Source of the DNA: Dastarcus helophoroides
Lineage: Eukaryota > Arthropoda > Insecta > Coleoptera > Bothrideridae
Length of the DNA: 64,000 nucleotides
Reading direction: 5' to 3'
Assembly: GCA_028583605.1 (NCBI GenBank)
Contig: CM053336.1
Span: 24,723,004-24,787,003, forward strand
The stretch's first letter is position 1; each line of letters opens with the position of its first letter. The translations under genes were made by a program, and so were the position numbers. The notes below the pieces were generated by a model. It was given only the letters and a program-made list of their open reading frames with translations. It did no database searches and had not been told where the DNA came from. Below are positions 1 through 64,000 of the stretch, piece by piece.

Positions 1-1671
1 CTTTTTTTGTTAGTTCATTTAGAGCATGATTTTTGTTAAAATATCACAGAAGGTAGAATAGTAAAAAAACGTAAGGGTTGCGATTTGTATTCTAAAATAC
101 GACCTATACCTAATGGAACATTAATATCCCTCTAGATGCAATTCAAGATTTATAACTATGTTAAGTTTTCCCTCATCACATAGCCTATTCCGAACGTTGC
201 TGAAATGTATTTTTCAGGAAATAAGGTTTTCTCTTTCAAATTAAAAACGGGCAGAGGGCTGTCACTTCCCAAAGGCATCTTCCCGAGCGACACTCGTTGA
301 TTGGTCGTCTATTGATCGAAAAGGAACACGCGGACTCCATTTATATTTATTCCGCTCCGGCTAAATTTTATATTCATTGAAAATAAAACGGCAATTTTAT
401 TTCCCGATCGTGCTCACTTATGTGAGCTCTAGATGTGGGATGTTTTCTTTGAGTTCGTTAAAAGGTTTCAAAGGCGACATTGCGTGATCTGAAGGATAAT
501 GTGAATTAGGTGGCAATCCAACTACATTTAACTTTGACTTGTTTTATATTAGTGATGTAATAGTAAGGCAATGTGTGTAATAGTTTTTTTCTGTTTACGA
601 GAGGATAAAGCCCGTTAAAAATGCTAATTTAAAACATAATTCCTAATAAGGTTTTTTGTGACAATGCCTAAGTTTTACTTTCCTCCTAAATATGACATGT
701 GCTATATCAATTGGTTTAGAATATTTTTTTGAATTCGAAAATGAAAAATGATGCCAACAAGAAAAAACCAAATTTCCAGAATTTTTTCGGAAATTATTTA
801 ACATAAATAAAATATTTAACTACGCCACCCTAAATCTTTTCGGCAAAAAAAAATCAAAAATGATTTCAGTTTTTTTTTCAATTGGACAATAAATTATTGT
901 TTTTTTAGGGGCATGATGCAGTTTATAAAATTTTAACCATTTAAGCTATTTTATATTTCTACTAACAACGAATACACCATGTTACCTTACCTTAAGTGGG
1001 ACTCACTAGATATAAAAGACAAATATCACCCATTACTCATGAATTTCCCGAAACTATTAAACAACGTAAACTTTGCTGAGATGATTAGCCTTGTATATAC
1101 GAATAAATACAAGTTTATTAAGATGCAATTGAAATCTAATTTCATTAGAATCTAATGAAAACCAGACTGCAATTGCAAAGTTCACGTAGATGAGGTAAAG
1201 CTTGTATCACGGGTTGCACCGCAACATCCATAAATACAAACGTCTTCGGCGTGACTTTAACTAATTCCATTTCCGAATTATGAAAAAGTTAATTTTGCTA
1301 AAAAATTTTTCACTGCTTTTAATTGATCGGTTTAAACGTACCACGTAGGTTAACATCGATAAATAATTTTTTTTATTTTTGTACATTTTTAGTGTTCTGT
1401 TGCTTTTGAAATTACTGTTTAGTTAATTATAGTTAAATTGATATAAGCCCTATATATTCTCACTGAAAAATATGTGGGCAGCTATATTGGTTTTTTATTT
1501 TAGTTTATATTTATGTGGTCGCTGTTTTCCGGTGTTCCCTTATTATTGCATCATTCGCCTTTGTTGAATTGCGAAATTAGAATAGAATTCTCACAGTCGA
1601 CAGACAAAGGCATAATAAATAAAAACAAGAAGTATATCCTGTACAAACAAAAACAAAGTTGTATACAAATT
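1..1671. other. Unassigned AT-rich DNA
   Basis: I recognise no gene or mobile element here. About 240-480 is less monotonous and richer in CG dinucleotides than its surroundings, and could be a conserved non-coding element. Open frames in the 3' part run into the foldback element that starts near 1672 and show no recognisable domain. Confidence 0.5.
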
Positions 1672-3436
1672 TACCGGGTGTTTTTTTTTTTAGTTGGGAG
1701 GTTACTTTTATATGGAGTAACACTTATTATAAAGGCAACCTGATTTTGTCGATGGGGCCAATAGGAGCTAAGCTACGTTTTAAAAATATGTTCAACTTCC
1801 TCCCACTTCGGGTTATACCGGAAGTAGACATCAACTTTCTTATTTTAAATAGCAACCCCCAAATTTTAAACTTCACTTGCATTTCAGATAGAAAAATAAA
1901 GTGAGTTTATGTATACATGTTTAGTGCTATCTTTCATAGATTTAAAGATATTTCAATTTTTTACTCTTTGTATCTTTTTTATTATTTGCAGTAAAAACAT
2001 GAGATTTGGGTTCAAGTCATGGAATATCATGGAGACTATAATAGGGTAATCAAGTTTTACATTTATTACACAGGGTGATGGAAATTTTATGATCTTTATT
2101 TTATTCAAAAAAACTCTGTTTTTTTTTAAATGGGAACTATGCGTTTTTTAATCATTTTTGCATTTTCCATGTAAAAAAAAATGTCACATGACTAAATATT
2201 TAAAATTCTGCACCGAGGTATAATTCAAAATAAAAAAGAAAAATATATCTTTTTTTTCTCTAGTAGCAACTTGGTAGTAGAAAACAAAATTTTCACAAAA
2301 AAAAAAACATAATCAAAAGGCCTAGAAATTTTAGGTTAAATAACATTTAAAAGATAACCGTACAAGACAAATAAGTTTTTTAGTAATTATTTGAATACTT
2401 ATTGAAAAATGTTTAGGGAGCCACGAATGTAAGTTTCGTAAAAATGGTGTGTTAAACAGACTTCTCATTTTTGGAGTAATTAAAATCAACAACAAAAGTT
2501 CAAGAGAATTCGGCCTTTAAACTGTTATGATGTTTGATTAAAACTCAGGATTTGTAAGCATTAAATTTTACAATGAAAATCGAAATGGAAATTTTTTAGT
2601 GATGCATGACAAGTATATTGCTAGGAACAATCGGATGTGCTTAAAAACGTTACTCAATTCGAAATCATAAAATATGTCTTTAAATATATTGAAACAGAAG
2701 TTCTTGATGTAAATTTTTTGTCAATTGTCCTATTACTTATAAGGATTAATTCTTTAAGCTTTTATTGCCTACAGTTAATTTCCTACTTAAACAAAAAAGA
2801 CATGTTTGATTCTTTTTATTTTCAGAGTTATGTAAAATACCTCTGTGACGGCACACAATTTTAAAAAAGAAGTAATATATCTTTTTCTTCTTTTTATATG
2901 AAGAATTTAAAATTGATTAAAAAACACATAGTTCCCATTTAAAAAAACAGGGTTATTTTGAATAAAACAAAAACAATAAAGATTATAAAATTTCCATCAC
3001 CCTGTGCAATAAATGCAAAACCTAATTACGTTATTATAGTCTCCATAATATTCCATGACTTCGACTTAAATGTCATGTTTTTACTGCAAATAATAAAAAA
3101 TATACAAAGAATCAAATAACCCTCTTTTTCTCATTTTTTTTTTCAAAAAATTAAAATATCTTTAAAACTATCAAAGGTAGCAATAAAGATGTATACATAA
3201 ACTCACCTTATTTTTTTAGGCGTAAAATTGAAATAAAGTACAAAATTTGGGGGTTGCTTTTTAAATTAAGAAAGTTAATATCTACTTCCGGTATAACCCG
3301 AAGTGGGAAGAAATTGAAAATATTTTTAAAAGTTACTTTAGCTTCGACTAGTCTCATCGACAAAATCAGTTAACCTTTATAATGAGTGATACTCCATACA
3401 AAAGTAACCTCCCAACTAACAAAAAAAAACCGGTAT
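1672..3436. mobile_element. Long-armed foldback/TIR element FB1
   Basis: About 480 bp at the left end (1672-2150) reappears in reverse complement at the right end (2920-3436). Landmarks shared by both arms are the outer accgg plus T-run followed by gttgggaggttactttt, a cacttcgggttataccgg block, a gcaacccccaaatttt block, and an internal acagggtgatggaaatttta block. By eye the arms are about 80-85% alike. The 770-bp centre has no recognisable transposase, so the element is non-autonomous. The inner acagggtgatgg phrase resembles termini of other TIR elements here (48668, 22458), so an older terminus may be buried inside. I could not define a target-site duplication. Confidence 0.8.
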
Positions 3437-3500
3437 AAATATATTTTATAAATAGTTTACATTTTTTTGTACAACTTTAGTATGAAATATTTCTCTCTAT

Positions 3501-3820
3501 GTACGGGGTGGCCAACTAAGTTAAGCCGCCGGCTATATCTCAGAAATAGAACAAAAAGTGTAAAACAAAACAAGTCAAAATTTCTCTAGGATTACAATGC
3601 ATGTATTTCCAATATACCTTAATTCAGCAAAATTTCGACCGAATCCCAATTTTCTCTTCAGTCCTACGTATTGTCCCACCTAGTGGTTACTTTAAAACTT
3701 CACAAATATTTTCAGCAATTTTTCAGGGCCCTTTTCTTATTGAAATTTTTTTCCCAAAGCTGAGAAGTGGTTTTTTGCTGAGATATAGCCAGGGTCCTTT
3801 CTTAGTTGGCCACCCGGTAC
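3501..3820. mobile_element. 320-bp MITE with ~43-bp TIRs
   Basis: The left end starts gtacggggtggccaactaag and reads on to ggctatatctcag. The reverse complement of the right end starts gtaccgggtggccaactaag and reads on to ggctatatctcag, giving imperfect inverted repeats of about 43 bp. The interior (3544-3777) has no transposase. The 115-aa open frame crossing it runs through both termini and is unlikely to be a gene. It lies 65 bp beyond FB1, so the two may have inserted close together. Confidence 0.8.
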
Positions 3821-5216
3821 AAAACAAAAACGTTATGATGGGGGAACATGATAAAAGATCGCCCTGTACAAATACTTATACGGCAAAAATCTGTTTCCCA
3901 TTGGTTAGCTATATTGGCTATTGCGAGTCTGCCTGGAAAATCAAATAACAAGATAAGCTTCTGTTGATCCATGAAGCTGCAAACAATGTTTATTAAGAGC
4001 GTTTCTGCAAACAAGGAGCGCGTCGTTGGGCGAAGTTTTTGGCTTGATTTGCCCTCCGTTTGAAATGGCCATTCTATTTTTCGATTTTTTGCCTTTTCCA
4101 AATGTTTGGATACATGTTTAAAAGAATTGCCCAATGAGGAAAACACACTGAAAGTAATGATAAAGCCGAAACTTGCTATAATATCTTGTACCTCTAAAAA
4201 TTAAAATGCGTTATTTGTGTCTGTAAATATAATTATAACTAAATCTAATAAGCCCCAGCTTGACTTTGACATTTATGCAAAACATTGTCTGCTAAACAAA
4301 AAGCGTACAATTTGTCGCTTGGCGGTTAAATGAATTAAATATAATTTCAGGTTGTCGGCATTACATGCATTAGAAGGGATTTCACCATACAAAGCAAAAT
4401 TTCCGCGAAATTAATTCAGTCTCCTTACAATTATTCTGTATCAAAACAGAAGAGTCGTAATTAACACATAACAAAGAGAGAATTTGCGTCAACTATTTTA
4501 ATATATTGTAGTTTATTATCATACAACGAATTTTTGGAAATTTTGATTTCTTACAACTTTTACATAAATATAAAATCGATTTCTATACGCAATGATGGTT
4601 TCTTTTTAGTTTAGAAAAACGACTTGCCTTTGTTGACACGTTATTGTTAAACATTAAAGCTTGACATGGGACATTTCACATAGGTTTTCCGAGTATATAA
4701 AAAGCTTTATTTCTGAGTTGCAAACCCACGTCTGCGTTTGACTATCCAGTGAATTTTCATATACGAGCTAATAAAATATCCCAAATATATGTTTTCTGCT
4801 AACATAAAAACAACAACGTCAGTTTTTAGTAAATATGTTATGCCTGGGAGAATTATTTTGTTTAACAATAACTGTGGTAATTGTTGAAAAAAAATCCTGT
4901 TCGGCGTAGAATCACAGACCAACGCCGCACGTGGCAGCTGCTGTCACGTGTCTGTAGTAACTAAAATAAAACATGAAGTTTTTAAAATTTCCATTACTGA
5001 CTTAAGTATCGAAATGTGCTGTAAAATACACAAAGAGATAACGAAAAGTACGGAAATAAATTCCTATCTTTTGAATGCGGTTATTTTCTTTAAAAAGTTA
5101 AAACACAGTAGCTAATTCTAATTTTTCCCCACTTTTCGGCTGTAAAAATTTAATTTTTCTTTAACATCCTAAGCCCAGTTACCCTTACTTTTTTTCTTAA
5201 ATAGAAACACAATACG
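3821..5216. other. Unassigned DNA with two weak minus-strand frames
   Basis: No recognised gene. A 114-aa minus-strand frame (3802-4146) runs into the MITE, and a 71-aa minus frame lies at 4707-4922. Neither shows a domain I know. Around 4260-4450 the sequence is of higher complexity and could be a conserved non-coding stretch, but nothing here proves it. Confidence 0.4.
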
Positions 5217-5359
5217 AGAGGGGGCTCATTGAAAAGTTTGTAGGAAACCGAATCCATCCATGCCAAATAAACAATTTTTTTGTTTTCAATAACAAGTTTT
5301 TTTCATTCAGAAATTGAAACAACTAGATAATTTACAAAAAAAACTTTATACCGCTTTTG

Positions 5360-5700
5360 CTAAAAATGTCCTTAATTTACCATTTCACATTTTCAAAGAC
5401 GATAATGAAAGCTGTCCACAGCATTCCGAATGACTTCAGCTGGTGAATTAGGCATTTTCGTCCTAATCTTGTTCTTTAAATTCTCAAGATTATCCGGTCT
5501 GTCCTCGTAGACTTTATCTTTCAAATATCCCTTAAAAAAAATAATCCCCCTTTACCAATTCAACGAGTTGGAAACATTTCATCTAAATATCTTCGACCAT
5601 CAATACCAACATATGAGGGAGCGCCATCTTGTTGAAACCAAATTCTTTCATTTTTTCAAAACAGAGGAACCTTAAAATTAATTTAAATAGATCTCCAGAT
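5360..5700 (-). pseudogene. Tc1/mariner-superfamily transposase, 3' fragment
   Basis: The minus strand reads WFQQDGAPSYVGIDGRRYLD, then FPTRWIGKGG, and after a frame break KGYLKDKVYEDRPDNLEN, followed by PNSPAEVIRNAVDSFHYR and a stop at 5360-5362. This is the C-terminal half of a DDE/D transposase of the IS630-Tc1-mariner superfamily. The catalytic Asp of WFQQDGAP is present. The block normally following GRxG, containing SPDLTPLDFFLWG and the last catalytic Asp, is missing, and the frame shifts there. The N-terminal half is absent or decayed beyond about 5700. A possible terminus, gagggggctcattgaaaag, lies at 5219-5237. It is an inactive relic. Confidence 0.8.
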
Positions 5701-8700
5701 TTTGAATGTAAAGATCAAATTTTGTAAAAATAAAAAGGAAAAACATTTTTAGTGTAAACCAATGAGGGGTTAGCGGGAAGAACCATATAGATGCCTCGCC
5801 TTTGAAACTAAAATAACAACGTTTTTGTTTTCGAGCACTATTACCACTTTTTTAAGAAAAAAAGTCGATATAAGCTTAAGGTAGTGTTATGATTTACCAA
5901 TGCTAGCAAGAATAATGTGACAGAAAAAAAAATATATTTTTTTGCGATATTTAGGTTGCAGGATTTTAGGATTTCTATAAAACAACATCATTGATTGTTC
6001 AAATAATGTTAAAAAATATGCAGTACCCTAATTATACAAGAACTTTTGAAACAAAACGTACAGAGTGTTCCATTTTCGGTACCGTTTTAAGATATTGGAC
6101 TTACTATTAAAGTTGGAGTGTTGCGGTTTTCACTTTATTGTCATAAATTTCGATCTAATAAACAATGTACAAGGTAATATTGAAAATTTTGGCTCAACAG
6201 TATTTCATCAAACGCAAGGTACTTTCAGTATTTTTGCCATAAATATCAAAGCAGTTTTTAACTATACAGTAAAAACAATTTTTCAAATTTTTAAAATTAA
6301 ATAATTATTTTTTATTACAATTTCGAACTAATTTTAATTAAATTGAAATAAAAATTGTCGTAGTTAAAATTTTTCACAAATACGACATGTCACAAATTCT
6401 TCAGGAAATTTTGGTAAATTTTCTTATAAATTATTCAGTACCAAAATAACTAACTATTCCACTGTTAAACTTTTGAGAAACCAATCAAAATTGAATCGGA
6501 GCTTAGATAAAGAAGTTGCAGTAGATTGTTAAAGTAACGTTTATCATTTTTTAATAACATCTAAAGAAGCTGGTATTCAATGGTTTTCTCAGTGGCATGT
6601 TGGTTGGCATAAAATTTCACACTACTTTGCCTCTTACCGATGTTCCATCTTCTCTAATAAAGAAGGTATCCATGTTATCCCACGTCCACCGGGACACATC
6701 GTATATTACGCCTGACTAAAAAGGTCGATAAATGTGTGGCTACGTATGTGGCTAATTGGGCTTTTGGCTTAGCCCACCAAACCCATTAATATCTGCTCCC
6801 ATGATCAAGTTAATTTGAAACATAGAAGCGACACAGAAAAGTTTATCCTTCCCTTGTAATCAATTTAAGAGATATTGCTCGTCTCGACCACAAATCTATA
6901 TGCATCGGTATCATTCCACAAAAGATTATGTAAATCACCGTCTGCAACAACTAATTCGACGTAACAAGACGCCACTGAGACAAGAAAAGTTCTCACCAAG
7001 CGCTAATGCAGTTAAGCGGGCGGCCGTATCGCGTCCCGGAGCCGTCGAGGCTTTGCATTTTTTTTACACTTTTCTTCTCTACTCGAAAGCAGCTGCTCGA
7101 GAAACAAAGTTTTAATATAGGCTTGACATGTAAATTTCGGTCCTAATGTCCCATCAGAACTTTACGCCGCCATTTAACTTCATAAATTATGGTCTGTGTG
7201 TCTGTCGTCTCGTGCGATTTCATCTCCACAAAATAATCGTTTGTTACCGAAATAAATCCGAATTAGGAAACAGAAGCGAGCAGATTTGCATTTAAACGTA
7301 TTTCGCAATTAGTTGTGGGGCTATTTCGATGCGACGTTATATGTAACAATAATTCAAACGCCAATTCTAAATTAATAGTTTCATGTATTAGAGCGACAGT
7401 ATCAATAATTGAAATAGGAAACTCCCTCTAATTGTTATTAGCTTATTTTAATTGGAATTGGAGTAGATGGTGGTTCACTTTAGATATTTAATTATTTATT
7501 ACAAAAAAAATAACCCTTTGATTCTGATCTCTTTATGAGGTTAACTTAAAATGTGCTTCTGGATATGGACCTCTGATCCACAGTAGATCAATTTGATTGT
7601 GAATTAAAAATTCTGAAATAATACAGTCAAACATGCTACAGCTGACAATATTCACAACCAACAACCACAAACCTCATTCAGCCTTCCTTAGCCGCATCAC
7701 TACGGTACGGTACGGTGGCTGTAAATCTTTCCAGCTTGTAGCCGTTAGTCAGCCACATAAGTCTTCAAGATACATAAATTCCATTACGTAATGGGTAAGT
7801 GACTCTTGATTGTTATCTTAAATGTAGCAAAAATTCTCCTCGCAAAATATAGTCGAAACTCATTTACAAGTCACTCAATGAAATTCACCTCTATCTAGTT
7901 CCCATGGGATTAACTTATGACTATAAGTTGGAAATATTTACAGCGACCGCAGCATGGTAGTAATTGATTGGGAGTATGTTCAACCATAGCATGTGCAACT
8001 GTTTCATTATAAAACGTTTAGTTGACACTATTTGTCAAGTTTAATATACCTAACCGCATATCATGCCGAAGGCGCTCGTGCTTAATGGATGTTGTGTACA
8101 AATACACTATTAGTGATCTTTGTTGTTGCATCGTACATGGCCTGGTTTCAAACTCACAGATTCAAAAATGAAGTCGCCCAGAGTTTAGATCAACAACATT
8201 TTTAATAACTCAAAATTCTCCTATTTTAAGTCCGTTATCCTCCTAAAATTAAATAACTTTTAGCTGTTTCAAAAAAAAATCGACAGGAACTCCTTTGCAA
8301 ATCACTTTACCAAAACACGAAACGCGAATGGCTTTCCATCAATAAACGATCGCATGTGAAAGGTCGTTGCAAGTCTCATGAATAAAATCTAGCGGTTCGA
8401 GGTAGCAGATGAAATTTTTATCGCGGAAAGCATTAAGTTCACTCACGTCGGCATTAAAAATTGCAAACCCTTATGTGGCGGCATTGTGTAGGGGATAAAA
8501 GACACAAACAGGTCAACTTCTTTCAGAGAAGTTGCATGCCGGCGAGCCAAATGAGGGAACCCGCGGATTCCCGCTAAATTAAAGCGCATCCCGCTAGGAG
8601 AGCTTCGCAAGAAATTTAGTTGTCGCAAACTGGGAGTTTTGGTGGTTTAGATTCGATACGGTGACAATAGGGTAGGGATATGTAAAACTATTTGAATTTG

Positions 8701-9184
8701 CATTAGCGGAAAGTGTAAAAAAGAATTAAATTCTAAATTGTCACTAAATTCTGAAGATGATTCACTTTTAATTTATATTAATGGTCGTCGGTCAAGCAAG
8801 CCACTATTCACAAGTAATGGTACTGATTATTTTCTTTAAAAAAAGACAAATAAATTTGCAAAAGATGTCACTTACGTAAGTTATGGTGTTCTTGCTAGTA
8901 AAGCATGCATTACTCACCTGAAACAGAAGAAAAAAAATTAGTTTTCAGTTTTACCGTCCTACTAGCCATACACCCTCACGAACGAGAAGCTTAGCTTACT
9001 TGATAACCTATTCTTAAGCCAAAAATATATAAGGTAAATTGTGGAAAATATGTATAAAAACAGGCTTATATTGCTTGTATTTCAGAGGCTTAAAAATTGT
9101 TCAAAACTACAATTTAACCTCTCTACGCATCTACCTGCTAGTGACTTCTACTTTTTGCTTGGTACGAACTTCTTATGCTTATCA
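5701..9184. other. Unassigned unique-looking DNA
   Basis: No coding region recognised in 3.5 kb. A GC-richer patch at about 6900-7120 holds a 71-aa plus frame starting MHRYHSTKDYVNH, with no domain I recognise. A short run of cggta units lies near 7700. Stretches at 7140-7480 and 8280-8660 are of higher complexity than the rest; the first is listed separately as a possible regulatory element. A 61-aa minus frame at 8443-8628 is also unrecognised. Confidence 0.4.
7140..7480. promoter_or_regulatory. Candidate conserved non-coding element
   Basis: This block has balanced composition, no tandem structure and no coding frame. It contains an octamer-type POU site (ATTTGCAT, 7284-7291) and many TAAT cores. 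Such short motifs are expected by chance in AT-rich DNA, so the call rests mainly on contrast with the degenerate surroundings. Conservation in related species would decide it. Confidence 0.2.
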
Positions 9185-9252
9185 CTTTCATTTAACATTT
9201 TTGTGACCCAGTTTAAAAATAATAAAATTTTTACTAATGAAAGTTGACTATA

Positions 9253-10496
9253 CGAGGGCACTCAAAAAAAGCAGGTATTACATCATATCTTCTTTATTTC
9301 TTCATATTTTTACACCAAATTTTGATCACCTTCAAAGTATTCCATTGTTTAAACATTTTTAAAATTTACTTATCGGGATGTTATTTAGGCTTTCCATCGA
9401 TTTTTGTTTTACTTCCTCCACAGTGGCGGAACGGTTTTCTCTCATGTCCATTTTAAGTCTATGGAACAAAAAGAAATCACAGGGGCTAGATCTGGTAATT
9501 AAGGGGAGAAATGCACAATTGGTGTCGTGGCATTTTTAATCAAAAAATGCTTTGCGGAGGGAGCGGTGTGGGCCGACGCCTTGTCCTAATGGGAGAACCA
9601 GTCGCTTGTACACCAAAAAGTCGCCACTTTTCTTGCAAATACTCCCCCTCCATCTTTTCAAAACCTCCAAGAGAACTTCTGGTTGACAGTTTAGGCCGGG
9701 GAAATAAACTTCGTATGTACAATACCTCAACAATCGAACAAACAAATGAGATTTTCTTAACATTTGACTTTACTTGCCGAGCTTTTTTGGTACGAGGAGA
9801 TCCAGCTATCTTCCACTGGCTTGATTGCTGCTTTGTGTCAGGGCTGTATTTAAAACACTACGATTTATCACCAAATAATTATCCTGAAAAAAAAATATTT
9901 GAGCTGATTTTAAAGTTCAAAACATGCCTGAAATCGACGCTTTCTTTGCTCGCCTGTGAGAAAGCGAGGGACAAATTTGGCTGCAACTCTTTTCATGAGC
10001 AAACCTTTGGATATTCCAGGTATTTTACAAAGTTGATCAACGGTTTGGTTAAGGTTTTTGCAATCGAGAGCATTGATTTTGTCGACGTTTTTCTCATTTC
10101 TTGACGTTAAGGGGAGTCTTGAACGGGATTGGTCTTCAATTGGAATTTCTCCATTTTTAAAACGTAAAAACTATTAGTAGACTCTGGTTTTGCTTAAAGC
10201 ACAATCTTTTGTAATCGGTCTTAGGCATTAAAATAGTTTTCGCGGACGATTTTCTAACAGAAAACAAAATTTCGCAGCCACGCGTTGCTCTCGACAATCG
10301 CCATCACGCTTTCGGCGAAATGAAAAAAGTGTTTTACTACAAAAATTCCCACAGGCGAACCGATGCACTTAGAGCAACAGAACTTGCCGTACTAACTCAG
10401 TGGAAATGTCTCTAATGGACAGCTTGCCAAACAATGGGTTCCTCTACTCTACTTTCCCACTGCACCACAATTCGTGTTTATTTTGAGTCGCCCTCG
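9253..10496 (-). mobile_element. mariner transposon, 1244 bp
   Basis: The ends are cgagggcactcaaaaaaag at 9253 and, in reverse complement, cgagggcgactcaaaataaa at 10496. Each is flanked by the TA dinucleotide (9251-9252 and 10497-10498) expected for mariner target duplication. The length matches the usual 1.25-1.3 kb. It carries a single decayed transposase on the minus strand. It sits inside a copy of the HH-A repeat, so it inserted after that copy was in place. Confidence 0.9.
9300..10420 (-). pseudogene. mariner transposase pseudogene
   Basis: The minus strand retains family hallmarks in several frames. These are an N-terminal helix-turn-helix part with EKNVDKINAL-like and AAKFVPR segments (about 10000-10100), a PKKARQVKS-like segment (about 9760), then DKASAHTAPSAKHFLIKN and SPCDFFLFHRLKMDMRENRS. 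The second catalytic Asp is codon 9583-9585, directly after an in-frame stop. The third lies in the PDLAP-like stretch (9490-9492), about 31 codons on, close to the D34D spacing of mariner. Several stops and frameshifts make it non-functional. The 197-aa plus-strand frame over this interval is only its antisense shadow. Confidence 0.88.
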
Positions 10497-10659
10497 TATG
10501 CTGAAACATTTTTTGAAATATGACAACGTAATATACTTAAAACGTCACCTCATGAAAGCTGAAAAAAAATAAGTTAGTTTATTTTATACAGAAGAGGAAA
10601 AAAGATTTTTAACATTGGAAATGTTTATGTTGAGATATGGGGTGAAGTTTCGGGTTTTC

Positions 10660-11060
10660 GTTCAAGCTTGAAGAACAAGGTGTCGGTCGGTCGGACATAC
10701 TCGGATCGCCAGTCGAGCGCTCTCGGCGTCGAGAGCGCTCGAGAGAATGTTAAGTTTACAGTTCACCGCAGTGCACCATATTCGTTTAATCCAGTGACGT
10801 TTCATTGGATAAGGCTATCAGCTATGGATATTAAGAGTATGAAAAATAGCGAAAAGTGTAAGACATATTGAGAGCGTAAAAAACGTTTACGAGAGATTGA
10901 AAATAGAGAATATAGTGAGTTAAGTACGAAAACACCACTAACAAAAACTGAACACAGTAGACGGTATTGTGAGCATGTAAAGATGCGCAAACTTAAAGGT
11001 TCTGAAGTTTACACGGGTTACCCAAGTCAGCGGCCCTTAAGTGAGGGGGGGTTATAATTC
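10660..11060 (+). pseudogene. Basic-repeat ORF remnant, probably TE-derived
   Basis: From about 10824 the plus strand reads MDIKSMKNSEKCKTY, a stop, then ERKKRLREIENREYSELSTK and TPLTKTEHSRRYCEHVKMRK to about 11010. The pattern of two basic segments, (E)KC-Y-x-ERKK and EHSRRYxEH, resembles short coiled basic leaders seen in some transposon-encoded proteins. I cannot name the family. A GC-rich stretch with a perfect hairpin lies just upstream (10681-10745). One internal stop at 10869-10871 interrupts the frame. Confidence 0.35.
10715..10740. repeat. Perfect 10-bp GC-rich hairpin
   Basis: gagcgctctc (10715-10724) and its exact reverse complement gagagcgctc (10731-10740) flank the 6-nt loop ggcgtc. 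It sits in a short GC-rich island about 85 bp upstream of the basic ORF remnant. It could be part of a transposon terminus or promoter. Confidence 0.75.
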
Positions 11061-11339
11061 CATTATTATGCTGTAAACTCTTACTCTTAATCCAATTCCC
11101 GTACTGTCTTGAAAACCTTGAAGTACTCAGTAAACGAATGTGGTAAAATATCTGCACTTATAATTTTTAGAGCTCAAATAAATGTAAATTACTTTTACAA
11201 TAAAGTTGACAAATTTTTGCTTGTAGATTAAATATATTTTAATATTTCATTGTTTTCGCTTTGTATTAAAATATTTCTTTCAAGAGCCATGAGCATAGAT
11301 GCCTTAACATAGTCTATTTGGTTATACGAGTATATTTCA

Positions 11340-12510
11340 ATTTAAAAACTGTAAAACTGTAAATTTAGAAAAGATAAACATTGCAGAAATAACCTTAAAA
11401 ATAGAAAAAAGTCGAAAGAAAAATATTTGAATATTCAAGTTTTCACTCGAAATCTCAAGTCGAATACTTCGATATTAAGGTCGGAAATAAAAAAAAATAG
11501 CTAAATAAGGCCAACATTTTGAGTTCAGAAAAGTTTCGGGAAAAACAGATAATTTTAAGAAAATATTCCAGGATTTCAAAAAATTAATAATGTTCTAAAA
11601 TTTCAAAACATATGTCAACATTTTGAGGTTGAAGATAAAATTTTGCAACTAAATCAAAATTATTGGAAAAAAATTAAAATATTTCATTTAAAGTCAAGAT
11701 TTTAAATAAATGGCTTGTGTTCTTAAGAAAAGAGTTTAGATTAAATTTAAAACCTTAAATATAAAAAACCAAAGCTTTAAAACTGGTTGAAACCTTTATT
11801 GGTGTTGGAGATAAGAGTAGAAAAAATTTTGGGATTTGAAAATTTGAAGAAACTCATCACCAATGATTTAATAAAAAATGGGTTCTTAAATTTCGAAAAA
11901 AAAGTTGGCGTTTCAAAATTTCGATAAAAAATCTTGAGTTTTTGATTTTATATATTTGTAATTTAAAGAATTTTTTAGGCGGAGGTCAAAATTTCGAAAA
12001 TAAGTCAAAATCTTTAGAAATATTTAGAATTTATTATTTAACATAAAAATTTTAAACAAAACATAAATATTTATTGACAGTTCAATTAAAATAAATGACA
12101 TTTTGAAAGGTTGAGGAATTTTGTGAAAAAGTCATAATTTCAAGAAAATACGCTATATTTATTTTTTTAATGCAACAACTTGGGTTAGACTCGCAAGACT
12201 GATGTTCAAATTTTGAATCCGTTTGAAATCCGAAGTTTTAAGAAAAAACACAAAAATTGCAAGTTTGATGTAAAAATTTAAAAAAGTCGAAATTGTGGAA
12301 AAAATTTATTAAATTTCGGAAAAGTCCAAAATTTGTGTTTATAATTATTTTGAAAGCATAAACGCATAATTTTGTAAAGAAGAGTAAAAATTTGGAGAGA
12401 GTACTCCAAATCTATTTTTGACAAATTTTCGACATTTTGAGTTTCGTTCAAATGAAAAAGTCAATAAGTTGACAATGAAAATTTTTTAGGAACGTAAAAC
12501 CCAAAGAAAT
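11340..12510. repeat. AT-rich quasi-periodic phrase block
   Basis: Repeated variants of gtcaaaatttcgaaaaaaag and related phrases fill this tract with no fixed unit length. The A-rich version is on the plus strand. There is no coding potential. The same kind of DNA recurs at 20690, 23620, 29640, 32740, 36440, 39650, 42870, 59800 and 62280. It may be a decayed minisatellite or slippage-prone DNA. Confidence 0.6.
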
Positions 12511-13744
12511 TATCAGTGATTGACAACTGCAAAGTTTTAATACATTTGAATTGCTATCATAACAAACCTTCTGATGGAAAATTCTCATTTTTTGGATGTA
12601 GAATGGAAATTGTTACTGCTCTAGACTGTTTTATAAATTTAAGCTTTATATCTGTAATTTTGATCATTTCTTGCAATTGGTTTGCTATTTATCATATTAT
12701 TAGGATTTTATTGATATAAAATATTTAAATAGATTTATGTAAAATTTCTATCAGGAGAATATAAATATTCATTTTTACAGAAATGAAGTATATTTCAAGA
12801 ACGAAACAATATATAATTTAAAATTTTACATATATTGTTTGATTTATTAAATATTCATGAAAAATAATTATGTTGTGAACGGCGCCTCATAGTGTACTGG
12901 TCCTTCGAATATTTAACAACAATCAATTTAAATACCCGAATAGTGATCGGCATCGGCAGTTCAGATTTCTAGCCCAATATTCGGAATGCAGGCAGTAGAC
13001 CCGTCTAAAAATGTTTGGAAGGTGGTATCGGAAAATCAATTTTGGCGAACTATAGAGTACTTCTCCCTTATAGTCCGAAACTTTTTGAAAAAGAGCATCT
13101 TGTAATCTGAATAATTACATATAAAAATGATGAGATAAAATCTATACTTAAAATTATACAATATTAAACTTCACGAATTAAGCAACAACAAAATAATAAT
13201 AATAAATAACACAAGGTTTATTACAGAATTAACGTAATACGTATTGTTGTAAATCAATACATATTTTATATAATTATTATTATTTACAACTTCGAAGATA
13301 CATAGATAATTGTCGTGGTGAATTACAAGGGATGTCGGATAAAACAAGGGTCTTCGTCACTAAGATTCTAGCCTTAATAATCTAAATAAATAAAGGTTTC
13401 ATATTTCAACACGATCGGTAAAGAGGTTATGAAATTATTAATTAAATTATTTTTTATAACAACTTTGAAAGTCTGCAATTCGAAACATTTTTTTTTTTTT
13501 TCGTAATTCGTATTTATTTATCATTCCGAATCAACTGCCAACGTTGTCTTTGAAATTTGTAAATACCCTGTATAACCTTGTATGTTAAATAAAGTGTTAA
13601 TTATGTTTCTATTTGGTGTTATCATTTCCAATGTCTCCGTTGGTTGCAAGGATTGCGAAATCTGTGAATTTTTTTCTTAAATTTCGAAAATATATGAAAG
13701 TAAGGAATTTAGTATTTAATATAATATTTTTTTATATTTATATT
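12511..13744. other. Unassigned AT-rich DNA
   Basis: I see no gene. A 67-aa plus frame (12516-12719) has no recognisable domain. The 12880-13080 part is of higher complexity. A tataacc-containing phrase near 13566 resembles a TIR end, but I found no partner for it. Confidence 0.4.
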
Positions 13745-14610
13745 CATTTTTTTTTTCATTCTGTGTAAAATAAATCAACATATTTTTTACCAGCTGCCAT
13801 GAGGTAATGTTCTAAGAATTTAGATATCACGTAGTCATATTTAAAAAAATGTTTTATACAGAGACTAAATAGACTGAACCTAACACGGTAAGCAGTGAAG
13901 CCAGCTGAAAGCCTGGAGAAAGCCTAGCTTCACCTTGTTCACAATGCCCTCTTATTATTTGACAGACCTTTGCGAAGATAGCATCGGTTTTTTTTAGAAA
14001 ATGGGCTGTAATGTGGGGAAAAGTATTGTGAAACATTGTCGAAACCGCAGTGAACCCATTAGTGAAGGAAAATTTATAATTTCATTCTTTGGGAAATTAA
14101 AAATAAAATATATAAATATTCAATTATCGGCGTGCGCGCGTCATCGTTTCACTGCAATCATCACGTGTTTACATTACCGGCTTAAAAATATTGTACATAG
14201 GCTTCGCGTATTGAAAGAGAATTATTTACCATTAAACCAAGATGTCTTGGAAAATAGTTCTCCTGAACTTATACCAAAAAGCACTTATCAAAATTATCCT
14301 TTTGGCCCAAAAGCCCCTAATTCCAAAGTTTCATATCTAAATCCTTAGAACCGTTACGCGACAAGTTTCGTATTTATAAATTTTACTTAATCCGGCCATG
14401 TCAAAGAGTAGTGGGATGCAGCACCCCATTTCCCCGGGTTTTACATTCAGCTGTTCACATGTTACGAGATTGAAAGGTTCAGTCTATTTAGTCTCTTGTT
14501 TCATACAATTGGCAATTTTCATTAGTAAAAATTAAAATATTTCCAAAATGGCCTGCAGAAATGTTAAATAAAATTAATAAACACAATTTTTTCGACCAGT
14601 ATAAAGAATA
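13745..14610 (+). repeat. HH-A dispersed repeat copy, split by a 637-bp element
   Basis: The flanks 13745-13859 and 14497-14610 join into a plus-strand HH-A copy. They carry attctgtgtaaaataaa, gtcatatttaaaaaaatg, cattagtaaaaatt and gaaatgttaaataaaatt, all shared with the other copies. The 5' hammerhead part is missing. A second, same-orientation HH-A copy begins at 14915. Without the inserted element the two lie about 0.6 kb apart, as a possible head-to-tail pair. Confidence 0.7.
13860..14496. mobile_element. 637-bp TIR element with target duplication
   Basis: The 21-bp ends starting agagactaaatagac (13860) and ending gtctatttagtctct (14496) are perfect inverted repeats. The flanks tgttttatac (13850-13859) and tgtttcatac (14497-14506) form a 10-bp near-identical direct repeat. 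Deleting the element and one flank restores the HH-A repeat, which confirms the borders. The real duplication could be 8-10 bp, which would suit a hAT- or P-like enzyme. An internal 115-aa frame (14001-14348) has no recognised domain, so the element is probably non-autonomous. Confidence 0.88.
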
Positions 14611-14681
14611 ATCATACTCCTTTAACGAAAGGAATATATTTCCACATGGTGAGTGCTTCTAACTACTAAGGCGAAGACTTT

Positions 14682-14708
14682 TTGGCGGTTAGGAACAGTA
14701 ACCGCCAA
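14682..14708. repeat. Perfect 10-bp hairpin
   Basis: ttggcggtta (14682-14691), loop ggaacag, and taaccgccaa (14699-14708) form an uninterrupted 10-bp stem. It lies in unassigned DNA between two HH-A copies. No poly-T tract or promoter-like context suggests a specific function. Confidence 0.7.
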
Positions 14709-14914
14709 GAGCATGTAAGTTTGACTCACAAGTGCAGTTCAATGCCAGAAGGGGTATTAGCCCTCGCAGTAGTTGTTTCTTGGGGATCGGGCTTTAAATA
14801 TTTAAATTTTTACGGACATAAATTATTGGTGAAACGTCTATTCTTGTTAATTTTTTGTATGTATTTCAAATTATTATTTTAAATACTTTTTTTATTCTTT
14901 ATTGTTCCCTTTTC

Positions 14915-15190
14915 TTGTTATGCATTACTCATAAGCTCAAAAGAGAGCAAAATATCGATGCCCAGTGCTATAATTTATGTAAAAAAAATTATTTTGGTTC
15001 TTTATATTTCATTTTTTTCCATTCTGTGTAAAATAAACCAACCTATTACTTGTCAGCTGTCGTAAGGTAACGTTTTAAGAATTTAGATATCACCTATCGA
15101 GATTTAAAAAAAAATGTTTTAGAATACTGTCAACTTTCATTTCTAAAAATTTAAAGGTTTTTAAATTAAGTTTCCAAAATTTTAATTAAA
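14915..15190 (+). repeat. HH-A dispersed repeat copy with dead ribozyme
   Basis: This copy has the same order of parts as those at 56075 and 21295: a hammerhead-like 5' end (14922-14968), attctgtgtaaaataaacc, cgttttaagaatttagatat and tagaatactgtcaacttt. The ribozyme part keeps the outer helix and the helix II sequences. Its catalytic boxes have mutated: CTGACGA to CTCATAA and GAAA to AAAA. It is therefore predicted to be inactive. Confidence 0.7.
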
Positions 15191-16680
15191 ACAATTACAC
15201 ATAATGTGTCCAACCAATAAAAGTTTAGCATAAAGAGTTCACTAATGTTTTTGTTTTATTTTTGATCTGTGAATTTTGGAGGTTATTTGGATTATAAACC
15301 TGATTTCTCTTTGGGATTAGAATGTGTTTTAGATGAAAATTATAAAGAAACAAAGAGCAGATTTATATTATATACAGCAGTAGCCGTTTATTATTACAGA
15401 AGGAGGCAGAGGTTAAATTTGGTTAGTGGGCGATATCTTGATTATAGAGCTGACAGATGAAATCTAATGAATTAGAAATGTCAAGAAGACAACTGTGGGC
15501 CCACTTTAAACGTTTTGAAGAATGGGCAACATTTTCTCAGTTTAATTGAAGCCGGAAGGAGATATCCTAAAATTATATGGACTTTCGCAGGGTGACCAAT
15601 TAATTACAGCTTAAGGGTTTATTATTTTTTTATAATAAGACTTTGATATATCCTTTTTATGTTTCTGAGTAAAATACAGTTTTTCTCTAAATTAAATTTA
15701 GACCTCTTCTCAAGATTTCCAGTTTGAATTGGATCTTTTGAAAAAAAAAATTAGACCTATTGAAAGATTTTCTAAAGAGGAAAATCTTATGGGTTCGCGT
15801 AACCACTTAGCTGTTGCATCATCAACATGGTGATGGTAATCTGTAGCTGTAAGTATGACATGCAATAAAACTGGTAAGAGTGATCGCCGACTGGGCATCG
15901 AATAAGTTAAGTTTTATATGAAATATGAATATGAAAAGTTTTAAAATTGTCAAATCTTAATTATCGAACTGATTATACCCTAAAACAAATTTCACCAACT
16001 TTCACTCACACTACTAAAGAAGTATGTACTTCATATGTCTTGCAGAAAACAAATTAAGCAGCCAAAGGCGATAACTTTTTTTTACGATGGCCACGACTTG
16101 CAATTTACAGTAATTTTATTACTATCTGATTGATGAGAATGAACGGAAATGGTCGACTTGGATAAGACAGGGTCAATTTATCTGTCTTCGATGCAATCTT
16201 GACGATCTCTAGGGAGCAATAACAAAGTTTTAGGGTCAAACGAGATCAGGGACTTCGCGCAATTTTCTCCTCTCACCGGCAGGACAGTACCAATTGTTTA
16301 TTGGATTTTAGAGGCGGTCCGGTCTTCCGGAATTTATAAAAAATAACCTGATGGTGGACGTGGAAATTTGTTATTACTTTTGTATTAGCTATTAAAATAT
16401 CCAGTCAAAATGCCTCTTTTATGCCATCGTTAACTGCAAAGATCGAATAAAATAAATTGTAATGTAAGACAAATACATCTAATCATTAAGTGATACTTTT
16501 AGCTGGAGAAAAAGTCGTTGAACGACAAGCTTTTTTGCGTAAAAATTACCCGATAGCGATAACAAATTGCATTAATGTAAAATCGCGAATGGCGCAAAAT
16601 ATTTTGGGAAAGAAAATGGATGCAAATGTTAAAGTGAATTATATTCAAAAAGTATGATAACGAAGGCTTCCACGGCCAGA
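15191..16680. other. Unassigned DNA
   Basis: No gene recognised. Small frames at 15269-15460 (plus, 63 aa) and 15710-15898 (minus, 62 aa) have no known domain. A stretch at about 16120-16400 is of higher complexity with few homopolymers and could be conserved non-coding DNA. Confidence 0.4.
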
Positions 16681-16690
16681 GTCAGTACAA

Positions 16691-16985
16691 GATGTTCTTC
16701 TTCCCGGATTGGACCATGCCAAAGAACTACTAAAAGGGTTAGACGTTTCGCCCATCTTAGGGGGCTCTTCTGTCTAAACTTTCTCATGGTGGACATATTC
16801 AGTGACCGTACTCTGATGTTTTAAAATTGCCCTTTTTTATTTTTCATTTTTGTATATTTCTTTGTATTTTATTTTTCATTTATTGGTTCTTTGTTCTTAA
16901 AGAAGCACTCTACGATGATGGGGAAAAAGTCGAACACTTTTAGTAGTTCTTTGACACGGTCTAATTCCGGAAGAAGTATATCCCA
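16691..16985. repeat. Inverted repeat with PLE-like terminal phrase
   Basis: Arms of about 75 bp (16691-16765 and 16912-16985) are inverted copies. Shared blocks include ccaaagaactactaaaag and, opposite it, cttttagtagttctttgaca. Reading the left arm on the minus strand gives cagaaga, gccc, a loop, gggc, gaaac, gtctaaccc. This order is like the CTGAAGA-stem-GAAACGTC phrase at the ends of PLEs and of hammerhead ribozymes, although one core base differs. It probably marks inverted terminal repeats of a decayed PLE. Confidence 0.55.
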
Positions 16986-18834
16986 TTCAAAAAGTATTTT
17001 CCGATGACCGATATAAACCTTTTAAGACTTGTAGATCTATGAGGAAAACGTGAAACAGGTGATGTCAATAGAAATTTCTTAAACATTTGACAAAAATTTA
17101 AAAAAAAATTGGAAGGTACTTGAGTATTTATGTGAGCAAAATAATATTTGGGCTATGTTAGCAATTCCGTCGTTGGAACACTCAACTACCGATAAATGTA
17201 AATATTAAACATTAATTTTAACGATGCGTCTTCATTTCATTTTTTAAGTTTTTCGTTTTAAGTTTTTGTACGATTGGTTAATTATTTCTGTACAATAATG
17301 ACATCATTTATTTTTTAGCCTTCTTGTTAAACTTTTTCCCAGAATGATTAGTTTTTCCTTAAGTATGTTATTAAAACCGATGTCAATAAATTGGAACATT
17401 TTCTTTAAAAGTTTTTTGTTGCGAGTTTTTTTTAGTTCAAAGTTATTAGAAAAATCTTCTTCAAAAAAAAATGCCAGCAATAAAAATTTAAACAAATTAA
17501 CTCAATATGTATACATTCTAAATTTGCTATTAAAATCTACTTTTTTTCTATTTAAACTGAACCTGAATTATAATCAAAATTAAAAAGTTTTTTCTTTTTA
17601 TAATTAATTATTTATTTACAACATAAAATTTTTAATTTTCTATGTAAAGATGAATTTTTTCACGTCAGTTTTGGTATTTTGCTTCAAAATTTTGCTTGCA
17701 TTTTTCATTTTCTAATTTTAATACTTGTGACTTGAAATTTGACGTCATGAATACCAATTTTTAAATGTTGGTTTATTTATAATTTTTTTAATACTAGCAA
17801 ATGCTACATTTTTCACATATTTTCTTAGATTTTTTTAATGAACCTGTCTTAAAATGTAAAAAGCATATAAAATTTTGAATTTTTCTTGAAAGATCCACAA
17901 ATTTATTTTTATAATTTCAGCCATAAGGGATTTCGATTACCGAGAATTTAAATTACAATACAGTTATCGAGAAATAAATAAATGTAAATGAGGATAGATT
18001 TTGAAGATAAGGAAGTGAAATTTTAGTAATAAATTTGAAATTTCAAAAAAAAGGCCAATTTTGCGAAAAAAAGGAAAATTTTGAGATAAAAGTCAAGATT
18101 TGGATTGAATTTCCAAATTTGAAGGAGACGACGAATTTTGAGGGAAAAATGGTAATTACTGAGCCCACTTGCAATTAGTCGAATATAAATGTGGTTTGGT
18201 TTCTTTTTTTTTAGCAAAAATTATGGCTTCTTCTGAACTTCATACTAAACACCAAGATTTCAAAATTTGTAACTTGATTTCTTTCTGCAAAAGCCACAAA
18301 AGAGGCAACATTTCAGAGCCTGGTTAATTTTTCAAAATTTACTTAAATTTACGCGAGCAAGTTTACGCGGGGCAATGTCTAGCAATATGAACTTCATTTG
18401 GCCAATTTTATTGATTAATATATTTTGCTAAATCCAGACCTTAAGTTTCAAGTGTCTTAATACTCGCATGTATGTCGGAAAAATGGTTCCTAATCACAGC
18501 TATGATATTCTTACTAAAATTGTTAAACGTTTTCTTCCAATAACAAATTCTTATAGACTAGTAGGATTTCAGTTACTAAGTATCCAGCAAAAAATATTGT
18601 AAATATAGCGAAAATATGCATCATCAGGTAAAATATACAATATCCGGTAAAAATGGGTTGAATTGCATATGCCAATATGCAAGTGCATATAATCCGCTCC
18701 CTACTAATTAATATTTTTGTTTTACTCTTCCTGAGAATTATTTTTTAACTTTGTAAAACCAAATAGCGGAAAATTGAAAATAGTCTTCGTTTTATTGGTG
18801 TTTAGTGTTTATATTCAGGAAGGTATTGATATAA
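16986..18834. other. Unassigned AT-rich DNA
   Basis: No gene. Overlapping short frames at 17304-17583 and 18023-18217 are lysine-, phenylalanine- and asparagine-rich translations of low-complexity DNA. Quasi-periodic phrases appear at about 17590-18150. Confidence 0.4.
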
Positions 18835-19350
18835 TAAATCGAAGCTCGCTCGGCGAGAAACCGACGGCATTGCTTAATGTGGTAGGCTATTTGCGGGTCC
18901 TAGAGGTTATCAAGCGGATGCCCAAGTATGCAAATCACTGATGACGACTGAAGGAAATAGAATGCTCCCCCATTTGATTTACTGAGCTGCAATTCTCAGC
19001 CTCTAAATTTCATACGATTGACCCCTAATTACGACTTTTGTAACTCGTTTAGGTAATAATTTGCTTAATATACTATCTGATAGGATTCAATAACGGCTGA
19101 CGTAGAGAGGAGAATAGGTCCTTGACCTTCTGATAATTGTTTTCTCTCATATACAATAATGATACCTAATTTGTATGCAAGTTTTTCGATAGATTAAGTA
19201 AGAAATAGTATTTTTCGTCAACCATATCAGAAAGAGGACAACCAATAGTGAAAACTCCCTCAGAATCGGAACCTTAATTTATAAGTTGCAGTTTCTTCTC
19301 TCATACTTAAGCCGGGTATGTAGTCTTAAGCATATAGCTTGGCAATGTTC
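18835..19350. promoter_or_regulatory. Candidate conserved non-coding element
   Basis: This 0.5-kb island has balanced composition, no tandem structure and no coding frame. It contains a perfect octamer-type POU site (ATGCAAAT, 18928-18935), several TAATTA-like homeodomain cores and a CTTGACCTT nuclear-receptor-like half site near 19120. Motif content alone is weak evidence. The contrast with the flanking low-complexity DNA is the main reason for the call. Confidence 0.25.
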
Positions 19351-20689
19351 ATATTAGAAGCCATCTGAGATGATGACAAAAACAAACAAAAATGCGATAT
19401 GCCGGTGGCCGTGCATTTCTCGATTCTGTACACTCCGAAGCATATAACGATAGCCTTCGCGATCGCGAAATATTGAGTGTTATGTATTTTTAGTGACATT
19501 GTAACTATGTAATAGTAACGAACTTATAAAAAATAAGGCAGTGACTTATGATATTAAGAAATAATTAAGAAATCTGCGTCGTCCCATCAGATTTACTAAT
19601 TAGATAAGTAAAAAATACATACACAAACCAGGAGCAGAAAAAGTTCCTATGAAAATAGTTCCTACTTGAAAGAAACCTAATCTGCAAAATGTATAAAAGT
19701 TATGAGGATCTGGGATTCCTAAATTGGATTTATCTCTAATAATTTATCCATAGCATTTGCTTCATTATTAATATTCTAAAACCATTTGGTGTGTTGGAAT
19801 TATTATGGTAATACCCATATCCAGAACATTAAAAGAGAGCGTAATTTTATATTGCCGAGTCTGGGCGCAAAACCGACGTTTTTAGTGCTTCTACAAAAAT
19901 TTATTACACCGGAAATATAAGTGCTCGTCGGCATCGAGAAATGCCAAGAAACACTAAAAACATCTATCTATTTGTCAGTCAGACTTTAAAAAGAACGGAT
20001 TACGTTACAATGCCATCCGAAGAGTCAAAACAATGTTGCGGGAGACTATTTTTATCCAAGTTTTAATAATGAATGCACTTTCAACGATTTTATAACTTCC
20101 AACTCGGATTATTCCACCGATAGCGCATTCCGTTGCTCGCCCTTCTTCGCAAAGAAACAGAGTTAATTGAGAGTAAGTTTTCAATTTGAACATTTGTTAA
20201 GTGACTGAGTTCTGATGAAATAAATTTCGATGGGTTGGCCCTCTAATTGCTGTGGATCAAGTTGACTTATATTAATGATACAAACTTGAAATCTGGTGTA
20301 TTAGCGTGCCTATTATAGGGCGCAAGTCGCTCCAATCTCCGCAATTAGACTCATTTATAAAACTTCAAGTGACACTTTACTTAGTTTTTTTTTACTCTGT
20401 CGTTACGTTCATTTCAAACAGTGAACAACTAAGCAAAAGCAATCTATCTTTTTATTTATTCTGAGCCAGCAACTTAAAAGTCAAACTTATGAAAAGAAAA
20501 ATAAGAACACTGATTGTGAATTATGTTTTACAAAACATAAAGTGTAATTCGTAAGCGAATTATAAAAAAGAACCAGTGGTGGCGAGTGCATAGGTGCAGT
20601 GGGTTGATTGCATTCATGACAAAAAGTTATGCAACTACTATGTGCGTATTCCACAAATCCAATAAATTAGATAATGTAAAAGTAAATCA
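19351..20689. other. Unassigned DNA with small inverted repeats
   Basis: No gene recognised. acgtttttagtgcttct (about 19884) and agaaacactaaaaacat (about 19955) form an imperfect 17-bp inverted repeat. Two small hairpins lie side by side at about 20522-20566: ttatgtttt/aaaacataa and taattcg/cgaatta. The 62-aa minus frame at 20005-20193 has no known domain. Confidence 0.4.
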
Positions 20690-21289
20690 GTATTTTTTTT
20701 CTGAAAATTTCGGATTTGTATTGAATTTGCAACCTTTTTCTAAATAATTTCTAAGAAAACTAGTTTTTTCCAGAAACAAATTTGTAGTCATTTTCGAAAT
20801 TACGCTATGAAATTTGCAAGTTTCCAGTTTTTCCTTGATATTTTTACATTTCATATGAAATTTTAAATTTTGAAATTTCTCTAGTGAATTTCTAATTATA
20901 AATTGCCCTTAGTTTGAACTACTAGAATGTTTCGCCTCTCATCAATTTTCGTGTTATTTCGGCTATATTGTCATTTTTGCGAAAGATCTTTACTCATCTT
21001 CCGTGCACTAAAGATCTTTGGTATTGTATTCTCTTGTCAGAAGCTTTTCCATTAGAGGTGGGATGCGCCATTTTGATTTTTTGCATTTATTTTTTCTGAA
21101 AGGTGGTTTTCTTCACCATAGCAAACCTTCAGATTATCTGCCACACGCAATCAGATAAAGAATTGTTGGGATTATTCTGCTTAGATCATTTTTGAAACTA
21201 TGGAGACTTGATTTTCTGAATAACTAAGCAACCTTTTGGTCGCCTGCTTCAGCAGGTGCCATTGCTTATGTTTTACCGGAAGAAGATTA
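20690..21289. repeat. AT-rich phrase block and flank
   Basis: The first 240 bp repeat aaatttcgga/ttgcaa-type phrases. The rest is unassigned and includes two copies of aaagatcttt about 30 bp apart (near 20982 and 21010). No coding potential. Confidence 0.4.
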
Positions 21290-21294
21290 TCTTT

Positions 21295-21635
21295 GTTTTG
21301 TAATTTTATTTAACATTTTTTCGGCCCAGTGTGGAAATATTTAAATTTTTATTTGTTGACAATATTCTAAAACAGCTTTTAAAATATGACTACTTGATAT
21401 TTAAATTTATCTAAAACCTCACCTCATGACAGTTGAGATAAAAATGGGTTAGTTTATTTTGCATAAAATAGGAAAAAATTAAAAATAGAAGACCAAAATT
21501 AGATATGAAAAAATTTTGCCTTTCTGATAAATTATGAAAATATAAAATTGTAAAAACAGATAAAATACATAAAAAAGGTTGTAGCACTAGACATCGATGT
21601 TTCGCTCTCATTTGAGCTCGTCAGCAGTGCATAAC
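21295..21635 (-). repeat. HH-A dispersed repeat, best-preserved copy
   Basis: On the minus strand this copy reads, in order, the hammerhead ribozyme, tacaaccttttttatg, a ctaattttggtcttc block, ttatgcaaaataaac, cacctcatgacagttgag in antisense, and tattgtcaacaaat. The same order is found at 56075-56372 and 14915-15190. At about 340 bp with no coding capacity it is a non-autonomous unit. The ribozyme-then-CAACCTTT layout parallels the PLE terminal repeat at 26233, so it may be an orphan PLE terminal repeat or a retrozyme. Confidence 0.75.
21584..21630 (-). ncRNA. Hammerhead ribozyme, type I, HH-A
   Basis: On the minus strand every universally required element is present with correct spacing. 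Helix I is GCACTG (21625-21630) pairing with TAGTGC (21584-21589), including one G-U. The core box is CTGACGA (21618-21624). Helix II is GCTC (21614-21617) with GAGC (21604-21607) around a 6-nt loop. GAA is at 21601-21603. Helix III is ACAT/ATGT (21591-21600) with a 2-nt loop, followed by C17 (21590). Cleavage is predicted between 21590 and 21589. The very short helix III suggests it works best as a tandem dimer or with protein help, as for known retroelement hammerheads. Confidence 0.8.
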
Positions 21636-21639
21636 ATTA

Positions 21640-22457
21640 ATATTAATTAAATTGACTAACGCTAAAGAGTCTTCGTCCCTCAAAGAGGGGTCAAAGATGC
21701 TATTTTATCATTTAGTGGCATGGCTGCTACTTGATGACTGCTACTTTGATGTGCGTTCAAAATAAATCGCTGTTAAATCACCGCCATGTCACTGTCAGGC
21801 CTGTGCCACGTCATATGCCACGCTATTTTGGTGGGCGCTCTCCATTAACAATATTTTTTTAATATCAATTTTTTAATATAATTATGTTTTGATATCAAAA
21901 TTTTGACATTAATTTTTTTACAAAATTTTGTTTAATTCGATCTTTTTTCTCAATTCACGAGTTGAGACTAGGTTTTCTAATATTACGACCTTTAGCTAAA
22001 AATTTTAAGTAAAACAGTTTGATGGTTTAAAAAATATTACTTTTATTTTATTGACTCGAAATTTGACAAAAAAAAATACAATTTTTAAAATTTTTCCTAA
22101 AACTTTGGTGCTTTTCTCAATATTTTGAGTTAAAAATTAAAATTTTATTTCCAAATTTAAGTTTTCAAATGTAATTTGTGGAAATTTTTCCTCGTAATTG
22201 TGATTTTAATATTTACTAATTTTTGTGAAATCTTGCATTAAAAATTTATATATAACCTTTCGACCTTATATGCAATATAGACTATTTTCAAAGAACTTCA
22301 CTTTACTTCCAAAATTTACCCTTAAAATTTCGAATTATCATTTGGAAATGTCAAAAATTACAAACTAAAATTGAACATTTATTTTGGGCAATTATATTTA
22401 TATATTTTTTTTTTTCGAAATTTGCCCACTAATGTCGAAATTTCAATGAAACTTTAA
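21640..22457. other. Unassigned and low-complexity DNA
   Basis: No gene. 21660-21850 is of ordinary complexity. From about 21880 the tract becomes T-rich quasi-periodic phrases (aaaattttgacattaattt type) up to the foldback element. Confidence 0.4.
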
Positions 22458-23619
22458 TATACAGGGTTAGTACTATTTCACGTCTCACCAATAGGATCTC
22501 CTTAACTGTTATAGATACAGAGGCGAGTTACAAAAAAGTTGTGTAATTTTGTTTTTAGTATTTTTGTTAAAAGTTATTTAGAATATCTCACCTGATTTCG
22601 AAAATATTTTGAAAAAATTAAGAATTGCCGATTTTTATTTTTTGAATATAAGAATAATTTTATAAAATTTGGTATTTAAAAATCAATCGCCTCTTATATT
22701 TTAATGGTGGAGGTAGATATATTCTAAGCCCTTAGTTTTCAATAGGCCATGGTCAATTTTTTTTTATTATGTGAGCCACATTGGAATTTTTCATGACTGA
22801 ATAGATCCAAACAATTTAATTAAAACGATGTATGGCATATGGCAAAAATATTTTGCCCAACTACTCCAACGTGATTTTTATGAATTTTAATGATGGGCCA
22901 TGTTGTAAAAATGGCAAGAGAATTTAAAGTTATCTGATCGTGAGTGCCTTAAACTAGACTATTCATAATTGCTAAAAATCGATTTAAATTCAATGTATGA
23001 TGGCGCACTTTATTTAAACAAAAATAGAGTAATATTAAACCAAAAGAATTTATGAAATGTTTTCGAAATTGCCTCCTTAATAATAAATCATACATATCGT
23101 TTTTTCCGATGATGATTAAAATATTACTTAACTTATCTATTAAAAAAACCCCTATCATCGACACTTATGGCTTGACATAACAGTAATGATGAATGTTAAA
23201 CAAAAGATATTCTAGATATGCTATATATTGTTGTAACCACATTGTTTTAGACTATTTTGCCGGGTAAAATTACAATATGAAGTCCATAAGAAAAAAAAAG
23301 TCGACAATCGCTTATTGAAAACCAAAAGAGATAGATAAGATCTTACTTTACCATTAAAATACAATAGATAATTCATTTGCAAATAATAAATTTCGTAAAA
23401 TTATCTTTTTAAACAAATAAGCTATTTTAAAAAATATAAATTGGCGACTTTTAGTTATTTCGAAAGATTTCCGGAATCAAGTGAGATATTTTTAAATCTT
23501 TTTTTACACAAATGTTGTAAACAAAATTACACATTTTTTTTGTGATTTAACCGACTCTGTATCTATAATAGTTTAGGAGATTCCAATGGTGAGACATGAA
23601 ATAGTACTAATCCTGTATA
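22458..23619. mobile_element. Foldback/TIR element FB2
   Basis: The left end tatacagggttagtactatt and the reverse complement of the right end tatacaggattagtactatt start inverted arms of about 380-400 bp. Both arms continue through gtctcacca, ctgttatagatacagag and ttttgtttt. Together they leave only a short centre, so the whole element could fold into one hairpin. The 71-aa minus frame at 22949-23164 is within it and has no known domain. The terminal ta-tacagg matches TIR elements using TA or TTAA targets, but I could not fix the duplication. Confidence 0.8.
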
Positions 23620-24612
23620 AATATGAGTTTCCTTTTTTTTCAAGAATTTCTCCATTATATTTTCATTTCCTTCCTCTCATTTCTACTACATAAGAAAAGT
23701 TAAAATTTTTTTCAATATTTTTTAAAATTGTTATTCCTTCTTTTTTATACATTTTAAATTTACCCCTAATTTTAATTTTTCTCTCCAATCCCATATTTAA
23801 AATAAAGTTTTTCTGCTTTTTGTAGGACAAACAAAAACTCATATGTGTATATTACAAATTTTTAGTTTTCTGGTTTTGAAACTTTTGGAAAAAAATTTTT
23901 CGAGATTAACATTAAAACCTTTGAAAAAATGATGTACTATTATGCAACAAATATTTTCGATTTTAAAAATTTTAACTAAAAACTTTCAGGAATAAGTTGA
24001 AATGTAAAGAAAAATCGCAAAATTAATAGTGGGGTTAAAATTTTAAAGAAAAGTAAAGCATCTTGAGAAATAAAAAGGAAACGGTTCTAGAGCCAAACTT
24101 TTGACAGTTTACATGAAAAATCGATATATTACTTGAAATTTTGAGGGTGAACTGAAAAAATTCTTTTGAAATTAAACCCGAAATTTTTGATGACAACTAA
24201 ATACCTGGGAATAGTGATACTTTAATTTAAAATTATTTAAAATTTTAAAGTTGATAATCAGAGCAATCTCCATGTCGATTTAAATATTGGACTAAAACTT
24301 GAAATCTGAGAGCAAAGTAATTATTATGAGTTCCAAGACGAACATTTAAATAGTTTTAAAACATTTTAAATACAGTCAAAATGTTTAACGTAAAATTCAA
24401 GAAGAAGGTTAAGCTGTCTAGTTTAGCATTATTTTTGCAAATTTTTATATTGAGGTTGAAATGTCAGGAATCTTAAGAGAAATAATATGATTTAAAAAAA
24501 TATTGTTACTACCAAGTTCTACCTTGAACTCTACCGACAAATAAAATCCCCTGTTTCTGAAAAAAAAAATTATATAGGTTAACTAAAAGTTTAAAATGAT
24601 CTGGTTTGTAAA
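23620..24612. repeat. AT-rich quasi-periodic phrase block
   Basis: A-rich phrases such as gaaattttgagggtgaactg and aaattttaaagaaaagtaaa recur without a fixed period. No coding potential beyond short shadows. Confidence 0.5.
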
Positions 24613-24628
24613 CAATTATACTTATTAG
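24613..24628. repeat. Possible PLE target-site duplication, left
   Basis: caattatacttattag occurs here and again exactly at 26330-26345, just outside the two ends of the Penelope-like element. A 16-bp perfect direct repeat bracketing the element is best explained as the target duplication. Confidence 0.6.
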
Positions 24629-24666
24629 TTTGATGGAACGGACTGGTCCTTGGTTATCTTCAAAAA

Positions 24667-24996
24667 TTGAAACACAGAACTTGTCCCCTGAAACCAAGAA
24701 AAATTAAAAAACACAACAAAGGTTGCTCTAACGCGTTTCGACAGCCAAGCTGTCATCTTCAGAGAGAAACTAACATCTAATCTTAAAATTAACCCTTATA
24801 TACTAAGAATATTCACTTCGTGCGTGATCGGCCGCACCCGAACGCGCATCCAATCATACACGTCGTTGTGTCACAATTTCTTATCATCAACCTTAACTAT
24901 TTTTAACAGGGATGAATGGCCTAAAGGTCCAGCGCAACCATTCATAAGGTTGTTTCCAGCCTTATGGATGGCTAAGCTCTCACATGCATTTAACAT
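24667..24996 (-). repeat. PLE inverted terminal repeat, left
   Basis: Near-exact reverse complement of 26002-26332, including the hammerhead-like motif, the 3' UTR and the last ~35 codons of the GIY-YIG frame. It makes the ends of this PLE able to form a long hairpin. Confidence 0.9.
24726..24766 (-). ncRNA. Hammerhead-like motif in PLE left repeat
   Basis: Minus-strand copy of the motif at 26233-26273, with the same helices and the same extra U next to helix II. Confidence 0.5.
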
Positions 24997-25035
24997 TTTT
25001 ATTTATTTATTATTATTATTATTATTATTTATTTA

Positions 25036-26118
25036 TAAAATTATTTCCAAATTAATAACGAATTTTATGAACAACTTGAGGGAGCAGCCATGGGGAATCC
25101 TTTGTCACCTTTCATGGCTGAGCTCTTCATGGGTGTTTTTGAAAGTCGTCTTAAAAATGAATGTAGTTTGTTTCCTAGGGTATGGATTAGATATGTAGAT
25201 GATATTTTTGCTATTTTCGACACAAAAAATCAAAATTTAGATAATTTCATTGATGTTTTAAATTCACGTTTTCCAACAGTTAAATTCACTGTAGAATTAG
25301 AGAAAGAAGCCGCTTTACCATTTTTAGACATTTTAGTTATTAGGAATAAAAATAGATTAGAATTTGATTTATATAGGAAAGATTCCAGTACCTTCCGCTA
25401 TATAACTTCCGATTCTAACCATTGCATACAGCACAAAATGGCAAGCTTCAACTTCCTTGCCCATCGCCTTCTGAGTCTTCCTCTTAGTAGGGAATGATTC
25501 AGAAAGGAGTTAAAGACAATAAAACATATAGCTGAAGTTAATGGATTCGATCCAAATATTATTTATAAAATTATTAATAAGAAAAAATTTAAATGTGAAT
25601 TGGTGAATACTACAACTTTCCGAGCTGATGAAAACAAAAACTTTAAATTCGTCTCACTTCCATTTGAACCCTCGCTCACGCAGGGTTTGGGTGGAATTTT
25701 ACGCAATTAGGGTTTTCGGGTTATTTATACTTCTAATGGAAAATTAAATTCGCTTTTAGGTAGTTTAAAGGATAAAGTAGAGCAAACAGATAAGTCTGGT
25801 ATTTACCAAATTTCATGTAGGGATTGTCCTCAAAAGTATGTTGGACAAACTAGACGATCTCTTAAAATCCGACTCAAAGAACATTTGGCTCATTTGAGGT
25901 ACGGAAGAACTGAGAAGTCAAGTGTGGCTCGACATGCTTTTGAATTAGATCATAGGATAGATAATGATATTAAATTGTTAAGAGTAGTTAATAAGAATTA
26001 TATGTTAAATGCATGTGAGAGCTTAGCCATCCATACGGCTGGAAACAACCTTATGAATGGTTGCGCTGGACCTTTAGGCCATTCATCCCTGTTAAAAATA
26101 GTTAAGGTTGATAGATAA
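25036..26118 (+). pseudogene. PLE polyprotein: RT (partial) plus GIY-YIG
   Basis: One frame reads YFQINNEFYEQLEG, then AAMGNPLSPFMAELFMGVFE, then WIRYVDDIFAIF with the catalytic YVDD at about 25192-25203, then LPFLDILVIRN, typical of the PLE RT palm. A linker follows, and then GIYQISCRDCPQKYVGQTRR (about 25798-25857), the GIY-x10-YVG signature of the endonuclease, with RLKEH and a conserved His-rich stretch after it. In-frame stops at 25495-25497 (TGA) and 25708-25710 (TAG) break it. The RT fingers and N-terminus are absent, so this copy cannot transpose by itself. A TTA-rich simple repeat (25007-25029) marks the 5' truncation. Confidence 0.9.
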
Positions 26119-26332
26119 GAAATTGTGACACAACGACGTGTATGATTGGATGCGCGTTCGGGTGCGGCCGATCACGCACGAAGTGAATATTCTTAGTATA
26201 TAAGGGTTAATTTTAAGATTAGATGTTAGTTTCTCTCTGAAGATGACAGCTTGGCTGTCGAAACGCGTTAGAGCAACCTTTGTTGTGTTTTTTAATTTTT
26301 CTTGGTTTCAGGGGACAAGTTCTGTGTTTCAA
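26002..26332 (+). repeat. PLE inverted terminal repeat, right
   Basis: Covers the end of the GIY-YIG frame, the stop at 26116-26118, the 3' UTR, the hammerhead-like motif and the terminus gtttcaa. Inverted copy at 24667-24996. Confidence 0.9.
26233..26273 (+). ncRNA. Hammerhead-like motif in PLE right repeat
   Basis: Helix I is CTCT (26233-26236) with AGAG (26270-26273). The core box is CTGAAGA (26237-26243), where the variable seventh base is A. Helix II is a 6-bp GACAGC/GCTGTC stem with a TTG loop. GAAA follows, and helix III is the palindrome ACGCGT with GTT as the cleavage triplet. A single extra U lies between the core box and helix II, unlike the canonical fold. Hammerheads are known in PLE terminal repeats, so the assignment is plausible, but activity is uncertain because of that base. 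Confidence 0.55.
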
Positions 26333-26345
26333 TTATACTTATTAG

Positions 26346-27130
26346 ATAAAAGCACGTTCATAATTCTCCTTCACTCTTCTCCTACGTTTCGTTCATTCTT
26401 CATAAAACCCTTCTAGACAATGAATGAACGTATTTATCTTGTTTAAAATCTATTACTGATTAATTGTTTATTTCCATCAGCGTAATTGCAGTTTTCGAAT
26501 AAAAAAAACATATTTTAAAAAATTAATGAGCAGGAGCGTTAGTACCAAAATAAAATATGTATCATTCCGATGTTATTTATGAATCATTTATAGCACAAAT
26601 TCACGTAATACCTTGAAGCCCAAGCAAAAGGTTAATATGAGAAAATTTGAAATTAGTTAAAATATTTATCAGTCGAAACTCAAAATGTTATGTAAAATAT
26701 CTCAGTTTCGAAATTAGAATCAGGATTTAAAAAGAAATCAATATTTAAAAAAAACTGAAATTTCAAGAAACATAAGAAATACGAAGAAGCAGTGTTTTGA
26801 CAGTTGGAAATCGTAAAGAAATCTAATCTTTACTCTCAAAGTTAAAAATAAAAAAAATCAGCAGTTATGGCGACTGTTGACATAAGTGAAAACTTTAAAC
26901 TATGATATAACAGGGTTTTATTTTAATTTTTAAATTTTAATATCAAAAATAAAAATTTGTTGGGTAAAATTATTATTTCTAGTTTTTTTGTCTTTGTACA
27001 CAATTTAGTTTTTGATCTTGTCTATCCATATGTCTTGTTAATGCCTATTAAAAAACCTGTCACTATCTAAATTTTATCTTTGCAGAGCAAATTTCAAGAG
27101 ATTTAAAAACAAATGTGTTTTCAATGTACT
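26346..27130. other. Unassigned AT-rich DNA
   Basis: No gene recognised. Quasi-periodic phrases occupy about 26630-26830. Confidence 0.4.
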
Positions 27131-27138
27131 AATTTTTC

Positions 27139-27214
27139 GGATTAGCGAGGTGGCGGATTAGCTAGGTTCGGATCAGCAAGCTTCGGATTAGCGGGGTGTC
27201 AGATTACCGAAATA
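27139..27214. repeat. 15-16-bp minisatellite, ~4.5 units
   Basis: Units start at 27139, 27155, 27170, 27185 and 27200: ggattagcgaggtggc, ggattagctaggttc, ggatcagcaagcttc, ggattagcggggtgt, then a partial agattaccg. The array is richer in G than its surroundings. About 50 bp further on, gataatccgactcg (near 27264) is a reverse-complement relative, suggesting the array sits in one end of an inverted-repeat element. Confidence 0.75.
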
Positions 27215-28570
27215 ATAGAATATTTCGAAGAAAACTGCAATTTTGTTAAAATCTTCATTTCGATAATCCGACTCGTTCGGAAATCCGGTGTTAATGTCAA
27301 AGGTTCTCAAAAGACAGGAATTTAGAAGAAATAAAATTTAAAATTTGGTAACAAAGTTGAAATTTATAGCTCCAAAATTTTCGAAATACGGTACATGTAC
27401 TTCTGAGACACTAGAGCATGTCGGTAGTTCAAGTTAACTTTATTGATAACGCGAAACCATTCATTTGTCCCCTATGTTTAGTCACTCAAGCGGTATAAAA
27501 AAGTTTTTACTTAAAAAAATAAGAAGTTTAAGAAAACTTATAATAAAAAAAGTTCGAAGAAATTCTCAATCGTTGGTAAAACCAAAACTACACATCGATG
27601 TAGTTTGTTTTAAAACTAGAAGTTTAATGTTCGCTAAAAAGCAAAAGGTTTGTCATCAAACTCAACATATAAAAATAAAATAAATAGATTAAATGAAAAT
27701 CTACTTCCAGAAGTATTCCTATCATAAACATACTTGATGCCACATGCGTTCCTCAAAAAAATACAACATATTTTAGTTTCGATGTCAGTTAACACGGTTG
27801 TGAATAAAAATGTTTTGGTAGTTATAAGCATCTTATTCAGTAAACTTACCGCAAGGAAAACATTAACAGCTAACAATCAGTGAGGAATTTGTGCAACACC
27901 TATTTCAATGACAATTATGGTACAGCACATTTTATTTCGGTTTCTTATATTCGTCGTATATTTCATAGGAAGTGGTGTTTTCCAGTGATGATAACTTTAA
28001 AAAATGAAGACCCTTTAGTTTTAACACGTTTGGTATAATTTTGCCTTTATTGATATAAACAGATTACCTGCCTGAACAAAGAGCACAAAACAGTTTCTAT
28101 GAATGAAAATTAAAAACTTTTCTCTACATGGATTTTCGTTGAAAAATAAAGAAAATTACGTCGTACCCTTTCACACTGTACTTAACAGGAACTTCACCTA
28201 CAATATGTATCAAAGTTGTAGTAACCTGAGATTTCTAAGTTTGATTTTTCTCTAATAAACTAGGGCTTTCTTGAATAAAATTTAAATCATTTGACCAATC
28301 ATGTCTAAAATCAATTAAGTTTTTTTCTAAAAAATTCTGAATAAATAGAAACAAGAATGGCAAAAATCGATTAAAAATTGCGACCAATAGCGTGACAACA
28401 GACAATGCCACAGACTAACAGTCTTTTTCCAATGGCTAATTTTGCAGTTAATTACAGTTTAAAAGTGCAGAAAACGATATCAACTGATTTGGTGTAATAT
28501 TTTTTGAAATATAATTATTTTTATAGCAACAAGTCATGTTTTTTTAGAATTTCCCTATAATATAGCAAAC
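27215..28570. other. Unassigned AT-rich DNA
   Basis: No gene recognised. Frames at 27465-27683 (plus, 72 aa, very Lys-rich) and 27634-27876 (minus, 80 aa) overlap on opposite strands. Neither has a domain I know. Confidence 0.4.
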
Positions 28571-29580
28571 TATTGGCCATGGCACAGTATAGATATTAGC
28601 TTACGCATACAGTAGCGACAAAGTGCTAAAATTTTGTCGCCAATTTTATTTGCTCATGCGTCAATTTGTACAATTCCGAACATGGCGTCGCAGTTTTCTA
28701 TCATAACCAGAAATAAGTCGTTGGGTAACAGTTCGTTGGGTTGGGTAACAGTTCAGAGTTGCCAAGTATTCGGGAAAATCAGCACTTGTGCGAATATTAT
28801 TTAAGGTCATATATTATCCATTCATGATAAAAATGTAAGACATTTAACTGATGTTCTAGAAATTTTATATGGTCAGGGATTTTTATCCAAATTGTGGGAT
28901 TTTTAAAGAGATTGTTCGCGAATAATATTTAGGTAATCTAGCGACACTGGATCAGTTTTATTTAATTGTCAGTCTTGTTATAATTCATTGCAATAATAGG
29001 ATGAAGCAAAATAAAAGAGAAAAGAGGAGAATTTACATGTTCTATTTATAAATGTAACTCTAGCAGTAATAATAATTTGATAAAATCAGTTTTTCTTTAA
29101 TTTCCAAAAGACGGCAAACGGTTACACCCATCTTGTTTTATCAAATAAAACTGTTTTATTATACTCGCACTTGCTAGTTTTATACAAAAAAATAAACAAG
29201 TTGTTTCCTGTAGAAATTATTTTGCCATCAGTCACAATCTGTTTAGTTTTTGTTTGTGTATTCTTTACACTTATCAGGTTATCAGTAATTACAAAATACA
29301 CATTATTTAAAAAATACACGAGAACATGTATTTTTGGACTCTTTGTAAAGCAGTAAGTTAGAATTTAAACGGTAAAAACTATTGAAATTAATAAACTTGC
29401 TGGTTTAGTTTAATAAATAAATTTAAATTTTCGCGGGCGCATACAATGCACAACATGGCTGACTCCATTGAAGGTAAATGATTTTAGCTACTTCAAGATC
29501 AAAGGTACCGACACTTCTTGTCGCTACTGTATGCGTGAGCTAATACTAGCTAAGCTATACTGTGGTCATGGTGTGCAATA
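28571..29580. mobile_element. ~1.0-kb TIR element
   Basis: The left end reads tattggccatggcacagtat, then attagcttacgcatacagta and gcgaca. The reverse complement of the right end reads tattgcacaccatgaccaca, gtatag, then attagctcacgcatacagta and gcgaca. Strong similarity covers about 55-60 bp and weaker similarity continues inward (catggcgtcg / gtcagccatg). No transposase is recognisable. Two overlapping small frames (29122-29356) lie on opposite strands and are not supported. Confidence 0.75.
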
Positions 29581-29639
29581 ATTTTCAAAAACACACTTTG
29601 AAAACAAAAAAATTAAATAAATAAATATTGAAAGAGTAA

Positions 29640-30820
29640 AATTAACATTTTTTGGAAAGAAGCACACTAGCGGCAATAATTCTGAACACTTTTTGTAATA
29701 TTTGGTTTAAGTTACAAACAAAAGCTCAACATTTAAAGTTAACATAGAGCCTTAGGAAAAATGCGAAAAATTATTTAAAAAGTTTTTACAAAATATTTAT
29801 ATTTGGAGACACAAACAAATTCTTAATATTTTTTAAGGAAATGTAGAGATTTTGAGATTAATTACCTAACTTTAAACAAATTCGACATTGTAAAAAAAAG
29901 TAATATTTACAAATCAACGTTTAGAAAAAAGAAAAATGGGAAATATGGACCTGGAAATATAAAAAAGTACCAATTTGGGAAAACCCAAAATTAAATAAAA
30001 AAATAAGTCCGATCTTGAAATAAAAAGGGAACATTTTTAAATTATGTTCGAATTTCGAATATAAATTAAACCTATTTTAAATATGTTGAGTTAAGAAAGT
30101 GGAGATTTTGGATATAAATGTAATTGAACTCTTAGGAAAAATAGCAAAATTAAAAGGGCAAAACCGAAATAATGGGAAAAAAAGCATCGCGCTTTCCAAA
30201 AAAGTTGTTGTTGGTTAAAAAAAATAATGTTCACAAAATTTTCAAATTTTGAATGTAAACATGGAATTGTTAGAAATATGAAACTTTGAAAAACAAAACC
30301 TACATTAAAATTTAAAATAAATTATCGAAATTTCACAAAAATTAAAATATTAGGAAACATGAACTAAAAAAAAAATATCTAAAGGGGTGAAAAGTGAACC
30401 TAATTTTAGGAGAAAAGTTTTTTCGAAAGGGCCACTATTTTTTGATGAAATCTACATCTCTACCTTCTAAGGCTTACATCTCTAATCTATTGCCAACAGT
30501 TCAGAAAAAAACTAAAAATCAAAGGCGAAAATTCGAAATTTTGAGAAAAAGTTAAAATTTAGGAGAAAAACAGCCAAGTCAATTTAAAGAAAATGTCCAA
30601 ATTTGTTTCGAATTACAAATTTTTAAATTCAAATATGTACTTTCCGATAACTTGATATTTATACTTTTGTTTTTTCCTCAATTCTCAAATTCTGAACTAT
30701 CGAATGGTCGAAATTAAAAAAAAAAAAATTCAAAATATTTCGAAAAAAAAAATGCAACAGTTTCTTATTAAAGTTTAAAGTTTGAGAAAATTTAAATGTC
30801 TAGAAAACGAAAAGTTCATA
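29640..30820. repeat. AT-rich quasi-periodic phrase block
   Basis: A-rich phrases such as aaattttgagaaaaagttaa recur irregularly. No coding potential. Confidence 0.55.
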
Positions 30821-30829
30821 TATTTATTA

Positions 30830-30960
30830 ATTTCATTTAACATTTCTGAGACCCAGTTTGAAAATATTTAAATTTTGATTAATGAATGTTGACAATGTTT
30901 CAAAAATTGTTAACACTCATTAATAAAAATATCGCAGAAATTTTAAATAAAATTAATAAA
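30830..30960. repeat. HH-A ends, head-to-head inverted pair
   Basis: 30836-30896 matches the 3' part of HH-A in antisense (catttaacatttctgagac, aatgaatgttgacaat). After 8 bp, 30905-30953 carries the same part in sense (attgttaacactcattaata, gaaattttaaataaaatt). The two form a roughly 60-bp hairpin. It could come from a palindromic insertion or from two truncated copies. Confidence 0.6.
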
Positions 30961-30985
30961 TATATTGTTTCTGACCAATAAGAGT

Positions 30986-32159
30986 CCACCATGAACAATG
31001 AAAAGTAATAAAATAATAGCTCCCTGGCAGCGTTTTTCATCGCTATGGAAGATAATGAAAAGTACATATATTTAAATTTCTAGTATAAATTCAAAATTAT
31101 TTACAGTTTGCGTTGTAGACCCTTTTCGAAAGAGATAAATTGTTGTTGTGTACCTACATTTGCACTTACAAAATATCATTTTTCCTGAAAAAATTAAACC
31201 TTTAGTCAAATTACCCTCTCTGGTAATTTTATTTCAAAGCTGACCAAGAAAGTGTAAATATTTGTTTCAAAAAAACATCAATCGGACAAAAACGGCAGAA
31301 GAAGAGCATAGGTAATGTTAATAGAAATGTTTCCAAAATTTAATTTCACATTTTTATATCTGATGGGAAAAACGCTAGCTTGCATTTGAAAATTTGTAAA
31401 TCAACATTTTAAAAAAATCGTATTAGGGCACGAAAGGCACCAAAACAATTAAAAACAGGCAAACAGAGGTCAAGATTAAGATTGCAAGGACTTCATTTTC
31501 TATAATCTTCCAATTATTTACAATTGTAGCGGAGTTCTAAATTTTTAAACGGACCCCTGCAAATCTGTTTTCTTTTCTTTTTAAAAATGCGATATGTCAA
31601 AAATTGTGACAGACAACTATTGGAAAAGGGACATTCTAGATTTAGAATTCCATGTAGAATCTAAATATGAGATCAAGATTGGATATTTCTGTTTAAAAAA
31701 GAAAGAAGGGATTCCTTTTCTGTATGTTAGGAAGCACCATCATTTTGAAAACTATTTTTTTTGGAATTACAGCGGCCAGTCATAGGTATCACAAAAATTT
31801 TTTAATAATGAGATTTCAGGAAGCCAAAAGTTTTCTAACGAGCAGTCTGTATGAATCATCTTGAATATTGTATCAAAATTCCAAGTTGTAGCAGGTGGAA
31901 TAGGCGAATGGAAAACTAATTACCCTATCTTGAATCTGATGAAATTCGTTTTATTATTCAGCAAATGAATTCTTTGTTCATCATAGCCAGCGACTAACCA
32001 AATGATTTTTCATTAGGACGTTACTAAAGGAGAAACAATAAACAGATATAGACCATTATTCCTAATGGAAAGCTAATGATACTAGATATTTCTTAATGTT
32101 TCACTATATTTATTATTAGAGGCCGGATTATAGGTAAAATCCCATGATCCTAGCTTTTC
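30986..32159. other. Unassigned AT-rich DNA
   Basis: No gene recognised. A 63-aa plus frame (31594-31785) beginning near MSKIVTDNYWKRD has no known domain. Confidence 0.4.
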
Positions 32160-32164
32160 ACATT

Positions 32165-32515
32165 TTTTTTCGTTATTACGTAAATTTCAATTTCGATTAT
32201 TTTTTACCTTTTTATACATGATTCGGACGTGTTTTGAAAAAATGTTGTGCCTATTTTATCTGTTGTATGGGTTTTTCCAGGTGTATTTCCACTTGTAAAA
32301 AAGTTAAGCAGAAATATGTATTTAATAAAATAAGGGTGACATATGCAGCGGTTCTTGACCATTACAACATAACAATAAGATGCTTTCAGAAATGTAATTT
32401 AAAAACAATCACTCTTACGACCCACCCAGACCCTTTAAGTTTTGCCTGCTGTGACACAGGACAATTAAACTAGGTTGCTTATATTTATCCTAATTTCTAA
32501 GTAAAAACGCCGCCT
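32165..32515. repeat. Dispersed repeat E, copy 1
   Basis: Shares with 51140-51450 the phrases tttttatacatgattcg, cttacgacccacccag/cttatgactcatccag, gacacaggacaatt/gtgcaggacaatt and atcctaatttctaagtaaaa. The 79-aa Cys-rich frame inside (32234-32473) is not kept open in the second copy, so it is not a gene. Confidence 0.65.
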
Positions 32516-35479
32516 TTATAACATTTTTAGTTGGGCTGTGAAGTTGTAAAAGTACTATACAGCCAGAGTTGTATAAGTTAAATGTTACACATTTTTTTTT
32601 TTTCAGGAATTAATTATTGATTGAAGTGTCCAAATTTCGACTGTAAAAAAAAATTAATAAGGAATTAGTGTAACCATGATGTGTGTGAACCTAAACTTAT
32701 TAACAAAAACATTAAAAAATATAAAACAACTTTAAAAAAAATTCCGAAAATGTCAGGATTAGTCAAAATTTTTTTAAGTTGGTCAGAATTTTGACATAAG
32801 AATCAAAGGTTCTAGAAAAAAATCGAAATCATGATTTTGTAGTGAAGCTTTTGAAAGCATTTGGAATAAATATCGAAAGTTTCAGATATTACTTAAATTT
32901 TATTGAAATAATTTAATTTAAAATTCAAATATTCTTACTTGGGCTTGAAATGAAAAATTTTAAATCCTTAAAGGTAAACTTAAATTAAGGATTTAACCCA
33001 AACATTTAATTTTGAGGTTCCATAATAAGAAAATATAATTTTAAGGTACAGAGGAAATTTATAAACAAATATAAGTTTTTACTTTCAATTTAAAATTTAA
33101 GCATTTTGAGACAAAAGTTTAAATTGGGAGAGCATAATTGGGAGATTTTGAAAGAAAAATTTTGATTTGAAATTATTATAATTTGGAAAAAAACTCGAAA
33201 TTTTGAATTCAATATACAAATTTAGAGAAACCGAGTCAAAACTAAAAAATCTTGATTTTTAATATTCAGTCAAAATATCGAGAAAAAAAAACTATGACTA
33301 AACACAGAAGTTTGAAAAGAAACCCGAGATTTCCAAATATCTTATAATTTACGTGAAGGGAATTGTTAAAATATATTTGGTTTTTAGATTATGATTTTTT
33401 AATATGTTTTAACATAGAATTTGAAGAAAGGCTTATAATGTGTAAAACTATTTTTACAAAATTCATTAAATGTCTGGTTTAAACTCAAAATTTTAATAAA
33501 ATGTATATTCAGTGGTTTGCTAAAAATTGAAACTTTTTTAAAATTGGTAATTTTAAGAAAACATTTTTTAATAATTTTTTTTTTGGCTAAATTTTTAAGT
33601 TGATTCTGAATTTTAAATTTAATTTAAAAAATTCTGGCTAATTTATAGGAATTTTTAATTTTAACTTTAAATATCGATATTTTTCTAAATATTTTGTCTT
33701 ATATTTTTATTGTTTGGTAGATTTATTTCACCCAAAATGCAATTAACATTTATGAATTTCAAAATCTTTTTTTTATTTACTTTTGTCTTTGTTTTTTCTA
33801 ATTTCCATTTTCATCTTAAAATTTCTGGTTTGCATCTTAAATTCTTAATTTTCAAGTAAAATTTCTACTTCCAAATTCTCGACTTATTTCCCGAACTTCT
33901 ATTACAACTGAAATTACCTTATTCGCAAAATTTAGCCTTTTTGTTGATAATTTTAAGTATAAAGTGAAAGTGCTTGAACTTGAACTCAAAATTTTGATGT
34001 TAATCGCAACATTTCAGGAAAAAGGCAATATTTCGCAAAACACTCGACGTATGGATTTTTTGCATCTTTTTAATATTAAAACAACCAAATAAAAGTTAAA
34101 TTTTTCTAGTTGCTATTTGATTTTTGTTCGAAATGGAAAGTCAAAATTTTAAAATAAAAGTGGAAATTTCGAGACAAATTTATTTTTATACAAGCCTTGA
34201 TTTCAAAGAACTCACTTTGCCCCAAAATATAATATAGACGTTTTAAAACACTTTCAGGTTTTTTTAACATATAAAATTTTATCTTATTAAAAAAAACGAA
34301 AATAAAAATTCCAAGTTTGAATTGGCGATCTTGAGATCGAAGTAAATTTGTAGAAGAAAAAAAGTTTATAAAGCATTTCCTTATGTCTTTAACTTTTTTC
34401 AAAATTATAACTTTTTTTATAGTAATTTAAACTTTCGCGCCTTTAAATTCGAAGCTTGACATTTCAAAAAAGTTATGATTTTTTGTTGTTCCAAATTAGT
34501 AGTAGTGCATTATGCTTTTTTTTTCAATTTTCAGTTAATTTTATCCGAACAAAAATTGTATAGAAATGTAAAAAAAATCAAAAAAACTGTAAAACATTTG
34601 ATATATAAATTTTACAAAAAATAATTTATAAAAAGAAATATGCATTTATTATTTTATATTATTTTATCACACAACAATAAAATTTAAACTGGATAAATAG
34701 AAAACAACCACATTTTAAGAATAACAAAAAATTGTTATATTCTATAGTGTGAAAACTTCAACTTAATTTTTTTTTCAAAGTCTGGCACTTGATTGGTACT
34801 ACAACATATATTAAGTTTGTGCTTGAATCTCAAATAAAACTGTATAAAAAATAATTTCTTTTTATTAATTTTTGAGGTGGCTAGAATTAATTTAAAAATG
34901 TTACAATTATATATAATATACTACGAAATATTAGCTAAAATATGTTATTGGTTTATTTAGTTCAAAAAATATAAAAAAATTTAAAAAATGTATAAATTGA
35001 CTATTCATTTAATATCTCATAGTCATGTTGAGATATCGATCCCAAATACCCATAAATTTTGTTCATATGTGGGGTGAAAACTTTTCGGAAATATTACTAT
35101 AAAACTTCATTCGGAGGACAAATTACCATACTTATCCTGCTAATTCTTTAACTGAAAATTAAAAAAATACAGAAATTTTTGGAAAAATTTTGAATTGTGT
35201 TGGTCATTATAATTAATTAGTGTGAGTGATAGCCTTTTAGATGGAAAACTGAAGTGGAAATAAAAAAAAATCAATTCTTTAAAAATCACTCTTCTCACAA
35301 CCATTATATTCAGAAAATTGTGCAGATTCCGTAAATTTAACCGAGTCTTTCATTTAAAAATCAAAGCCGGTATCGGTTTCAGCTAAACAAATTATTAGAA
35401 TATTATTTTCACACCAGAAATGTACATTTCATTATATTGTAGCACATTTAAAACAGCTTTTTTATAAATGAGAAAAAAG
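32516..35479. repeat. Long AT-rich quasi-periodic tract
   Basis: About 32740-34500 consists of irregular aaattttgaag/caaaatttcg phrases that change strand bias along the tract. The 98-aa minus frame (34106-34402) is a low-complexity translation. 34500-35480 is AT-rich without recognisable content. Confidence 0.5.
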
Positions 35480-36090
35480 TAGAGGGTCTACCGTGATTCT
35501 ATTACACCTGATTTAAAAGCGGAGAGAGTTTTTATCGAATAAATCTAATGCTCAGTTTCCTGAAATCGCTGGTGATAAACATCTTTTTTAAGTGGAAAGT
35601 AAAGCGTAGTAACCATAACTCCTGTACTTGTTATCTTTGAGTTTCAGATGATTAAAATGATAGTATTAGTCAATGCAAGAGTAATTTTCAAAATAAGTTC
35701 ATCGTATTTGCCCTAAGACACACATATGGGAAGGAAACGCTGCAGGTGGTATTCAAAGCTAATAAACTGGCATGAATATGCAAAGGGCAAAGGAATATTA
35801 AAATTCCAAGCCATCTGACTTTATTTAATTAAGAACAAGCTGCATGTTTCGAAGCCATGTTTTTAGGTAAAAGGTTTTTGTTCTTTTCACTCGATTTCCT
35901 CTCTTTGCTCAATGTTAAAGTAAAAGCACGTTCCGTAGACTTTCCGGGGATAAAATTACAATGCGGTTAAAATGCTGTTCTTTGGTTACATTTTATGCAG
36001 AGGATTGTAAAGTGGGCCTGTTTTTGTCTTACGTGGAATAATCTTGAATAGTAACCCAGTTTCAAAAGAAGCTTGTAGGTACTCGGTAGG
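35480..36090. promoter_or_regulatory. Candidate conserved non-coding element
   Basis: Balanced, non-repetitive DNA between two low-complexity tracts. It contains an E-box CAGGTG (35743-35748) close to an octamer-like ATGCAAA (35778-35784) and a SOX-like CAAAGG. No coding frame. The motif evidence is weak by itself. Confidence 0.22.
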
Positions 36091-38929
36091 TAATCAGGTT
36101 ATAAAATATGGTGAAATTGCAGATTTTTTTTGTAAGGTTAGTATCCAAACAGTAATCATCAAGATTAGTCCAGTATCAGAAATTTTTCTCAAAAAGTAAA
36201 TATTATCTTGAGAAATGAAATATTTTTTTAATTTAATTTGGCCACAGATTATTTGATAATATTTTGATGAAAACTCATAACGTAGGCCCGGTAACAGTAA
36301 TATAGATGATTGCGATAAATTTGACATTTTAAAATTTTCCGCAATGTATACATTTTCTCGTTGGATTTCCGAAATGTCAACTTTTTCTCGAAACGTTGGC
36401 CTAATTTTAAAAATTTCTTTTTTTTCCATGTTAGACTCATTTTAAATATTCTAATTCCTTTACTATTTTGGATTTTTTTCTATGATGTAATATTGTAATT
36501 ATTTTTTGAAAAACCTCTTTAACCATCATTTCTGTCTTTAATAAAAACTCTCTTTTTTTAAAAATTTCCAAATTCTTTTTGACAATTTTTTGTCCAATAT
36601 GAGGATTTTTTTTTGATGCCTATTCGGATTTTGTTTCAAAGTTCTGGTTCTCTTGAAACATTTTGACTTTGTTTATATTTTCGACTTTGTTTATAAAAAT
36701 TTTGGTCTTTTTAAAAAAAATTCGGCTTGATATTGACAATGTATGTCTTTATTGAAATTGTGACTGAAAATTTCACTTTTTTGCAAACCTGACATTTTTT
36801 AAATTTGTTCTTTTTAAAACATGTTAATTCTTTTAGAAAATTTAAACTTTTTAAAGTTTTGACTTTTGAAACCATTAACTATCTTTAAATGTTTGTTTTT
36901 TTTTGTAAATAGGACTTTTCTCAAAATTTTGGATTTTCCCTAAAATTTGGTTTTTTTAAAATGATGATTTTTTTAAATCTGTGGATTTTATATTTTAAGA
37001 ATTTTGAATTTTCAACTTTTCATTTTATTAATCGCTATGTTTCCAAAATTTTGATTTACTTTCTTAACTTTAACCCTTTTACAATTTTTCCTCATTTTAA
37101 GATTTTGATTTATTGTGAAATTTTTTAAAAATTTTCACACAATTTATTATCTTTTCGAGTTTTATTTTCAAAGAATAAATTTTCTCTTAATCTAAGTGTG
37201 ATGAAATGTTTTTTTGCAAATATGTAGCGTGTTTTTAAAATATCTGCTTTTTTGAAAATTTCTACCTTGTTTCCACTTTTTTGAAAATTTTGGTTCTTTT
37301 TTATTTTTTCTTAATTTCCAAGTTTTTACTTTTATATATTAAACTAGCCTTTATTTAAAAACATATAAAATTAAAATTATTTTTTTCACTTTCATGAAAA
37401 ATTGTATATTTTAAAAATTTCGAATTTGAAATTGTCAAACTTTTTTCAGAATGTTTACTTTTATTCAAGATAGTTAGTTTTTACCATTAAATTGTAAATT
37501 TTTCTGAAAATTATGAATAATTATGTAATTTAAACATTTTCAAAATTTTAACAATTTAAAAAACAATGATCTTTTTAAAGTTTTTTTTAGAGATTTTAAC
37601 CTTTTTCTCGAAACTACGAATTTCTGTAACTTTGTGTCTTTGAAAAATTTACCAGTTCCAGCAAATTTTAATTTTTTTTGTTTGAAAAATCTGACTTTCT
37701 AAATTCCAAATTTTCAAAACTTTTGAGCGAACCGTATAAAACGAATCCGAAAATTAACGAAATTTCCATTTTAGAGCTAATTTTAAAAATAAGCATTTTA
37801 AAGTTAAGACTAAAAAGTTTTTAGGTGAGAAACTAAATTGACACAAATATAATTTTACATTTAACACAAAATTCCAATAAGATTGCTACTTTTTGTTGAA
37901 AATTCTTCGAATTCTTAACATTTTTAAAAACCTTTTTGCTTAATTTATTTTTACAATACATTAATTTCGTTTTGAAAATTCCAAAAATTATCTTTTCATT
38001 GTCTGTAATATTGATATTTCAAACCTGAGATGTTGGCTTTTCTTTCAAATTTTAAATTTCTAAAATTTTACTTTTTTTAAATTTTAAAATTTAAACATTT
38101 TAAAAACTTCGAAAGTTTAATTTTAAACTTAAACTTACTGTAGTCAAAAAGATTTAAATTTTTACTGTTTGTATTTTTTTATTTGTACGTGGTTTCGTTT
38201 TCTGCCGAAATTAAGGTAGAAGCCGCACTTTCAATTTGGACCAAAAATCTAGCTTCGGTCGGTCTCTAATTTTCACCTTTCTTCTCAGAATTTCGAGTTT
38301 ATAGTAACATTTTTTTGCATACAATCGAAAGCTTAAGTCCATATTCTTTTGTGAACATATTTAGTTAAGTTTTGAAATTTTTAATTAACAAAATTATTAT
38401 TATTATTTTTGTTTGAATTATTTCAGCTGTTTCTACTTTAAATTTGAATGTAAATTTTGAAGATTTTTCTAAGATTGAATAAAAAAGGATCAAAGAGTTT
38501 TGGATATTTTCGTCAATTTCCAGAGTTAAATTTGAAAAAAAATTTGATATTTTTTTTTTAATTTCGACTTGAACAACGAAATGTCAGGAATAACGTTATC
38601 ATTTTAGGGCAAATGTAAAAATTTTAAGAAACGATTAAACTTTTCTTTCACTTCATATATTTTTTTTTTTTTTAATTTAGAGGTATGCCAAAATCCTGAA
38701 ATTTCTAAAAAAGGTTTTGGTTACATAAATATAAGGTAAATAAAAATTACCGTTTTACGTTAAACAAATATTAGTTTTCAAGGCTGCACCAAATTAGGGA
38801 TTTAGAAAAAAGGTATGTATGTGGTAAGATAAAAGCTGTTAAAATATAGCTCTACATTAGAAGCAATAAATCATAAAGTTCAATCCAAATATATGTTAAA
38901 GATCCGCCTCAGCCTAATATATCATTTTA
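36091..38929. repeat. Long T-rich quasi-periodic tract
   Basis: Mostly the T-rich orientation of the same phrase class (cttttttgaaaattttgact type), especially 36440-38200. The 111-aa minus frame at 36094-36429 and the overlapping 63-aa one are unrecognised and border this tract. Confidence 0.5.
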
Positions 38930-39310
38930 ATTTAGTCGAATGAGCTAAAAAAGACAATTTTTGGGGTTCTAAACAGCGGAAGAGTTAAAAGTGCGTGTCG
39001 GGTTTTATTTTCATTTGAAAAGGAAAACGCGTATCGAGGTTGTCGTTCCAAACGAATTATCTAAACATAATGGATTACGAGTAAACCCCCGGCACGACCG
39101 CATTATGTACCCGGGTCAAAGGAGGCTTGAGCACGTTTCGTAGGTGGCTGTCTGCCTTCCACCCCGAATCGATAAATGTGCTGACAACCGTTCTCTTGAA
39201 TAATAACATATACACACACACAAAACAACCCCGTTGTGTCGTACGACGGATCCCATTCGGAAATACATAATGACCGAGTAAGCTTTTTAATCAAGCTAAT
39301 TTTTTTGGTT
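38930..39310. promoter_or_regulatory. Candidate conserved non-coding element
   Basis: A CpG-containing, GC-richer island amid AT-rich DNA. It holds an OTX/bicoid-type GGATTA (39072-39077) and GGGTCAAAGGAGG (39113-39125), which is close to a direct-repeat-1 nuclear receptor site. A short CA microsatellite lies at about 39211-39222. The minus frame 39103-39294 has no known domain. Function is inferred only from composition and motifs. Confidence 0.25.
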
Positions 39311-40157
39311 TGCTCCGGTTAAAGGCCCCGCATTAATTTTAGATTGAATTACTTCCAAAATCAGATACTGTGATTAGGGGCATTAGGGGCAATTTCGTGC
39401 TGTACTTATGAATATTTTCTGACGTGATATGATTGAATTTAATGCTGTTGACAGTTGAGTGTTTTCCTAATCACAGGTATATAGGCAAATCGTTTGCTAT
39501 TATTTCCTATAAAAAGCAGGTAATCATAAGCCCCAATCCCCGGTGGAAATATGTTGGTTTCCATTTAGAAAGTCGACTTGCCAAGAACGATCACTTCCGG
39601 AAGTTTTTAAATAAATTAATGTTTAGATAAACTCATTGGCATGCATAGAAAAAAGAAAAAAGTCAGAATTCCAGAATTTAAAAAAAAAAATAAAAAAAAA
39701 TAAAGGGCTATAAAAAATTGAGATCTAGGCAAAAATTTTAGGTAACAAGTAAAAATTAAGAGTGCTTGGAGTTATGAAAAATTTGTTTCGAAAATTTTAC
39801 AATTTGTGAAATTCATTTCAGCATGCATCAAAATTTGGAAATTAATGTTAATAATTGCAGAACAAATCAAGCTGTTTTGACAAAATTAAAAATAAAATTG
39901 AAATCATGTGCCCGAAGTGTTGGGGAAAAGATTTTCAAAGAAAACATGAATGCATATTAAAAAACATTATCGAAACTTAAACTTTACAAATAACGTTTTT
40001 TTTAAAAAAAAGATAAAATTTGGGAGTAATATATGGATGACTGCAAAATGAAATAATCCCAAAAAACAGTTATTGAGAAATTGATAGTAAAGGTTTGACA
40101 CTAGTTTATAAATTACTAATACAAATAAACACTTATTAATAAGTAACATATTTTGGT
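39311..40157. other. Unassigned, then AT-rich phrase block
   Basis: No gene. A 65-aa plus frame (39433-39630) has no known domain. A-rich low-complexity phrases start near 39650. Confidence 0.4.
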
Positions 40158-40208
40158 GGTAGTACTAAAGAGTCACTCGCTCGACGCCTGTGATTGTTTT
40201 AGTACTTA
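40158..40208. repeat. Hairpin upstream of HH-B ribozyme
   Basis: tagtactaaag near 40158 and ttttagtactta near 40195 are inverted, closing a loop of about 27 nt. It lies directly upstream of the long HH-B hairpin and may be part of the same element. Confidence 0.55.
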
Positions 40209-40215
40209 CTTGTCG

Positions 40216-40316
40216 GAACATTTATTAGCATTCGAGTTGGATATACCAAACTGACGAGATCTAACAAGATCGAAACCGGTATTTGGTTTCCAAACTTCGA
40301 ATCTAATAAATGTTCA
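40216..40316 (+). repeat. HH-B element core, long imperfect hairpin
   Basis: gaacatttattagcattcga (from 40216) pairs with tcgaatctaataaatgttc (to about 40316), extending helix I of the central hammerhead far beyond the minimal ribozyme. The same layout, more decayed, occurs at 59510-59645, including the 3' phrase aaacctattggtctgt. This shows a dispersed repeat family rather than a chance motif. Confidence 0.7.
40245..40287 (+). ncRNA. Hammerhead ribozyme, type I, HH-B
   Basis: All core positions are intact. Helix I is ACCAAA (40245-40250) with TTTGGT (40282-40287), 6 perfect pairs. The core box is CTGACGA (40251-40257). Helix II is GATCT (40258-40262) with AGATC (40267-40271) around an AACA loop. 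GAA is at 40272-40274. Helix III is the palindrome ACCGGT (40275-40280), followed by A17 (40281). Cleavage is predicted after 40281 at a GTA triplet. With no loop in helix III a monomer would fold poorly. A dimeric transcript or extended helix I would be needed, as known for minimal retroelement hammerheads. Confidence 0.85.
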
Positions 40317-40479
40317 AACCTATTGGTCTGTGCATTATAGAACATATTTTGACTTAAAATGTGTAAATATAATGTATTTATTTACCTTTTATCAAAAATA
40401 ATATGTCTACTGAAATTTTTTATTTATGTTGGTTGCTTTCTTTTGCAAAATAAGACCTTGTACATTACTGTGTAAAAAA

Positions 40480-41360
40480 AACAGATTTTTGTAAAAGTCG
40501 AATCTTTCAGAAGAATTTTAGCACCATAAAAACGGGAGATTTTCGAAAAAAAAAAAATTTTTTAATGTCCAAAAGTAAAATTTTTGGAATGAAATCGAAA
40601 TTTTCAAAAAAATTTGTAGATACTGAATATCGAAATTTCAGATATCAAAATTTGGGGGAAAGGCCAAATTTTAAGAAATTTTTGGAAAGTTAAATTCTAA
40701 AATATCTAAAATTTCAGGAAAAAGCCCACTGTTAAGAAAAATAACGAAATTGCAGAAAAAGAGAAAAAAATTGAGAACAATCTTTGAAATTCGAGGAAAA
40801 CTTAGACGTTAAGAAAAAATTAGAAATTTTAAGAAAAATTGAATTTTAGTGAATAAGGTCGAAATTAAAGATAAAGGCAAACTTCGAATTGTTGCAATTG
40901 CTAAAAAAGAAATTATCTGGACAGCAGAGAATTTCGAGAAAAAAAAAAATATTTGCAGAGCAAGTTGAATTTTAAGAAAAAAGTTACATTTTGAGAATAG
41001 TTCTTGAATAAGGAAAGAAAAAACTTCAAACAAAAACTGAAAATTTTAAGAAAAATGCGGATTTGGAGGAGAAATCAAAGATTTTCAGGAAATCGCAAGA
41101 TTGAAAAAAAAAACGAGTTTTGTTAATAATGTGAACATTTTTCAAAAAAGACTAATTTCGAAGAAAAAGTTCTCATTTTTGGAAATATTAAATATCTGAT
41201 TTTGAGGAAAACCTTAAATTTTGACAAGTCACACTTTACGAAAACACAAAAAAATGTTGAAATTAAATTCTAAAAGACAACAATTTGTATAAAAAGACCA
41301 ATGTTAAGATAAATAAGGCATTTTTAAAATAAAAGAGGCTAAATTGTGAGTAAAACTTTA
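40480..41360. repeat. A-rich quasi-periodic phrase block
   Basis: One of the clearest blocks: phrases of about 20-30 nt like gaaattttaagaaaaa and gtcgaaattaaagat recur throughout. The 74-aa minus frame (40809-41033) is a Phe/Leu-rich low-complexity translation. Confidence 0.6.
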
Positions 41361-42427
41361 AATTTAAAGAGCATACCAAATTACCTGGCGACCTGTTTGG
41401 TTCCATATTCCTGTAGCCCTTTGGCTGCTTTCTCGAGAACTTATTTTTCTACAAGACTATTAACCTAAAAAAAAAATTAGTTTGCTTTATTTGGCACTTG
41501 GTGTTTGTACTGATTCTTTGCTGTAGTTAATTTAACGAAGTGGATTGCTGCTGAGGCCACCACCATTTCCAGCCTGTAACGTAGAAGGTATTTTGCTGTC
41601 TCTTTTTCCTGCAGTCTTGGCTTTATATAGTTTCAAATTCTCTCAGCTGATGATACTTTTTAGTTACTGGGTTAACATACTTTGATATTTTTGACTCGTT
41701 TTGGCGAAACTTGTAAAAGTTTTATTACCAGCAACCAGCTATATACACGGAAACTTTTTTCGGCAAACGTGGTCAGCAGAATATATTAACTAACGATAAT
41801 ATTTGCTGAAATATTTATTATTAAAAATACGTTCTATCATATTAATATGATGGGTTTAACAGGATACAATTTGCAAACATTTCACCAAGGAATAACGCCA
41901 GTCTGAATCATGCAAGTATAACTAGCGCGTGGCGGTTGAAATATTTATTCGCGGAATGAACACATAATGAAAAAGCCAATTTAGAATATTAAAGTTGTCA
42001 GTTTAACATCAAGGAGCAAAAGCAACGGCGCATAAATTGATCCTCTTTAAAAATTAAACAGGAAGATGAACTAGAAACATCGCAAAAGCTATTATCAAGC
42101 ATTTCGCCTGAATAAGTAACCATTTTAAAATTCAACGATAATGATATTAAAGAAGTGTGGCGATATATTCATAGCATGAGAGTTTTAAAAAGTAAAATTG
42201 TGGAATTTATGATTCCTCCGATACTCGGATAACAAAAAGACACAGGCGGCACGTTTTTTTAAGTGAAATCCACTGTTTTAAGTCATCTTCTTCTAGATTC
42301 TGGATTTAGGGTATGTCACCTAAAAGTTTTTGACCAGCAGTTTTTTCGGGCCCATTGTGATTAAGGAGTCTTTGGTGATTCATTTAGCCATTCAATCTTG
42401 TTGAGATACTAAAGAATATCCCTTCGC
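41361..42427. other. Unassigned DNA
   Basis: No gene recognised. The part nearest 42428 may be the degraded 3' end of the minus-strand LINE fragment. A frame there reads EEDDLKQWISL, plausible for a LINE C-terminus. Confidence 0.35.
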
Positions 42428-42830
42428 CTACCTCACTATAGGTTTCCTGAGGTTGTTTCTTGAATGTTGTAGGCATAGTTTTGTTCTTTCTTTGCACGGT
42501 ATCGTAGTTCTGTCAGTATGTTGATATTGAGGCCCATTGAGCTTGGTGTTTACGATGAATTTCTTCATTAAGTAGGGTTCTTGCGGTTGGCCTAGCCGGG
42601 GGTACTGTCGGTGCTGTTCCAACAAATTGTCCCTCTGAACCTCTTGTTGTCATTTCGTCAGCACATTTGTTTCCTTTTTTTCCAGAATGTCCTTTAATCC
42701 ATATTAAGTCGACTGCCACCTCATGTGATCGACTAAGTTTGTTTTCACATTTTTCGGAGTCTTAAGAACCGCGCGGCTGTCCGTCTTTATTTGGATATAT
42801 TTTCCTGGGAATGGTGACATTACTAGTTTT
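42428..42830 (-). pseudogene. Non-LTR retrotransposon RNase H fragment
   Basis: The minus strand reads IQIKTDSRAVLKT (about 42750-42800), and after a frameshift CENKLSRSHEVAVDLIWIKG, HSGKKGNKCADEMTTRGSEG and PPARPTARTLLNEEIHRKHQ. These are the TDSxAxL and WIxGHSGxxGNxxADE signatures of the RNase H domain found in Jockey/R1/LOA-type LINEs. The catalytic Asp of TDS and the His/Asp of GHSG..AD are present, but no frame is continuous and the reverse transcriptase is absent. It is a 3' fragment of a LINE. Confidence 0.82.
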
Positions 42831-42869
42831 TTAAAGTAGGGCTATTAGAAGGCCTGATTTCTGTTAAAA

Positions 42870-43965
42870 AATCTTCGCTATTTTGAATTTAGCTTTGTAC
42901 TGCTCACTTTCTAAATTTTGAACAAAAAATTTCAACCCATTATATTCAAAATTTTCATTTTAATTTTGAAATCGAGACTTTTACTAAAGGTGAAATGAAT
43001 ACAACATGTTTTTTTGAGATTCAAAATATTTACACATTCTTCCAAAGATTTCGATTTTGGCTAAAGGTTTTTACTTTAATTCATAAATTACTATGCCTAA
43101 ATAACCATTTTAAGGAAAATTTTGTTTAGATTTGTTAAAGCTTCTCTTTTCAAAATAATTTCGATATTTTAAATTTACTCTAAACTATTCGAGAGAAATT
43201 TTTGTAAAAACTTAGGAGTTTGTTGACTAAATACTTACACGTTAACCTAGTTCCGAGACTCTAACCTTGAAGTTAACATTTTAACTTAGGGCTATATATA
43301 CAATTTTCAAAAGAATTTTTTTCAGAATTCTAAAATTTTTGTTTTGATTTTATAATTGCAGTTTTAACAAAATAATATTCTGAGAAAAAATCAAGATTTA
43401 AAATCATGTAATTTTTACTGTTTTACATTTAAAATTAAAATAAAAATATGAACAAAATTTAAAGTTAAAAGGCAAACATTTTTTGAAAAGTACAAAATTA
43501 TCAAAACCAAAAATATAAATCCATAATTTAAGTTTCAAAAATAAAATAGAAATTTTTTTTAACATGTTTTGAAATTAGTACTTCTTTCTAAACATTTTCT
43601 TAATAAATACACTTTTTTGACCTTTTAAATCAAGAGATTAAAAATTGTGACTTCAAATCAAAAATATTGATATTTTCTAGAACTATCGACTTTTTGTATA
43701 ATCTCGAAAATTGTAGATTTTAAAATCAAAATTGCTTTCATCTGAAATCATAAAGTTAAATTCAAAATTTTGAGTGTAATCATAAATTTTTGAATATACT
43801 GAAATTAGACCTTTGTCATTAGGACTTTATCCTTAATATTTTATTTTAAAAATGATATTTAACAAAAATTAAAAGTACAGGTGAGTCATTAGTAGGCTAA
43901 CGTACTGTAGCTCTAACAATTATTTTGATGACAAGAACCTTTTTAGTACAAAATGATAATAGCCT
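42870..43965. repeat. AT-rich quasi-periodic phrase block
   Basis: Mixed-orientation phrases (tcaaaattttgagtgtaat, attttgaacaaaaaatttc). No coding potential. Confidence 0.5.
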
Positions 43966-43969
43966 TCAC

Positions 43970-44750
43970 CTTTTTTTACCGACAAACCATTATCCGTCGC
44001 TGCTTTAGATCCACGAAGGAAACAGCAGATACAGATGATCAATCGAAATCTCAAAATCATTCTGGAAAGGGGTAAGAAAAATTTGGTCGACTTCAATGCT
44101 TCAAAACCACAGGCCAAGTTTTTCTCTAAGAAAGCAACAAACATACTAATGGACGGAAAATTCTTCCGATGGGATCTGATCTATTTATCCTAGGAATGAA
44201 TGCGAGAACTAACTTCTCTTGAGACGACCATGTGGGCGCCATTGCTAAATCCGCCTGTCAGACGCTATTCTTTCTTTTTAGAGCTAAAAAGTACTTCACA
44301 TTTCATCATCTACTCACGCTATACAAAGCTTATGTAAGGCCAACACTGGAATACTGTTCTTATGATAGAAGCCTAGCCCCAAAGGATATTTTAGCACCTT
44401 TGGATTCAATTCAGAGAAGAGCGAATTTCCTAATTGATGACGAGAGTTTGACCGATTCTCTAGAAACACTAGAGCACAGACGCATGGTTGGTGACTTGTC
44501 CATTTTCTGCAAGTACTTTTTCTATAGGTTTCTATAAGTCCTATGGAAGATGCTCGCAGGAACTAATAGGATTAATCCCCTTAAGAGCAAGATTCTTGAG
44601 GCATACAAGACAGTCGGAGACAGCAAATTCCTGAGGGATCCAGGTTGACACAGTACAGACTTCTATCGACGGAGACACTTTTTTCTATATAACTTGTTAC
44701 GGAATTTTTCCGCAGTAGAGGAACCGTGGCTTAGTATTTATGATTTACGA
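43970..44750 (+). pseudogene. Jockey/CR1-type LINE RT, C-terminal part
   Basis: Fragments in several frames are LERGKKNLVDFNASK, LGMNARTNFSW, VGAIAKSACQTLFFLFRAKK, LLTLYKAYVRPTLEYCS, LAPLDSIQRRANFLIDD and LETLEHRRMVGDLS, then SQELIGLIPLKS-like. This is the thumb and post-RT region of Jockey/CR1-like LINEs, which usually follows the YADD-containing palm; that palm is not recognisable here. Stops and shifts (for example after 44537) make it inactive. Confidence 0.82.
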
Positions 44751-45111
44751 TAAATTCTTCTTAGTGCCACTACTAGTGCATGAAATAACTTCCTTCACTA
44801 TCGCCGGTTAGAGTTGGGGAAAAAGCAAGAGCCTCTTCTTATTACAGGCTGGGAGTCGTACATTCCTGTAAATACCCCTCGTTTAGGCCTATGTGACAAT
44901 ATAACAAGTGAAAAACTTCCTTAGAATTTACAAGTCCGGAACTGGAGAGTGAAAATTATTCTAAGTCCGAGATTCCGCTTAAATTAAATAAAAATCGGTA
45001 ACCGTGCGGCACGACGGCTAAAGAATACCTAAACGGAGAGCCAACTGATTCTTAATAAGGCAATTTACCTAACAGGGACGTAGAAAAATTACCAAAATAT
45101 ACCTAAGACCT

Positions 45112-45116
<5 letters not shown>
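44751..45116. other. Unassigned DNA after LINE fragment
   Basis: Moderately complex sequence that may be further decayed LINE DNA. I cannot identify a frame. Confidence 0.35.

Positions 45117-45170
<54 letters not shown>
45117..45170. repeat. (CT)27 microsatellite
   Basis: An uninterrupted CT dinucleotide array of 54 bp. Its perfection suggests a young or polymorphic locus. Confidence 0.97.
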
Positions 45171-45173
<3 letters not shown>

Positions 45174-45715
45174 ACCTACCTTGTTGAGAGTGGTGACGCA
45201 AGCTATGTTTATAACCTTACAATTTAGACAGAAAATAATTCTTACACCAAATAAAACAAAATATTACAAAGGCGGAATTCTAAGTGTATTGTAATTTGGA
45301 GAAATAACAATGTCCGCACACAATGGTGTAAGTGTATCTCCCACAAAGTTTCTTATTTAGATATTACTTAATTTAATGTTTTCACACTCTGCTTGGGTGG
45401 AACAAAGTGCGCACTTTGTTCTGTACAGTTTCTTATAAAAGCCTTTGAACTATTATTTAAAATAAACTATCTATAAATATAAATATGAAGTATCTGTTAC
45501 GTTTTAGAGCCAATTAATACTGGCTGGACCTAAGCCCACCAGAAAATGCAAAGCAAAGAAAAGAAAAAGGGGCTGTGGGTAATTATCACATAAAAAAGTA
45601 TTACAATTTAGGCAAAATCAAAACATCTGATGATAAATATATGGTTCTAGCCAAGCTGACAAAATTCCAAAAAAAAAAAATGTAAAAAGAGGTACTTAAG
45701 TAAGCGTCGCGGAGA
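45171..45715. other. Unassigned DNA with a 22-bp palindrome
   Basis: Contains the perfect palindrome at 45400-45421. A phrase ggctggacctaagcccacc (about 45521) followed by an A-rich stretch resembles a LINE 3' end, but there is no clear poly-A or target duplication. Confidence 0.4.
45400..45421. repeat. Perfect 22-bp palindrome
   Basis: gaacaaagtgc followed immediately by its reverse complement gcactttgttc. Symmetric sites of this kind can bind dimeric proteins, but no partner gene is visible. Confidence 0.85.
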
Positions 45716-46320
45716 ATCCCAGATCTACGTGGACGGTCGAGTCTCGTGTTGCCACCCAGTTGGTGAACAGGATCTCACATGGGCGAAGAAGAGGGTCTTC
45801 CACCAGACGATGGCTATTTCCTTGAGACTCTTTGCATCACAGTACAGGTCGAAAATCAGGAACGGATCCAAGCAAAAAATAATCCGTCAAAGAGGATCAC
45901 AAAACGAACAGTTCTTAACGTAAAACGGACACCAAAAAAAAAAACACAGCTTACCAGCTTACAAGGATCCCAACAGAAAGAGCCTATGAAAATTAAGAAA
46001 ATAGGATTAGCCCTCCACATACTGAGGGTTGAGGGGCACATGCTTATACCTTGGTTGTTGGTCGGCTCTGCCATGTGCTTGAGGAGCACCTCTCCGTTTA
46101 TCCCGGAAATACCGGAACCATCTGAGGCTTTCATTCTAACCCAGTAACACCACGAAACACAATAGCCCCAGACGGTCCGAAGATGGGTTACAGTAAATCC
46201 CTTAAGGGAAAGACACCCAAAATTCACTTGAAAAGATCTACAGCCACACCTTATGAAGGATGACACCCAAGTGAACGACAAGAGGCAAGATGGCCGATTT
46301 CCCCCTGACAAAGACTGACA
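45716..46320 (+). pseudogene. GC-richer ORF remnant, unknown
   Basis: This 0.6-kb island is clearly richer in GC than its neighbours and holds frames on both strands, up to 122 aa on plus (45779-46147) and 151 aa on minus (45856-46311). The plus frame begins MGEEEGLPPDDGYFLETLC, then has a basic KRITKRTVLNVKRTPKKK stretch. I recognise no domain. Because it lies between LINE pieces it is probably a LINE or other transposon remnant, perhaps an ORF1 segment. Confidence 0.3.
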
Positions 46321-46390
46321 GATGATATGCCAGCACTTACAAAACCAACAGTTGTATGTTTAATGGCCTAACCACAAGCAACTATTTTTA

Positions 46391-46541
46391 GTGAAAATTT
46401 AAACCGTTACAAACTTTCAAGGTATGGAACTCGTTACCTAAAAGAATTTTCCAGAAAAATTACAACTTATCCTTCTCTAAGAACGCGGTTCATCGCCATC
46501 AATCCTTGTTTCCTCATCCTACTCGCATTGCTTTGAAAGCA
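46391..46541 (+). pseudogene. LINE ORF2 extreme C-terminus
   Basis: The frame reads KVWNSLPKRIFQKNYNLSFS, then KNAVHRHQSLFPHPTRIAL and a stop. R(V/L)WNSLP-x-xIF-x8-F is the conserved closing motif of Jockey/CR1-type LINE polyproteins. It could be the missing end of the 43970-44750 fragment separated by later insertions, or an independent copy. Confidence 0.65.
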
Positions 46542-46686
46542 TAGTGGGGTTACACTTTGCGAGTAAACTAAATTAAAAAAAATACAATGGTACAGTACCA
46601 CAAGATGCACATTCTAAAACACGATGAATATATGAAGAGTGGTGCACGAAAGGTGTCCTTTTTAAATGGAATACATTACATAGAGT

Positions 46687-48427
46687 CCGCCATTAGTTCG
46701 TGGACGGAAGATAGCTCATAAGTCTTAGAAGATATCAAAATGAAATTTTGTTCAGTGGTATACATTCATAGGGGCAACATTTTAGAGTTATTTTAATTGT
46801 ATTATACTAATCATATACAAAATGTTGACATAAACTTACTTTTTTTTAAATAGAACGCCCTCGATAATTTTTCATATTTGGATAGCCCTATAAAAATGCA
46901 GCAAAGTAATATAAAGTTTATGGTAGTTTTGATGGGTCTTTTTCCTAATAGAGGATCATAAATCCGGAGATAGGACTCTGATGCAGCCATTTGTAAACAC
47001 TCATTATGATGTAGTATTATTCAATTTGCAACATAAACAATCATTTATAGTCTTTAGGTTTTTATAAACCATTAAAATGTTGTTTAACATTTTTTAGTTA
47101 TACAGAGTGATGCAAATCCAAGAATTACTAAAAAATTTTAAATAAAATTGCCAATTTTAATACCTAATATGAAAAATAACATAAAATTACCTTTCCAATA
47201 ATACTAATTACGTAAAGTTTCTCTTAATAAATTTTATACAAAATAACTTTCAAATTAATTTTTTTTTAATTTTTAATTTTTTGGAAAACACAACTAGGAT
47301 TATTTGTATTCATTACTAATTCAATGAGTAGTTGGTAACATTAAACAAACATTTGTAAATAATAATCAAAACTGAGCAAATATTTAACTGGGTCCCCAAA
47401 CAATTGACAATTAAAAATACATATTTTATAGGATCGTTTACATGAAAACTTGCGGAAGTCTGAAGGGATATTAAAATAAAATTTTGTCCAGTAACATACA
47501 TCTATATCATTTTATTACACTGATCATATACAGATTGTTGACATAAACTTAATTTTTTAAAAGAAAACTTTGTATATTTTTGCATATTTAACTTGTTCCA
47601 TAAAAATGCAGCAAAATTATGTGAAATTTAAGGGGGTTTTAATGGGTTATTTTTCTAGTAAAGGCTCGTAAATCCGAAAACAGGACTCCGATCCAGCCAT
47701 TTGTAAACCCTCTCCATGATGTAGTATGAACCTTTTTGAGACATAGGCAATCATTGATAGTCTTAAGTATTCCTTAACCATAAAAATGTGGTTGTATATT
47801 ATTTGGTTATACAGGGTGACCAAGTTTTGAAAATCTAATAACTACTAAAGAATTTTAAATGAAAAGTTCATTTGCAGGAAAACTATCAAATGTAACCTCC
47901 CATAATATAGTATTGTTAAGAAGCTAATTTTATCTTTTTTTATATTAGGTAATAAAAATGGGCCATTCCGTTTAAAATTTTTAAATAATTTTTGGATTTG
48001 TCAATCTCGATCACTCTCTATAAGTAGAAACATAACATGTTTATGGTTTATGGAAACTGAAAGACTAGCAATGATTGTTTTTGTTGCAAATTGATCAATA
48101 CTACATCATACTGAGTGTTTAACAATGACTGCATCAATCCTGTGTCCAGACTTATGATCCTCTATTAGGAAAACGACCTATGAAAACTCCCATAAACCCT
48201 ACATTATTTTGCTGCTTTTTTATAAGGCTATCCCAATATTTAAAATATACGAGGTTTCTATTTAAAAAATTAAAGTTTATATCAACACTCTGAATATGAT
48301 TGGTAAAATAAAATAAAAATAATAAAAAAATGTGGTCCCTATAGTTGTACGCAACTGTGCAAAATTTCATTTTAAACTCTTTTCAGGCTTCGAAGCTATT
48401 CTCCGTCCACGCCCTAATGGCGGACCC
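46687..48427. mobile_element. Foldback element FB3 with a duplicated arm
   Basis: The outer ends gtccgccattagttcgtgga (46687) and, in reverse complement, gtccgccattagggcgtgga (48427) are inverted repeats continuing into cgga..atagct. The left arm spans about 500 bp. A second, same-orientation arm copy lies at about 47445-47935, and the inverted right arm at about 47955-48427. Shared blocks include tcatatacaaaatgttgaca, aaaatgcagcaaa, ccatttgtaaacactc and ttatacagagtgatgcaa. No transposase is visible. The extra direct arm suggests internal duplication or nested insertion of a related copy. Confidence 0.8.
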
Positions 48428-48667
48428 TTTATATTTTTACATATCTTAATGTTATATAAAATGCTCATTATAATAATATAAAACAATAAGGATCTCCGAT
48501 TAACAGTTTCTGATATATTTAGAATAGTCATAAAATTTGGGTGTAATTTGGAAGCTCGTTTGAAAGACCGAAAACAATCAAATCATTTTATTTTTGTTGT
48601 AGACTATTATAGTATATCCTTTTCTTGAAAAATAGTGTAATTTTATATAAATAATACTTATTATTAT
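48428..48667. other. Unassigned DNA between two foldback elements
   Basis: 240 bp of AT-rich DNA without recognisable content. Confidence 0.5.
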
Positions 48668-49613
48668 GCAGGGTGATTAGAAAAGGCAAAATTACATTAT
48701 TCTAAAAAAATTCACTTCGCTCACCTTATATAATATTTTCTATTTTTGTTAGTCAAAAACTAAGCTTTGATTTAATGTAAGAATTTTTGGATGTAGCTCT
48801 TATAATTTGAGAAATATTTAACAATATTTAAGTATTTAAAATGCATCTCTGATTAAAATTGTTGGAAATTTTTTTCCAACTGTAACGAAAAATAGTAATA
48901 AATAAACCATTTACCGCATACTTATCAATAAAGTTTACAAAACCAGAAATTCGAAATGTCTCGTCCCAGCCGCAATTTTACCAATCCAACGTAAAATGTA
49001 TAGGCTGTTATTATTATATTTTAGCTTAATTAATCCACAGTGTGGATTTAACTAACTTTTTTTTTGAAAATATGCTCCATAAAATATAGCTATTAATATT
49101 TTTTTATTGTCGCTGTGAAAAATGGGTATGCTTCGTTGATTTTCTTGACCAAAATAAACATTAAATTGACTAGAATGAACGAGTGTTGCATCATTCACTA
49201 TTTCACTTCTATTTTCTTAAATAATGTTAACTGTTCAGATAACATAGAGCCTAGATGCATAGAATTTAGATGTACATAATAAGCAGCATCTAAACCAATA
49301 TGTTTTATAATTAAGAGTTCATATTTCTGTAATTTATATAATTAAAATTAAAACAATTTATTAAATAGGTGCATTTTATAAACTACATGTCTTTTAAGGT
49401 TTGAAAATTTTGAAGAAAACGCATTTTACTACAATCTAAAATATTTTAATTTAAAATTACATATCTCCCGAACTATAAAAATAAGCCCCACAGATATTTA
49501 TATGAAACCAAAGCCTAGCTGTTAATTAACAGAAATGTAAAATAATATACAAGGTGTGTCATTTAAATTTTTGAGAGAAATGTCATTTTGGGTTTGTTAA
49601 TCACCCTGTATAA
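48668..49613. mobile_element. ~945-bp TIR element FB4
   Basis: The left end tatgcagggtgattagaaaa and the reverse complement of the right end tatacagggtgattaacaaa open inverted arms of about 200 bp. Inner shared blocks include aagctttgatttaa/aggctttggtttca and ttataatttgagaaatat/tatagttcgggagatat. No transposase is recognisable. The tatacagggtg terminus is shared in type with FB1's inner motif and FB3's inner motif. Confidence 0.72.
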
Positions 49614-49984
49614 TTCAAAATTTATTTTCAATATAATTTTAAATAATATAAACTAAAAATAAAACCATTTGGGCGTTTCCCTCCTTTCAAAGGATCTTGC
49701 AATTTAGTTGCCCTTTTCATGATTTTTGCAAATATCTCAAAAACTGTTAACCGCAGATCCCTATTGTTTGATATCAGTTTAATCAAAGTTTTGTAGGAAA
49801 TTTATATATGTAAAAATATTTAGGATTTTTATATCAAAAAGGGGACTTTGTTGTACCACACTGTCAATAAATTGTGTCAAAAAGGAAGACTAAGGTTCAG
49901 CCAGCCCGGAGAAAATGACAACCATTTTGCAGCAAAGGGAAAGAAGCCCAATCTGGGAGCTTTTTTTTAAGTAGAAAAGACCTC
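49614..49984. other. Unassigned AT-rich DNA
   Basis: No gene recognised. ccagcccggagaaaatgaca near 49899 may be the degraded upstream edge of the following LINE. Confidence 0.4.
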
Positions 49985-51095
49985 ACTCTTTCAGGTAAAG
50001 TAAAATGTCTAGGGTGCTACCTTGACTCCAAACTTTCCTGAAATACACATCGTAAAGTAACGACCAAAAAAGCCATAGCGGTATTATGGTAAGTCATGGG
50101 AACTAAAACCGAAAATGATCTTATGGTTCTACTTAACAGTAGTGAAATTCATTGTAACATATGACTTGTTCATATGGTGGCCAAAAAAAGCTGGTCCAAA
50201 ATAAGTTGCAGAAAGTTCAACGGCTGGCCTGTCTGAGTGTAACAGACTTTACATACACCAGCCTTAGGACAGCCATGTCATGCTGGGCCTTCCTCATTTG
50301 CACATCTGTGCAAAGAGAAAAGCGGCCAACTATGCCTTACAAATCAGTCAAAAACAAAAAATAAGAGCAGGAGACCTTACGGGGCACCAAAAAATTATGG
50401 ACTTTGTCCAGCCACATATCCTAACACTACCAAAGAAATATATGGCTATTAGATACGATTTCGACATAACATTTGTGTCGGTTACTTCTAGCTGCCAGAA
50501 AAACCCGTTCGTCATACCAGCACAAAAAAATGGATCCTTTATTTGGTACACAGATGGCTTTAAAATGTATGAAGGCATCTCAATCCCCGGGCAAGAGTTC
50601 CAGCCTTTTTTTGGCCCGAAGTCATGAATATATGGACTGTTATATATCTTAAGAGACACATTAGACGAGGTAGAATCTTTATATTATTAAAGAACCAGGC
50701 AGCTCTTAAAGTCTAGGCATCCTATGCCTTTGACTTTTAGATTGTTTAGGAGTGCAAACAATGCCTAGAGAAACTGGCAATAGGTAAAAAATGGACCTTA
50801 ATATAGATGTCAGACTCACGAAGGCTATAGAAAAAAATGACATAGCTGATAGCCTATTTATAAAAGGGGCTAAAGCATCAATTTGTGGACCTGAACCATT
50901 CTTTGCTATAACTGAAAGCCATATCTCAAGGAACTCCACAATTAAGAAAAGGGACAAATGAGCACCTGCTGAAAAATAACTTTAGGCCAAAGACAAGCAA
51001 AAAAATGTCTAATCAATTATTCTTTAAAGAAGGCAAGAAAGCTCATCGATCTACCCAAGAACGATTTCAGGCTCCTTACTGTTTGTTCTACTTAT
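49985..51095 (+). pseudogene. RNase H-bearing LINE, 3' half of ORF2
   Basis: Successive frames give LTLSGKVKCLGCYLDSKLS, QNKLQKVQRLACLSVTDF, LLGLPHLHICAKRK-like, AGDLTGHQKIMDF and SFIWYTDGFKMYEG. The first RNase H Asp is at 50553-50555. NQAALKV, ECKQCLEKLA, GPEPFFAITESHIS and DLPKNDFRLL follow. The order (post-RT, RNase H, C-terminus) is that of a LINE with an RNase H domain, related to the 42.4-kb fragment. At least a dozen stops and shifts are evident. The palm of the RT lies upstream and is missing. Confidence 0.85.
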
Positions 51096-51139
51096 CGGAT
51101 CTTGCCCTTTATGTGTTTATTGTTTAAGTTATAATTTCG

Positions 51140-51450
51140 CGTGTTTTTTTATTTTTTTATACATGATTTCGTCCTATTATCAAAAATTTTCGTATCTTTT
51201 TCAAACACTTTGCGATATACACCTCTAAAGAGTTTCGGCAGTACTATGTACTCGATAAAACAGAACCATAAAATATAAATGTAATCCATTATAATAAGAA
51301 GAAAAAGTTTCAAGCCTAAATTTTCAAGACATGAAATATAATAACAATTACACTTATGACTCATCCAGCTTCTTTAAAATTTTTCCTGCCATTGTGGTGC
51401 AGGACAATTGAATTAAACGTTGTTGATTTATCCTAATTTCTAAGTAAAAA
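51140..51450. repeat. Dispersed repeat E, copy 2
   Basis: Homologous to 32165-32515 over about 300 bp. It starts directly after the LINE fragment, so E might be the 3' untranslated part of a LINE family or an independent short element. Confidence 0.65.
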
Positions 51451-51756
51451 CAGATGTTTGGGTAAGATGAAGGATATTTCTTTTCTGATTAATCCTTGAA
51501 CTATTTTGCGTAAGTACACTTATTAATTAAGTACACTTATTAGTTCACAATAAATGTGTAATTGTTGTTGAAAAACTTTTTGAAATAATTGTAATTATAT
51601 CACAGCAAATATATTTTTTAATAAAAACATTGTGTTTTTTTAATTAAATGCAAAAAGAAAACCCATGTTACGGAATTTCACATTTGTTAACAATAAAAAA
51701 AATAATAAAAAACCATATAAATGATACTAAAAACAAATCTATCTATCTTATCAAAA
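51451..51756. other. Unassigned AT-rich DNA
   Basis: Nothing recognised. Confidence 0.5.
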
Positions 51757-51925
51757 TATGATTTTGGTGGAAAGGACTGGTCCTTGGTTATATTTAAAAA
51801 TTGAATTACAAATTATGTCTCCTGCAGTATCTCTCTGAAGTTGATAGCTTGGTCATCGAAATGCGTTAGAGCAACCTCTGTTGTGTTTTTTAATCTTTCT
51901 TGGATTCAAGGGACAAGATTTATAT
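51757..51925 (+). repeat. Collapsed PLE terminal-repeat relic
   Basis: Starts with the PLE left-edge phrase ggactggtccttggttat and attga-type terminus (compare 24642-24670). It then jumps into the sense-strand terminal repeat from ctctctgaag onward (compare 26233), ending at ggattcaagggacaag. The hairpin arm between is lost. The hammerhead-like core at 51831-51871 has mutated in helix II (gatagc/gtcatc), so it is probably inactive. Confidence 0.7.
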
Positions 51926-53073
51926 TTTAATTTTTAAAAATGTGATTGTTAAATCAAGGGCAAATATTTCCATTAAAACTAAAGATAATTTAGGTAGTTC
52001 CAATGTTCGTATTCATTTTGGTGTAAAAATATAAGGAGAAAAACTACTTGAAGATATTCTGTCAAAAAACACGTTGCTTATAGTTTTTATTGTTAAAATA
52101 ATATGCTGCATTATTTTTGTCTTCCTAAAATAGGTAATATTAAAAAAGATATACGTGGTTTTAAAATGTCGATTTTTTTTTAAAGACTTTGGCTTAGGTC
52201 CACGCGACTGCTGAAAGCAATAGCTCGTTACCGAATGATGTAACTTGGACATCGGAAGAATTTCGGAAGGATGGAAATAACACCTACTGAAACTGACATG
52301 TTAGCTACAAGAAGTATCTTAGACTTTACGAAAGACCTAAAAGACGTTGAAATAATTTGGATTGGGTTATTCGCAAAATAACCATATTTATTTAGTTAAT
52401 ATCCTGCCCAACAAAAACATTTTCAATTACAGAGCATTTAAACTTCAACAAATATATAAAACAAGACACAAATTACTATAATCATAAAAATATAAATAAC
52501 ACAAAAACCTATAACAGATAAATTAAAATTGCTGTACTCTAAGGAAATATAAGATATAAATATAAATAAATAAATATAAAATAATGATTACAAATCAAAC
52601 ACACATTTCTGACATAAAATTCAAATTCGAGCCAACAATCCAAAAAATTGCATGCATTAGTTTAATTTTAGGTAAACACATTTTCTTAATACCCAAACAA
52701 ACATTATCTAGCAACAATCCAACCAGGATAACTAAAAACTAAGGAACGTAATGTTATTAAATTGCTAAAATAGATATAGCAAGATCCAGATATAGAATTT
52801 ACGTATTTTACTATGAAATGGATAGGCGACTTACGACCAACATTGGTACGTGGCGTTGTAACATAGTTAATACCATCGATGATATTAGAACAAACCACAA
52901 CCTTGATCGTGGTCTACAATAAAAACATTATTTTACCCCAGTTACCATAAGCAACTTTTCTGGCACCATTTCGAAAATCAAAGCTTATTCAGTTAGCATA
53001 CAGATGCAAGATCCACATACTCAACGTCATCAACAGTAATATAAATAAATAATATAAAAATAATAGATAATAC
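51926..53073. other. Unassigned AT-rich DNA
   Basis: No gene recognised. Minus frames at 52013-52252, 52704-52898 and 52989-53186 have no domain I know; the last overlaps the 5' LTR. Confidence 0.4.
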
Positions 53074-53399
53074 GGCAACAAAAAGTAATTATAAAGTTTA
53101 GTTGGGAATTTTCTAGAAAATTTGAAAAAGGGAAGCGGCCGCCATAATAAATCAAACGGCAGATAAGCACTACAGAAATTTGGCAAACGATAAACCTTAT
53201 CTGCTGGATTCTTCTAGAACCCGAACCAGGGCCTATATAAAGCGGTCACTTTTCCCTCAGAGTTAGTTAAAAGTCAATGAATAAGTTAGTTAATTAAACG
53301 GTGTTAGTGAATTACGATTATAGTGTTCCAAATTCAGTTTTGAAAAAAAGTAGTTAAAATTCACTAAGTGTTAATCATTCGAACTGATAACGTGCAACA
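53074..53399 (+). repeat. 5' LTR
   Basis: Matches 58079-58400 end to end, with the terminal cgtgcaaca preserved. The starting TG of the 3' LTR is GG here. It contains a TATA-like tatataa (53234-53240). Confidence 0.9.
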
Positions 53400-53401
53400 C
53401 T

Positions 53402-53420
53402 TGGTGTCAGAAGCGAGATT
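53402..53420 (+). other. Primer binding site, tRNA-Leu type
   Basis: tggtgtcagaagcgagat starts 2 nt after the LTR end. It matches the 3' end of leucine tRNAs (complement of ...TCTGACA-CCA) apart from a few changes. Confidence 0.75.
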
Positions 53421-53582
53421 AGTTGTGGATTGTGCTTTATTTCACGAAGGAATTTGTACAAGGTTCCGCACTAGACTTTATCATGGACGCTATAAACTGT
53501 TAAGTAGTTTATACGAAGCGCGCCAAGAAAAATCCTGAACATTGTAGATTGCTTTATAGAAACGAGATTAAAATCGGCCAAA

Positions 53583-54714
53583 ATGGAACAACAATTGCAA
53601 TACTACCAATGATAAAAGATAAAAAGAAAAAAGAAAAGAAAAGGAGAAATAACAAGAATAATAAAAAGAAAAGAAGCAAGAACAAAGACGATAAGAAATA
53701 AAAGACAAAGAACGAAGACGACAAGAAAAAGAAGAAGAAGAAGAAGAAAAACAGAAAAGGAACGCAGACAAACAAGAATTGCATTGTCTATTAGCAAATA
53801 TAATAGAAAAGATCAGAGTAGAAGCTGCACATTAAAAAAAACAAATTACAGGAATGAAAGATGAGATGGAAGAAGTAAAAGTAGAAATTGCAGAAATGAA
53901 AGGAGTCATGGTCGAAAAAGAATTCAACAGCGAGCTTCTTAATTTGGAAAATGCAACACAGAAAAAATCTGCAACATCGAAAATAATATGAAAAAGCTGC
54001 TAAGTGGACAATTCGCACAACATGAATCTAAAAGTGTGCCTGATATTTCTTCCCAAAAGGTAAAACCGCTGACTTATGATGTGAAAACATCCCTTGAGAT
54101 CTATAGAAAACAGCTGGAAGCTGTTGCTAAGGCCAATCGGTGGCCGGGGGAAGAAAATACGACCTAATTGGTGGTATCCCTGCATGGAGAATTTCTGGAA
54201 CTACTCCGAACTCTATCTGATCACGAACTAGCTAACTATAAAGATCTTGTTAGAATTTTAGAGATGAGATTTGGGGACCACCATTTGCAGCACATTGTTC
54301 AGTCGCAGCTGCTAGTAAGATGGCAGAAAAGTGGCGAAACGCAGTAAGAATTCGAGACTGACGCGTATCAAGGAAAGCACGGATTAGAGCTTTGGAGGTT
54401 GAAGCCGCTTACAAGGTTTCAGAGCCAAGAGCGCCACGCAGAATAAGAAAGGCCGACATCAAAGAGACTGCGAATTACCCTGATCTTGCGAGCATGAGCG
54501 CTAAAATAAAGGAAATAGACGCAAACATGAAAGTAAAGGAAATGAACACGAACATAAGCACTAGCCTGAAGAAAATGGACGCGAGCATCCAAGAACTGGT
54601 AGGAACTCCTAAAGGCAGATCCAACAGAAGCACAACATATTACAACTGTGGCAAACCGGGGCACTTTAAGAAGGACTACAGGTCAGCCCCAAAAAGTCGA
54701 CAAGCCCCACAGTA
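53583..54714 (+). pseudogene. gag: gag pseudogene
   Basis: After a Lys/Glu-rich N-terminal region with stops, one frame reads KPLTYDVKTSLEIYRKQLEA, VAKANRWPG, ELLRTLSDHELANY and LVRILEMRFGDHH, the capsid-like core of arthropod Ty3/gypsy Gag. After shifts, 54392-54714 reads LEVEAAYKVSEPRAPRR and ends with a zinc knuckle, YYNCGKPGHFKKDY. There the first and last Cys of CxxCxxxGHxxxxC are Tyr, so zinc binding would be lost. Part of the middle is also deleted. Confidence 0.85.
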
Positions 54715-56006
54715 GGAAAATTAAAAAAAATTAACCATTGAGAAGGGGCACTCACTGGCTGGGGCCTGTAACATAAACCTTACAAGTCCTACAATTGTAA
54801 GAAATTATTCTACACTTGCAGTTATTCCTTAGCACAACGCAACTTGTAACATCAATGCGGCGCCAGTAATTACGGAAAAAATATCACACATCTAAGGGGG
54901 TACTTTTATGTTACAGCATACATTTGGAAGTGTAGACTTATCTATTTTCAATTTATTTTTGTCCAAAACGGCTCTAACGCTTTGAAATTACAATTTAGAC
55001 AGGTGCCATGCCATTTGGGATTACTAATTTTTAAAGACATCTTGATTCTTTAGATAGGGCCGTCGTCATGTATCGTATTTATTGTTAAATATATTTTATA
55101 AATTATTATGGCTAGATATGTATGATTCAGTATAATTACCGACGAATAAATAATTTCAAAACGAAAAACAAACTTCCTAAAATTGTCAACGGCTTTCTTT
55201 GTGATAAACAAAATCGCTGTCTTGGCAGTCTAGGCACAAAATAAATAATATTTTACTTATTTTGTGGCCTAATGATATTAACGGGCATTTGCTTTTATAA
55301 AAATAAAGAACTCAGGGCTTTCCATTGCTTTTTCCGGGGCTTTCAACGTGCTTCTGCTGCATTGTTTTCTTATAGATTAGCTAATACATTTGTATCATAT
55401 TAACTATACCTATAGGTCCTACATATTTCGGTAACACAACGCAATTCGCTACAATTGTAGAAACTCCGCGATTCTTTACATATGCAGCCTATACATGCAA
55501 CAAGTTATATCATCGGGAAAGCCAGCTTCTTATTTTTCTTCTTTAGAGAAAATAAATATTTATTCAGAAAATCATGTCTAGATATTAAAAAATTATTACT
55601 ATTTTATTATTTCCAGAAGAACCATTTAGGTATCATTTTCGTGATCAAATTTAATCGAAATGCGTGTAATATTTTTTAATATCCTTAATTATTAGTAAGG
55701 TTTGTACTTTTATAATAATACAATAAATGATTTCAGTTATGTTCTTCAATTTTTTTTAATTCTTTTCAATGACTTTTAGAATCGAAGGATCGCAGTATCG
55801 GATTTAGATTTGGCTTAGGAGTAATAATGATCTTTATATCAAGCAAAATTTATTGGTCGCAAACAAGACTGATGTTTACGCTAATGGTTTACTATAATGT
55901 TTTCGGACTGCAAAATCAGACATATGCGATTAGGGCGCAAATTGGATATGCTCATACATAATTATATGCATGCACAGGATTAACTTTTTTACGAGCGTAG
56001 GAAAAG

Positions 56007-56012
<6 letters not shown>

Positions 56013-56036
<24 letters not shown>
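56013..56036. repeat. (TA)12 microsatellite
   Basis: Uninterrupted TA dinucleotides just upstream of the HH-A copy. Confidence 0.95.
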
Positions 56037-56037
<1 letters not shown>

Positions 56038-56074
56038 TTCAATTTTACATTTTAAATTATTTTTCCTCATTGTT

Positions 56075-56372
56075 CCTTTTTGATTTATGCACTGCTGACG
56101 AGCTCAAATGTCAGCGAAACATCGATGTCCATTGCTACAACCTTTTTTTATATTTTTAAATTTTATAATTTATTAAAATTTTTTTTCATATCTAAGTTTG
56201 GTCTTCTGTATTTTATTTCTTCCCTATTCTATGTAAAATAAACTTACCTATTTTTTGTCAACTGGCTTCAAGTGACGTTTTAAAAAAATGTAGGTATCAC
56301 GTAGTCATATTTCAAAAAATGTTTTAGAATATTGTCAACCTTCATTAATAAAAATTTAAATTATTCCAAATT
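56075..56372 (+). repeat. HH-A dispersed repeat copy in gypsy
   Basis: Plus-strand HH-A copy with hammerhead, ctacaacctttttttata, tctaagtttggtcttct, ctatgtaaaataaac, atcacgtagtcatatttc and gaatattgtcaac. It ends at the junction with the gypsy pol region. Confidence 0.75.
56089..56135 (+). ncRNA. Hammerhead ribozyme, HH-A, slightly mutated
   Basis: Helix I is GCACTG with CATTGC (one mismatch). CTGACGA (56094-56100 region), GAAA and helix III ACAT/ATGT are intact, as is GTC at the cleavage site. Helix II is weakened to three pairs (GCT/AGC). Activity may be reduced relative to the 21.6-kb copy. Confidence 0.65.
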
Positions 56373-56399
56373 GTGTTACAGGCCCCTTGTATCGAGCAA

Positions 56400-57650
56400 C
56401 AAGCCCCTAAACTTTTTATCAAACAGATAAAAAGGACCATGGAAAGTTTGGTAGTGGAAAGCAGCTTAAATGGAAGGAATGTACAGACAACAGCAGATAA
56501 AGGAGTCATGGTTTCTTTACCACGCAGAAATATTCTACATTGACAGTCAAGGGTACTGGCTAAAAGAATGGTCCCCAGAAGAGTTACGGGAGGCACTGCG
56601 CCAATTATAGGAGAAGCAGACGTCATGATGGGCCTGGGAAAACTGCGAATTTTGCATCGGGTGTTGATGAACGTAATCAGGCAAACGGCTTTACTTTCGA
56701 CCCAGCGCAGAACATTTTAAGGATCAGAAAAAGAAGGTAAGACTATTTGCCTGCGAAACAGCTGTGGTGCAGGGAAGCATTGAGAAGACTATTATGGCTT
56801 TGATGGAAATATATTTGGGCTGCAGTGTTGAATTAGTGGAACCGACTTATGACATTTCCAAGAATTTACTAGTGTCGAGATGCGCGGTTAGAACATCTCA
56901 GAAGGTACCTGTGAGAGCTGTCAACGTATTTCCAATAGCATGCTCAATCAAGAAGGGTAGTACTCTGGCAGTGTGTACCCTCAATAAGCTCATTAGGTGG
57001 CAATTGTGCGCCAGTACAGGAAAAGAAGATTGAGCAAGTCAAGTTGGATGTGGACTTAAAACACCTGTCCAAGGAAAAAGTAGTTCTGGTTAGATGATTT
57101 CTACAGAAGAACCCCGGCGCTTTTACCAATGGAGGTCAAAATCTAGGAAGGACGGACGTAGTCCGACATAAAATAAACACCGGCAATGCAACACGTATTC
57201 TTCAACCCTTAAGAAGATAACCTGCAGCCAAGCAAGACAAAGTCGCTGGACTAGTTAAGAAAATGATGAAGGAAGGAGTCATCGAGAAGTCCATTAGTCC
57301 ACGGTCTTCCCCTGTAGTCTTGGTTACAACGAAGGACGGGTCAAGAAGATTCTGTGTCGATTACCAAAAAGTAAAAGACATCACTAAGAAGGACAGCTAC
57401 CGCTTGCCAAGAATTGATGACATACTAACAACCTTGCCTGGGTTCACCTGGTTTTCAACTCGGGACTTAAAAAGTGGATATTGGCAAGTGTGCACGGATC
57501 CTGATGACAAAGGGAAGACGGCCTTTTCATCTGGGAGTGGATTATATCATTTCACACTTATACCTTTTGGACTATGCAACGCACCGGCTACCTTCGAACG
57601 TCTAATAGAACTGGTACTTCAAGGGCTTACTTGGAAAACCTGACTTCAGC
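56400..57650 (+). pseudogene. pol: pol pseudogene: protease relic and RT N-half
   Basis: A frame starts SLVVESSLNG followed by TTADKGVMVSLP, where the aspartic protease DTG triad has become DKG. Next comes a conserved linker (SVELVEPTYD, KVPVRAVNVFP, IKKGSTLAVCT). Then the RT fingers and palm read MKEGVIEKSISPRSSPVVLV, FCVDYQKVKDITKKDSYRLP, WFSTRDLKSGYWQV and PFGLCNAPATFERLIELVLQ, ending GLTWKT at about 57641. This is immediately before the catalytic YxDD, which is deleted. The first RT Asp (STRDLKSGY) remains. Confidence 0.9.
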
Positions 57651-58050
57651 AAAAGTAATCTTTGGGAAGAAATTGCGGCTTCCGACTGACTTGGTGTTTG
57701 GATCACCAAGGGAGACCCCCAAGAAGACGATGGGTTTCATAGAGGGAAGCGATATTGGAGACGCATGCCCTGGTGCGGACGAAGATCAATTTGGCAACGG
57801 ACCGGATGATGACAAGATGTGACGTGAACGCCAATCATGGTGGTTTCAGTCAGGTCGAATTGGTATGGCTTTTCAACCCTCAGCGGAGGAAAGGAGTTTC
57901 GCCATCTTCGGAAGGGCCGTTCAAAGTGCTGAAGAGGATCAACGACTTGGTGTATAGGATCCAGCGCAGCCCCAGAAGATAGAAGATAAAAGCGGTACAC
58001 CTCGACAAACTGTGCAAATATAGTGGCGAAGTGACTGATTGGAACTGATC
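57643..58050 (+). pseudogene. pol: pol pseudogene: integrase C-terminal part
   Basis: After the deletion the frame reads IFGKKLRLPTDLVFGSPRE, then in another frame LATDRMMTRCDVNANHGGFS, VELVWLFNPQRRKGVSPS, GPFKVLKRINDLVYRIQRS and, after a stop, KIKAVHLDKLCKY. This is the end of the integrase core and the C-terminal GPF/Y-type domain of Ty3/gypsy integrases. The catalytic DDE residues lie in the deleted part. Confidence 0.88.
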
Positions 58051-58063
58051 GAAACGATCAGTC

Positions 58064-58078
58064 TTAAGAAGAAGGCAG
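58064..58078 (+). other. Polypurine tract
   Basis: aagaagaaggcag lies directly before the TG that opens the 3' LTR; expected plus-strand priming site. Confidence 0.7.
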
Positions 58079-58400
58079 TGCAACAAGAAGTAATTATAAG
58101 GTTTAGTTGTGAATTTTCTAGAAAATTTGATAATGGAAAGCGGCCGCGATAATAAATTAAACGCCAGATAAGCGCTCCAAAAATTTAGGCAAAGGGTAAG
58201 CCTTATCTGCTGGATTCTTCTAGAACCCGAACCGAGACCTATATAAAGCGGTCGCTTTTCTCTTAGAGGTAGTTAGAAGTCAATAAATAAGTTAATTAAT
58301 TAAACAGTGTTGGTGAATTACAATCGTAGCGTTCCGAGTTCAGTTTTGAAATAAAGTGGTTTCTATTTACCAATTGCATTCGAACCGATAACGCGCAACA
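58079..58400 (+). repeat. 3' LTR
   Basis: Starts tgcaacaagaagtaatta and ends cgataacgcgcaaca. It has a TATA-like tatataa at 58240 and polyadenylation-like aataaa signals near 58282 and 58347. Confidence 0.9.
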
Positions 58401-59509
58401 ATATTAATAAAAATGTTACTTTATCATTCCAAACTATTATATTAAACATATGGCGGGCGTCTAAACTCAAACATTTTACTTCCACTAACGTCGCATATGA
58501 AGGTTCTTAATAATCTGCACGAGGTTTTCCAAGATTTCGCCCAATATATCGTAAAGCGACAAGTCATAAAATTGAAGCTATAAATAAAGTTTTAAGGTGT
58601 TTTACGTGTTGAACGCAACGGAATCGATAAAAATCTTTCATTCGAGCATCCATCAGAGATATGTTTTGTGCCAACGGATAAAACAAAAAAAAATACTGGC
58701 ACTGAAAAATCTCTTTTAATGGGGTTTTATGTTGGGATTTTCAATTCGTGTTAACATAGACAAAGTTACACAGACAGGCGGACCAAAAGACTTAACAAAC
58801 TACCTAATTTGCGACAATAATTTGTTATTTGGAACATTGATCGATAGATGGTTCTAAACTGAATACTGTTCATGCAAAGATAGATAAAATATGGAAATAT
58901 TTATAAGCTTTATTTTTTTATCATATAAAATTAAATATGTGACTTTGTTTATAAAAACAATAAACATTTAATTAAGGTTCAGAAAGGCAAAACAGAAGAA
59001 ATGTCAAAATTGTCAAATTTGTAGGCCAGCTATTTCTAACTTTAATCCTTTAGTATATAGTACTTGAGGAACTGAAAGAGGCACTATGTGACGTCTAAAT
59101 TTTCTAAACATGTCTAATTATTCCAATATTCTGATGTTTTTCCCAAATTTTAAATTTTTCAAGATTTTTTTTAGGCATCAATTCACGCGCAAAAGGTAGA
59201 TAATAGTCATTTGACCTTACAAATGTTACATCAGTAATATTTAGGCGATTTGTTGAGGTAATATTTTGTCAAGATCGGGTAGTGAGGTTGACCGTTGTAT
59301 TGGAAAATGTGTCTTCCATAAGTAGTTTTATTTACATAACCGCTTTGAATGTGTTCACATCTCCTACAATTTTGAATGTAATTATTTTTATCAAAGATTC
59401 TATATCAAATTTCGCCGAGAGCTTGCTTTCTTCTTGGCCATTTCAATTTTTTCTCGTAAAAAGTAACATTTAAAAAACAACAACACACTTTAAAGTTGTA
59501 GCTCTGAAA
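58401..59509. other. Unassigned DNA
   Basis: No gene recognised. The 63-aa plus frame (59282-59473) has no known domain. Confidence 0.45.
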
Positions 59510-59645
59510 AAATCCTAGCATTCATTTGTTTATCTCATGTGAATGAGGTAACTTTAACCACACCCAAAAAACACAACGCTTTGGGGTTGTCCAACCCCGA
59601 ATCTGATTAATGTTTAAACTTTAAACCTATTGGTTTGTACATCAG
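59510..59645 (+). repeat. HH-B element, decayed copy
   Basis: Shares with 40216-40340 the 5' arm tagcattc, the 3' phrases cgaatctgattaatgtt and aaacctattggtttgt, and ggggttgtccaac versus tttggtttccaaac. The catalytic boxes are no longer recognisable (ctcatgtgaatgagg in place of CTGACGAG; no GAAA at the right place). Confidence 0.55.
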
Positions 59646-59799
59646 AATAAAGTCTCTGAATGTTCCAAAGTGACTATTTCTACTAAACGTTAGAAGGTCA
59701 ACCGCTGATAGTTCAGCTACTTGTGATCTGCCACTAGGCGTTTAGAGAGCTGCATTATAACGGTATAATTAGTTTGTATTTTGAATTTACAGTTTCTAA

Positions 59800-60540
59800 C
59801 TTTTGATATTAAAAATTATATTGAAGGAAAACATCTAAATTTGGAGAATAAAATCAAATAAAAAAGTTCTACTTTTAGAAAAACAGTAGTTTAAAGTATA
59901 AAGTTAAATTGAGATTTTTTCAAAATTTGAACTTATCCGTTTATAAAGATGGATTCCAAACCTTAAACAGGAAAATTTATAGATTAAAGTCTAAAAATTG
60001 TTGTTCTAATATTAGTGTTCATGCTTCTGTCAAAAAGAATCCTTTTTACTCAAAACTTAGGCTGTTTCAAATATTTTCTGCTTCTTCCCTCCAAAATTAA
60101 ATACCTTTCTCTTAAAAAAAAATATTAATTTTGAGTTTGATTTGGGTCCTTTAAAAAAATTAAAATTTCCAAAAAAATGTTTAGTTTCTCCTAAATATTT
60201 CGCTAAAAACTGAAATACTTCTAGCAAAAATGTTTAACTTTTCGGAAAAATTTTGTAATAAATTTGAATTCTTTCCGAAATTTTCATACTTTTAATAAAA
60301 TTTTTGTTCCAGATTTGCAAATTTTGTTTTTTTTCTTAAATTATTATTTCAAACAAGAAATTTTTTAAAAGTGATGTATTTATATTTTCTGAGTTCTGTG
60401 CTTCAACCTCATGAACCAAAAATCCTAAACTTTTTTAGTTTATACTAACAATGAGAATTTCTATTAAAGTTTGAGTATTTGAAAGTTACCTTTTAAGTTT
60501 AAAATTTATAAAGTTTAAATTTTTATTAATAAAAAAATCA
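59800..60540. repeat. AT-rich quasi-periodic phrase block
   Basis: T-rich orientation predominates. The 63-aa plus frame 59909-60100 is a low-complexity translation. Confidence 0.5.
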
Positions 60541-60570
60541 ATTCGATAAAAGAGCGAGAGACCCATTTTT

Positions 60571-61080
60571 GAGGTTCCGTACCCTAAAGGGAAGAACGGA
60601 ATCCTTATAAATTTACTCTCTTGTCCGTCCGTTCATCGGTCACAACGAGGTTTTCCTTGAAAATTATGTAACACAGGAATTTAAAATTGTGCAAGGAGTT
60701 CTCCATGGCCCACACAAATACCGCCAGTCAGGAATTACAAAAAGAGAATATTTTATAATAAAATATGAGGTTAGTTTGGTGACCGGAAAATCAAGTTTTG
60801 GTTAAAATATCGTCTGAGGTATCATTTGAAAAAGCAAAAACTACGTTTACGGATCTTAAAATATTTTTTTAAATAATTTTTTAATCAATGATTTTTCAGA
60901 TAAAACAATTTATAAGAAATGGCCGCCCCCATTGCCCTCCTAGGTTTCTAAAGATAAAATTTAAATTTTAATGGGGTAAGTAGATATTGGGTCACAGGTT
61001 ATTAGGGTTTTTTTGATATCATAATAGCTATTAAGAAAAAAACTATTTTACGGAAAAAAGCATTTTAAGGCTTTTTGAAC
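60571..61080. repeat. Dispersed repeat F, copy 1
   Basis: Opens gaggttccgtaccctaaagg followed by gaagaacggaatcc and tgtccgtccgttc, a phrase I know as recurrent in insect genomic repeats. Its 3' part (60800-61040: ggtatcatttgaaa, gaaatggccgccccc, ctaggtttctaa, gtagatattg) is matched by 63455-63730. Confidence 0.65.
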
Positions 61081-61158
61081 AGTATAGTATTATTTTTTAA
61101 TTAACAATTAATCCAATTTCGCCAAAAAATAGAACGCAGCTCAAATTTGTCCTCTACA

Positions 61159-61536
61159 TTATTTTATTCTGATAAGTATTTTTGCAGCTAGCACATGTTT
61201 TTTAAAATTGCATGCAACGCAATAATTGCGGTTGGAAACAAACATTTTAGCACAGCCAGATGCGATTCCATAAACTGCGTTAGTCATCGATTCATTACGA
61301 ATTGAGAATAAATGCTTTTTATTTAAGACATTATCAACACGGTCACCAGTTCCATAAATATTGCGATTGATTGTATAGAAAAGTGTGTATTTAAAAGTAG
61401 ACTTTTTTTTATTTTTATTTACAACACAAGAAAATTTAAATAAAATTTCAAATTCATACATAAGCAAAAATATTTTAATATGGTCTATTGACTGTTCACT
61501 GTGGTAATTGGTGTTGTAGTCATTGTAGAAGCTCAA
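61159..61536 (-). CDS. Hypothetical 125-aa frame, unsupported
   Basis: This is the longest frame at this end of the window that I cannot explain as an element shadow. It includes SFYNDYNTNYHSEQSIDH and NRNYCVACNFKKH, with a Cys-x2-Cys near the C-terminus. The first codon is TTG rather than ATG and the frame stays open upstream, so it could be an exon or a decayed transposon segment. I do not recognise a family. Confidence 0.2.
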   Translation of the reverse strand: MSFYNDYNTNYHSEQSIDHIKIFLLMYEFEILFKFSCVVNKNKKKSTFKYTLFYTINRNIYGTGDRVDNVLNKKHLFSIRNESMTNAVYGIASGCAKMFVSNRNYCVACNFKKHVLAAKILIRIK

Positions 61537-61539
61537 CTC

Positions 61540-62279
61540 GCCTTTGGCTGATTTTTTATTCTTTATCGGAAAATCAAAAAAATTAAAAAAAAGTTAAACT
61601 CTATTCTTCTAGATTTTAGTTTTTTCTCAAGTTATGTGGTTAACTTTAAACTGAAAAACCTAAAAATAGATAGTTTATTTAAGTCACTTTTTTTAATATT
61701 GGTAACAGGGAAAACTTTAGTTCTTTGAATATTTCGCCATTTAATGTGTTCCAAATCATTCAGTAGTTGAAATATTCGAAATTAGGTTATGTGCGTTTCC
61801 AGCTTATGCTTGTCCTTCCTAAATTAAATTTTCCAAACGGCAATAATTTGTCAGATTATTCTAAGCTATGGTTTTAATTTCAAGTCTGTACCTCAGAAAG
61901 AAGATAATTTAAAATCTATTCCAAAATTTGTAACAGATCAGGGAGATACCAAACGTCAAACGTGCCACATCAATAAGGATTGTTTTCAATTTCAAAAAAG
62001 AAGCAAGTTAACAAAATTTAGAGGGATGAGGGATCAAAACTAATTATTTTAGAACAGAAATTTTTGACCGAAACCGAATTCAAGGTTATGCTCTATTTTC
62101 GGCAGAAACATAAATCTAAACGAAAACAAGCAGTAAATTTTAGTTAGTACCTAACTCAGATATTACCTTTACTAGGAATAGTTTAATACTTATAAATAAG
62201 AAATGTAAATCGAGTTATTTAGAGCCCTGCTCTCCACTGAAGCTAAGAAAACCAAAAAGAAACTTAATGATTTCCATTA
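61540..62279. other. Unassigned AT-rich DNA
   Basis: Nothing recognised. Confidence 0.45.
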
Positions 62280-63450
62280 AATTTCACTTATTTTTTTTTC
62301 GGAATTTTTAGTTTTAGCTTAATATATAAACATTTTTAATCCTAATAAGGGTACAATTTTAGGAACCATAATCTAAATTTCTAATAAAGGGACAAACATT
62401 TCGAGTGTGGAGTCAAAATATTAGAAAATACATTAAGAGTCTTAGGAGTTTCCAAAGGTAACGTTTAAAGGAAATATGAAACAAAAAAGCCAAATAGTGA
62501 AAAGTTCAAAATGAATATGTAATTCAAATTGTTAACTGCCTTCTTTAAATTTTGAATATAACAATAGAATTTGGTACAATTTTGGGTTTTAATTTAAGAT
62601 TTCAGAAAGTGGTCTAACTTTTGAATTAAAGTGCAAACTTTGAAAATTGCAGTTGTTTTTTTTTTAATTTTGACATAATTTTTAAAGATAATCAAGGACC
62701 AGTTCGTTTCGCCAAAATAAAGAAACATAATTTTTTACATTTTAAATTTTGCTCAAAGTTTTCCACCAAAATATTGAACATACTCGTAATTTTATCACAC
62801 TTTTAAATTAATTTTATATTTGGATTTTTATTATTTATAAATTTTATGTTTTTCTTGACTTTTGTCCCGAAATTTCATGTTCAAATTTGAGTTTTAATTT
62901 TATAGATTTTTGGTCTTTCGCAAAAATTGAACTTTTTTTCGAAATGCGATGTTAAGGCTTCAAATTTTTTAACAAAAAATTGTAAATTTTTGTTATAAAT
63001 TTTAAGTTTAAAGTTAAAATTTTGAGAGTAAAGGAGTTTAATTTTCCATTCTTTTTTACAAAATTTAAATTTTGGCGTTGCAATTTTCCACTTTTTAAGT
63101 TTTCTTAGAAATTTCAATTGGTGAAATCTCGAATTTAAATATAGGAAGTTCTAAAATATCTGGATATTCGAGTTTTGAATCGATATTTCTATATTAAGAT
63201 TCAGACAAATATAAATTAAAAAGAAATTATTATTTATAAATTGCGATTTTTTCCCAAAACCTAGAATTTCTTCAAAAATGTTTGGGCTTAAAGCACAAGT
63301 TTTTTACTTTTTGCTCAAAAATTTCAACATAAAACTCATAACGTACACTTTCTTTGCAAATTTTGATTTACTTTTTAAAATGTGTTTTAGTCAATGCTTG
63401 AATTTTTTTAATTTGAGTAGAAATTGAAATTTTGCACAATGGTAGAATTA
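62280..63450. repeat. AT-rich quasi-periodic phrase block
   Basis: A-rich in the first part and T-rich from about 62750 (ttttgtcccgaaatttcatg). The 78-aa minus frame (62881-63117) is a Lys/Phe-rich translation of the repeats. Confidence 0.55.
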
Positions 63451-63454
63451 AAGT

Positions 63455-63730
63455 CATAAGTTTTAATTAAAATATTGTATGTGGCATCATTTGAAAGAGC
63501 CATCACAAAGGATTATAATTATTTTTTTACAATTCCTTGTAGAGTTTTAACGACACAGTTCAAAATTTGCAGGAAATGGCCGTACCCTGCCTGATCTAGG
63601 TTTGTAACAATCAATGTTCGATTTTAATATAGTTAGTAGATATTCAGTCGTAGATTATTATAGGAAAACTTAAGGATTTTTATAATATTCTTGTAGTTTT
63701 TGAAAAAAAATACTTTGCATAAAAAAGTTG
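63455..63730. repeat. Dispersed repeat F, copy 2
   Basis: Same orientation as copy 1: ggcatcatttgaaa, gaaatggccgtaccctgcc, ctaggtttgtaaca and gtagatattcagtcg. The gaggttccgt 5' part is missing. Confidence 0.65.
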
Positions 63731-64000
63731 TTTATATTAGTAGGCTTTCCGACTTATCTACTCTTAATTCTTACCAAATAAATAAATTTGGTTAGCTGAA
63801 ATATACCGTAAACTGTATATGTTTGCAAATATTTTGCAAGAAATTTTTTGGGTTTAATTAGGACAATATATGTCTTGTCAATATGTACTATATATAATAA
63901 AATAATAAAAATCGTTACTACAACATGTAGCTATTTTTGATTAAATATCTCACAACGTAACCCCATTGTTTGAGGCTACTTTGAGAGGTAATAATTTCTC
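63731..64000. other. Unassigned AT-rich DNA
   Basis: Nothing recognised up to the window edge. Confidence 0.5.

Follow-up and report, generated by a model that had tools for sequence, protein, structure and literature searches.

The hammerhead ribozyme motif at positions 40245-40287 of the window, i.e., the 64,000-nt stretch of Dastarcus helophoroides contig CM053336.1 analysed here, belongs to a new family of metazoan-type retrozymes, which we call HH-B and which is non-autonomous and built on a unit of about 380 nt. Very probably, HH-B is mobilised in trans by a Penelope-like element (PLE) that works from circular or multimeric RNA, the insertion grammar having been compared between HH-B and PLEs only. 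Thousands of HH-B insertions record the habits of the responsible enzyme, and these match unusual habits published for a PLE.

The motif spans 43 nt of the forward strand, and an exact type I hammerhead core with exact spacing can be read off the sequence: the CUGANGA and GAAA boxes, the three helices, the NUH triplet (GTA) and an open-ended helix I are all present. The 5′ strand of helix I, ACCAAA (40245-40250), pairs with its 3′ strand, TTTGGT (40282-40287), and the two enclose, all on the plus strand, the core box CTGACGA (40251-40257), helix II with the strands GATCT/AGATC and the loop AACA (40258-40271, also found in the fold), the core box GAAA (40272-40275), and the palindromic helix III, ACCGGT (40275-40280). 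The consensus position places the predicted cleavage at GTA^TTT (40281-40282, plus strand), in agreement with the original prediction of a cut before 40282. Past a small internal loop, the 6-bp helix I is prolonged by a 25-bp stem, which gives the predicted hammerhead hairpin around the ribozyme (40216-40315, plus strand); the slightly longer stretch 40213-40318 folds at -39.5 kcal/mol (z -8.55), and none of 200 shuffles reached so low an energy.

A strict hammerhead descriptor had two matches in the window, namely HH-B and 21624-21590 on the minus strand, while 200 first-order Markov windows together gave two matches, none with helices as long as those of HH-B. In this way the predicted type I architecture, with its exact spacing and palindromic helix III, was borne out. 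It had also been argued that the helices are compensated beyond chance: the improbability of such helices arising by chance stands, with no equal helices in the 200 Markov windows, but compensatory change among the copies does not clearly exceed that in shuffles. Among 68 distinct copies, which are very alike, 96.3% of the cells in the helices are paired versus 96.2% after shuffling, and double changes occur in four helix pairs, a number reached by 41 of 500 shuffles.

The proposed check with covariance models was likewise divided. Hammerhead_HH9 (RF02275), which has the type I topology and the core in common with HH-B, is the best Rfam family in E-value mode (2.5e-7 over 231 nt and 6.9e-5 over the entire window), but its 34.4 bits lie below the cut-off of 52, and at the gathering thresholds Rfam has no match to the HH-B hammerhead. 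The assignment to type I rests on the motif for this reason. Neither the sub-threshold score nor the missing covariation signal overturns the motif, because the insertions described below show an active mobile family around it, and both the hammerhead motif and the dispersed repeat are confirmed as real.

Among other RNA-like features of the window, 13626-13717 (plus strand) resembles a Tetrahymena H/ACA snoRNA below the Rfam threshold (37.4 bits versus a cut-off of 100), which is probably due to chance, and ARAGORN found no tRNAs. A second hammerhead family, HH-A, is present at 21567-21640 (minus strand), 56080-56152 (plus) and 14915-14989 (plus), with the helix III palindrome ACATCGATGT. The copy at 21.6 kb is intact and those at 56.1 and 14.9 kb are decayed; they have in common a body of about 300 nt that contains TTCTGTGT, and fragments of this body occur at 9.2, 10.5, 13.7, 14.5 and 30.8 kb.

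The search of the source genome (538.9 Mb, 50 contigs) with the 37-nt HH-B core, allowing at most three mismatches, gave 3347 forward and 3323 reverse matches, i.e., 6,670 in total, and the reversed-pattern control gave none. The original prediction of a dispersed non-coding repeat is thus upheld at the level of the genome and not of the window, in which BLAST found no second HH-B copy. A single-copy status had been considered, as BLAST on the window and a genome DNA search that skips common words were both empty, and was discarded in view of the thousands of pattern matches. The repeat is also not the 100-nt foldback hairpin first proposed: seven tandem HH-B units measure 366-384 nt, and the hairpin is internal to this unit of about 380 nt, in which no open reading frame with a reverse transcriptase (RT) or a GIY-YIG endonuclease was found. 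Prokaryotic or viral relatives were rejected as well. The pattern CTGANGAN{8,18}CGAAACCGGTA matched at least 117 genome-contig and 40 viral-contig stretches, mostly by chance since the descriptor finds a single hammerhead-like match among these loci; the exact HH-B core had no match in the viral contigs, and plasmids and phages gave no HH-B match. That single match, with a longer helix III, lies in the viral contig IMGVR_UViG_3300013947_000058 (L149:708-742, minus strand).

To describe the insertions, positions are given in a 380-nt unit whose first base past the cleavage site is u1 (so that cleavage falls at u380/u1). The sample comprises 100 places with the exact core among the matches listed, which fall in 79 loci on a single contig, C1, from 0.46 to 8.70 Mb; with the window added as one cluster, and after dropping duplicates and clusters less than 60 nt from the end of a locus, 98 insertion clusters with 160 arms were available. 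The 3′ ends of 138 of the 160 arms fall at two internal sites of the unit, 78 at A (about u60) and 60 at B (about u210), with 22 elsewhere. In the BLAST alignments, the A ends fall at about u61-62 and the B ends at u210-212, and base-level inspection guided by the duplications sets them a few nucleotides earlier, after ...TCTGTGCATTATAG and ...TTCTTCTTGCA, respectively. The 5′ ends are scattered, and only eight of 160 lie within 4 nt of the cleavage site versus 3.8 expected. Target duplications of at least 10 bp flank 41 of the 98 clusters, 23 of them being exactly 12 bp, the mode, while 484 cross-paired flanks used as the null gave none of this length (maximum 9 bp). Single HH-B copies are without terminal repeats.

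It could be supposed that HH-B is a MITE-like hairpin DNA repeat with a hammerhead-like sequence arisen by chance, as it combines a strong hairpin with an AT-rich target and its duplication; yet the hairpin is internal and not terminal, and several features point to reverse transcription, namely 5′ ends that vary while the 3′ ends are fixed, units in tandem and arms paired head to head, which leaves this explanation scarcely credible.

The window copy consists of 185 nt on the plus strand (40156-40340), a single A-type arm that starts at about u255, passes the cleavage junction and stops at site A, as defined by BLAST and by the 11-bp direct repeats AACATATTTTG that flank it at 40145-40155 (left) and 40341-40351 (right). 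Repeats of 11 bp or more at such a geometry occur at 0.36% of the 8,986 window positions tested, or 0.03% if all four letters are required. The BLAST span is 40155-40342 (u254..u61), with 99% identity to the unit of locus L166, and the GC content of the insert is 38% versus 23.4% and 23.6% in the 500-nt flanks. Along the plus strand, the copy begins with predicted hairpin 1 of the unit, AGTACTAAA...TTTAGTACT (40161-40207; the segment 40156-40215 that covers it has a fold z of -3.3), continues with the ribozyme hairpin, and then carries CCTATTGGTC (40319-40328), which in the predicted fold of the 380-nt unit is half of the closing stem of lobe 1 and whose partner is cut off here. It finishes at the mapped site A end, TCTGTG-CATTATAG (40327-40340).

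The arrangement of the insertions follows a rule. Head-to-head (-+) pairs make up 50 of the 98 clusters and tail-to-tail (+-) pairs none; there are also three -++ complexes and 43 single arms (24 ending at A, 13 at B and 6 elsewhere). Of the 50 pairs, 40 are A/B, four AA, one BB, and five have an untyped end. When only pairs with a duplication of at least 10 bp are considered, all 32 are A/B (17 in the order BA and 15 in the order AB), with no such duplication among the AA, BB or untyped-end pairs. Single arms with duplications of this length end at A in seven of eight cases, and two of these seven carry remnants of B, of 9 nt (L220) and 6 nt (L215). Moreover, eight of the 24 single A arms have their start immediately beyond B, at u208-222, versus about one expected; of the 51 paired A arms, four do so. 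We found no report of a retrozyme with such an A/B pairing rule in the openly accessible literature searched.

Inverted pairs invite another explanation, namely that the same retrozyme is moved by a LINE-type enzyme and that the pairs are ordinary twin priming. Twin priming of LINE-1 does yield 5′ inversions, but ordinary twin priming takes place at variable internal sites, whereas the outer ends of HH-B are fixed and always of opposite type (the 32 of 32 given above). In favour of this explanation, LINEs as well as PLEs have been considered as possible mobilisers of metazoan retrozymes (PMC7229834). All considered, including the evidence from PLEs given below, we regard a LINE-type mobiliser as distinctly improbable.

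The target itself is palindromic. Forty oriented HH-B sites conform to the motif TNRNY|W(N10)W|RNYNA, which is symmetric on the A and B sides, with frequencies of 0.82 for T-5, 0.87 for Y-1 and 0.97 for W+1 at one border, and 0.77 for R+1, 0.80 for Y+3 and 0.78 for A+5 at the other; the window target, TAAGT|AACATATTTTG|ACTTA, agrees with it on both sides. Since the arms directly adjoin the duplications, we infer that the target was opened with 12-nt 3′ overhangs and that both 3′ ends acted as primers.

The same grammar is found in the PLEs of this genome. The window contains one at 24629-26334, with GIY-YIG and RT frames in a head-to-head inverted arrangement and with two different 3′ ends, flanked by the direct repeat ATACTTATTAG at 24618-24628 and 26335-26345; its frames are in pieces (RT at 25039-25497, GIY-YIG at 25711-26118), and a protein search with the GIY-YIG frame retrieved four metagenome relatives. 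A decayed second copy at 51757-51941 is two-armed with unlike ends. Another retroelement of the window has a zf-CCHC (zinc-knuckle) frame at 54362-54715 and an RVT_1 frame at 57221-57643, and the direct repeats D2 and D5, at 53.1-53.4 and 58.1-58.4 kb, are possibly its LTRs. The pLTR of the PLE holds the motif CTGAAGATGACAGCTTGGCTGTCGAAACGCGTTAGAG, similar to a minimal hammerhead, with ACGCGT as its palindrome and an additional T preceding helix II; this motif had 7721 + 7469 matches in the genome and none in the control.

We compared 32 PLE places with HH-B, comprising the two of the window, four loci chosen for closely spaced minus and plus motifs, and 26 taken in list order. Their 3′ ends are of two kinds, A′ (...TTCTGTGTTTCAATT) and, some 36 nt beyond it, B′ (...GTTCCATCAAA). 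Wherever both outer ends of a head-to-head pair could be typed (17 pairs), one is A′ and the other B′ without exception, two further pairs having an untyped end. At 16 of the 32 places the duplication is 10 bp or longer (5 of 992 in the null), and at 18 it measures 9-16 bp. This repetition of the A/B rule, together with the fact that two fixed internal starts are a published property of PLEs (PMC11167929), further argues against a LINE-type enzyme. The target sites are also related. A matrix was built from 82 HH-B site halves, and on it 36 halves of PLE sites scored higher than random flanks (p 2.6e-5 in register and 0.002 at the best shift), and the 20 halves with 11-13-bp duplications reached p 5.7e-7, although the fit to the HH-B motif is partial, with A at position +5 at 0.44 versus 0.78.

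A small sequence likeness accompanies this common grammar, in that a TCTGTG box lies 8 nt before end A both in HH-B (40327-40340) and in the PLE at A′ (26321-26334), with a rough chance probability of about 1%; it is possible that this box is a recognition signal of an enzyme common to both elements. The box, the common insertion grammar and the hammerhead-like motifs of both could also be taken to mean that HH-B is no independent retrozyme and derives from one PLE family, either by internal deletion or from its pLTR, and it has been suggested that retrozymes originated from PLEs (PMC11722881). Such a descent seems unlikely to us: beyond TCTGTG no similarity is seen between the HH-B unit and the PLE of the window, and the ribozymes are unlike, that of HH-B having an extended helix I and a 5-bp helix II and that of the PLE being minimal with the extra T before helix II. 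HH-B works like a PLE and is not itself one.

The arms also tell which form of the RNA was copied. In the 40 A/B pairs, 36 A arms and 28 B arms extend through the cleavage junction, and 22 of the 80 arms are longer than one unit, the longest reaching 1,334 nt; therefore, self-cleaved linear monomers are not the usual template, and circles or uncut multimers can serve as such. Ten diagnostic sites were compared. Within long arms, one turn matches the next in 128 of 155 comparisons versus 91 expected; between the arms of a pair (34 pairs, each arm 60 nt or longer), 79 of 85 shared sites match versus 70% in shuffled pairs, with none of 2000 shuffles as high. This agreement of turns and arms points to one RNA type per insertion, although the likeness of arms may also come from conversion between them after insertion. 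The ribozyme segment alone, in 15 pairs, shows no extra likeness of arms (2.0 versus 1.96 differences).

A 380-nt circle is predicted to fold (-131.7 kcal/mol) into two lobes with a hinge between them, formed by pairings of u58-62 with u197-201 and of u49-53 with u205-209, so that A and B would be located on opposite strands of the hinge. The PLE tail was considered as a structural equivalent of lobe 2 of HH-B and dropped, as by itself it folds at only -2.3 kcal/mol. From the position of A and B we derive a tentative proposal, to which we give somewhat less than an even chance, that a single RNA, probably a retrozyme circle, is read from both target strands simultaneously. With a dimer of the Penelope protein placed on the hinge, each target 3′ end would then be given one start site, and if this is true, the A/B pairing, the agreement of the arms and the single A arms that stop just past B would be its footprints.

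As a monomer, helix III (ACCGGT) would have one A-U pair and a CCGG loop, and between two molecules it would form six pairs. Of the original description, a loopless helix III as in dimer-acting PLE and retrozyme hammerheads, the palindrome stands, but the monomer would have a one-pair helix with a CCGG loop, and helix I has a looped extension. One pair plus a palindromic loop is the form described for newt and axolotl retrozymes (PMC7229834), and this form of helix III, along with the looped extension of helix I, places HH-B nearer to canonical retrozymes than to the minimal hammerheads of PLEs.

In the lowest-energy fold computed for the single hairpin (-38.1 kcal/mol), CUG of the core is paired with CGG of helix III, which is inactive, and the fold with helices I and II only (-34.5) lies 3.6 kcal/mol above this optimum. 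For two molecules, the hammerhead fold reaches -78.3 kcal/mol versus -78.6 for the cofold optimum and -76.2 for twice the monomer optimum. Newt-type hammerheads are reported to act as dimers (PMC7229834; PMC6155905), and the predicted two-molecule fold of HH-B fits such dimer-acting motifs. The inactive preference of the single hairpin is what would be expected if the ribozyme were a non-working passenger, with selection only on the structure recognised by the PLE; also in keeping with this are the unclear covariation among HH-B copies and the finding that cleavage by the PLE hammerhead is dispensable for insertion in vitro (PMC11167929). Opposed to it are the core, helices and cleavage triplet, which are kept in most of the 69 aligned HH-B copies, and the dimer fold with its intermolecular helix III, predicted to lie within 0.3 kcal/mol of the best two-molecule fold. 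A passenger role appears improbable on balance, and a retrozyme whose ribozyme would be expected to cleave is the reading followed here.

The cycle that we propose would proceed as follows. In transcripts with two or more units, the hammerhead would be expected to cut, and the products might then be circularised; a putative Penelope-like protein would bind RNA with an intact hammerhead junction, either a circle or an uncut multimer. This protein would nick both strands of its AT-rich palindromic target, with 12 bp between the nicks. Both target 3′ ends would then serve as primers for reverse transcription, which would start from internal site A on one of them and from internal site B on the other. 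Joining of the cDNAs by their 5′ ends would give a head-to-head inverted insert flanked by duplications of about 12 bp, and a B arm that is almost nil would give a single A arm, as in the window copy.

Many of these steps have been reported for PLEs. The purified protein of an anole PLE cuts and extends both DNA strands, and its reverse transcription starts at two adjacent internal sites of the RNA, which explains the tail (PMC11167929). According to the same source, this protein is a predicted dimer and prefers AT-rich DNA for cutting, the start site did not differ between the strands in vitro, and unprocessed RNA was used, ribozyme cleavage being dispensable. Genomic PLE insertions are described as head-to-head with a one-sided tail of 31 bp (PMC3846280). 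PLEs have been named as likely helpers of retrozymes (PMC7229834, PMC8969392, PMC11722881), because the two coexist and share features (PMC7229834). HH-B makes this question directly testable and favours templates with an intact ribozyme junction; it contributes evidence at the level of insertions to the helper proposal, together with an in vivo rule (each insertion combines an A end with a B end) that goes beyond the in vitro work.

Compared with known systems, HH-B can be likened by description to the schistosome Sm-alpha and newt satellite hammerheads (PMC6155905), which are type I motifs in a short repeated non-coding element. With the PLEs described in PMC3846280 and PMC11167929 it has in common head-to-head arms, two 3′ ends, short duplications, AT-rich targets and a hammerhead in the repeat; it differs from them in having no RT or endonuclease, in the extended helix I of its ribozyme, and in the spacing of the start sites, about 150 nt versus about 36 nt in the PLEs of the same genome and 30-40 nt as published. 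The closest likeness is to the metazoan non-LTR retrozymes (PMC7229834), with a short tandem unit (about 170-400 nt as published and about 380 nt here) and a type I hammerhead. Both are without protein, occur in high copy number, coexist with PLEs, and have a weak helix III of the axolotl form with a palindromic loop; as in that class, HH-B has no LTR, and its target duplications are longer than 4 bp (mode 12 bp). For the metazoan retrozymes, expression and circles have been demonstrated (PMC7229834), whereas HH-B is described here from the genome sequence; relative to what the accessible text of that report describes, it is the insertion chemistry that is resolved here, with two fixed starts of reverse transcription, A/B pairing, 12-bp duplications and a palindromic target.
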